Shown here: piece by piece, positions 1-35,830 of the stretch
How the letters are laid out: every line of letters starts with the position of its first letter
How positions within the stretch are numbered: position 1 is the stretch's first letter
Assembly (NCBI GenBank): GCA_947504705.1
Contig: CANNIA010000037.1
Span: 1 to 35,830 of the forward strand
Origin: Paracoccaceae bacterium
GTDB lineage: Bacteria; Pseudomonadota; Alphaproteobacteria; Rhodobacterales; Rhodobacteraceae
DNA length: 35,830 nt
Reading direction: 5' to 3'
Translations under genes and position numbers: made by a program
The notes under the pieces: model-generated
Told to the model about the DNA's origin: nothing
The model's database searches: none
Seen by the model: only the letters and a program-made list of their open reading frames with translations

Positions 1-56
1 AAGAACGGCGATATTCGCGCCATTTGGTCTTCGGAAAGCAAGAACATTTCGCTCAT
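1..56 (-). CDS. IS5-family-type transposase, N-terminal fragment (runs off left edge)
   Basis: On the minus strand an ATG at 56 opens a frame reading MSEMFLLSEDQMARISPF to the window edge. This opening, with a Leu/Asp-x-Gln-Met-x-Arg-(I/L)-x-Pro-Phe pattern, is typical of the DUF4096-type N-terminus of IS5-family transposases. A G-rich Shine-Dalgarno-like run (ggggg, around 65-70) sits a suitable distance upstream. Only 18 codons are visible, so nothing can be said about the DDE catalytic domain or whether the element is intact. The family call rests on resemblance of a short stretch and is moderately sure. Confidence 0.6.
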   Translation of the reverse strand, partial: MSEMFLLSEDQMARISPF

Positions 57-130
57 AGCAGCACCCCCTTGGTGCCGCCAATGAATCAATGAGTTGCCGT
101 GCCCGCAAGCAATTTAATGGGTCCAGAGCC
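1..130 (-). mobile_element. 5' end of an IS5-type insertion sequence, inserted into an IS3-type element
   Basis: The transposase start at 56 is followed outward by about 75 bp of non-coding sequence ending in gggtccagagcc (about 119-130). Immediately afterwards the IS3 orfB reading frame resumes. A CTAG at 130-133 fits the YTAR-type target preferred by some IS5 subgroups. The other end lies outside the window, so terminal repeats and target duplication cannot be verified. Confidence 0.5.
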
Positions 131-684
131 TAGAGTTGAACCTGCGGATCAAATCCCGCAAGCGGTTGAAGCGCGACAAACCCGACGCCCTGGCCGTGCC
201 GGAGGCGCCAAACATGACCTGGTCGATGGACTTCATGGCGGATCGTCTCGGTGATGGCCGTGCGTTTCGGCTGCTGAACGTGCTGGATGATTTCAACCGC
301 GAAGGGCTGGGCATCGAGGTGGACTTTTCCCTGCCTGCCGAACGAGCCATTCGCAGTCTGGACAGGATCATCGAATGGCGCGGAAAACCCGGGACGATAA
401 GGGTAGACAACGGCCCGGAATACATCAGTGGCAAGCTGCTGATCTGGGCCGAGAAACGGGGCATCACGATCCAGCACATCCAACCCGGCCAGCCTCAACA
501 GAACGCCTACATCGAGCGCTACAACCGCACGGTCCGGCACGAATGGCTCGACCAATATATCATCGAAACTATCGAGGAGGCCCAAGATCACGCCACGCAA
601 TGGCTATGGACTTACAACAACGACCGCCTGAACATGGGCATCGGCGGCATCACACCCGCCCAGAAACTGAAAATGGCCGCGTAA
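131..684 (+). pseudogene. IS3-family transposase OrfB, 5'-truncated
   Basis: The frame encodes the integrase-core half of an IS3-family OrfB (DDE transposase). Visible catalytic elements are the Asp in SMDFMAD, the Asp in RVDNGPEY, and the Glu in NAYIERYNR, followed by the usual C-terminal YNNDR...GITPAQKLK ending. A full OrfB is about 270-280 residues. Here roughly the first 90-100, the helix-turn-helix-like part, are missing and orfA is absent, because the IS5-type element interrupts the gene at about 130. The remaining codons have no damage. The fragment should be inactive unless the missing half lies beyond the other IS5 end. Confidence 0.85.
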
Positions 685-723
685 GTTCTACGAATGCACC
701 CCGTCAGAAATGGGGGGACTACC
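131..723 (+). mobile_element. IS3-family element remnant with right end
   Basis: After the orfB stop at 684 about 40 bp remain, ending in a G-run and actacc (711-723). This is a plausible right terminal repeat. Beyond it the sequence changes to a glycosyltransferase gene on the other strand. The left end is not visible, being separated by the IS5-type insertion. The exact end is inferred from where the neighbouring coding sequence appears to begin. Confidence 0.55.
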
Positions 724-1495
724 ATCGCACGACACGATGAAGTAGACGATTGCCAATAAATGCGGCGCAAGCGCTAAATGTTGAACCGGCACTCGCTATG
801 ATGGCGGTGCAACGGGACAGCAGAAGCATATCCATGAACGCATCTTCAATAGCCGCACTTTCGCTGCGCATGAATGATCGTTTCTGGTAGATTTTCACGC
901 GATCTCCGTAGCGATCACGAAAGGCCGATTCTTCCGCCGTGTCATCCGTACTAAGAAAGAAACACTCTTCTTTAGGGCGCGCATCCAGAAGGGAAAAATA
1001 ATCTTCTGTCTTGCTGGCCTCAATTGCATGTTTGTGATCTGTCCGCCTGACATGCACGCCAAGGCAACCATCAACTAAATGCATATTCTCTGTTACTTTT
1101 GCTATAACTTCGGCAGTTGGATTAAGACATGTATCACCGTACTTTCGCGCATAAAAGCGATGATATCCCTTGATAAAAACTCGATCCATAGGGTCGAAGC
1201 TGAAATCGTTCCAGAACGAGGCACCCGGTTTGTTTGCGCCGAAGAATTCATTGTCGAGAACACGCGTTGCGCCAAACCCGTCAATGTGGCTTCGCTGGTC
1301 GACCCAACGATCTACCTGCACCAGATCTACACCTTCCGGAACCTCGAACAACCGGTCAAACGGACAATTGAGCTGCTCATTTATCGGCCAGAGTATCTGG
1401 AGTTCACAGTTCAGTTTTCTCGATAACCCAATGCACGAGTCTATGCACTGCATTCGATTTCCGAGACCCGAATTTGGCACGGCAAGAATTTTCAA
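719..1495 (-). CDS. Fucosyltransferase-like glycosyltransferase, C-terminus altered by IS
   Basis: This 258-residue protein begins MKILAVPNSGLGNRM, and the GLGNR element plus HVRRTDH in the middle match the glycine-rich start and HxRRxD sugar-nucleotide motif of alpha-1,2/1,6-fucosyltransferase and NodZ-like enzymes. It would transfer a deoxyhexose to a surface glycan or lipid; substrate unknown. The start is TTG at 1495, supported by the Shine-Dalgarno gaagagag seven bases upstream. The final Trp and the stop codon lie inside the terminal bases of the adjacent IS3 element, so the natural C-terminus was replaced. Because STFSACAAFIG is near the usual end of such proteins, only a short piece may be lost. 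Base composition is visibly less GC-rich than the core genes, suggesting transfer. It stands alone, with no polysaccharide cluster in view. Confidence 0.6.
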   Translation of the reverse strand: MKILAVPNSGLGNRMQCIDSCIGLSRKLNCELQILWPINEQLNCPFDRLFEVPEGVDLVQVDRWVDQRSHIDGFGATRVLDNEFFGANKPGASFWNDFSFDPMDRVFIKGYHRFYARKYGDTCLNPTAEVIAKVTENMHLVDGCLGVHVRRTDHKHAIEASKTEDYFSLLDARPKEECFFLSTDDTAEESAFRDRYGDRVKIYQKRSFMRSESAAIEDAFMDMLLLSRCTAIIASAGSTFSACAAFIGNRLLHRVVRW

Positions 1496-1815
1496 GCTTA
1501 ACTCTCTTCATCCCGAAGCGCCGCAACCTGCAAAATCCGTAAGACTGCGCAAGGCCGCTGGCACCTTCAGGCGGTTACGATACAGGCAATTGATCCGACA
1601 TTCCCCAAGTGGCATGCTGGCTGACGTGAAGATCGCCTGATTTTGCTCGCTGCACAAGCATCTTTCGCTCTGAGCGCCGTGTGCGGTCGCGCAAACGCCT
1701 GGAACTGGACGGATCAGACCGCGAAGCCGCCGTGTTCTGGCCCGGCGGCGACGTTTTTCAGCGCAGCGGACAGACCTGTCCTGCCGCTTTCGTTCAGTTT
1801 GGGCGTGGATCGCGG
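1496..1815. other. Intergenic region between fucosyltransferase-like gene and island operon end
   Basis: No convincing gene is seen. The open frames here lack ribosome binding sites and family resemblance. The stretch contains the candidate left attachment-site copy at 1636-1647, and composition changes around there from the lower-GC glycosyltransferase flank to the GC-rich element. No clear terminator was found for the operon that ends at 1816. Confidence 0.5.
1636..1647 (+). repeat. Candidate left attachment core (12-bp direct repeat)
   Basis: The sequence cctgattttgct occurs here and again at 6857-6868, just beyond the integrase start codon. The pair brackets the whole island operon. A 12-bp chance match between two flanks of about 300 bp is uncommon but possible. 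Confidence 0.35.
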
Positions 1816-2106
1816 TCATGCGCATAGCGGTGGCGCTCGCAATCGGTGGATCGCGGCGAGGTTGGCGCGTACCATCGGGCCGGTGACGGCCACCTCGGCC
1901 AGTTGGAAGGTGATGGCGCGGGCGTGACGGATGACGCGCGCCCCGATCTTGATCATGCGGCTGAATGCGCGGCAAAAGGCTACAATCGCCCTGAGGTCGG
2001 CCACCTTCACCAGCGCACAGCCTTCGAAGTCCAGACAGCAGTTTGCCAGCCGCTCGGCCATCGCCGGGGCGTCACGTTTCAGGGCGCGGCGGGCGCTTCG
2101 GTTCAT
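1816..2106 (-). CDS. Small hypothetical protein, last gene of island operon
   Basis: This is a 96-residue protein beginning MNRSARRALKRDAPAMAERL. I recognise no family. It is rich in Arg and Ala, with a basic first 20 residues and a mostly helical-looking sequence containing three Cys (two adjacent). The ATG at 2106 overlaps the stop of the upstream gene in an ATGA arrangement and is preceded by gggaggg, so translational coupling is likely and this start is preferred over longer in-frame choices. Its place at the end of a replication-type operon of a mobile element suggests an accessory role. No function can be assigned. Confidence 0.65.
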   Translation of the reverse strand: MNRSARRALKRDAPAMAERLANCCLDFEGCALVKVADLRAIVAFCRAFSRMIKIGARVIRHARAITFQLAEVAVTGPMVRANLAAIHRLRAPPLCA

Positions 2107-2531
2107 TGCGCTGCCCTCCCCGATACGGGCGCGGCTCGCCCGCTCTTGTCGAGGAAGGCTAGCCCAGCCGCCCGAAGCCGTGCCTCGGCTCGCCATGCCC
2201 GCGTTGCACCCCAGCCCAGCGCGACAGCCGTCGCGCCATAGGTGGATGGGCCTTTGCCGCGAAGGTAAGCGAGATAGGATTCAGGATCGGATGCGCTAAG
2301 CTTAGTATCCAGCCCTTGCGGTCGGGGGGCTGCACCCCTTGCGGCGCTTGCGACAATGTGCGGCGGGTCCCCGTCTATACCCCTCTCCGACAAAACCGAC
2401 TTTACCGACTTAACCCCCATAGGGTTGTCGATATCGCTCAGCGCCACAACCGCAGCGTGGGTTTTGTCGGTTAAATTGGTTTTGGCGGCGGCCATAGGGG
2501 CCTGCCTTGCGGCTTCCAACCAGCGGCTCAT
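2103..2531 (-). CDS. Hypothetical protein with winged-helix-like C-terminus
   Basis: This is a 142-residue protein (MSRWLEAARQAPMAAAK). Residues from about 85 on, including TYGATAVALGWGATRAW and ARLRAAGLAFLD, look like a helix-turn-helix followed by a recognition helix and wing, as in MarR-like or phage winged-helix proteins. The middle is low-complexity. The ATG at 2531 forms an ATGA overlap with the DUF3987 gene's stop. An in-frame ATG four codons further up (2543) is possible but would overlap by 16 bp. It is downstream of primase and DUF3987 and overlaps the last small gene by 4 bp. DNA binding is inferred, not shown. Confidence 0.6.
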   Translation of the reverse strand: MSRWLEAARQAPMAAAKTNLTDKTHAAVVALSDIDNPMGVKSVKSVLSERGIDGDPPHIVASAARGAAPRPQGLDTKLSASDPESYLAYLRGKGPSTYGATAVALGWGATRAWRAEARLRAAGLAFLDKSGRAAPVSGRAAQ

Positions 2532-4135
2532 TTCGAGACCCATAGCGCCGGGTTCACGCCGAACTGGCGCGCGGGCCTGCCGCCTTGCGGCTTTGCAGGC
2601 TCAGGGATTGCGCGGATGATGTGGGCATCTTCAAGCAGACCAAGAGCCGGGTCCAGATCGGCTTTAGCGGAAAGCCCGGCGCGCTCCATCCTGAAAACAT
2701 CGCGCGTCGTGAAGCTCTGCCACCTTTGCTCCTGAATGATTGAAACCAGCCTCCGCGCGGCCCGCTCGGCCTTGGGCGTTGACCCATCGGCATAGGCCCG
2801 CCGCGCCATTGGCAAAACATAGGTTTCGACAAAGTGCGCCGCGCGCCCGAAGTGAACCTGCGAGATTTCGCGCGGCATTTCGGTTTCGCCCCCGGCCCAA
2901 TCGAGATAGGCTAGAATAAGGGAAAGGCGGATTGTCAGCCCCGGCAACTTGCCCGCGAAGGAAAGCAGCAAACCCTCCGCCCCGGGTTCCCAGCCTCTGG
3001 CTGTCTGCCGAAACTCATCCAGCAAACATCGCGCATCTTCGCTGAATTGAACGAACCACGGGCGCTTGATCCCGGTTTCATCATCGTGCATGTCCAGAGA
3101 AAGCAGGCGTTCGAAGGCCGATTGCAGAAAGCCGTCATCGCTGCCCGTATCCGGACGCTTGATCGGCGCAGCCTCGGGCCAGACCGGCAGGAAGCGAGCC
3201 AGAAGCCCGTCATCATCGGACTTGAACAAGAGGGTTTTCAGCTTGTCGGGCTGGATACCGCCCAGCACACCCAGAGTGAGCCGGTCAATGTAAACCGGGT
3301 CGCGCCCCATCCGCTCCACGGAATAGCCCCGCCCGCCGTAGGCCTCCAACCAGAACGGGCGGTCAGAGCCGCCGCCTGAGTAGCGGGTCATCCCCATCAG
3401 CCAGCCCGACAATTCATCGCGGGCAAGCATGGCCCCGCGCGGCTGGCCCGCGAGAATGACCCCGATCTTTTCAACCGTGGCATCGGTCAGGGCAAAGCGC
3501 GGCAACACTGGCTCGGGGCCGGGGCATGCCGCGTCGGGCCTTGCGGGCATGGCCTCATCGGCCTTTAGCGCCGATTTCACCGCCTCTTTCCATGTTTGCT
3601 CTGCCAGCTTGGCAATCTCGGCTTTGCCCCGCCATTCCGACAAACCCGTTTCAACCTTCGCGCGTGCCGCGCGCTCCATCTCCTTAAGCGGGGTCAAGAC
3701 AGCATCAAGGCCGGGGCTTTTGTTCATCGAAGGCGAACCGATAGCCATGGCCCAAATCACGGGCGGCTCGGCCCATCCATCCCACGGCGACGCCCAGCGC
3801 GTATTCCCGATCAACGCCCCGGCCACCGATAACAAGGCGACCGCGACATAGTCCGGGGGCGCGGCCTTGCTCTGGGCAGCTTGCCGGATCCACTGCGCCC
3901 AGCGCGCGCCTAGCACATCCTCCAGGGGGATTACCGGGGGTTTGGGCAATTCAGGGCGAAGGAAGCGCGCCTCGGGGTCAAGCCAAGCCGCCTTGAACGG
4001 GACAGGCTCGGGCACTTCATGCGCGGATGACGCAGAAGGTTCATCGGAATAAGCCGACAGGGGTGCGAAGGGGCGCATTTCATCGGCCTCATTCGTGGCG
4101 GCCATATCGGCGGGAATTGGTTGGGTGATATTCAC
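2528..4135 (-). CDS. DUF3987 family protein (mobile-element ATPase/helicase-like)
   Basis: This 535-residue protein resembles DUF3987/YfjI-type proteins of prophages and islands. The family has a RecA-like fold and is usually encoded beside a Toprim primase, so a replication role is likely. Residues 1-70 are a Pro/Glu-rich leader. A P-loop-like IGSPSMNKSP is near residue 135. A Walker B-like LARDELSGW is in the middle third, followed by the conserved GGRGYSVERMG and LGGIQP segments. The P-loop lacks a canonical GKS/T, which is common in this family. It starts at GTG 4135, overlapping the primase stop (GTGA), and ends overlapping the next gene. Length and motifs look intact. Confidence 0.8.
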   Translation of the reverse strand: MNITQPIPADMAATNEADEMRPFAPLSAYSDEPSASSAHEVPEPVPFKAAWLDPEARFLRPELPKPPVIPLEDVLGARWAQWIRQAAQSKAAPPDYVAVALLSVAGALIGNTRWASPWDGWAEPPVIWAMAIGSPSMNKSPGLDAVLTPLKEMERAARAKVETGLSEWRGKAEIAKLAEQTWKEAVKSALKADEAMPARPDAACPGPEPVLPRFALTDATVEKIGVILAGQPRGAMLARDELSGWLMGMTRYSGGGSDRPFWLEAYGGRGYSVERMGRDPVYIDRLTLGVLGGIQPDKLKTLLFKSDDDGLLARFLPVWPEAAPIKRPDTGSDDGFLQSAFERLLSLDMHDDETGIKRPWFVQFSEDARCLLDEFRQTARGWEPGAEGLLLSFAGKLPGLTIRLSLILAYLDWAGGETEMPREISQVHFGRAAHFVETYVLPMARRAYADGSTPKAERAARRLVSIIQEQRWQSFTTRDVFRMERAGLSAKADLDPALGLLEDAHIIRAIPEPAKPQGGRPARQFGVNPALWVSK

Positions 4136-4995
4136 AAGGCACCCGCTTTCGAAATGAGAACATCATTCCAGTCTTGCCCTTCGGGGGCGGGCAACATCGA
4201 CACTTGCCAGCCCAAGCAATTGGCGCGCTCGGCCAGAGCGGTTGCGGCCTCTCGGCCCGGTGCATCCCCATCGGCGGCGACGATAAGCGCGCCGGGATCG
4301 GCGGGGAGGTGCAGGACACGCATCCCTGATGTCGACAAAGCCGCCCAAACCGTCGCGGGCTGGCTCAGAAAACCGCTCAGGAGGCTTAGGCCGGTCTCTA
4401 TGCCCTCGCACACCACGAGCGGCCCCTGCGCCACTGACAGGACCGCAGCGCCCCCAGAGCAAGGCCCCTGCATCATCTTCGCGCTGCTGGTCAGTCGAGC
4501 GCCCGACTTTTCAAAGAAGGTTCGATGGATGCCTCCGGTGGACACATCGGCCACCATGGCCGAAAGCCAGCACCCGCATGGCCCGTGATAGGTGTCAGCC
4601 GCCCAGCGCAAGGAAGGCGGCAAGGGGCAGGTGATACCCCGGCCCCGCAAATAGGCTTCCCCCTTGGTGCCGCAGATTGGGTCGCAGGAACCCCATAGCT
4701 TGCGGGCCTTGGCCAGTTGCTCGGCTGCATAGGCTTCGCGCTGGGCATCAGCCTTGCGGGCTTCAACCGGGTCTTGGCGCAAGGTATCGGGCGGCAAGCC
4801 AGCGGCTCGCACAATGGCGCGGAAGTCGCACCCGGTCTTGTGACAGAAGACCAGAAGCTGACCCCCATCGGAACGGATGGACAGGCCGCGCTGATCGGGG
4901 CGGCGCTCGGTCTGGCAAACCGGGCACGGCGCGGTGCCATAATGTCCGTGCCAGCTGCCACCACAGGCAAGCGTAATCTGCTGTGCGTCGCTCAC
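4132..4995 (-). CDS. Toprim-domain primase-like protein with zinc ribbon
   Basis: This 287-residue protein has an N-terminal CHC2-like zinc ribbon (Cys24, Cys27, Cys51, Cys56) and a C-terminal Toprim domain, with Glu in VVCEGIETGLSLL and the Asp pair in IVAADGDAPG, the metal-binding residues of primases. Such proteins make replication primers for phages and plasmids, or for islands during excision. The GTG start at 4995 is chosen because ggaggg lies eight bases upstream and it forms a GTGA overlap with the preceding small gene. A longer TTG start at 5010 would fall in the Shine-Dalgarno itself. The product is shorter than cellular DnaG and lacks its helicase-binding domain; the next gene probably supplies the ATPase. 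Confidence 0.85.
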   Translation of the reverse strand: MSDAQQITLACGGSWHGHYGTAPCPVCQTERRPDQRGLSIRSDGGQLLVFCHKTGCDFRAIVRAAGLPPDTLRQDPVEARKADAQREAYAAEQLAKARKLWGSCDPICGTKGEAYLRGRGITCPLPPSLRWAADTYHGPCGCWLSAMVADVSTGGIHRTFFEKSGARLTSSAKMMQGPCSGGAAVLSVAQGPLVVCEGIETGLSLLSGFLSQPATVWAALSTSGMRVLHLPADPGALIVAADGDAPGREAATALAERANCLGWQVSMLPAPEGQDWNDVLISKAGAL

Positions 4996-5183
4996 AGCGC
5001 TGCCCTCCAAAGAATGGCGGCCACTGCAGTCGCGGACATTGCGTTTAGAAAGACGCCAAGGCTGTCTGGTTGCAGATGTGCACGCAGATAGTCACTCAGG
5101 CTCCGATCGGGTGGAGGAAGCGGCGGGGTCGTAACTGGACCCCGCAGCTTTCCTGGAGGAGCAGGCTGGCGCGACCGGGTCAT
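4992..5183 (-). CDS. Small hypothetical protein between alpA-like gene and primase
   Basis: This is a 63-residue protein starting MTRSRQPAPPGKLRGP, with a Pro-rich N-terminal half and a hydrophobic Ala-rich C-terminus (SATAVAAILWRAAL). It is not recognised. Support is positional: the ATG at 5183 overlaps the alpA-like stop (ATGA), the Shine-Dalgarno ggagggg lies just upstream within that gene's last codons, and its own stop overlaps the primase GTG start. This exact chaining makes a real translated ORF likely, whether functional or serving to couple primase translation to AlpA. Confidence 0.6.
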   Translation of the reverse strand: MTRSRQPAPPGKLRGPVTTPPLPPPDRSLSDYLRAHLQPDSLGVFLNAMSATAVAAILWRAAL

Positions 5184-5371
5184 TTGCCCCTCCGTGCCTT
5201 GGCCTGTTCGATGACAGCCAAGATTTCCGATTCTGGCCACTTTGACAGGCCGCCGAGTTTCACCGGCTTGGGGACGGTTCCGTCGGCAACTCGGCGCCAG
5301 AATGTCGGCACGCTGATCTGGAGAACTTTGGAGCTCTCCCGCACCGTTAAGAGTGGGTCTGTGATTCTCAT
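5180..5371 (-). CDS. AlpA-type helix-turn-helix regulator/excisionase
   Basis: This 63-residue protein has the MerR/AlpA-type helix-turn-helix: LLTVRESSKVLQISVPTFWR, then a turn and the basic VPKPVKLGG, then W plus SEILAVIEQ. AlpA-type proteins of P4-like elements act as excisionases or activators of integrase and operon expression. It is the first gene of the six-gene operon, starts at ATG 5371, and has GAGG eight bases upstream. That GAGG lies in the right arm of a nested palindrome (5372-5420), so expression may be autoregulated at DNA or mRNA level. It reads leftward away from the integrase stop, with a 223-bp AT-rich gap between. Confidence 0.85.
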   Translation of the reverse strand: MRITDPLLTVRESSKVLQISVPTFWRRVADGTVPKPVKLGGLSKWPESEILAVIEQAKARRGK

Positions 5372-5420
5372 TGGTTCGCCTCACATCAAGTTGACATGAG
5401 GTGGATCTATTTGCGAACCA
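5372..5420 (-). promoter_or_regulatory. Nested palindrome over the alpA-like ribosome binding site
   Basis: Inner palindrome 5379-5401 (arms cctcacatc / gacatgagg, two mismatches that become G-U pairs in RNA) lies inside an outer inverted repeat tggttcgc (5372-5379) / gcgaacca (5413-5420). In the minus-strand transcript the inner hairpin has nine pairs and a five-base loop and contains the GAGG of the first operon gene. The outer arm abuts its ATG. It could be an operator for the HTH protein, a translation-blocking hairpin, or both. Confidence 0.6.
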
Positions 5421-5594
5421 CTCACCATGAGAAGCGCGGCTACCCGGTTAACGCATCGCCTACTAACAGAGAACGTTATCCACTTACTTGTAACATTTTG
5501 AATATAAAGATAATCTATCTATGCGGATGAAGGCGTCGTTTATGTTGTCAAAGGCGTCGTCCCCGGTCGTGTAGTCTTGGGCCCCGAAACCGCT
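5421..5594. promoter_or_regulatory. AT-rich gap between integrase and alpA-like gene with direct repeats
   Basis: This is the most AT-rich stretch of the island (about 5480-5520). It contains the direct repeat aaggcgtcgt at 5530-5539 and 5551-5560, starting 21 bp apart, close to two helical turns. It is expected to hold the operon promoter; no confident -35/-10 pair could be fixed. The repeats could be binding sites for the AlpA-like protein or for the integrase. Confidence 0.45.
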
Positions 5595-6789
5595 TCAGCC
5601 AGAAGCCGACACCATTTTAACAACTGCGCCGTTCTGGCCGGTGACATGCAATGCCCATCGCTCCATAATGACACGCCGTTGCTCAAGGTAGTCAGTCCGC
5701 CGGTATGCCCGTTCTACAGAGCCACCGACCGTGTGGCCGAGACAGGTCTCTGCGATGTCGTGGGGCGTGTCTGTGGTCTCAGCGATCCAGTCCCGAAGGC
5801 TTGAACGGAACCCATGCGGACGGGCCTTCATGCCCCGTCGTTCCATCAGTCTCGACATGGTCGCGTCAGACATCACGCCCTTGCGGACGCTTGGAAACAT
5901 GACGCCACTGCGGGCAAGTCGCTTGACCTGATCGAGAACGGCCAATGCCTCGGTCGACAGTGGCACGCGAAAATCCAGAGTGGCGTCCCGTCGGCCTTTG
6001 ATGCCTTCGCCTGGAATGGTCCAAACATCACCCTCGATCTGGTCAAGCCGCATGAAACGCAGTGGCCCAGAGCGCACGGCGGTCAGGATCACAAGGCGCA
6101 GGCCGAGATGCGCCGGCGTGCCCTCAGATAGGCTCGCGTAGAACTCCGGCACCTCGCTCCAATGGAGCGCAGGGATATTCTCTGCCTTGTGCCGTCGCCT
6201 GCCCAGCAAGGCCTCCGCCTTCGCCGTGGCTTGCAGATCGACGTCAAGGCCGAGTGCTGCCCCGTGCTTCAGGCAGATCCCGAGACGGTTCATCGCCTTA
6301 CGGGCGGTTTCCGCCTTGGTGTGCCAGATCGGTGCCAGAACGTCCCGGATGTCATTTTGGTCAATCTCTGCGACAGGGACATTGCCCAGCTTTGGCAGCA
6401 CGTGCAGCTTGAGGGGGCTGAACCAGCGGCCTGCCATCGCCCTTCAGTTCGGCCTTGCGGCTTTCGAAGGCGTCCTTGGCAATGTCCTTGAACAGATGCA
6501 GGTTCCGCGCCGCTTCCTTGCGTTCCCTCATCCGCTCCTTGATCGGGTCTTTCTCTGCCCGCACCAAAGCCCGCGCCCGTTCTGCATTTTCGCGCGCTTC
6601 CTTCAGGGAAACCTCGCCCGCCGATCCCAAGCCCATTTCCCGCCGCCGCCCATGAACCGTGACGCGCAACACCCATTGTGAACCGCCATCGGGCCGAACG
6701 TGCAGCCAAAGCCCGCCGCCGTCCGAGTGCTTTCCAGGCTTGGCTGATTTTACCGCCAGTGCGTTCAATCTGTTCAGCGTGCGGGCCAT
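5595..6789 (-). pseudogene. Tyrosine integrase (P4-type, DUF4102 arm domain), frameshifted
   Basis: Two overlapping frames together encode one P4-type integrase of about 395 residues. The first (from ATG 6789) has the N-terminal arm-binding DUF4102-like domain (SDGGGLWLHVRPDGG, LGSAGEVSLKEAR). The second carries the SAM-like domain and the full catalytic domain: Arg in TAVRSGPLRF, Lys in GEGIKGRRD, HGFR, CLGH, and Tyr in YRRTDYLEQ. The switch lies near 6425-6437, within GDGR/MAGRWFSP, and needs a one-base skip (one extra or two missing bases). All active-site residues survive, so the break is recent, a sequencing error or, less likely, a recoding site. It lies at the island's right end, reading inward. 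Confidence 0.85.
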
Positions 6790-6856
6790 TTTTCAATCCA
6801 CCTTTGTATCCACCTCTAGATTTAGTATGGCCTGATACAAATTGAAAGTGCCTGAT

Positions 6857-6868
6857 CCTGATTTTGCT
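6857..6868 (+). repeat. Candidate right attachment core (12-bp direct repeat)
   Basis: This is a second copy of cctgattttgct, 68 bp beyond the integrase start codon, the position expected for an attachment site next to int. Two further partial copies (CCTGAT at 6831 and 6851) lie 26 and 6 bp to its left. Confidence 0.35.
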
Positions 6869-7117
6869 TGTATTTGTTAAATTTCTGCCGACCACCCGTT
6901 TCGGTTGATACTGCATGATGTGCCGATAGCGGGCCATTCAATGCCTCTTCTGGGCACCATTTACCAAGACCTCGCTTCAGAAATGAAGCGCGGCCTTTGG
7001 TTTTCTGGCCCTATACAGCCGCCCCGCTTTCCGCTACTGGCCCCCCACGGTCGAGATTCCGGGACTGTGGGCAAGAGAGGCCTTCAGCCAAGGGGACAGG
7101 GGCCGTTTGGCTTACCC

Positions 7118-7134
7118 GGGTGCTTGAGGCACCC
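7118..7134 (+). promoter_or_regulatory. Hairpin just upstream of the helicase ribosome binding site
   Basis: The arms gggtgc and gcaccc with a five-base loop lie a few bases before the Shine-Dalgarno ggaaag (7141-7146) of the helicase. It is followed by a short C/T run rather than a clear U-tract. It may stabilise or regulate the leader; many DEAD-box helicase genes have long regulated leaders. Confidence 0.3.
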
Positions 7135-7151
7135 CCCTTTGGAAAGACATC

Positions 7152-9650
7152 ATGACGATTGAAAACGTGGCCGCGCCGCTGGCGCAGGCTTTGGCGTCTA
7201 AGGGCTATGAAAGCCTGACTGCCGTGCAAGATGCCGTGCTGGCAGAGGGTGTCGCCGGGCGCGACATTCTGGTTTCGGCGCAAACCGGATCGGGCAAGAC
7301 GGTGGCATTTGGTCTTGCCGTCGCCCCCGAGATCCTTGGCGGGCAGGACCGCCTGCTTTACGCCGACGTGCCGTTGTCGCTGATCATTGCGCCGACCCGG
7401 GAACTGGCGCTGCAGGTCGCACGCGAGCTGGAATGGCTTTACGCTGGCGCTGGGGCCAAGATCGCCACTTGTGTTGGCGGCATGGACTACCGGACCGAAA
7501 AGCGCGCGCTGGAACGCGGGGCGCATATCGTCGTCGGCACTCCGGGCCGGTTGCGCGACCATATCGAACGCCGCAGTCTGGACCTGTCGGGTCTGAAAGC
7601 CGCCGTTCTGGATGAGGCCGACGAGATGCTTGACCTTGGTTTTTCCGAGGACCTGGAGTTCATCCTTGCTGCCGCCCCGGAAGAACGTCGGACCTTGATG
7701 TTCTCGGCCACCGTGCCGAAGGAAATCGAAAAGCTGGCTGCAACCTTCCAGAAAAACGCCCTTCGCATCGTGGCGCAAGGCGAGGCGCGCCAGCACGTCG
7801 ACATCGAATACCGCGCGATCAGCGTTGCCGTGCGCGACCGCGAACATGCAATCTTCAACCTCCTGCGCTTTTATGAATCGCAGACCGCGATCGTCTTTTG
7901 CAAGACGCGGGTGAACGTGAGCCACCTGATGGCCCGGATGGGCAACCGGGGGTTTCAGGTTGTGGCGCTCTCGGGCGAGCTGAGCCAGCAGGAACGTACC
8001 CACGCCCTGCAAGCCCTGCGCGACGGGCGCGCGCGGGTGTGTATTGCAACCGACGTGGCGGCACGCGGCATCGATTTGCCCGGGTTGGAATTGGTGATCC
8101 ATGCCGATCTGCCCTCGAATTCGGAAATCCTGCTGCACCGCTCGGGCCGCACCGGTCGCGCCGGGAAAAAGGGTGTCTCGGCGCTGATCGTGACGCCAGC
8201 CGAATACAAGAAGGCCCAGCGCCTGCTTGCAGGGGCCAAGGTTACCGCCGAATGGGCCGGTCCCCCCGGTGCCGACGACGTGCAGGCCAAGGATGACCTG
8301 CGCATTCTTGAACACCCCACTCTGACCATGCCGATCGGCGACGACGTTGGCATCGCCACCGATCTTCTGGAACAGTTCGGCCCCGAAGCCCTTGCTGCTG
8401 CGTTTGTCCGCCTCTGGCGCGAGGGCCGGTCCGCGCCCGAGGTCCTGTCGACCGACGGCCCCGCTCCGCCCCCCTCGGCTCCGCGCGAACGCGGCGAATT
8501 TGGTCCCTCGGTCTGGTTCCGCATTTCGGTTGGCCGTGCAGGCCGCGCCGAAGCCCGCTGGCTTTTGCCGAAGATCTGCGATGCAGGCAGCATTGCCAAG
8601 GACGGCATCGGTGCGATCCGGGTGCGCGAGGATGAAACCTTCGTCCAGATTGCAGCCGGTTCGGCAGATCGTTTCGGGGCCTCGGTCGAACTTGACCGCG
8701 ATATCCTGATGACCCGGATCGAAGGTGAGCCCGATCTTGACCAACCGCGCAGTTTCGCACGACCGGAACGGGCGGAGCGCCCGGAACGCCGCGAGAAACC
8801 GGCCTACACGCCGAAGCCGCCGCGCATCGTAGAAGAGGGTGAAGACGCCCCGGCCCCGCGCAAGGCCTATGAGCCAAAGCCGAAGTCCGACGAAACCCCC
8901 CGCCCCAATTCGCGCCCGCCAAAGCCCGAGTGGAAAGCGGCTGCTGACGCGAACCCGGTTGAAAGCGACCGCCCGCGTCCCGCGTCGAAGCCCTATGCCG
9001 ACCGCGCCCCTCGCAGCGACAGCGACAGCCCCAAGCCGCGCTGGTCCCCCGATCAGAAATCCGCGCCGCGTTCGACTGGCTTCAAAAGCCACGGCGGCAG
9101 CGCCGACCGCCCAGCCCGTGCTGAAGGTTACAAAAGCCACAGCGCCGGGGGGACCGGCTATAAGGGCAAGACCGAGGGCTACAAGCCGCGCGCCGAGGGC
9201 GACGTTCCGGCTCGCAAGCCCTATGCTGGGAAGTCCGAAGGCTACAAACCTCGCAGTGAAGGTTTCAAGCCGCGCGCCGAAGGCGAAGCCCCGGCTCGCA
9301 AGCCCTATGCCGCCAAGACCGAAGGCTACAAACCGCGCAGCGAAGGTTTCAAACCGCGTGAGGATGGTGAGCGTCCCGCCCGCAAGCCCTATGCTGCCAA
9401 AGCTGACGGCTTCAAACCGCGCGAGGATGGTGACCGTCCCAAGAAGACCTTCGCCCCCCGTGGCGATGACGCACGTCCCTTTGTAAAGCGCGAAGGTGCT
9501 GCCAAGCCCGGCGGGTTCAAGAGTTTTGCCGCAGGTGGGAAGAAGCCCTTCGACCGCAAACCGTCGGACGGACCGCGCCCTGAGCGGCCCAAGGTAGACG
9601 CCAAGGACACCTCCAAGCGGTTCGTGCCGCCGAAGGGGCCAAAGCGCTAA
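7152..9650 (+). CDS. DEAD-box ATP-dependent RNA helicase with repetitive basic tail
   Basis: This 832-residue RNA helicase has every core motif: AQTGSGKT (43-50), PTRELALQV, GTPGRL, DEAD (154-157), SAT, ATDVAARGID and HRSGRTGRAG. About residues 452-512 (VWFRISVGRAGRAEARWLL) resemble the DbpA-type RNA-binding domain, so ribosome assembly or cold-adapted RNA remodelling is likely (DeaD/CsdA group). From about residue 535 it becomes a long, Lys/Arg/Pro-rich disordered tail ending in imperfect 20-30-residue repeats, longer than in DeaD homologues of about 600-650 residues. The ATG at 7152 has ggaaag upstream. It is monocistronic, ending at a strong bidirectional terminator. Confidence 0.93.
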   Translation: MTIENVAAPLAQALASKGYESLTAVQDAVLAEGVAGRDILVSAQTGSGKTVAFGLAVAPEILGGQDRLLYADVPLSLIIAPTRELALQVARELEWLYAGAGAKIATCVGGMDYRTEKRALERGAHIVVGTPGRLRDHIERRSLDLSGLKAAVLDEADEMLDLGFSEDLEFILAAAPEERRTLMFSATVPKEIEKLAATFQKNALRIVAQGEARQHVDIEYRAISVAVRDREHAIFNLLRFYESQTAIVFCKTRVNVSHLMARMGNRGFQVVALSGELSQQERTHALQALRDGRARVCIATDVAARGIDLPGLELVIHADLPSNSEILLHRSGRTGRAGKKGVSALIVTPAEYKKAQRLLAGAKVTAEWAGPPGADDVQAKDDLRILEHPTLTMPIGDDVGIATDLLEQFGPEALAAAFVRLWREGRSAPEVLSTDGPAPPPSAPRERGEFGPSVWFRISVGRAGRAEARWLLPKICDAGSIAKDGIGAIRVREDETFVQIAAGSADRFGASVELDRDILMTRIEGEPDLDQPRSFARPERAERPERREKPAYTPKPPRIVEEGEDAPAPRKAYEPKPKSDETPRPNSRPPKPEWKAAADANPVESDRPRPASKPYADRAPRSDSDSPKPRWSPDQKSAPRSTGFKSHGGSADRPARAEGYKSHSAGGTGYKGKTEGYKPRAEGDVPARKPYAGKSEGYKPRSEGFKPRAEGEAPARKPYAAKTEGYKPRSEGFKPREDGERPARKPYAAKADGFKPREDGDRPKKTFAPRGDDARPFVKREGAAKPGGFKSFAAGGKKPFDRKPSDGPRPERPKVDAKDTSKRFVPPKGPKR
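9174..9459 (+). repeat. In-frame tandem repeats in helicase tail
   Basis: Residues about 675-770 are imperfect copies built from EGYKPR, EGFKPR and PARKPYA modules, for example EGYKPRSEGFKPR then PARKPYAAKT, recurring three to four times with drift. The nucleotide copies are alike enough to permit slippage, so copy number may vary between strains. Confidence 0.8.
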
Positions 9651-9678
9651 ACCCAAAGGGGAAGCGATTTCCCAATGA

Positions 9679-9714
9679 ATTAGGGCCGGAGCCACGGATG
9701 GCTCCGGCCCTAAT
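9679..9714. terminator. Bidirectional hairpin terminator between helicase and ubiH-like genes
   Basis: A perfect 16-bp stem (attagggccggagcca and its complement) with a cgga loop lies between two converging genes. The A/T ends of both arms give a short U-run in either direction. This is the strongest hairpin in the window. Confidence 0.88.
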
Positions 9715-9740
9715 CTATTGAAGGAAACTGCTTGCTAGGA

Positions 9741-10970
9741 TCAGACCGCCCGACCGGTCAAGAGTTTCGGCAGATCGCCCGACAGCCCCGCCGCCTCGCG
9801 GATGAAGCGGCGGCGCAAGGACGGCATCTTGCCCACAAGGCTCATTCCCAGATCGCGGCCCATGCGCAGCACCCGGTTGTCAGTGGAAAAGACCCGGTTG
9901 ACCGCATCCATGCCCAAAGCCAGCGCCGTGGAATCAAACCGCCGCCAGCGTTGGTATTCTTCCAGCGCGACCGCACTTCCCACATCCTCACCCCGACGGC
10001 GTGCAAGGATCAGCACCTCGGCCAAGGCCGCCACATCGCGCAGGCCAAGGTTCAGCCCTTGGCCCGCAATCGGATGCACCCCATGCGCCGCGTCGCCGAC
10101 CAGTGCCAAGCGCGGGGCGATGAAGCGTTCGGCCAAGGACAGCGACAGCGGATAGGTGAAGCGCGCGCCTGCAAGGGCGATCTCGCCCAGCCGGTCGCCA
10201 AAGCGGGGGCGTAGGATGTCCAGATACTCCGCGTCCGGCAGCGCCTGGATCGCGGCGGCGGCAGTCTCGGTCTCGCTCCAGACGATGCTGGAATGATGGC
10301 CGCCTTTCAGCGGCAGGATGGCCAAGGGACCCGAGGGCATGAATATCTGGCTCGCCTCGCCCTCATGGTCCCGCTCATGCCGGATCGCAGTCACCAGCGC
10401 CGTCTGGCCATAACCCCAGCCAATCCGCCTGATCCCCGCCCGCAGGGCCACACCCGAACCGCGACCGTCGCAGCCGACCAGAAGCCCGGCCCGCAGCACC
10501 CGGCCCGAGGCCAGCGTCACCGTCACCCCGCCTGCATCCACCGCTTGTGCAACGACGGTTTCGCCTGACAGCAGCTTCACCCCCGGCGCTGCCTGCAGCG
10601 CAGAAAGGAAAGCCGCATAGAGGTGGCGGTCTTCCAGCATCTGGCCCATCGGGCCTTCCTCGATCTCGGCATGGTCGAAGTTCAAAAAGAACGGCACGTT
10701 GCCGCCGCCGGAATGGCCGTCGCCGGTGCGGATCTTCAGGATCGGTTGCGCCTTGTCGGCCACCTGCCCCCAGACCCCGATGGCCTGCAAAAGCCGCACC
10801 GAAGCAATCGCCAGCGCATAGGCGCGCCCGTCGAACCCGGCTTCAGCCCGGGCTGGCGCGGGGCGGGCATCAACAACTGTCACCCGGAACCCGCCCTGCG
10901 CAAGCGCCAAGGCCAAAGCTGGGCCGTTCAGCCCGCCGCCCGCGATCAGGATATCTGTGTCCCAAGTCAT
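9741..10970 (-). CDS. ubiH: UbiH/UbiF/COQ6-family FAD-dependent hydroxylase
   Basis: This 409-residue flavoprotein monooxygenase of the ubiquinone-pathway family inserts hydroxyl groups in the quinone ring using FAD, NAD(P)H and O2. Motifs are the N-terminal FAD-binding GGGLNGPALALAL, VGCDGRGSGVALR (DG motif) and LVGDAAHGVHPIAGQGLN (GD motif with the family HPIAGQG signature). The ATG at 10970 (MTWDTDILIAGGG) is preferred over the upstream in-frame start because aagag precedes it and the Rossmann strand begins at once. Which ring position it acts on (UbiH, UbiF or UbiL) cannot be told from sequence alone. It is divergent from the amidase, with a 77-bp shared promoter region. Confidence 0.85.
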   Translation of the reverse strand: MTWDTDILIAGGGLNGPALALALAQGGFRVTVVDARPAPARAEAGFDGRAYALAIASVRLLQAIGVWGQVADKAQPILKIRTGDGHSGGGNVPFFLNFDHAEIEEGPMGQMLEDRHLYAAFLSALQAAPGVKLLSGETVVAQAVDAGGVTVTLASGRVLRAGLLVGCDGRGSGVALRAGIRRIGWGYGQTALVTAIRHERDHEGEASQIFMPSGPLAILPLKGGHHSSIVWSETETAAAAIQALPDAEYLDILRPRFGDRLGEIALAGARFTYPLSLSLAERFIAPRLALVGDAAHGVHPIAGQGLNLGLRDVAALAEVLILARRRGEDVGSAVALEEYQRWRRFDSTALALGMDAVNRVFSTDNRVLRMGRDLGMSLVGKMPSLRRRFIREAAGLSGDLPKLLTGRAV

Positions 10971-11047
10971 TTCTCTTACATGGCCCCGCAAAGCCCGATT
11001 GTCCATGCGTCGCCAAGCCGCTACCTTTCCGGAAAATGGGGGATGCG

Positions 11048-12379
11048 ATGACCGGAACCTGGGCCAACATGACCGCCGCCGATTTGGGGCGTGAGATCGA
11101 GAAGGGGCGCATCCATCCGGTCGAACTGGCCGAGTTCTTTCTGGATCGCATTGAAACCCACCCGCTGGCCCCCCGGATCTATGCCCGCGCCACCCCCACC
11201 CGCGCGCGGGGCGAAGCGATGGCCGCCGCCGGCCGCGCCAAGTCGGGCTTGCGCAAGGGGCTTCTGGACGGGGTGCCGATCAGCTGGAAGGACCTGTTCG
11301 ACACCGCAGGCGTGGCGACCGAGGCAGGATCGGCGCTGCTGAAAGGCCGGGTCCCCGCCCGCGATGCCGCCGTTCTGGAAACCGCGACGCTGCAAGGCCT
11401 CGTCTGCCTGGGCAAGACGCATATGTCGGAACTGGCGTTCTCGGGCCTGGGCCTGAACCCGGTGACCGCAACGCCGCCATGCCTGAACGATGAAAAAGCC
11501 GTGCCAGGGGGGTCTTCGTCAGGGGCGGCCACGTCGGTTGCCTTTGGTCTGGCCCCGGCGGCCATTGGGTCGGATACCGGCGGTTCCGTCCGCATTCCCG
11601 CCGCCTGGAACGACCTTGTCGGCCTTAAGACCACTGCGGGCATCTTGTCGCTGACAGGCACTGTGCCGCTCTGCGAGACCTTCGACACCATCGGCCCCCT
11701 TGCTCATTCGGTCGAGGATTGCGCCCACCTTCTGGCCGCCCTGCACGGCGAACGCCCGGCCGATCTGGGCGGAGCGACGCTGGCGGGCAAGCGGCTCGCG
11801 ATACTGGAAACCGTGGCACTGGAAGACGTGCGCGACCGACCGGCGCAGGGGTTCGAGGATGCCGTGGCCCGCCTTGCCCGTCAGGGCGCGCGCATCGAAC
11901 GGATCAAGGTCCCGGAAGTGGCCGAGGCGATGGGTCTGGCCCCAATCCTTTTTACCGCCGAGGCCTATGGCATCTGGCGCGACGTGATTGAAAAGGCGCC
12001 GGAAAAGATGTTCCCGCGCATTCTGGAACGCTTCCGGTCGGGCGCGAATTTCGCGGCGATAGACTATGTGGCCGGTTGGCGTCGGTTGCACGAAATTCGG
12101 GCGATCTGGGCGGACCGTGTGGCCGGTTTCGACGCAGTTCTTCTGCCGACCTCAGCCATCCTGCCGCCCGATGCCAACCGGTTGATGACGGATGACGCCT
12201 ATTACGTGACTGAAAACCTTCTGGCGCTGCGCAACACGCGGATCGGCAATCTGATGGGGGTGGCGGCGATGACCCTGCCCACCTCGCAGCCCTCATGCGG
12301 GATCAGCCTGATGGTTCCAGCGGGTGGCGAACGCAGGCTGCTCCGACTGGGAAGTGCGGCGGAACAGGCGCTGCGTTAG
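11048..12379 (+). CDS. Amidase family protein (GatA-like fold)
   Basis: This 443-residue amidase-signature enzyme has the Ser-cisSer-Lys triad: the Lys in ISWKDLFD, cis-Ser in PGGSSSGAA and nucleophile Ser in GSDTGGSVRIPA. It hydrolyses an amide; the substrate is unknown. GatA itself is unlikely because no gatB or gatC is nearby and the C-terminal part differs. The ATG at 11048 is chosen because a G-run lies just upstream; longer in-frame starts would run through the divergent ubiH-like promoter and coding region. It is followed by a palindromic element and a terminator-like hairpin, so it is probably a single-gene unit. Confidence 0.88.
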   Translation: MTGTWANMTAADLGREIEKGRIHPVELAEFFLDRIETHPLAPRIYARATPTRARGEAMAAAGRAKSGLRKGLLDGVPISWKDLFDTAGVATEAGSALLKGRVPARDAAVLETATLQGLVCLGKTHMSELAFSGLGLNPVTATPPCLNDEKAVPGGSSSGAATSVAFGLAPAAIGSDTGGSVRIPAAWNDLVGLKTTAGILSLTGTVPLCETFDTIGPLAHSVEDCAHLLAALHGERPADLGGATLAGKRLAILETVALEDVRDRPAQGFEDAVARLARQGARIERIKVPEVAEAMGLAPILFTAEAYGIWRDVIEKAPEKMFPRILERFRSGANFAAIDYVAGWRRLHEIRAIWADRVAGFDAVLLPTSAILPPDANRLMTDDAYYVTENLLALRNTRIGNLMGVAAMTLPTSQPSCGISLMVPAGGERRLLRLGSAAEQALR

Positions 12380-12388
12380 TGACGCGAC

Positions 12389-12416
12389 GTAAAGTGGGCA
12401 ATATTGCTCACCCTAC
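12389..12416. repeat. Dispersed 28-bp palindrome, copy 1
   Basis: The two 14-base arms are gtaaagtgggcaat and attgctcaccctac, with two mismatches and one G-T pair. It starts ten bases after the amidase stop. The copy at 26343-26370 shares the same spacing and core (TGGxCAATATTGCxCA). It may be a short mobile or REP-like palindrome that also helps terminate transcription. Confidence 0.6.
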
Positions 12417-12450
12417 CGAGGTTCGGCAAAAAGGCCACATATCGTGCTTC

Positions 12451-12475
12451 AACCCTCTCAGCTTGAAGGGTTTTT
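12451..12475 (+). terminator. Intrinsic terminator after amidase
   Basis: Stem aaccct (12451-12456) / agggtt (12467-12472) is followed by further T residues. An overlapping alternative stem cttcaa/ttgaag (12447-12452 with 12463-12468) excludes it, so two folds compete. It lies between the amidase and the aminotransferase genes on the same strand. Confidence 0.55.
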
Positions 12476-12546
12476 CTGGACCTGCAACAAATCACTGGCT
12501 ATCCTTGCCGCAATTGGGGCGCATAGACCCCGGACTTGAGGCAGCA

Positions 12547-13725
12547 ATGGCGTTTCCTGAGCGGTTTTCGAACCTGCCGGATTATGCGTTTCCGCGTCTG
12601 CGGAAGCTTCTGGACGCGCATGCGCCGGGCGGCGAACCCATTGCCATGACCATCGGCGAGCCGCGCCATGCGATGCCGGATTTCGTCGGCCCCATCCTTG
12701 CAACGAACCTGTCTGGCTTCGGCGTCTATCCCCCGAACGACGGCACACCCGAGCTTCTGGCGGCGATTTCCGGCTGGATCACCCGGCGCTATGGCGTTGA
12801 GATCACTGAAGATCACCTGATGGTTCTGAATGGCACGCGGGAAGGTCTGTTCAACGCGGTCGTAGCACTTTGCCCCGAAACCAAGGGCGGCAAGAAGCCT
12901 GTCGTCCTGATGCCGAACCCGTTCTATCAGGTCTACGCCGTGGCCGCGCTGACCGTGGGGGCAGAGCCGGTCTATGTCCCCGCCACCGCCGCCACTGGAT
13001 TCCTGCCCGACTATGGCAGCCTGCCCAAGGACATCCTTGACCGCACCGCGCTGGCCTTCATCTGCTCGCCCGCGAACCCGCAGGGGGCTGTCGCCTCAGT
13101 CGACTATCTTACCGATCTGCTGGCCCTGGCCGAGACGCACGACTTCCGCGTCCTTGCCGACGAATGCTATTCGGAAATCTGGCGCGATGCCCCGCCGCCC
13201 GGCCTTCTGCAGGTCACCAAGGCGCAGGGAGCCGACCCGGAACGCGCTTTGGTGTTCCATTCCCTGTCCAAACGGTCAAACCTGCCGGGCCTGCGCTCGG
13301 GCTTCGTGGCCGCAGGTCCGGAGTGCATGTCCCGCATCCGCAAGCTGCGCGCCTTTGCCGGTGCGCCCATTCCGCTGCCTCTGCAACGGGTGGCCGAGGC
13401 GGCTTGGGCGGATGAGGCACATGTCACCGCCAGCCGCGCGCTTTACCATCGGAAATTCGCCGATGCCGACCGCATCTTCGCGGGGTTACAGGGCTATCAA
13501 GCCCCCGCCGGCGGGTTTTTCCTGTGGCTGCCGGTCGAAGACGGTGAACAGGCGACGATGAAATTGTGGCGCGAAACGGGGGTCCGGGTTCTGCCCGGCG
13601 CTTACCTGTCGCGCGATGTCGGGGGCGACAATCCCGGCAAAGGTTATATCCGCGTGGCGCTTGTTGCTACGCCAGAAGAAACGCAGCGCGGGCTGACTTT
13701 GCTGCGCGACTGCATTTACAGGTGA
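12547..13725 (+). CDS. Class I/II PLP-dependent aminotransferase (DapC-like)
   Basis: This 392-residue fold-type I aminotransferase has [18 protein letters not shown] (Asp/Tyr contacting PLP) and [15 protein letters not shown] with the Schiff-base Lys, plus the C-terminal substrate Arg in YIRVAL. The overall pattern ([20 protein letters not shown]) resembles succinyl-diaminopimelate aminotransferases of the DapC type, which would place it in lysine/peptidoglycan precursor synthesis. This is inference; other amino-acid substrates are possible. The ATG at 12547 has TTGAGG upstream. Its stop is only 8 bp before ftsK, whose ribosome binding site begins at the aminotransferase stop codon, so the two are probably cotranscribed. 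Confidence 0.85.
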
Positions 13726-13733
13726 GGGCAGAC

Positions 13734-16724
13734 ATGGCTTCCTATCAGGCACGGCAGCGCGAACCGCTTCTGGACCGAGGCACGCAGGCAATGCTGGAAC
13801 GCCGCGGGCGTGAGCTTCTGGGTCTGGCCCTTGGCCTTGCCGCCGCCAGCCTTGCCCTGATCTTGTATAGCTATTCGCCGGAAGACCCCGGCTGGATGGT
13901 CGTCTCGGACGAACCCACCCGTAACATCTTTGGCCAATTCGGCGCAGCCGTCGCCTCGACCCTGATGATCCTGATCGGGCTGGGGGCGTGGAGCATTCCG
14001 CTGATCATCGTTGCCTGGGCTGTGCGCTTTCTTTTCCACATCGGCGGCGAGCGTGCCCTTGGCCGTGTCGTCTTTGCCGTGATCGCGGTGGCCTTTGCTG
14101 CTGTCCATTGTGCAACCCTTGTGCCCGGTGACGCTTGGGCACAGACCTTCGGGCTGGGCGGGCTTTTCGGTGACACGGTGCTTGGATCGCTGATCGGGGT
14201 GATGCCGGGGTCTGCCGGGTTCGGGTTGAAGGTTCTGTCGGTCCTGACCCTGGGCGGGCTGATCCTGTTCCTTCTGTTCGTGACCGGCTTCAACGCCAAC
14301 GAGCTGACCGCAACCCGTCGCTTCCTGATGCTCGGGGCGGTGCTTTCCTATGACGCTCTGCGTCGCGGCCTTGGCATTGGCGCGCGAGGGGCGGCACGTG
14401 GAGCGATTGCCCTACAGGAACGCGCCCGCAACCGTACGGCAGAGGCACCCGCGCAAGATTACGGCGTGGCCGCGCTGCGCCGGGTTGTGCCACCCGTTGT
14501 TGGTGGACAGCGGGCGATGACGCCCGAACCCCTGCAGGCCAATCCGCGCGCGATGTCGTCTGCGACCGCGCCCCGTTTGGCCTCTCCAATCGAGCCTCAA
14601 CCCGCTTCTCCCGCTGCACGTGGGCCCGATACCCTGCGCGAGAAGATCGGTTTCCTGGCCCGCCTGCGCCGCTCTCCGGCACCCGAGCCTGAACCTGAAC
14701 GCGAGTTGATCGAGCCAGAACCCGTGGCCTATTGGGATCCCTCGATGCCGCAGGAGGAACGGATCAAGGCACGGATTTCCGACGTGATCCGCAGCCGCGT
14801 GCGCCGGGGTGCGGAAACAATCGCAGCACCGCTTGGCCGGATGGAACCGCCAGTGATGCGCCCGCGGGTCGAGCCCCTGCTGTCCAGCCCGCGCCCGGCC
14901 GTTGCATCGGCTGTGGCACCTCTGGCACCTGCAGCCCCTTTGATCCAGGGCCCCCTGACCGCCACGATGTGGGAAGCCGACGATCTTGACGAGATGGAAG
15001 AAGATGGTTCGCTGGCCAGCATCCTTGACGCTGCAAGCTCGGACTTGGAAGAGGCCGAAGATTTCGGCGCCGACGACCGGGACTATGCCGAGCAGGCCAG
15101 GCTTCATGCCGGCTTGGCAGATCGCCGTGCTGTCGTTCAGCATGCGGTTAAGAAACCCGCGCCTTCCCGCCGGGCCTTGGCCGAAAGCCAGCCCACGTTG
15201 CGCTTTGAAGAGCCGGTGTCAACCTATGAACTGCCGCCGCTTAGCCTGCTGTCCACCCCCGTCGCCATCCAGCGCGGCCAGCTTTCGGATGAAGCGCTGG
15301 AGGAAAACGCCCGGATGCTGGAATCGGTGCTGGACGACTATGGAATCAAGGGCGAAGTGACCGCTGTCCGCCCCGGCCCGGTTGTCACCATGTATGAACT
15401 TGAACCGGCACCAGGCCTGAAGGCCAGCCGGGTGATCGGCCTTGCCGACGATATCGCGCGTAGCATGTCGGCGCTGTCGGCCCGTGTCTCCACCGTTCCG
15501 GGTCGGACGGTGATCGGCATCGAACTGCCCAACGCGTATCGCGAAAAGGTGGTCCTGCGCGAGATACTCTCTGCCCGCGATTTCGGCGACAGCCAGATGC
15601 GCCTGCCTTTGGCCCTAGGCAAGGATATCGGCGGCGAGGCGGTCGTGGCGAACCTTGCCAAGATGCCCCACCTGCTGATTGCCGGCACCACCGGTTCAGG
15701 CAAATCGGTTGCGATCAACACGATGATCCTGTCGCTGCTTTACAAGCTGACGCCGGAAGAGTGCCGGTTGATCATGATCGACCCCAAGATGCTGGAACTC
15801 TCCGTCTATGACGGCATTCCGCATCTCCTCTCCCCCGTCGTGACCGACCCGAAAAAGGCCGTCGTCGCACTGAAATGGGTCGTCTCCGAGATGGAGGAAC
15901 GGTATCGCAAGATGTCCAAGATGGGCGTTCGTAACATCGAAGGCTATAACGGCCGCGTGCGCGAGGCGCTGGCCAAAGGCGAGATGTTCAAGCGCACCAT
16001 CCAGACCGGGTTCGAAGATGAAACCGGCGATCCGATCTTTGAGACGGATGAGTTCCAGCCCGTCGCCATCCCCTATATCGTGGTGGTGGTGGACGAGATG
16101 GCCGACCTGATGATGGTCGCGGGCAAGGAAATCGAAGCCTGCATCCAGCGTCTTGCGCAAATGGCCCGTGCCAGCGGTATCCACCTGATCATGGCCACCC
16201 AGCGGCCTTCGGTTGACGTGATCACCGGCACGATCAAAGCCAACTTCCCGACCCGGATTTCGTTTCAGGTCACCAGTAAGATCGACAGCCGCACCATCCT
16301 GGGTGAACAGGGGGCCGAGCAGCTTTTGGGCATGGGCGACATGCTTTACATGGGCAACGGGGCGAAGATCACCCGGATCCACGGGCCGTTTGTGTCTGAC
16401 GAGGAAGTTGAGGAAGTCGTCAACCACCTGAAATCTTTCGGCCCGCCGGTCTATATGTCGGGCGTCGTCGAAAGCCTGGATGACGAACGCGACAATGAAA
16501 TCGACGCGGTTCTTGGCCTCAATTCCGAAGGCGACGACACGCTTTACGATCAGGCCGTGGCCATTGTGGCGCGCGACCGCAAGTGTTCCACCTCCTACAT
16601 CCAGCGCAAACTGGGCATCGGCTATAACAAGGCCGCGCGTCTGGTTGAACAGATGGAAGACGAAAGCGTCGTCACCCGCGCCAACCATGTCGGCAAGCGC
16701 GAGATTTTGATCGAGGAGCGGTGA
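13734..16724 (+). CDS. ftsK: DNA translocase FtsK
   Basis: This 996-residue protein pumps chromosome DNA at the division septum and activates XerCD resolution at dif. The N-terminus (about 25-190) holds four or five membrane segments, for example [18 protein letters not shown]. Residues 200-560 are a variable Pro/Glu/Ala-rich linker. The motor follows with Walker [10 protein letters not shown] (650-658) and Walker [11 protein letters not shown] (783-792), then [19 protein letters not shown]. The C-terminal gamma winged helix (about 935-996) contains [15 protein letters not shown] and ends [15 protein letters not shown]. The ATG at 13734 has gaggg upstream. Its last 46 bases recur in degenerate form at about 17510-17555, beyond the HNH gene. 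Confidence 0.96.
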
Positions 16725-16760
16725 GGGTGCGGCCCATGCCAGCTAAGTCAGGTGAATTTC

Positions 16761-17420
16761 ATGACGAAACTCGAACTAAAGCACGATCTGAGAGAAATTA
16801 CTGACGACCACCTGATCGAAGATTTGCGCCGTGTTGCAACGGCCTTTTCCGATTCAATTCTTCGGCAGAGAGCCTACAAAGAACATGGCAATTTCGGCGT
16901 AACAACAGTCATTCGCCGGTTCGGGTCATGGAACAGCGCGATCAGATTGGCCGGACTCGATGTTACCGTCGAGAGAAACATCGACGACACGGAGCTCATG
17001 GAGAACCTGCGTAGGGTATGGGAACTGATGGGGCACCAACCAAAATATGGGGAAATGTCGCCACCAGCCTCAAGATATAACATTTCCACCTACGAGAGAA
17101 GGTTTGGGTCTTGGCGCAAAGCGCTTGAGCAATTTGTTCAATACGCGGAGGATCAAAGCATCAATTTGGTGGAACGCTCGGCGACCCTAGAGCAGACGTC
17201 AACGCGAGGGTCACGGAAGGTCGATCTGGCGATGCGGTTCAAAGTTCTGAAACGTGACGGTTATCGATGTGTAGTATGCGGTGCATCTCCAGCAATTTCA
17301 CCCGGCGTGGAACTGCACGTTGATCACATCATCCCTTACTCTCGGGGCGGAGAGTCCAGTGTGACGAACCTACAAACACTAGGCTCCAACTGTAATCAGG
17401 GAAAGAGCAACCGAGACTGA
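16761..17420 (+). CDS. HNH endonuclease with homing-type repeats
   Basis: This 219-residue protein has two N-terminal HNH_repeat (homing-endonuclease-associated) modules, each ending in a FGSW signature (FGSWNSAIRLAGL, then FGSWRKALEQF), joined to a C-terminal HNH nuclease. Zinc-type CVVC is at 170-173, catalytic HVDH at 186-189 and the Asn in SVTNLQ. The usual second CxxC pair is reduced to a single Cys (GSNCNQGK), so the zinc knuckle is incomplete. The ATG at 16761 with AGGTGA upstream is preferred to GTG 16752. Composition is clearly less GC-rich than the neighbours. It lies 36 bp after ftsK, in the gap where lolA would be expected, and is followed by an extra ftsK tail, so a transferred homing-type gene is likely. 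Confidence 0.85.
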   Translation: MTKLELKHDLREITDDHLIEDLRRVATAFSDSILRQRAYKEHGNFGVTTVIRRFGSWNSAIRLAGLDVTVERNIDDTELMENLRRVWELMGHQPKYGEMSPPASRYNISTYERRFGSWRKALEQFVQYAEDQSINLVERSATLEQTSTRGSRKVDLAMRFKVLKRDGYRCVVCGASPAISPGVELHVDHIIPYSRGGESSVTNLQTLGSNCNQGKSNRD

Positions 17421-17492
17421 TAAGAACCACATTAGTTTGGGTGCCGAAGGCCAACCTCTACAAGGGCTCGTAGGCAAAGCATTCGAAGTTTA

Positions 17493-17555
17493 GGCGAACT
17501 TTCGTTCACCCGCGCCAAAAATATCGGCAATCGCGAGTTCCTGATCGAAGGCCGA
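17493..17555 (+). pseudogene. Degenerate second copy of the ftsK 3' end
   Basis: This stretch reads GELSFTRAKNIGNREFLIEG in frame, against [18 protein letters not shown] at the true FtsK C-terminus. By hand alignment 37 of 46 bases match between 16671-16716 and 17506-17551. There is no stop at the equivalent place and no upstream ftsK sequence. It is a fossil tail left when the HNH-bearing segment, carrying its own ftsK end, was inserted, or an old attachment-site duplication. Confidence 0.75.
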
Positions 17556-17647
17556 GAGTGTCACGCCCCCTCACACAGACGCACATCCTTGCGAAGGTAT
17601 GGAACCCCGGGGGTGCAACCGGCCCGGCGGCTTGCTATATCAGGGGC

Positions 17648-18247
17648 ATGAACAGACGTTTCGCCCTTCTGGCCCCGCTTGCCCTGCTGCTGCCCTTTCC
17701 GGCGGCGGCCGATATCATTCCACTGTCGGACCTGTCGGATTACCTGAACGGGCTGACCACGCTGGAAACCGACTTCACCCAGGTGAATGCGGACGGCTCC
17801 ATCTCGACCGGCAAGATCTTTATCCAGCGTCCGGGCCGGGTGCGGTTCGAATACGCTCCGCCCGATGCAAGTCTGGTCATCGCCGGGGCCGGGTCGGTCG
17901 GGATTTTCGACGCCAAGTCGAACCAGCCGCCAGAGCGTTACCCGCTGAAGAAGACGCCCTTGAACCTGATCCTGGCCGACGACATCAACCTTGGTCAGGC
18001 CGACATGGTGATCGGGCATATCGACGATGGCACCTCGACCCGGGTGCTGGCGCAGGACCCGGAATACCCCGAATATGGCACGATCGAACTGGTGTTCACC
18101 GCCGACCCTATCCAGCTTCGGCAATGGGTGATCACGGATGATCTTGGCACCCAGACCACGGTGATTCTGGGCGAGTTGACGGAGGGCGGAAAGCTTGACC
18201 CCTTCCTGTTCGACATCGCAGCCGAGACTGAAAAGCGGGCGAACTAG
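17648..18247 (+). CDS. lolA: Outer-membrane lipoprotein carrier protein LolA
   Basis: This 199-residue periplasmic chaperone carries lipoproteins from the LolCDE transporter to the outer membrane. A signal peptide (MNRRFALLAPLALLLPFPAA, cleavage before about Asp22) is followed by the LolA pattern: LTTLETDFTQVNADGSIS, GKIFIQRPGRVRFEY and later ADPIQLRQWVITD. The ATG at 17648 has aggggc directly upstream. It follows ftsK in the usual order for this group but is separated by the HNH insertion and ftsK fossil, so it may need its own promoter. It is followed at once by a long inverted repeat. Confidence 0.9.
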   Translation: MNRRFALLAPLALLLPFPAAADIIPLSDLSDYLNGLTTLETDFTQVNADGSISTGKIFIQRPGRVRFEYAPPDASLVIAGAGSVGIFDAKSNQPPERYPLKKTPLNLILADDINLGQADMVIGHIDDGTSTRVLAQDPEYPEYGTIELVFTADPIQLRQWVITDDLGTQTTVILGELTEGGKLDPFLFDIAAETEKRAN

Positions 18248-18334
18248 AGCGGTTCAAGTTCTCGTTGAAACACCAAGCATAAGAATTCAAACACTCTTGG
18301 TTTGAATTCTGATTCAACATGAACTTGAACCGCT
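18248..18334. repeat. 87-bp nested inverted repeat between lolA and transglycosylase
   Basis: Three successive arm blocks mirror each other: agcggttcaagttc / gaacttgaaccgct at the ends, gttgaa / ttcaac inside, and agaattcaaac / gtttgaattct at the core, with a seven-base loop. The left arm has an extra about 11 bases. It begins right after the lolA stop and ends before the converging gene's stop, so it can act as a two-way terminator. The structure also suits a small non-autonomous palindromic repeat (MITE/REP-like). Confidence 0.75.
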
Positions 18335-18342
18335 TTAACGCC

Positions 18343-18924
18343 TTACCGGCAATAGGCCAGCTGCTGGCCGTACATCTCGGACCGCGCACCAACCTTGGTG
18401 GCAACTTCGACCAGCCAGGGCTTGTCGAGGTAGCTGCCGTCGGCATAACCCGAGCGCCCCTCGTGATAAGCCAGATACTGCGCTTCGGCGTCGGTTTTCG
18501 AGATTCCAAGCTTGGTGCTGGATTCGTCCATGTACCAGCCCATGAAATCGGTCGCGTCGCCAATGTCGTCACGCTTGGCGCGCCGCCCGCCTGCCGTCGC
18601 CTGATACTCCTCCCATGTGGCATTCAGTGCCTGGCTATAGCCATAGGCCGTGCTTTGCCGCCCCATCGGGATCACGCCCAGCACAAAGGAATAAGGCGTG
18701 CGCGCGTTGCCGATGAATTTCGATTCCTGATAGATCACCGCCATCTGCACGCTGACGGGAATGCCCCAGCGCCGCTCGGTCGCGGCCATCGCCCGCATGT
18801 ACTGCGGACGTTCGCGGATGATCGCACAGGCGTCATCCATGTTACGGGGCGCCGCAAAATCGCCTCGCCCCCCGCAGGAGGCCAGAAACACCAACATCAG
18901 CGACGCACGGAGAAACCTGCTCAT
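18343..18924 (-). CDS. Lipoprotein with lytic transglycosylase (SLT-like) domain
   Basis: This 193-residue exported lipoprotein has a signal ending in the lipobox LVFLASCGG (Cys17 lipidated). The mature part contains AVIYQESKF, with the Glu placed like the catalytic Glu of SLT transglycosylases, and YGYSQALNATWEEYQ, matching the family's Gly-Tyr-(S/G)-Q-x...W block. It probably trims peptidoglycan from the outer-membrane side. RRAKRDDIGDATDFMGWY and YLAYHEGRSGY complete the conserved core. It converges on lolA across the nested inverted repeat; a 201-bp divergent region separates it from hspQ. Confidence 0.8.
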   Translation of the reverse strand: MSRFLRASLMLVFLASCGGRGDFAAPRNMDDACAIIRERPQYMRAMAATERRWGIPVSVQMAVIYQESKFIGNARTPYSFVLGVIPMGRQSTAYGYSQALNATWEEYQATAGGRRAKRDDIGDATDFMGWYMDESSTKLGISKTDAEAQYLAYHEGRSGYADGSYLDKPWLVEVATKVGARSEMYGQQLAYCR

Positions 18925-19125
18925 TTGCCCCTCGTGCCTTTTTTCATTTTCCAGGAAGCTACCGCATTCCGACGCCGCTGGGAATGGGGAAGTCCTTACC
19001 TTTGATCAGAAATCCGCGATGGCTGGACTGTCCAGATCGGAACACAAGACTGTTTCTTGTTCTGCCCGCCAGAATAATGGACAATATTTCCTGCCGCGCG
19101 TAATTGGAATCATGGAAACCGCCGC

Positions 19126-19452
19126 ATGCTGACATCCCGCGCCAAATATCACCTGGGTCAGGTGCTTCGTCACAAGAAGCATCCGTTCCGTGGCGTGGTT
19201 TTCGATGTCGATGCCATGTTCTCGAACACCGACGAATGGTACGAGAACATCCCCGAGGACAGCCGTCCCCGCAAGGATCAGCCGTTCTACCACCTTCTGG
19301 CCGAGAATGACCAAAGCTACTATGTGGCCTATGTCTCGGAACAGAACCTCGTGCCCGATGAAACCGGTGAGCCGGTCGATCACCCCGACCTTGGCGATCT
19401 TTTCGGTGATTTCGAGGATGGCTTCTATCCGGTGACCTTCCAGCTGAATTGA
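19126..19452 (+). CDS. hspQ: Heat shock protein HspQ
   Basis: This 108-residue HspQ (YccV) family protein is known as a hemimethylated-oriC binding factor and Lon specificity enhancer. The family signature RAKYHLGQVLRHKKHPFRGV, then VFDVDAMF, and YYVAYVSEQNL are all present, and length matches the family. The ATG at 19126 lacks a strong Shine-Dalgarno (tggaaac only). It is preceded by a 200-bp intergenic region shared with the divergent lipoprotein gene. A heat-shock sigma promoter is expected, but no confident match was found. Confidence 0.93.
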   Translation: MLTSRAKYHLGQVLRHKKHPFRGVVFDVDAMFSNTDEWYENIPEDSRPRKDQPFYHLLAENDQSYYVAYVSEQNLVPDETGEPVDHPDLGDLFGDFEDGFYPVTFQLN

Positions 19453-19512
19453 CGGTTACGGGTTGCTAACGCTTTGGCCTTAGCCTTCAGGCAAATCGCC
19501 AAGGAGGCCTCC

Positions 19513-19854
19513 ATGCAATTGCAAACCCAGACCCGGCCAAAGCTGCTTTCGGTGCTGGTCATGAATGACCGGATTGATGCTGCCAGCGCCATTCAGTTCA
19601 AGGAACAGATGCGCGATCTGACCCAGAACGCCGAAAGCCGCGTCGTGCTGGATCTTGCCCGCGTCATGTTTCTGGATTCCAGCGGGCTTGGGGCCATCGT
19701 TGCGGTGAAAAAGCTTCTCGCCCCCGACCGGGTGCTGGAGCTTTCCGGCCTGACGCCGACCGTCGAAAAGGTGTTTCGCCTGACACGAATGGATTCGATC
19801 TTCACCATCCATCCGTCGCATGAAAAGGCGCTCGCCCATGGCACCGGTGGCTGA
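19513..19854 (+). CDS. STAS-domain anti-sigma factor antagonist
   Basis: This 113-residue STAS protein of the RsbV/SpoIIAA type has the phosphorylatable Ser in FLDSSGLGAIVAVKK and VVLDLARV before it. In partner-switching systems the unphosphorylated form binds the kinase and frees a sigma factor or other output. An ideal Shine-Dalgarno aaggagg sits six bases before ATG 19513, so expression is probably strong. The next gene is its likely kinase partner, overlapping by 17 bp. No sigma factor, PP2C phosphatase or receiver domain is visible nearby. Confidence 0.88.
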   Translation: MQLQTQTRPKLLSVLVMNDRIDAASAIQFKEQMRDLTQNAESRVVLDLARVMFLDSSGLGAIVAVKKLLAPDRVLELSGLTPTVEKVFRLTRMDSIFTIHPSHEKALAHGTGG

Positions 19855-20266
19855 TCTGGTGCGGGATCTGGCATTCAGCCTGACCCTTGCCGCGGATACT
19901 GTCGCGGTGCGCGAAGGTCTGGCCCGGATCGCGGCAAGCGCGCCCTTGGCGGCGCTGTCTGCAGTCCATCGCGCGACAGCCGAAATTGTCTTGGCCGAGG
20001 TTTTGAACAATGTCGCCGAACATGCCTATTTCGGCTTGCCCGGTGACATTTCGATCAACCTTATGGCCACAGCGGTTGGGCTTGAGTGCCGGATTGCCGA
20101 CCATGGCCGCGAAATGCCGGGCGGCAGCCCCCCGGCCGGAACCTTGCCGCAGGAAGACTTCCCCGAAGGCGGCTTTGGCTGGCATCTGATCCGTTCGCTG
20201 ACCCACGGCCTCGACTACCAGCGGAAGAACGGGCGAAACCTTTTGCGCTTTGTGATTCCGGCCTGA
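19838..20266 (+). CDS. Anti-sigma factor serine kinase-like ATPase (HATPase_c_2)
   Basis: This 142-residue GHKL ATPase of the RsbW/SpoIIAB type has the N box EVLNNVAEHAYF, G1 box IADHGREMP and G2 box GGFGWHLIRSL. It should phosphorylate the Ser of the preceding antagonist and sequester an unidentified target. The ATG at 19838 is chosen (aaagg upstream). ATG 19820 is in frame but has no ribosome binding site. Both choices overlap the antagonist gene, indicating coupling. The output partner must be encoded elsewhere. Confidence 0.87.
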   Translation: MAPVADLVRDLAFSLTLAADTVAVREGLARIAASAPLAALSAVHRATAEIVLAEVLNNVAEHAYFGLPGDISINLMATAVGLECRIADHGREMPGGSPPAGTLPQEDFPEGGFGWHLIRSLTHGLDYQRKNGRNLLRFVIPA

Positions 20267-20433
20267 CCTCTTGCCTCGAACCCCCATTCCGCCGGGCAAT
20301 CCCGCCTACGCCTGCATCGTCAGTCCTCGAATGTCCGTCTGACCGGGTCACCTTCCCCTTGGCATTTCCCCGACCCCCATCATAGGGTTGCAGGATCGCC
20401 GCGACCCAGCGGCCCAGCCTGCAAGGACCTGCG

Positions 20434-22002
20434 ATGCGCGACTTTCACCTGCCCGGACGTTCGGCCACCTATGCCCAGAACGGCATCTGCGCGACCTCGC
20501 ATCCCCTTGGGGCGCAGGTGGCCATCGAGGTGCTGAAGGCTGGCGGCAATGCCGCCGATGCCGCTATCGCCGGTGCCTTGGTCCTGGGGATCGCCGAGCC
20601 GCAGATGACCGGGATCGGTGGCGATTGCTTTGTCCTTCTGAAACCCGCCGGGTCCGACGACATTCTTGCCATCAACGGCTCTGGCCGCTCACCCAAGGGT
20701 CTGGATGCCGCCGCCCTGCGCGCCCGTGGCCTGACCGAAATCCCGATCCAAGGGATCGACGCCGTCACCCTGCCCGGAGCAATCGACGCCTTCTGCCGCC
20801 TGAACGCCGACCACGGCCGCCTTCCGCTGGCCGATATCCTCGCCCCCGCGATCCACTATGCGACGGAGGGCGTCCCCGTCGCCCCCCGCGTCGCCTTCGA
20901 CTGGGTCGATGACATCCCCGCCCTGCAAGGTGCCGCCCGCGATTTCTACACCTTCGGTGGCAAGGCCCCCAAACCCGGCCAGGTCTTCCGCGCCCCCGGT
21001 CAGGCCGAGGTCTTCCGCCGCATCGCCCGCGAAGGTCGCGACGGCTTCTACCAGGGCGAGGTGGCCGAGGACATGATCACCTCGCTGCGCGCCCTTGGCG
21101 GCACCCACACACTCGACGATCTGGCCGCCACTGCCTGCAATTACACGACCCCCGTCTCCGGCCCGTACCACGGCATCGAACTGGTCGAACATCCGCCAAA
21201 CGGCCAGGGCGCAACCGCGATCCTGATGCTGAACATCCTGTCCCATTTCGACCTTGCGGCGATGGACCCGTTCGGAACCCAACGCGCCCATATCGAGGCT
21301 GAAGCCACAAAGCTCGCCTATGACGCCAGAAACCGCTTCATCGCCGACCCGACCATCAGACTTGACCATATGCTCAGCGCGGACACCGCGGCGAAACTCG
21401 CCAGCCTGATCGACCCCAAACGTGCGATGCCTGCCGCAAAACCCCTGACCGAAGTGATCCACAAGGACACGATCTACATCACCGTCGTCGACCGCGACCG
21501 GATGGCCGTGTCGCTGATCTATTCGGTCTTCTGGGGCTTTGGCGCTGGCCTCGCCTCATCGAAATTCGGCATCAACTTCCAGAACCGGGGGGCAGGCTTC
21601 ACGCTGGAAGCAGGCCACCCGAACGAGGCAGGCCCCGCCAAACGCCCGATGCACACCATCATCCCCGGCATGCTGCGCAAGGACGGCAAAGTCATGATGC
21701 CCTTCGGCGTAATGGGCGGCGGCTATCAACCCTGCGGCCATGTGCGCCTTGTCACCAACCTCACCGACTACGGCATGGACCTGCAACAGGCCATCGACGC
21801 CCCGCGCAGCTTCTCCAGCCCAGAAGGGATGGAGGTTGAACGCGGCTATACTGACCAGACCCGCGCCGAACTGGCCGCACTGGGCCACAAGGTCACCATC
21901 CCCCACACCCCCCTTGGCGGCGCGCAGGCGATCATTCTGGACGGCGACGTCCTGATCGGCGGCTCTGACCCCAGAAAAGACGGTTGCGCCCTTGGCTACT
22001 GA
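20434..22002 (+). CDS. Gamma-glutamyltransferase family protein
   Basis: This 522-residue Ntn-hydrolase of the gamma-glutamyltransferase/glutathione hydrolase family includes the N-terminal GNAADAAIAGALVLG...MTGIGGDCF, and the self-cleavage Thr at about 346 in KDTIYITVVD (position of the TTHYSVVD Thr in E. coli GGT), then FGAGLASSKFGINFQNRG and GVMGGGYQPCGHVRL. No signal peptide is seen, so unlike classical periplasmic GGT it appears cytoplasmic. The substrate could be glutathione or another gamma-glutamyl or acyl compound. It overlaps the next gene (free-Met sulfoxide reductase) by 11 bp, suggesting a joint redox/thiol role. Confidence 0.88.
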   Translation: MRDFHLPGRSATYAQNGICATSHPLGAQVAIEVLKAGGNAADAAIAGALVLGIAEPQMTGIGGDCFVLLKPAGSDDILAINGSGRSPKGLDAAALRARGLTEIPIQGIDAVTLPGAIDAFCRLNADHGRLPLADILAPAIHYATEGVPVAPRVAFDWVDDIPALQGAARDFYTFGGKAPKPGQVFRAPGQAEVFRRIAREGRDGFYQGEVAEDMITSLRALGGTHTLDDLAATACNYTTPVSGPYHGIELVEHPPNGQGATAILMLNILSHFDLAAMDPFGTQRAHIEAEATKLAYDARNRFIADPTIRLDHMLSADTAAKLASLIDPKRAMPAAKPLTEVIHKDTIYITVVDRDRMAVSLIYSVFWGFGAGLASSKFGINFQNRGAGFTLEAGHPNEAGPAKRPMHTIIPGMLRKDGKVMMPFGVMGGGYQPCGHVRLVTNLTDYGMDLQQAIDAPRSFSSPEGMEVERGYTDQTRAELAALGHKVTIPHTPLGGAQAIILDGDVLIGGSDPRKDGCALGY

Positions 22003-22468
22003 CCCCGCACCAGAACTGGACCGCTCCGCGATCACCGCCGCAATCCGCGCCCTGACACATGGAGAGACGGACACCGTCTCCCTCATGGCTACGGTGGTCT
22101 GCGAAATCCACCACGCTCACCCGCTGTCAGACTGGACCGGCTTTTACCGCGTCACCGGACCTCAGGTGCTCAAGATCGGCCCCTATCAGGGCGGCCACGG
22201 CTGCCTGGTGATCCCGTTCACCCGGGGAGTCTGCGGCGCCTGCGCCCGCACCGGCCAGATCCAGAACGTCCCCGACGTCGACGCCTTCCCCGACCACATC
22301 GCCTGCGCCTCCTCCACCCGCTCCGAACTCGTCCTCCCGGTCCGCAACGGCAACGGAGACCTCTTAGGCGTCCTCGACCTCGACAGCGACACCCCTGCCG
22401 CCTTCACCAAGGAGGATGAAGTCTGGCTCACCCCCCTCCTCGCAGAAGTCTTCCAGAAAGCGATCTGA
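21992..22468 (+). CDS. msrC: Free methionine-(R)-sulfoxide reductase (GAF domain)
   Basis: This 158-residue GAF-fold fRMsr reduces free methionine-R-sulfoxide. The family pattern is DWTGFYRV, KIGPYQGGHGCLVIPF, GVCGACART, then DAFPDHIACASSTRSELVLPV. The three conserved Cys in GCLVIP, GVCG and HIAC are present (catalytic and resolving). The only start available is TTG 21992, overlapping the GGT-family stop by 11 bp with only a poor ribosome binding site, so coupling to upstream translation is likely. Length matches the E. coli enzyme. Confidence 0.9.
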   Translation: MATDPAPELDRSAITAAIRALTHGETDTVSLMATVVCEIHHAHPLSDWTGFYRVTGPQVLKIGPYQGGHGCLVIPFTRGVCGACARTGQIQNVPDVDAFPDHIACASSTRSELVLPVRNGNGDLLGVLDLDSDTPAAFTKEDEVWLTPLLAEVFQKAI

Positions 22469-22569
22469 GCAACTTTACTCAAATTGCGCTTTCTCTTCCC
22501 CAAATATCCCGGGCGGTTCGGGAGGCTGGCCCCCCGTCCGCAGCCAGCGTCAAGCGCAACGCCCGGGCC

Positions 22570-22992
22570 TCAGATCCTTCGGCTCGGCACGAAGGCATAG
22601 CCCGAAGGCGACAAGATCACCGCCTCGCGCAATGAGTGGCCCTTCTTGTCGGTCGGGACCTGCAAGACCACACCCCCGGCGGCCTCCGCCCGCTCCGCCG
22701 CCTGATCAGGGTCCGCCTCATGCAGCCGGATCTCCAACCCAGCTCCCCGCGCGCCCGCTTCGGGCAGCAGGCTGATCAGCGGATGCCCGGTAAACGCCCC
22801 ATCCGAATGCAGCTGCAAGGGTTGCCCCGCGTGCAAGAGAATAGCGAAATCCCGCCCCGCCTGATGCGCGGTCATCCCGAAGACCTTGGTCAGGAACGCC
22901 ACCTCGGCCATCACGTCCCGGCACAGAAGGTTGACTGAAATCGCCCGCAAGGCATGGCCAAGTTCCGGCCCCGAGACTTTGTCGTAGTCCAT
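22570..22992 (-). CDS. VOC-superfamily (glyoxalase/dioxygenase fold) protein
   Basis: This 140-residue single-chain VOC protein has two beta-alpha-beta-beta-beta halves, first ISVNLLCRDVMAEVAFLTKV, FGM and FAILLHAG, second GLEIRLHEADPDQAAERAEAAGG and AVILSPSGYAFVPS. A role in binding or transforming a small molecule is inferred; metal ligands are not obvious enough to name a reaction. The ATG at 22992 (MDYDKVSG) has ggagg seven bases upstream and is preferred over the longer in-frame start. It converges on msrC and diverges from the homocysteine methyltransferase with a 112-bp gap. Confidence 0.75.
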   Translation of the reverse strand: MDYDKVSGPELGHALRAISVNLLCRDVMAEVAFLTKVFGMTAHQAGRDFAILLHAGQPLQLHSDGAFTGHPLISLLPEAGARGAGLEIRLHEADPDQAAERAEAAGGVVLQVPTDKKGHSLREAVILSPSGYAFVPSRRI

Positions 22993-23104
22993 CCTGCACC
23001 TCCATCCCCACCAGACTGCCTCCCGACACCGCAAAGGTCAAACGACCTCTCTTGATCTTCTGCATCACCCATTGGAATGTCGCCCCCGGAAACAGGAGAA
23101 CGAA

Positions 23105-23998
23105 ATGGCGGACATCACCCTTCTTGACGGCGGCATGGGCCAGGAACTGGTCGCGCGTTCCGGCGACGAACCAACGCCGCTTTGGGCCACAAGGGTGATG
23201 CTTGACCACCCCGGCCTCGTCCGCGACATCCATGCCGATTACTTCGCCGCCGGGGCGACCATCGCCACCACCAACACCTATGCCATCCACCACGACCGGC
23301 TGAACCGCGTTGGCTTGGACAACATGTTCCATGCCCTGCACCTGCGCGCCCTGGCCGAGGCGCATGAAGCCGCCGCCGCCCATCCTGGCACCCACATCGC
23401 CGGTTCACTTGGCCCGCTGAACGCCAGCTACCGCCCCGATCTGACCGAACCGGTGGCCGAGGCCGCCCCCAAATTCGCCGAGATCGCCCGGATCCTTGGG
23501 GCCCATGTCGACATGATCCTGATCGAAACCTCCGCCTCGATCGAGGCCTCGGAAGGTGCCGTCATCGGCGCTCAGGCAGCAGGCAAACCGGTCTGGCTCT
23601 CGGTCTCGGTCGATGACCACGACGGCACCAAACTGCGGTCGGGCGAACCTGTGGCCGACCTCGCCCGCCTTTTGAAACACCCCATCGCCGCCGTCCTGGC
23701 CAACTGCTCGGTCCCCGAGGCGATGGAGGCCGCTCTGGCCTCCCTCAAGACCCTTGGGCTACCCTTCGGAGCCTATGCCAACGGCTTCACCCATATCTCG
23801 GGCAACTTCCTGAAGGACGCGCCCACGGTCAAGGAACTGACCCATCGCCACGACCTGACACCCGAGAAGTACGCTGATTTCGCAATGGCTTGGGTCGGGA
23901 TGGGTGCCACCATCGTCGGCGGCTGCTGCGAGGTTGGCCCTGCCCATATCCGCCACCTCAAGGACCGGCTGATCGCCGCAGGCCACAGGATTGTCTAG
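23105..23998 (+). CDS. Homocysteine S-methyltransferase family protein
   Basis: This 297-residue cobalamin-independent homocysteine S-methyltransferase (MmuM/BHMT-like TIM barrel) makes methionine using S-methylmethionine, SAM or betaine as donor. Zinc ligands are visible as the Cys in VLANCSVPEA and the Cys pair in VGGCCEVGP; the N-terminal LLDGGMGQEL is the family start. The donor cannot be deduced. The ATG at 23105 with aggaga upstream is well placed. The following pseudouridine synthase start overlaps by 8 bp. A function in methionine regeneration would fit the nearby free-Met sulfoxide reductase. Confidence 0.88.
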   Translation: MADITLLDGGMGQELVARSGDEPTPLWATRVMLDHPGLVRDIHADYFAAGATIATTNTYAIHHDRLNRVGLDNMFHALHLRALAEAHEAAAAHPGTHIAGSLGPLNASYRPDLTEPVAEAAPKFAEIARILGAHVDMILIETSASIEASEGAVIGAQAAGKPVWLSVSVDDHDGTKLRSGEPVADLARLLKHPIAAVLANCSVPEAMEAALASLKTLGLPFGAYANGFTHISGNFLKDAPTVKELTHRHDLTPEKYADFAMAWVGMGATIVGGCCEVGPAHIRHLKDRLIAAGHRIV

Positions 23999-24659
23999 CC
24001 CCTCTCTAATCCCGGATTTCGACTATTTCCCGCCAGATACGCCCCTGCAATTCCTGCATGAGGATGCGCAGATCCTTGTCCTCGACAAACCCGCCGGGTT
24101 GCTGACCGTGCCGGGCAAACTCGCCAACCGCGAGGATTGCCTGATCACCCGGTTGCAAGCCGCCCGCTGGGACGCGCTGACCGTGCACCGGCTGGATTGC
24201 GACACCAGCGGAGTGATCATCTTCGCCCGCACCAAACAGGCGCAGGGCCATCTGGGGCAGGAATTCGAACTGCGCCGGGCGCAGAAGACCTATGTCGCCC
24301 GCGTCCATGGCCGGATCGACGGCGACAGCGGCCATATCGACCTGTCCGTCGGCAGCGACTGGGACTATCGCCCGCGCCAGAAGGTCGACCTCGAAAAGGG
24401 CCGCCCTGCGCAAACCGACTGGCAGGTAATCGACCGGACCGACACCGAAACCCGCGTCCGCCTGACCCCGCATACGGGGCGCAGTCACCAACTGCGCGTC
24501 CACATGCTGGCACTGGGTCACCCGATCATCGGCGACCAGATCTATGCGCCCGAGACTTCCCGCGACTACCCCCGCCTGATGCTGCATGCCGAAACCCTGT
24601 CGTTGCACCACCCGGCAACCAAGGACCGGGTCACCTTCGCCGCGCCCGCCCCTTTCTGA
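23991..24659 (+). CDS. RluA-family RNA pseudouridine synthase
   Basis: This 222-residue RluA-type enzyme isomerises uridine in rRNA or tRNA. The catalytic Asp lies in VHRLDCDTSGVIIFAR; ILVLDKPAGLLTVPGK precedes it and RSHQLRVHMLALGHPI (motif III) follows. Length is like E. coli RluA (219), with no S4 domain, so RluA is the closest class, but the site modified is unknown. The only upstream start is TTG 23991, overlapping the methyltransferase stop; with no separate ribosome binding site, coupled translation is likely. Confidence 0.88.
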   Translation: MSSPSLIPDFDYFPPDTPLQFLHEDAQILVLDKPAGLLTVPGKLANREDCLITRLQAARWDALTVHRLDCDTSGVIIFARTKQAQGHLGQEFELRRAQKTYVARVHGRIDGDSGHIDLSVGSDWDYRPRQKVDLEKGRPAQTDWQVIDRTDTETRVRLTPHTGRSHQLRVHMLALGHPIIGDQIYAPETSRDYPRLMLHAETLSLHHPATKDRVTFAAPAPF

Positions 24660-24664
24660 AATCC

Positions 24665-24694
24665 GTTAACCAGATCGCAAATTCCGTGGTTAAC
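24665..24694. promoter_or_regulatory. Inverted repeat upstream of glutamate-synthase-domain gene
   Basis: The arms gttaacca (24665-24672) and tggttaac (24687-24694) are a perfect match across 14 bases, lying between the pseudouridine synthase stop and the next start (24724). With no U-run it looks more like a protein-binding site than a terminator. TTAACC also resembles CtrA half sites, but spacing differs from the TTAA-N7-TTAA consensus. Confidence 0.45.
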
Positions 24695-24723
24695 ATTGCC
24701 CCGAACCGAACCCGGGGGCCGGA

Positions 24724-26346
24724 ATGCTGTCGACGATCTTCAACCTGCGTTACTGCCTGATCACCTGGCCTGCAATCCTGGTGCTTTTGGCCGGTCTTCT
24801 CATGGCTGTCTTCCCCGGCCAGACCTGGTGGCTTCTGCCCGCTGCCGCGCTCTGCCTTGCCTCGGTGCTGATCGGCATCCACGATCTGCGCCAGACCCGT
24901 CACGCCGTCCTGCGCAACTACCCCGTCGCCGCGCATCTGCGCTTCCTCTTGGAATCGATCCGGCCCGAGATGCGGCAGTATTTCTTCGAAGGTGACAAGG
25001 ACGGTGCCCCCTTCCCACGCGACAAGCGCGCCATAGTCTATCAGCGCGCCAAGAAGGACCTCGACAAGCGCCCCTTCGGCACGATGTACGACGTTTACGA
25101 AGAGCAATATGAATGGCTGCACCATTCCATCGCGCCCCGACCCGCCATCGACAGTGCCGCCATGCGGACGCTGGTCGGCAGCACCTGCCCTCAAGCATAT
25201 TCCGCCAGCCTGCTGAACATTTCAGCCATGAGCTACGGCTCGCTTTCCTCCAACGCGATCCGGTCGCTGAACCGCGGGGCCAAGGCCGGCGGCTTTTTTC
25301 ATGACACGGGCGAAGGGGGCGTTTCCCCCTATCACCGCGAATTCGGCGGCGATCTGGTGTGGGAGCTTGGCTCGGGCTATTTCTGCGCCCGCACCGACGA
25401 CGGTCGCTTTGACCCCGCGAAATTCGCCGATGTTTCCTCTGACCCCCAGATCAAGATGGTGGAACTAAAACTCTCCCAAGGCGCAAAACCGGGCCACGGC
25501 GGGGTGCTTCCCGCCGCGAAAGTGACCGAAGAAATCTCACGCATCCGTGGCGTGCCGATGGGGCAGGACTGCGTTTCCCCCGCCAGCCATTCGACCTTTT
25601 CCACGCCCACCGGCCTGTTGGAATTCGTGGCCAAAATGCGGGACCTGTCGGGCGGCAAACCCGCAGGCTTCAAGCTTTGCATCGGTCATACATGGGAATT
25701 CATGGCGATCTGCAAGGCGATGCTTGAAACCGGCATCACCCCCGATTTCATCGTCGTCGACGGGAAAGAGGGCGGCACCGGAGCCGCACCCCTGGAATTC
25801 ATGGACCACGTCGGCATGCCGCTCCGCGACGGCCTTAGCTTGGTTCACAACGCGCTGGTCGGCATTGGAGTCCGCGACCGGGTGCGGATCGGGGCCTCGG
25901 GAAAAATCACCTCGGCCTTCGACATGGCCCGCGTGCTGGCCCTTGGGGCCGACTGGTGCAACGCCGCGCGCGGCTTCATGTTCGCCGTCGGCTGCATTCA
26001 GGCGCAGTCCTGCCACACCGGCGAATGTCCGACCGGGGTTGCCACCCAAGACCCATTGCGCAGCCGCGCCATCGTGGTGCCGGACAAGGCCGAACGCGTG
26101 GCAAGCTTCCATAGGAACACGCTCCACGCCCTTGCCGAACTTGTCGCCGCCGCAGGCCTTTCGCACCCCAGTGAGCTTAAGCCCCATCACTTCCTGCGCC
26201 GGGCCTCGTCCGACAAAGTGATCTCGCTGGCCGAGCAATACGAACAGCTTCGCCCCGGCCAACTCCTCGCCGACCCCGCCTCCTCCCCCCGCTTCGCTGA
26301 AGCTTGGGCACTATCAACCGCAGACAGCTTTGCCCGCGCAACGTAA
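24724..26346 (+). CDS. Membrane-anchored FMN-binding glutamate synthase-domain protein
   Basis: This 540-residue protein has two N-terminal membrane helices (TWPAILVLLAGLLMAVF and LLPAAALCLASVLIGI) followed by a glutamate-synthase-type FMN TIM barrel: ISAMSYGSLSSNAIRSLNRGAKAGG, LSQGAKPGHGGVLP, VVDGKEGGTGAAP and IGASGKITSAFD. Cys residues in QSCHTGECPTGVATQD match the 3Fe-4S ligands of GltB. It lacks the glutaminase domain of true GltB (about 1500 residues) and no gltD is adjacent, so it is one of the stand-alone FMN-binding glutamate-synthase-family proteins with unsettled function, probably an inner-membrane oxidoreductase. Its TAA stop lies inside a dispersed palindrome. Confidence 0.87.
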   Translation: MLSTIFNLRYCLITWPAILVLLAGLLMAVFPGQTWWLLPAAALCLASVLIGIHDLRQTRHAVLRNYPVAAHLRFLLESIRPEMRQYFFEGDKDGAPFPRDKRAIVYQRAKKDLDKRPFGTMYDVYEEQYEWLHHSIAPRPAIDSAAMRTLVGSTCPQAYSASLLNISAMSYGSLSSNAIRSLNRGAKAGGFFHDTGEGGVSPYHREFGGDLVWELGSGYFCARTDDGRFDPAKFADVSSDPQIKMVELKLSQGAKPGHGGVLPAAKVTEEISRIRGVPMGQDCVSPASHSTFSTPTGLLEFVAKMRDLSGGKPAGFKLCIGHTWEFMAICKAMLETGITPDFIVVDGKEGGTGAAPLEFMDHVGMPLRDGLSLVHNALVGIGVRDRVRIGASGKITSAFDMARVLALGADWCNAARGFMFAVGCIQAQSCHTGECPTGVATQDPLRSRAIVVPDKAERVASFHRNTLHALAELVAAAGLSHPSELKPHHFLRRASSDKVISLAEQYEQLRPGQLLADPASSPRFAEAWALSTADSFARAT

Positions 26347-26370
26347 GATGGACAATATTGCCCATCGTTC
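26343..26370. repeat. Dispersed 28-bp palindrome, copy 2
   Basis: The arms gtaagatggacaat and attgcccatcgttc have three mismatches and the same 14+14 layout and core as copy 1 at 12389-12416. It includes the stop codon of the glutamate-synthase-domain gene (TAA at 26344-26346) and lies 9 bp before the stop of the converging flavoprotein gene, so it could serve as a two-way terminator. Confidence 0.6.
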
Positions 26371-26378
26371 CGGATAAC

Positions 26379-28355
26379 TCAGATCGCCATTCCGATCTTG
26401 CGGCCCTCATGAAACGCATAGGCGGCCAACCTTGGCGCGGCCGCATCGCCGACCCGGAGCAGCACCTTGCCCGGCACCGCCTCAGGGAATGGATCAAACG
26501 CCCGGTTCGTCGTCGCCATCACCAAGGCCGAGGCGGCAATCACCTCCTCCTCCCCAGTCAGGAATGACTTCACCGTCACTCCGTTTCCATGCCAGCGCAC
26601 CAGCCGGTGTTCCGCCAGCATCCGAACACCCAAAGCCCCCAGCCGCCGCCGCACCACACCATCCGCCGCCGTCCGCGAAAGCTCGGCCCCGACAAAGGCC
26701 CCCGGCGTCACGATAGTCACCTTCTTCCCCGCCTCAGCCATCGCCCAGGCCGTCCCGACCCCGCGCCAGTTGCCGCCTTCGTCATAGATCACCACCGCAT
26801 CGCCCAGCCGCGCCTCGCGCCGCAGCACCGCCTCGGGCGACCAGACGCCGCCCGTTTCAATCCCCGGCAGCGATGCCTCTTGCGGCACCCAACGCTGAAA
26901 GCCGCTTTCATCCGGCAGGGACCCAGTGGCCACCACCACGACCCCGGCCGGGTGATACGCCAGCTCCGCCTCGTCCAGAAAAGTGTTCAGCCGCAACCGC
27001 ACGCCCAGTTTGTCGAACTGCCGCTCGTACCAATCCATCAACTCCAGAATTTGCCCCCGGCGCGGTTGCATCCCTGCCAGCCGGAACTGCCCGCCGATCA
27101 CCGGCAAGGCCTCGACCACCTCCACCCGATGCCCACGTTCCGCTGCCACCCGCGCCGCCTCAAGCCCCGCCGGGCCTGCGCCCACGACCAGCACATCCTT
27201 CTGCTCGACCGAAGGGACAAACCGATCCCCACCCCACTCAAACTCCCGACCGACCGAGGGATTGATCAGACAGGAAATCCAATAGTCGCGCGACCGCCGT
27301 CCCCAGCACATCTGGTTGCAGGAGATGCAGCCCCGCACATCCTCCGCCCGCCCCTCGGCCACCTTGCGCGCCAGATGTGGGTCGGCAATCTGCCCCCGGA
27401 CGATCGACACCAGATCGGCAAGGCCCGAAGCAATGATCGCCTCGCCATTCTCCGGCGTCCTGACCCCGGCTTCCGAGGTCACCACCGCATGTTTCAGCAC
27501 CGATTTCAGCTGCGCTGTTAGCGGCGTGGTCAGCTTTTCGGCATGGGTAAAGGGCGGAATGATCGATTCGAATTCCAGATACGACCCCGCCCCCACCGTG
27601 ACGTAATCCACATGCCCCGTCCGGTCATGGAGGTCGAGGATTTCGGTCAAGGCCTCCGCCCCCAAGGTCACCTCATAGGCCGTCGAGTAGCTGACCGCCA
27701 AACCCACGATGAAATCCTCACCACAGGCCCGCCGCACCCGTTCGATCAGCGCCCGAGAAAACCGCGTCCGACCCTTCAAGCCGCCGCCCCACTGGTCGGT
27801 GCGCTGGTTCGACCATGGCGTCCAGAACTGATCCAGAAGCGAGTGATAGGCCGCCCAGACCTCCACCCCCTGAAAACCGCAGGCCTTGGACCGCACCGCC
27901 GCCGCGACATGGGCCTCCAGCAACTCCTCGACCTCCGCCCCCGTCATCGCGTGGCTACCGTCGCTGTCATGGTAGGACGGCCCGCCCGAAGGTGACCAAT
28001 GCGGCGCAAAACTCAGATCCGAATCGCCATGCGCGCCGATGTGGTAAAGCTGCTGCAGGATGACCGCGCCCGCATCCTTGACCTTGTCGGTGATCGCCCG
28101 AAAGCCGGGGATCACAGCATCGTCGGAATGCAGATAATTGCCGCGCGTCAGAACCCCCGTCCGGTGCACAGGCATCGGCTCCGCCACGATCATCGCCGCC
28201 CCACCCAAGGCACGCTCCAGCAAGTAGCCTTCAAAGCGCGGCCCCGGCAGGCCCTGATCCGACATGTTCGCCGTATGGGCACCAAAGACGATCCGATTGC
28301 GCAGGGTCTGGCCGCGCAAGCCAAGGGGAGACATCAGGCGGGGGTGCTGGGTCAT
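26379..28355 (-). CDS. Old Yellow Enzyme-type FMN/FAD/4Fe-4S oxidoreductase
   Basis: This 658-residue protein of the dienoyl-CoA reductase / dimethylamine dehydrogenase / NADH:flavin oxidoreductase family has an N-terminal FMN barrel (LRNRIVFGAHTANMSDQG, ILQQLYHIGAHGD, VEVWAAYHSLLDQFW), a cysteine cluster for 4Fe-4S (GCISCNQMCWGRRSRDYWIS) and a C-terminal FAD/NAD(P) half (VLVVGAGPAGLEAARVAAE). It reduces enones or demethylates small amines; the substrate is not decidable. It starts at ATG 28355, with GGAGG six bases upstream; an upstream in-frame ATG would overlap the palindrome. The 24-bp palindrome at 28384-28407 is an obvious candidate operator. Upstream on the same strand are a nucleosidase and an aldehyde dehydrogenase. 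Confidence 0.88.
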   Translation of the reverse strand: MTQHPRLMSPLGLRGQTLRNRIVFGAHTANMSDQGLPGPRFEGYLLERALGGAAMIVAEPMPVHRTGVLTRGNYLHSDDAVIPGFRAITDKVKDAGAVILQQLYHIGAHGDSDLSFAPHWSPSGGPSYHDSDGSHAMTGAEVEELLEAHVAAAVRSKACGFQGVEVWAAYHSLLDQFWTPWSNQRTDQWGGGLKGRTRFSRALIERVRRACGEDFIVGLAVSYSTAYEVTLGAEALTEILDLHDRTGHVDYVTVGAGSYLEFESIIPPFTHAEKLTTPLTAQLKSVLKHAVVTSEAGVRTPENGEAIIASGLADLVSIVRGQIADPHLARKVAEGRAEDVRGCISCNQMCWGRRSRDYWISCLINPSVGREFEWGGDRFVPSVEQKDVLVVGAGPAGLEAARVAAERGHRVEVVEALPVIGGQFRLAGMQPRRGQILELMDWYERQFDKLGVRLRLNTFLDEAELAYHPAGVVVVATGSLPDESGFQRWVPQEASLPGIETGGVWSPEAVLRREARLGDAVVIYDEGGNWRGVGTAWAMAEAGKKVTIVTPGAFVGAELSRTAADGVVRRRLGALGVRMLAEHRLVRWHGNGVTVKSFLTGEEEVIAASALVMATTNRAFDPFPEAVPGKVLLRVGDAAAPRLAAYAFHEGRKIGMAI

Positions 28356-28383
28356 GGGGGCCTCCATTCCGCCCAGACAGCCA

Positions 28384-28407
28384 AAACTTGACACATGTGT
28401 CAAGTTT
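28384..28407. promoter_or_regulatory. Perfect 24-bp palindrome, operator-like
   Basis: Twelve bases aaacttgacaca are followed by their exact complement with no gap. It lies 29 bp upstream of the flavoprotein start, and its last base is in the stop codon of the upstream nucleosidase gene. The TTGACA...TGTCAA form is typical of TetR-family operators. No regulator gene adjoins it. Confidence 0.65.
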
Positions 28408-29039
28408 CATCTCAGCGCAGCCAGACCCCCGGATTGCAACGCCGCCGCCATGGCCTGAACCGCCTTGCCAAGGTTCTCATCCACGACATGCAGATATTCC
28501 TGCCAGTCATGCAGGCCCGAAAGTTCCTGATCCCCATCCGAAATCCCCCGCAGGGCGATCAGCGGCACCGAAAACCCCTGACAGGCGCGCAAGACGGCGA
28601 AGGTCTCCATGTCAACCATATCCTCGGAAATGCCGGCATAAGCCGCCCCCGACACCACATTGCCGCCCGTCGACAGGCTGGCCAAGGGAACACCCGGAAC
28701 GCGGAGGGGCAAAGGCAGCGTTGCAGGCTGGTCCAAGAACGGCGTAACGCCCTTCGGAAAGCCCAGCACAGACGCATCCATGTCGCGCCACGAAACGGAC
28801 GAGGCCTGATAGACCTGCGTCTTCACCAGCCGTGCCGACCCGGCCGATCCCAGCGAGACCACAAGATCCAGTCGCCCCGGCCCCAGTTCCACCAGCGCCT
28901 TCGTCACCGCAATCGCCGATTCAACCGGCCCCACACCGCAAATCAGCGGGCGGAACAGGGCCTGCAGGTTCGGCCCATATTCGGGGGGTGCTGCCATCAC
29001 GAACAGCACCCGCACCGGGCCGATCTGCACCAGTTCCAT
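28407..29039 (-). CDS. MTA/SAH nucleosidase-like protein (nucleoside phosphorylase fold)
   Basis: This 210-residue protein of the PNP/UDP phosphorylase superfamily, in the 5'-methylthioadenosine/S-adenosylhomocysteine nucleosidase group, contains CGVGPVESAIAVTKAL, VVSLGSAGSA (base/ribose pocket), VDMETFAVLRAC (Met-Glu ribose-binding pair) and RGISDGDQEL (catalytic Asp). It would clear MTA or SAH for methionine salvage. The N-terminal substrate segment is short compared with E. coli MtnN (232), so specificity is uncertain. The ATG at 29039 with aagg upstream starts 4 bp after the aldehyde dehydrogenase stop; cotranscription is likely. Confidence 0.8.
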   Translation of the reverse strand: MELVQIGPVRVLFVMAAPPEYGPNLQALFRPLICGVGPVESAIAVTKALVELGPGRLDLVVSLGSAGSARLVKTQVYQASSVSWRDMDASVLGFPKGVTPFLDQPATLPLPLRVPGVPLASLSTGGNVVSGAAYAGISEDMVDMETFAVLRACQGFSVPLIALRGISDGDQELSGLHDWQEYLHVVDENLGKAVQAMAAALQSGGLAALR

Positions 29040-29043
29040 CGCC

Positions 29044-30489
29044 TTAGCCTTGCGTCGAATCCCAGGCCGAGATCGCCTTGACCTCAAGGAACTCTTCCAA
29101 CCCCCAGTGCCCACCTTCCCGCGCGCGGCCCGAGGATTTGACCCCGCCAAAAGGCGACCCAGCACCACGACTTTTGCCGTTCATCTGGACCATGCCCGAC
29201 TTCAGCGCCAAGGCCATCCGGTTGCGCTTGGCCCCATCCTGCGACTGGACATAGTTCGTCAGACCATAGGGCGTGTCGTTGGCGATCCGCACGGCATCGG
29301 CTTCGGTATCAAAGGGGATCATGCACAGGACCGGCCCGAAGATTTCTTCCTTCTCGATGGTCATGCCCGGCACGACATCGGCAAAGATCGTTGGCTTGAT
29401 GTAAAAGCCCCGGTTAAAGCCCTCTGGCAGCCCCGGCCCGCCTGCGATCAGACGCGCGCCTTCGTCGATGCCCTTCTGGATATGGGCCTGAATCTGGTCC
29501 CACTGGCGCTTGTTCACCACCGGGCCGATATGCGGGCCTTCTTCCATCGCACTGCCGACCTTGATTTCACTGGCGACACGCGCCGCCGTTTCCACCGCAC
29601 GGTCATAAACCCCACGCTGCACCAGCATGCGGCTGGGCGCGTTGCAGGACTGGCCGGTGTTGTCCATCATATGCTTGACGCCGCGTTCGATCGCTTTGTC
29701 GTCCGCATCGTCGAACACCACGTTGGCACCCTTGCCACCCAGCTCCAGCGTCACCCGCTTCAGCGTATCGGCAGCAGCCTTTGAAATCGCCATGCCGGCC
29801 CGGGTCGAGCCGGTGAACGAGATCATCGTAACATCCGGATGCGTGGTCAGCTGCGCGCCAACGCCCATGCCGTCGCCGTTCACCAGGTTGAAGACGCCCG
29901 CAGGCAGGCCCGCATCATGGCAGAACTCGGCAAAAATCATCGCGTTCAGGGGCGATTCTTCCGACGGCTTCAGCACACAGGTGCAGCCCGCCAGCATCGC
30001 CGGAATGGCCTTCAGCGCGATCTGGTTCAACGGCCAGTTCCACGGCGTGATCAGCCCGACAACCCCGATGGGTTCAAGCACGATCCGGTCGTTCGGGGCA
30101 TGAGGGCCCAGCGGGCGGATCCACTCCAGCGTGTCAAACGCGGTCAGGAAGTTGTTGGTGTGCCACGGCAGGCAGGTAACCTGCTGCTCCAGGGCATGTT
30201 TCAGGGGCGAGCCCATCTCCATTGAAACGGCACGGGCAAGCTCTTCCTTGCGCGCCTCATATTGCTCAAGGATCTTCACCACATATTCGCGACGCGTGGC
30301 AGGTGGCGTGGCAGCCCAGGCCGGGAAAGCAGCCTTGGCGGCGGCAACAGCGGCATTGGTGTCAGCACCATCGCCAAGCGAGATCACCGCGCAGGGCTCT
30401 TCGTTTGAGGGGTTAATGACCAGACAGTCACGCGCCTTGGTCGGCGGAACCCATGCCCCGTTGATATAGAAATCACGCTTCTCGATCAT
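29044..30489 (-). CDS. NAD(P)+-dependent aldehyde dehydrogenase
   Basis: This 481-residue ALDH-superfamily enzyme oxidises an aldehyde to the acid. The catalytic Glu is in TLELGGKGANVV and the nucleophile Cys in NTGQSCNAPSR; PWNWPLNQIALKAIPAMLAG and GSTRAGMAISKAA form the cofactor site, and EIFGPVLCMIPF is present. The substrate cannot be named. The ATG at 30489 has ggag eight bases upstream. It heads a short operon with the nucleosidase-like gene. An 83-bp gap separates it from the GNAT gene upstream, which probably contains its promoter (AT-rich around 30507-30525). Confidence 0.92.
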   Translation of the reverse strand: MIEKRDFYINGAWVPPTKARDCLVINPSNEEPCAVISLGDGADTNAAVAAAKAAFPAWAATPPATRREYVVKILEQYEARKEELARAVSMEMGSPLKHALEQQVTCLPWHTNNFLTAFDTLEWIRPLGPHAPNDRIVLEPIGVVGLITPWNWPLNQIALKAIPAMLAGCTCVLKPSEESPLNAMIFAEFCHDAGLPAGVFNLVNGDGMGVGAQLTTHPDVTMISFTGSTRAGMAISKAAADTLKRVTLELGGKGANVVFDDADDKAIERGVKHMMDNTGQSCNAPSRMLVQRGVYDRAVETAARVASEIKVGSAMEEGPHIGPVVNKRQWDQIQAHIQKGIDEGARLIAGGPGLPEGFNRGFYIKPTIFADVVPGMTIEKEEIFGPVLCMIPFDTEADAVRIANDTPYGLTNYVQSQDGAKRNRMALALKSGMVQMNGKSRGAGSPFGGVKSSGRAREGGHWGLEEFLEVKAISAWDSTQG

Positions 30490-30572
30490 GGTTCGGACTC
30501 CGCTGTGGAAATTTGATCATTTTCTGGCAGCATATCGGTGCCAGCGCAAGCAAGGCTCCAAGGCTGGTTACC

Positions 30573-31184
30573 TCAATCGCCCCTTGCCTCCAATGGGCGA
30601 ACCATCGTGGTCGAGGAGGAAAAGCCGAAAAAATGCCGGACTAAGCCCAACTTTTCCGTCCGCGTCGCCATGAAGCCGTGACGTTCATACAGCGCCCGAG
30701 CGCGCCAGTTGTCGGCAATCACATCCAGCCGAACCGTCCGATAGCCTCGTTCCGCCGCTTCCCGGTACAGCGCCACCAAGAGCTTGCTGCCGATCCCCTC
30801 GCCGCGATGCGCCCGTGCGACACAAATCCCGTCAACAAGGAAGCGATCGTTGTCCACCTCGCGGGTCAGCGCCCAAAGGATCACTCCGCGCCAGCGCCCG
30901 CCCAAAGGCCCATAGATCGCCCGCAGATCGGCCCAGCTTCCACCTGCGAAACTTCCCGCAGGTGTCTTGAACCCGGCAATGCCCAGCAAGTTGCCACTTT
31001 CGTCCAAGGCCGCGATGCAGTGATCGGCGCGGATCACCCGTTCAAAGAACGCCCGCGCCCGCGCATCCGGGCCAAGCACCCGGCCCAGCTTTCCGCCGAA
31101 CGCCTCCCAGTACAGGGCCGCCGCCTGATCGCCCATATTGTCGGGCAGGCCTGACTGGATCGTCACCCGCCCGGTCACGCCCAT
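30573..31184 (-). CDS. GNAT-family N-acetyltransferase
   Basis: This 203-residue acetyltransferase has the acetyl-CoA pyrophosphate motif ARAHRGEGIGSKLLVALYRE and DNWRARALYERHGF with the conserved Tyr/Asn end. The acceptor (amino acid, protein or drug) is unknown. The N-terminal 60 residues (YWEAFGGKLGRVLGP) look like GNATs that begin with a variable helix. ATG 31184 has GAGG seven bases upstream. GTG 31178 is an alternative giving a 4-bp overlap. It is the last gene of the mobA-mobB-unknown-GNAT overlap chain; a link to molybdenum cofactor is positional only. Confidence 0.85.
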   Translation of the reverse strand: MGVTGRVTIQSGLPDNMGDQAAALYWEAFGGKLGRVLGPDARARAFFERVIRADHCIAALDESGNLLGIAGFKTPAGSFAGGSWADLRAIYGPLGGRWRGVILWALTREVDNDRFLVDGICVARAHRGEGIGSKLLVALYREAAERGYRTVRLDVIADNWRARALYERHGFMATRTEKLGLVRHFFGFSSSTTMVRPLEARGD

Positions 31185-32047
31185 TTCAACGCCTCGGCCA
31201 GCAGGCGCGCATGACCCTCCCCAAGGATCCAGCCTTCCTCTTGCGCTTCCGAAGGGGCCTCGAACAGCGGCCCCAGACGATCCGCGCCCGAAAGCCGATA
31301 CAACGCCTGCGACAACAGCCGCACCTGCGCCTGATCTGCTGTCAGCCCATCGGCATTGGCCAGAATCGCGACCTCTCCGGCCAGAAGTGAGGGATAGACC
31401 TCGGCAATTACCACCGGCGCGTCGGGTGCCTGAAAGGGCCAGACCGCCGTCCCCGGCATCTGTGCCAGCCTATGAACCATCGGCAGCCCCAACAGGCTTT
31501 GCGACCCGACCGAGCCGGGATTGAACAGCATCCATGGGCTTTTCGCCCGAGGCACCGCCAGTTCCGCCGCGCGCTTTTCGGCCAAGCCCAGAGCGGCGTA
31601 GTCGATCCCCACCCGCCGATAGGGCAGGCCCGGCCAGTGTTGCCCGGTCGGATGGCTCCAGAACGGCCCCGGCCCTTCGGGGAAGGCAGCGTTGATCTGC
31701 GTCGCCACCTCAAACCGGTTGTTCCGGTTTTCCGCGTCATCCCGGATCGCCCCGGCCAGCCATTCCCAGACCGCTGGAGCCTTGGCCACACCGGTCAACC
31801 TCGCGGCAAAGCCCGCCGGATAACCCATGGCAAAGTCGAACCCGATCAACAGCCGCAGCCCATCCGCCCGCGCGGTTTCGATCAGCGTCAAAAGCTGCGC
31901 CTCGGCACTGGCGCGGGTGCGGTGGTGCCATTCCTGCCCACCTTCGGCATCGTGGCACCCGACCCAGACCGCATTCGCCCGGCTTGTCGCACTGGTAGGC
32001 AGGTTCGCCGCCGACCAGTCGACTACGATCACCCGGTCAAACCGCAA
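31175..32047 (-). CDS. Conserved unknown protein of the mobAB cluster (RNase H-like fold, DUF429-like)
   Basis: This 290-residue protein has a short N-terminal strand with acidic residue (DRVIVVDWSAAN), LRLLIGFDFAMGYPAGFA and an Asn-rich NRNNRFEVATQINAAF followed by GPGPFW. The VDWS and GFDFAMG acidic strands resemble DUF429-like RNase-H-fold proteins; this is judged from pattern only. The TTG start at 32047 has gagg six bases upstream and overlaps mobB by 11 bp. GTG 32032 is possible but lacks a ribosome binding site. I recall similar genes beside mobAB in this bacterial family, sometimes labelled as molybdopterin guanine dinucleotide synthesis proteins, but no activity is known to me. Confidence 0.75.
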   Translation of the reverse strand: MRFDRVIVVDWSAANLPTSATSRANAVWVGCHDAEGGQEWHHRTRASAEAQLLTLIETARADGLRLLIGFDFAMGYPAGFAARLTGVAKAPAVWEWLAGAIRDDAENRNNRFEVATQINAAFPEGPGPFWSHPTGQHWPGLPYRRVGIDYAALGLAEKRAAELAVPRAKSPWMLFNPGSVGSQSLLGLPMVHRLAQMPGTAVWPFQAPDAPVVIAEVYPSLLAGEVAILANADGLTADQAQVRLLSQALYRLSGADRLGPLFEAPSEAQEEGWILGEGHARLLAEALKWA

Positions 32048-32531
32048 GCCCGACCTCACGCAGGATGAAATCGGCAACCGCCTTGGTGTCGTTCAGGTCC
32101 AGGACTGGGACCGGCAGCACCAGTGCCGCATCCGTCGCCACCGCCCGCACCAAAGGATCGCCCGACTGGATCAGCGGGTGCCCCGTCGCCGCACGCCAGA
32201 CCTCGACCTTCGGATGCGCGTCGCGCTTGTAGCCTTCGACCAGCACCAGATCGACCGGCGCCAGCCGTGACAGCACCGCCGAAAGCTCCGGCTCTGGCCC
32301 CCGGTGTTCCACCATCAGCGCAAAGCGCCCGGCCCCCGCCAGCACCACCTCCTGCGCGCCCGCGACCCGGTGCCGGTAGGTGTCCTTGCCCGGCTGGTCC
32401 AGATCGACATCGTGATGCACATGCTTGACGGTCGAGACGGAAAACGCTCGCCCGGTGATCTCGGCCACCAACCTCTCCATCAGGCTGGTCTTGCCCGAAT
32501 TCTTCCAGCCGATGACCCCGTAAACCTTCAT
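32037..32531 (-). CDS. mobB: Molybdopterin-guanine dinucleotide biosynthesis protein MobB
   Basis: This 164-residue P-loop GTP-binding protein acts with MobA in attaching GMP to molybdopterin. Walker A is GWKNSGKTSLMERL near the N-terminus, then TVKHVHHDVDLDQPGKDTYR and LVLVEGYKRDAHPKVEVWR, all characteristic of MobB. The start at ATG 32531 overlaps the mobA stop (ATGA), giving translational coupling. Size matches family members (about 160-175). Confidence 0.93.
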   Translation of the reverse strand: MKVYGVIGWKNSGKTSLMERLVAEITGRAFSVSTVKHVHHDVDLDQPGKDTYRHRVAGAQEVVLAGAGRFALMVEHRGPEPELSAVLSRLAPVDLVLVEGYKRDAHPKVEVWRAATGHPLIQSGDPLVRAVATDAALVLPVPVLDLNDTKAVADFILREVGLAV

Positions 32532-33118
32532 ACCGCCCCCTTAACCCAAGCCTCGGCCTGCGCCAGATCTTCGGGAGTGTTCAGGTTCATAAACGCACGG
32601 GCATCGGAGAAACGCGCCGTCACCGCGCCATGCACCTTGGTAAAGCCGGTGACCTTGCCGCCCCCCGACGCCAGATATTCGGTCAAGGCACCCACCAGCC
32701 CCACCGGCCAGACCGCCGTCGCCGGATGGTCACGGCTGTCGTCCCGCGCCATCGCTAACCCCTCGGGCGCGGCTTCAGCGGCCAGCAACAACTGCGGCAC
32801 CAGATCGCCGGGGATAAAGGGCGTGTCGACGGGGGTGGTCACCAGATGCGAAGCCCCCATCTCAGCCGCTCGCTTCAAGCAAGCCAACACCCCGGAAAGC
32901 GGCCCCTGCGGCCGATCATCCGGCACCACCGCAAAACCAAACGCCGCGAACCGCGCCGCGTCGCCATTTGCCGAGATCAGGACCTGATCCACTTGCGGCT
33001 CCAGCCGGTCCAGCACATGCGACATCAGGCTCCGCCCGGCAAAGACCACCAACGCCTTGTCGACGCCGCCCATGCGCCGGGCTTCTCCGCCTGCCAGAAC
33101 TGCCCCGAAAATGCGCAA
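32528..33118 (-). CDS. mobA: Molybdenum cofactor guanylyltransferase MobA
   Basis: This 196-residue nucleotidyltransferase transfers GMP from GTP to molybdopterin, making the MGD cofactor of the DMSO-reductase family. The N-terminal LAGGEARRMGGVDKAL is the GTP-binding signature; ISANGDAARFAAFG, VVPDDRPQGPLSGVLA and TTPVDTPFIP follow in family order. The start is TTG at 33118, with aaagggg seven bases upstream. It is the first gene of the cluster; the promoter probably lies in the about 100-bp gap before the lipoprotein gene. It is intact. Confidence 0.93.
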   Translation of the reverse strand: MRIFGAVLAGGEARRMGGVDKALVVFAGRSLMSHVLDRLEPQVDQVLISANGDAARFAAFGFAVVPDDRPQGPLSGVLACLKRAAEMGASHLVTTPVDTPFIPGDLVPQLLLAAEAAPEGLAMARDDSRDHPATAVWPVGLVGALTEYLASGGGKVTGFTKVHGAVTARFSDARAFMNLNTPEDLAQAEAWVKGAV

Positions 33119-33182
33119 GAAGGTCCCCTTTCAACGCAACCGATGATCCAGGGGCCAAATTTATTAGGCAAGAAATTTGTCA

Positions 33183-33202
33183 AAATCCTTGCTTAAGGAT
33201 TT
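33183..33202 (-). terminator. Hairpin after lipoprotein gene
   Basis: A perfect eight-base stem aaatcctt / aaggattt with a gctt loop lies 18 bp past the lipoprotein stop, followed in the minus direction by another T. The stem is A/T-rich, so strength is modest; it may separate the lipoprotein and mobA units. Confidence 0.5.
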
Positions 33203-33220
33203 CGGCCCCAGCGCCGGCAA

Positions 33221-33838
33221 TCACTCCAGCGGATCGCCGTTCGCCTGAAGGATCAGCACGCCATGGTTGCTGTCATCGTCATCGTCGGTGATCAGCTTGG
33301 TGGTCACACCGGGCAGGGTGCCAAAGGCATCCGACAGCTTCTTCGGGAACCAGGTCGCAGGCATGTCTTCAAACCCCGGCGTTGCGCGCAGGATGGTCGA
33401 GGTGGCATTGGTGCACATCGATTTCGCAACCGCTCCATAGCCTTCGACCAGATGCAGCACATGCTCGGCCACTTGCGGCGAGACCAGGATCTTCTGTTCG
33501 ATCACGTCATAGGTCTCGCGCGCGTGGTAGTCGATGTAGAAGGCGATGGCCTTGTCGGTCATGCCGAAATGCACATCGTTCCGGATCGGCAGCTTCGGGT
33601 GGTACCAGGTTCCCGCCGGGTCAAACATCACCCGCTCCGAACCATTGACCAAGATCGCCGAATGCGCGCCCGACCCGGAGCCCTTGTTGATCACGGTGTA
33701 AAGCGTGATGTAGGTCGGCTCGCCCTCGGGGCTAAAGCGCGCGGCCTGAACTTCGGCATCCGGGGCCCAAGTGGGATCGGCGCCGCAAGAGGCCAGACCA
33801 AGAACAGCCACAAGGCAAAGCATCAAGCGCAGCATCAT
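33221..33838 (-). CDS. Hypothetical lipoprotein, possible papain-like fold
   Basis: This 205-residue exported protein has a signal plus lipobox VLGLASCGAD (Cys at about 19), so it is probably membrane anchored. The family is not recognised. TYITLYTVINKGSGSGAHSA with ILVNGSERVMFDPAGTWYH resembles the His-bearing strands of permuted NlpC/P60-like proteins, and KSMCTNATSTIL supplies a conserved-looking Cys before a helix; this is a guess from pattern. A DDDDD run precedes the C-terminus. It lies 24 bp after the cytochrome oxidase subunit IV gene and is probably cotranscribed with it. Confidence 0.7.
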   Translation of the reverse strand: MMLRLMLCLVAVLGLASCGADPTWAPDAEVQAARFSPEGEPTYITLYTVINKGSGSGAHSAILVNGSERVMFDPAGTWYHPKLPIRNDVHFGMTDKAIAFYIDYHARETYDVIEQKILVSPQVAEHVLHLVEGYGAVAKSMCTNATSTILRATPGFEDMPATWFPKKLSDAFGTLPGVTTKLITDDDDDSNHGVLILQANGDPLE

Positions 33839-33862
33839 GGCCCCCCGGGGTCGATTAAAGGA

Positions 33863-34012
33863 TCAGGCGTTGGTCAGCGCCATGAAAATCAACACGCCAA
33901 ATGAAATGCAGACCACCCAGATCGACATCCGGACAAAGCCCGCAAAGGTCTTTTCCTGCGCGCGTATATCCATCGAGCCATGCACATGCTCACTGTGGTG
34001 ATGATCGGCCAT
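33863..34012 (-). CDS. aa3-type cytochrome c oxidase subunit IV (49 residues)
   Basis: This short gene encodes MADHHHSEHVHGSMDIRAQE followed by KTFAGFVRMSIWVVCIS and a membrane helix to the C-terminus. The His-rich start, MDIRAQEKTFAGF signature and single transmembrane segment match the bacterial aa3-type oxidase subunit IV (COX4_pro_2) of Rhodobacter and Paracoccus, a small accessory subunit of the proton-pumping oxidase. aggaag lies six bases before ATG 34012. The main oxidase genes are not in the window, which is usual in this group. Confidence 0.88.
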   Translation of the reverse strand: MADHHHSEHVHGSMDIRAQEKTFAGFVRMSIWVVCISFGVLIFMALTNA

Positions 34013-34102
34013 GGTCGTCTTCCTCATGAATCAGCTTTTCCTGCCCATAGCCTATTCGGCCCGCCCTGTCACGACTCCCTGTCACGGGGTCGACAGGCGC
34101 TT

Positions 34103-34486
34103 TCACCCCGCCGAGCCGTCGCCCGACTCGCCGCCAATCCAACCCGGCTCAAGATTAAAGCCGATCCGGCGCGGCGGGTCCGACTCCACCTCTTTCGGCA
34201 CCGCCCGCAGGGTGACGGACAATTGGCTATAATGCTGGATCAACTGAGCCCGCGCCCCATCTTCATCGCGCCCGTAAAAGGTGATCATGTCTGGATCGAA
34301 ATAGCCAAGCCCCTCGATCCGCAACACACCCGCCTCATCCGCCGCCAGACCCAAAGCAATCTCGTGCTTGGCATCCAGTTGGCTTTCGAAATTGCGGATA
34401 TAGATCACCAGCCGGTCATGCGCCCATTCGGCGGGGCTTTTCGGCTTGGCAGGTTTTGCAGGTTTCTTCGTCGCGGCCTTGGCCAT
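34103..34486 (-). CDS. DUF6173-like protein
   Basis: This 127-residue protein opens MAKAATKKPAKPAKPKSP, a basic low-complexity tail, then EWAHDRLVIYIRNFESQLD, GVLRIEGLGYFDPDMITFYG and QLIQHYSQLSVTLRAVPKE. The pattern fits what I know as DUF6173 in Rhodobacterales; function unknown. The ATG at 34486 overlaps the stop of the upstream hydrolase (TAATG), so this start is chosen over one seven codons upstream. Cytoplasmic, with no signal or membrane segment. Confidence 0.7.
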   Translation of the reverse strand: MAKAATKKPAKPAKPKSPAEWAHDRLVIYIRNFESQLDAKHEIALGLAADEAGVLRIEGLGYFDPDMITFYGRDEDGARAQLIQHYSQLSVTLRAVPKEVESDPPRRIGFNLEPGWIGGESGDGSAG

Positions 34487-35511
34487 TACCGTCGTTCCCA
34501 TTCCCATGCACCATCCGTGCTCAAGGAACGTGAAACCAGCCCGCGCCGCAAGAGACAGTTGAGATGTGCCACCGCCTCGACCAGTGCCAACCCGTGCTCC
34601 GCCGGCCCGATCTCACGTTTGAACAGCGCCGGGAAACAGTCAACCGCCACGCGGGGCAGCGCAAGCAGATCAAGCAACCGGACAAGCGCGCTTTCGTGGT
34701 TTTCGATCATCTGCGGCAACCGGAACGGCAGGCCGGTGAAGGGCAGCTTGTGCCCCGGCAGGATCAGCTGATCGTCTCGGGCAAAGGCCTGAAACCGGCG
34801 GCAACTGTCCAGCCATTCGGTCAACGGGTCCGCATCAGGTTCGGTCGGATAGACCCCGATATTCGCCGATATCCCCGGTAGCAGCTGATCGCCGCCCAGC
34901 ACCAGCCCATCCTCAGACCACAGCGTCGCATGGTCCGGCGCATGGCCATGCCCGATCCGCACCACCCAGTCGCGCCCACCCGCCCGCAGGGTCTGCCCTT
35001 CCTCCAGCCGGGTGAAACCCAGCGGCAAAGGATCGACCACATCGGCAAAGTTGAAGGGCCGCTCACCGGTGCGTTTGGCCAGTTCCGCTTCGGAAAGCCC
35101 CGCCCGACGATAGAAGGTCAGCGCCTCGGGGCTGGGCCGGTCCTGCACATCCAAAGTCAGCATCCGCGCATAAAGCCATGCCGTGCGCGTCGCCAGAAGC
35201 TCGGCCCCCATCGCCTGAAACCAGCCCGCAAGGCCGACATGGTCGGGATGGTGATGGGTCAGGATCACCCGTTTCACCGGCTTGCCCCGCAACGGACCAA
35301 CCAACAAACGCTCCCAAATCGCCTTCGACCGTTTCGTCGACAGCCCGGCATCAACCAGAGTCCAGCCGTCGCCCTCATCCAGCGCGTAGATGTTCACATG
35401 GTCCAGCGCCATCGGCAGCGGCAGGCGTAGCCACAGCACGCCGGGCGCGACCTCCACCGCCTCGCCCTCGGCCGGTGGCGTCTGGAACGGATGCCTGATC
35501 CCCTCGCTCAC
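34486..35511 (-). CDS. Metallo-beta-lactamase-fold hydrolase with C-terminal winged helix
   Basis: This 341-residue MBL-fold protein has the zinc motif THHHPDHVGLAG, and further ligands HGHAPDHA, GGDQLL and the LPGHKLPF block. The C-terminus (ALVEAVAHLNCLLRRGLVSR) looks like the beta-lactamase-associated winged helix found in LACTB2-like hydrolases. It could cleave a thioester, RNA or other ester; undetermined. The start is GTG 35511 in a GTGA overlap with the acyl-CoA dehydrogenase stop, suggesting a fatty-acyl or amino-acid catabolic operon. Confidence 0.85.
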   Translation of the reverse strand: MSEGIRHPFQTPPAEGEAVEVAPGVLWLRLPLPMALDHVNIYALDEGDGWTLVDAGLSTKRSKAIWERLLVGPLRGKPVKRVILTHHHPDHVGLAGWFQAMGAELLATRTAWLYARMLTLDVQDRPSPEALTFYRRAGLSEAELAKRTGERPFNFADVVDPLPLGFTRLEEGQTLRAGGRDWVVRIGHGHAPDHATLWSEDGLVLGGDQLLPGISANIGVYPTEPDADPLTEWLDSCRRFQAFARDDQLILPGHKLPFTGLPFRLPQMIENHESALVRLLDLLALPRVAVDCFPALFKREIGPAEHGLALVEAVAHLNCLLRRGLVSRSLSTDGAWEWERR

Positions 35512-35830
35512 CCGGCCAGCGCCTCGACTGAAACCGCATACAGCCCCTCGGCCCCGTCCCGCGCCGCCCGCAACAACGCCGCATGTTCCGGCAAAAGCCG
35601 CCGGATCATCACCCGCGCCAAAGGCAGACGGCCCACATCAGCCAGCGCCGCCTTCAGATGCGCCTGCCCGCCCAGCACCAGCGCAAAGCCGCGCAAATAC
35701 GCCGCTGCCCCGGCAAAGCGGTCGTTCAGCGGCAGCGCCAGCAACGCTTCGGTCGCCTCACGCAAAGCCTCTGCCGCCCGCCAGACCTCGCCCGCCACAT
35801 CGCGAAGCGAAGCGCGAGCAACCTCCGCGC
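35508..35830 (-). CDS. Acyl-CoA dehydrogenase, C-terminal part (runs off right edge)
   Basis: The frame is open from the right edge to the TGA at 35508, about 106 residues. YLRGFALVLGGQAHLKAALAD followed by RLPLARVMIRRLLPEHAALL matches the extra C-terminal helical domain of long acyl-CoA dehydrogenases (PF12806-like). A GTG at 35798 could be mistaken for a start, but the frame continues upstream in the same style (AEVARASLRD), so this is a fragment of a larger gene. The active-site region is outside the window. Confidence 0.75.
   Translation of the reverse strand, partial: AEVARASLRDVAGEVWRAAEALREATEALLALPLNDRFAGAAAYLRGFALVLGGQAHLKAALADVGRLPLARVMIRRLLPEHAALLRAARDGAEGLYAVSVEALAG

Follow-up and report, generated by a model that had tools for sequence, protein, structure and literature searches.

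An inserted HNH gene lies between two copies of the ftsK end in a Paracoccaceae bacterium, and similar gene-end layouts hold other passengers elsewhere

The locus described here lies in a 35,830-nt stretch of DNA from a Paracoccaceae bacterium, analysed as a whole and called the window below. It comprises a complete ftsK, an inserted segment with an HNH gene, a second and decayed ftsK end, and lolA:

13734..16724, + strand: ftsK, 996 aa, complete, with FtsK_4TM, alpha, motor and gamma domains
16672..16717, + strand: present, functional ftsK tail, the reference copy in the repeat comparison
16725..17505, + strand: inserted segment of ~780 bp, GC 0.51-0.52; no alignment with the spacer of an uninterrupted relative past 16717
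16761..17420, + strand: HNH gene, 219 aa, two HNH_repeat domains and an HNH domain; the family's Cys208 is replaced by Gly
17506..17551, + strand: fossil of the old ftsK 3' end, without its stop codon
17552..17647, + strand: old ftsK-lolA spacer, with homology to that of genome G030a (L013)
17648..18247, + strand: lolA, which originally followed ftsK

In 500-base steps, GC content was 0.59-0.67 in ftsK, 0.51-0.52 in the HNH gene and 0.61-0.62 in lolA, and the HNH gene was the sole gene seen between the two ftsK tails. On the reading favoured below, the ftsK tail that came with the insert is to the left of 16725, so the left limit of the insert is uncertain.

Among the direct repeats reported in positions 13000-19500, the ftsK tail repeat formed the longest family (43 nt, 84%). 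The initial annotation had described a 46-nt ftsK end duplicated downstream, and our comparison of 16672-16717 with 17506-17551 gave the same count of 37/46; the right copy was placed as before, and the left start given earlier (16671) was one base low. The downstream copy reads as an FtsK C-terminus in the ftsK frame (RAKNIGNREFLIEG), and the lower-GC HNH gene between the tails carries two homing-associated repeats (PF18780), both as first described. Local alignment of the last 180 nt of ftsK with its own downstream DNA scored 52. In 278 null comparisons, made with the reverse strand and with shuffled sequence of 139 flanks, no score exceeded the maximum of 39 and the 99th percentile stood at 32. 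The nine differences between fossil and present tail fell 4/1/4 on the codon positions and altered the amino acid in 5/14 complete codons; therefore no coding constraint was seen on the fossil copy. The spacer of the uninterrupted relative G030a aligned with the DNA 3' of the fossil at a score of 155, and with the DNA 3' of the present ftsK at only 12. These results show that the downstream copy is the original ftsK end, still attached in its ancestral position to the old ftsK-lolA spacer, and that an insertion of ~780 bp, HNH gene included, took place in front of it and left ftsK intact. The ftsK tail stands on both sides of the endonuclease ORF, the upstream copy in frame and the native copy displaced; the old gene end downstream of a passenger and the homologous, in-frame working end are the marks of displacement.

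It had also been proposed that a segment with its own ftsK tail entered the locus. The old tail left as a fossil by its old spacer, with the working end left of the insert, is borne out by the spacer scores, but a foreign origin of the present tail is not. The fossil had been expected to match uninterrupted relatives better than the present tail, and the comparison was a tie, at 38/46 with the nearest relatives and 37/46 with the present tail; the tail hardly varies within the genus, which makes this comparison uninformative. The present tail agreed with that of the nearest relative, G030a, at 43/46, and third positions of the last 40 ftsK codons agreed at 36/40. In a mosaic test of third-position identity along ftsK, G030a led most intervals in codons 447-796 and narrowly led in 947-996, and G006 or G014 was closest in codons 797-946. 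No clean breakpoint appeared at the tail and divergence was high, so no tail import was drawn from this test. For the window itself, that the tail was imported is something that we infer; its present tail is not visibly foreign, so a local duplication keeps some probability there.

Among 139 ftsK 3' flanks from the genus and family, three carried a duplicated tail: the window, G021 and G152, with scores of 241 (G152), 82 and 52 (window) against the null maximum of 39. G021 and G152, which belong to two genera, share the same 156-codon passenger (ORF156, 61% identical), which is unrelated to the HNH gene and gave no Pfam match at cut-off. Each of their inserts holds this one gene without an integrase. 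The HNH nuclease is not the common factor among the duplicated ftsK tails, and the three cases need not share one mechanism. The duplicated stretches measured 43-46 (window), 121 and 164 nt and were all diverged; such variable length is more in keeping with homology than with a fixed att core. The two G152 tails differed at 19 of 165 nt, spread 3/1/15 over the codon positions, and 15/16 differences were synonymous once the edge codon and the stop were set aside (codon-position test, 6e-5 vs equal positions; 0.10 vs one copy constrained and one free). This pattern, as expected of two working ftsK ends from different lineages, favours an import of the tail. The spacers of three congeners matched neither side of the G152 insert, which leaves its tail copies without a link to a conserved spacer. 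The G021 fossil was more decayed, and evenly so (13/13/17).

ORF156 was found among the collected ftsK loci in G021 and G152 only, and in 1/394 genomes of the family draw (G152; G021 lies outside the draw). The window's genus was thinly represented in the family and order draws for ORF156 (two members in the 394-genome draw), so most of it was covered via ftsK flanks alone. An order-level search for ORF156 gave 0/292 and was run without a positive control, so its empty answer shows nothing. A second ftsK tail on the same contig was seen in 0/76 genomes with a tail match, out of 80 further family genomes, in a scan to which fossils as short as the window's are undetectable; in G297 a second match lay on another contig. 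As a baseline, 555 ORFs with 150 aa or more in the collected loci yielded six tails scoring at least 46, an undercount from non-random loci that missed the known G152 ftsK case (L233, score 241). The six were those of the window ftsK, the G021 ftsK and an enoyl-CoA hydratase gene in L103 and L104, plus two that were judged artefacts: in L117 a repeat, and in L233 an ORF that is probably spurious. Eighteen pattern stretches on viral contigs included no relative.

The hydratase gene ends belong to arrays in another phylum, that holding Candidatus Hatepunaea, Electryoneota. There, HicAB toxin-antitoxin genes lie between copies of the enoyl-CoA hydratase gene end in 4/13 genomes, in varying order, with a tail repeat of 33-67 nt in one set of alignments and up to 82 nt in another comparison. 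In the six units compared, the hydratase end (WV* or WVK*) tracked the passenger, HicAB1 or HicAB2; the stop-codon region of the host gene travels with its HicAB passenger. In L103 and L104 an HNH gene is located past the outermost hydratase tail with its palindrome, not between tails, so we make no claim that HNH genes cause the arrays. A hydratase-tail-like stretch was also seen in L254 (score 43 at +1229). Integron cassette arrays hold single-gene or toxin-antitoxin passengers between repeats, in an order that differs among genomes. The hydratase arrays resemble them in having passengers separated by repeated sequence in variable order, and differ from them in that the repeat is the coding end of a host gene.

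For the window, we consider it probable, though by no means certain, that an incoming ftsK end and HNH gene recombined with the resident ftsK, replacing its last codons and displacing the old end. The incoming DNA would have consisted of a close relative's ftsK end followed by the HNH gene, anchored on the left through ftsK homology and joined on the right either shortly before the final 46-60 bp of the resident gene or a little way into them, presumably by one-sided (homology-facilitated) recombination. The resident ftsK would thereby have swapped its last codons for the incoming ones with the frame kept, and its old end, shifted downstream, would then have decayed. The duplicated tail would give the tail-passenger-tail unit two homology arms, through which it may move to other copies of the gene. 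The arrangement is found elsewhere: G021 and G152 have it at ftsK with a different passenger, and at the hydratase gene of the other phylum the passengers are linked to the stop region. The best reading is that passengers come joined to the last codons of the host gene and dock by homology without an integrase. More tentatively, as a generalization from ftsK in the window's alphaproteobacterial family and from the hydratase gene that may or may not hold, bacterial chromosomes would carry a class of integrase-free passenger cassettes addressed by the terminal codons of a host housekeeping gene. Such a cassette would supply the C-terminus and displace the previous end and passenger, and the unit would spread and reshuffle between species by homologous recombination.

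Among the alternatives, homing survives best: the HNH enzyme would have cut an uninterrupted ftsK near its end, repair would have copied the HNH gene and co-converted ftsK, and activity would later have been lost. The predicted protein has profile matches to two PF18780 'homing endonuclease associated' repeats and to PF01844, and keeps D188, H189 and N203. The nearest relatives found come from distant taxa, a Nitrospira protein being 52% identical; therefore the gene is mobile. Position 208 is Gly in the window and Cys in 54/54 other aligned relatives (54 of 63 loci; L074 was omitted for an in-frame stop and 8 were not included), and the family's full cysteine pairs, which presumably bind zinc, are incomplete in the window's protein; the loss of this conserved Cys is in line with decay of a homing gene after fixation. 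A study of fungal mitochondria offers a precedent with this layout (PMC3630166). However, simple homing between two ftsK alleles should give no second tail, and the layout is also found without a nuclease. Other HNH_repeat genes beside ftsK with a duplicated tail, which the initial annotation had suggested seeking, were absent outside the window: the HNH gene stood at ftsK in 1/159 ftsK-bearing loci (some overlapping), the window alone. A full-length relative was present in 2/394 family genomes including the window, the other adjoining carB, and in 1/390 of an order-level draw; no second carB tail was found at the HNH-carB loci L090/L091.

The flanks of HNH-family loci were compared as DNA (59/63 loci, without L110, L114, L120 and L131; 58 tested, L085 being too short) and in translation (58 loci; 57 tested, L083 being too short). 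By translated comparison, 0/57 other loci had a recognisable host-gene tail flanking the HNH gene at both ends. Six of the 57 scored above the null maximum of 56, and the window itself reached just 61, so short fossils may escape this test. Direct repeats at L117, L113, L132, L083, L084, L079, L108, L087, L102 and a few weaker ones were judged non-coding or low-complexity from the alignments. With HNH at ftsK in the window only, the layout recurring around a non-nuclease gene and 0/57 other loci, the endonuclease finds no support as the cause that had been suggested, and homing by the HNH enzyme at the ftsK end appears unlikely.

Rather improbable, too, is a local event in which the HNH gene was inserted through illegitimate repair of a staggered break and fill-in duplicated the native tail, much like a target-site duplication, with no ftsK import. 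It would suit the short duplicated stretch and the closeness of the present tail to that of a sister genome, but the G152 tails differ like two separate working ftsK genes (moderately so vs the half-constrained model), and the stop-codon region follows the passenger in the hydratase arrays; a local duplication would predict neither. A remnant of a larger integrase-type island with the ftsK 3' end as attachment site is very improbable. Islands of this type bring along a gene end and restore it; streptococcal ICEs integrate at gene ends with the gene left intact and use ftsK, but at its 5' end (PMC4701971). The present insert is likewise flanked by direct repeats of the gene end beside an intact gene. 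Unlike the ICEs in that text, it is <1 kb, shows no integrase and holds the HNH gene as its sole gene, and the ftsK tail repeats vary in length and divergence among the three cases, without an identical fixed-length core; moreover, two independent decays would hardly yield the one-gene content shared by G021 and G152. Chance similarity of the two tails, conceivable for so short a repeat, is refuted by a score above all 278 nulls and a fossil that exactly abuts the conserved spacer.

Docking by a passenger joined to its host gene's last codons has partial counterparts in published systems. In fungi, mitochondrial mobile ORFs are reported to carry a foreign gene C-terminus (atp6, atp9, cox2 and nad3 in Glomus; atp6 in Allomyces), and native ends left downstream in atp6 and cox2 are reported as unexpressed (PMC3630166). 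Like these, the window has an endonuclease gene at a gene end with a replacement C-terminus and the native end downstream; unlike these organellar LAGLIDADG or GIY-YIG cases, as given there, it concerns a bacterial chromosome and an HNH-repeat gene, with non-nuclease passengers elsewhere (PMC3630166). For T6SS effector and Rhs genes, a published source proposes gene-end displacement by homology-facilitated illegitimate recombination, which shares with our reading of the present cases one-sided homology within a conserved part of the gene, a new 3' part with a passenger, an orphan old 3' part, and arrays (PMC5361080). The swapped end described there is a variable toxin part, whereas here it is the same conserved housekeeping C-terminus, which would only dock the passenger (PMC5361080).

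If the reading is true, small genes and toxin-antitoxin pairs could spread without integrase, transposase or plasmid, and every conserved gene end, even in essential genes, would be a potential docking site. It would explain why the last residues of a conserved gene can change with its neighbour. The genome signature would be a decayed copy of a gene tail a few hundred bases downstream, by which such insertions could be counted, dated and oriented.

The window is a single complete contig of a genome totalling 3.72 Mb, on which two genes follow ftsK:

13734-16724, forward strand: ftsK, complete through the gamma domain
16761-17420, forward strand: HNH gene behind ftsK, 219 aa, with two PF18780 repeats
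17648-18247, forward strand: lolA, behind ftsK and the HNH gene

The last 46 nt of ftsK recurred at 17506-17551 with 37/46 identity. This repeat ranked first among the direct repeats of the region, and its alignment with the ftsK tail scored above all 278 nulls, which bore out the initial annotation's claim that the ftsK end recurs behind the HNH gene. Separately, the stretch between lolA and a convergent gene (18343-18924) contains, at 18245-18337, a large inverted repeat whose 28-nt arms are imperfect (86% complementary) and which has a further pair of 14 nt nested in it.

ftsK was found in 31 of 32 searched genomes of the genus, and in one of these, G030, lolA lay about 90 nt behind it (locus L013, contig C129; hereafter G030a). 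The DNA 3' of the second tail aligned with the ftsK-lolA spacer of G030a and continued into lolA (local score 155), whereas the DNA 3' of the present ftsK scored 12 against the same spacer. The proposal that the old tail was left behind as a fossil was thus upheld. Judged by this alignment, the downstream copy is the old ftsK end, and about 780 bp entered ahead of it. Its nine differences from the present tail were spread 4/1/4 over the codon positions and changed 5 of 14 complete codons, indicating that the fossil decays freely.

The fossil matched the closest uninterrupted relatives at 38/46 and the present tail at 37/46; between the present tail and G030a the figure was 43/46. At third codon positions, the window ftsK agreed with that of G030a at 36/40 in the last 40 codons and at 12/20 in the preceding 20. 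A foreign origin of the present tail is not visible in these comparisons, which are compatible both with a closely related donor and with duplication on the spot.

Of the other 29 loci of the genus (L003-L031), 24 had a protein kinase gene (Pkinase) at most 1.5 kb behind ftsK, and lolA, where it was reached behind the kinase gene, was about 1.4-5.4 kb from ftsK; no second ftsK tail was found near lolA in those loci at E up to 1. The kinase gene was absent from the ftsK-lolA interval of the window and of G030a. Since most genus loci carry it, the interval has taken other insertions too and looks like an insertion hotspot. G030 has a second, kinase-type ftsK on a separate contig (C23), and because the two are of different types the genome may be a mixed assembly; the spacer alignment itself is unaffected.

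From the genus we took 32 ftsK 3' flanks and from the family 108, 140 in all; one was too short, and the last 180 nt of ftsK were compared with their own downstream DNA in the other 139 (at least 1000 nt in 137 flanks; at most 3000). Three outliers emerged: G152 (locus L052; score 241), from a different genus, G021 (L024; 82), from the window's genus, and the window (52). The fourth-best score, 39, equalled the null maximum, and a coarser scan of 80 further family genomes gave no new tail-duplicated ftsK. In both G021 and G152 one and the same gene of 156-160 aa (61% identical; no Pfam match above cut-off) lay between the tails. It occurred in these two alone among 159 ftsK loci examined, in 1 of 394 family genomes (G152 itself; G021 was outside that draw) and in one of four genomes of G152's genus, and no plasmid or phage record matched it at E 0.01. 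That so rare a gene stands twice at an ftsK end with a tail copy suggests that gene and tail were transferred as a linked unit.

The two tails of G152 differed at 19/165 nt, with codon positions 3/1/15; without the edge codon and stop, 15 of 16 differences were synonymous. The probability of at least 15 third positions among 19 was 6e-5 under equal positions and 0.10 with one copy constrained and the other free, a pattern that favours, without proving, ftsK ends of different lineages. Spacers of three congeners matched neither side of the G152 copies. In G021, the fossil differed at 43/137 nt (codon positions 13/13/17), the pattern of free decay. The three ftsK cases look like successive stages, one young, one intermediate and one old.

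A similar layout was found in another phylum. When gene tails were screened as a baseline, two of the 63 loci obtained in the search for HNH relatives stood out: L103 (filed as Calditrichaeota bacterium AABM5.125.24) and L104 (Candidatus Hatepunaea meridiana, placed by NCBI in the phylum Electryoneota). In both, the final codons of an enoyl-CoA hydratase gene are repeated behind HicA-HicB toxin-antitoxin genes. The hydratase was present at E up to 1e-70 in 13 of 39 genomes of the phylum, and all 13 flanks were read (904 nt only for L258). Four carried tail copies (scores 104, 71, 65 and 58); the other nine scored at most 28, with reverse-strand controls at 17-31, and in three of these nine a biotin-carboxylase gene directly followed the hydratase. 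With HicAB1 and HicAB2 denoting two types of pair, the arrays read:

L103: gene-HicAB1-tail-tail-HNH-carboxylase
L104: gene-HicAB2-MqsA-like-tail-HicB-HNH-carboxylase (MqsA-like match below Pfam's cut-off)
L253: gene-HicAB2-tail-HicAB1-tail
L254: gene-HicAB1-tail-HicAB2-tail

The order of the two pairs is swapped between L253 and L254, where additional ORFs, of which one is a HicB or ends in one, precede the carboxylase; no integrase was seen among them by eye. Array tail copies scored 48-102 against maxima of 28-38 (five shuffles each). Across genomes HicAB1 and HicAB2 were 83-91% identical and the hydratases 69-77%, implying that the passengers either postdate the split of the genomes or evolve more slowly. 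In the 12 nt ahead of HicA, agreement was 12/12 among three HicAB2 units, 8-11/12 among three HicAB1 units and 2-3/12 between classes, at the working gene end and internal tail copy alike. As read from these sequences, the hydratase stop-codon region travels with the passenger, hence the ending WVK-stop before HicAB2 and WV-stop before HicAB1. A small palindrome lay 3' of the outermost tail copies in all four genomes, as would be expected if this is the original end, displaced but still joined to its spacer. The form of the palindrome was TTCCnGCGAArGCnGGAA, and changes in one arm were matched in the other:

L103: 1562 and 1772
L104: 4679
L254: 1915, reverse strand
L253: variant form

Being few and related, the array genomes were counted as one lineage of events.

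Other observations concerned further HNH relatives. The closest ones in the window's family stood tail-to-tail with the carB 3' end, a few bases apart, in L033, L090 and L091, most clearly in L090. Similar repeats, which we take to resemble integron cassette sites, flanked HNH relatives on two Treponema/Spirochaetes contigs (L083, L084). On Clostridia-type contigs (L102, L094, L127) both flanks shared a motif around GTGGAGACGGT, possibly the ends of another element.

The closest anatomical match to the window layout is that of fungal mitochondria, where, according to PMC3630166, endonuclease genes import a replacement gene end and the native end stays behind. A narrowly worded search of open-licence full texts turned up no case on a bacterial chromosome in which the end of a housekeeping gene serves as a docking tag. 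All our cases share one feature: the passenger is flanked on each side by the end of a host gene, and no integrase was recognised in the inserts. We propose that DNA arriving with a gene end and a passenger recombined with the resident gene, through homology on the left, while the right-hand join was non-homologous or involved very little sequence. Such recombination is described for E. coli conjugation (PMC3240628) and has been proposed for displaced T6SS effector ends (PMC5361080). The HNH enzyme encoded in the window could have assisted by cutting, but its position 208, a Cys in 54/54 aligned relatives, is Gly, and G021 and G152 have no nuclease between their ftsK tails. Once formed, a tail-passenger-tail unit would have two homology arms, through which ordinary recombination could carry it into any gene of similar sequence.
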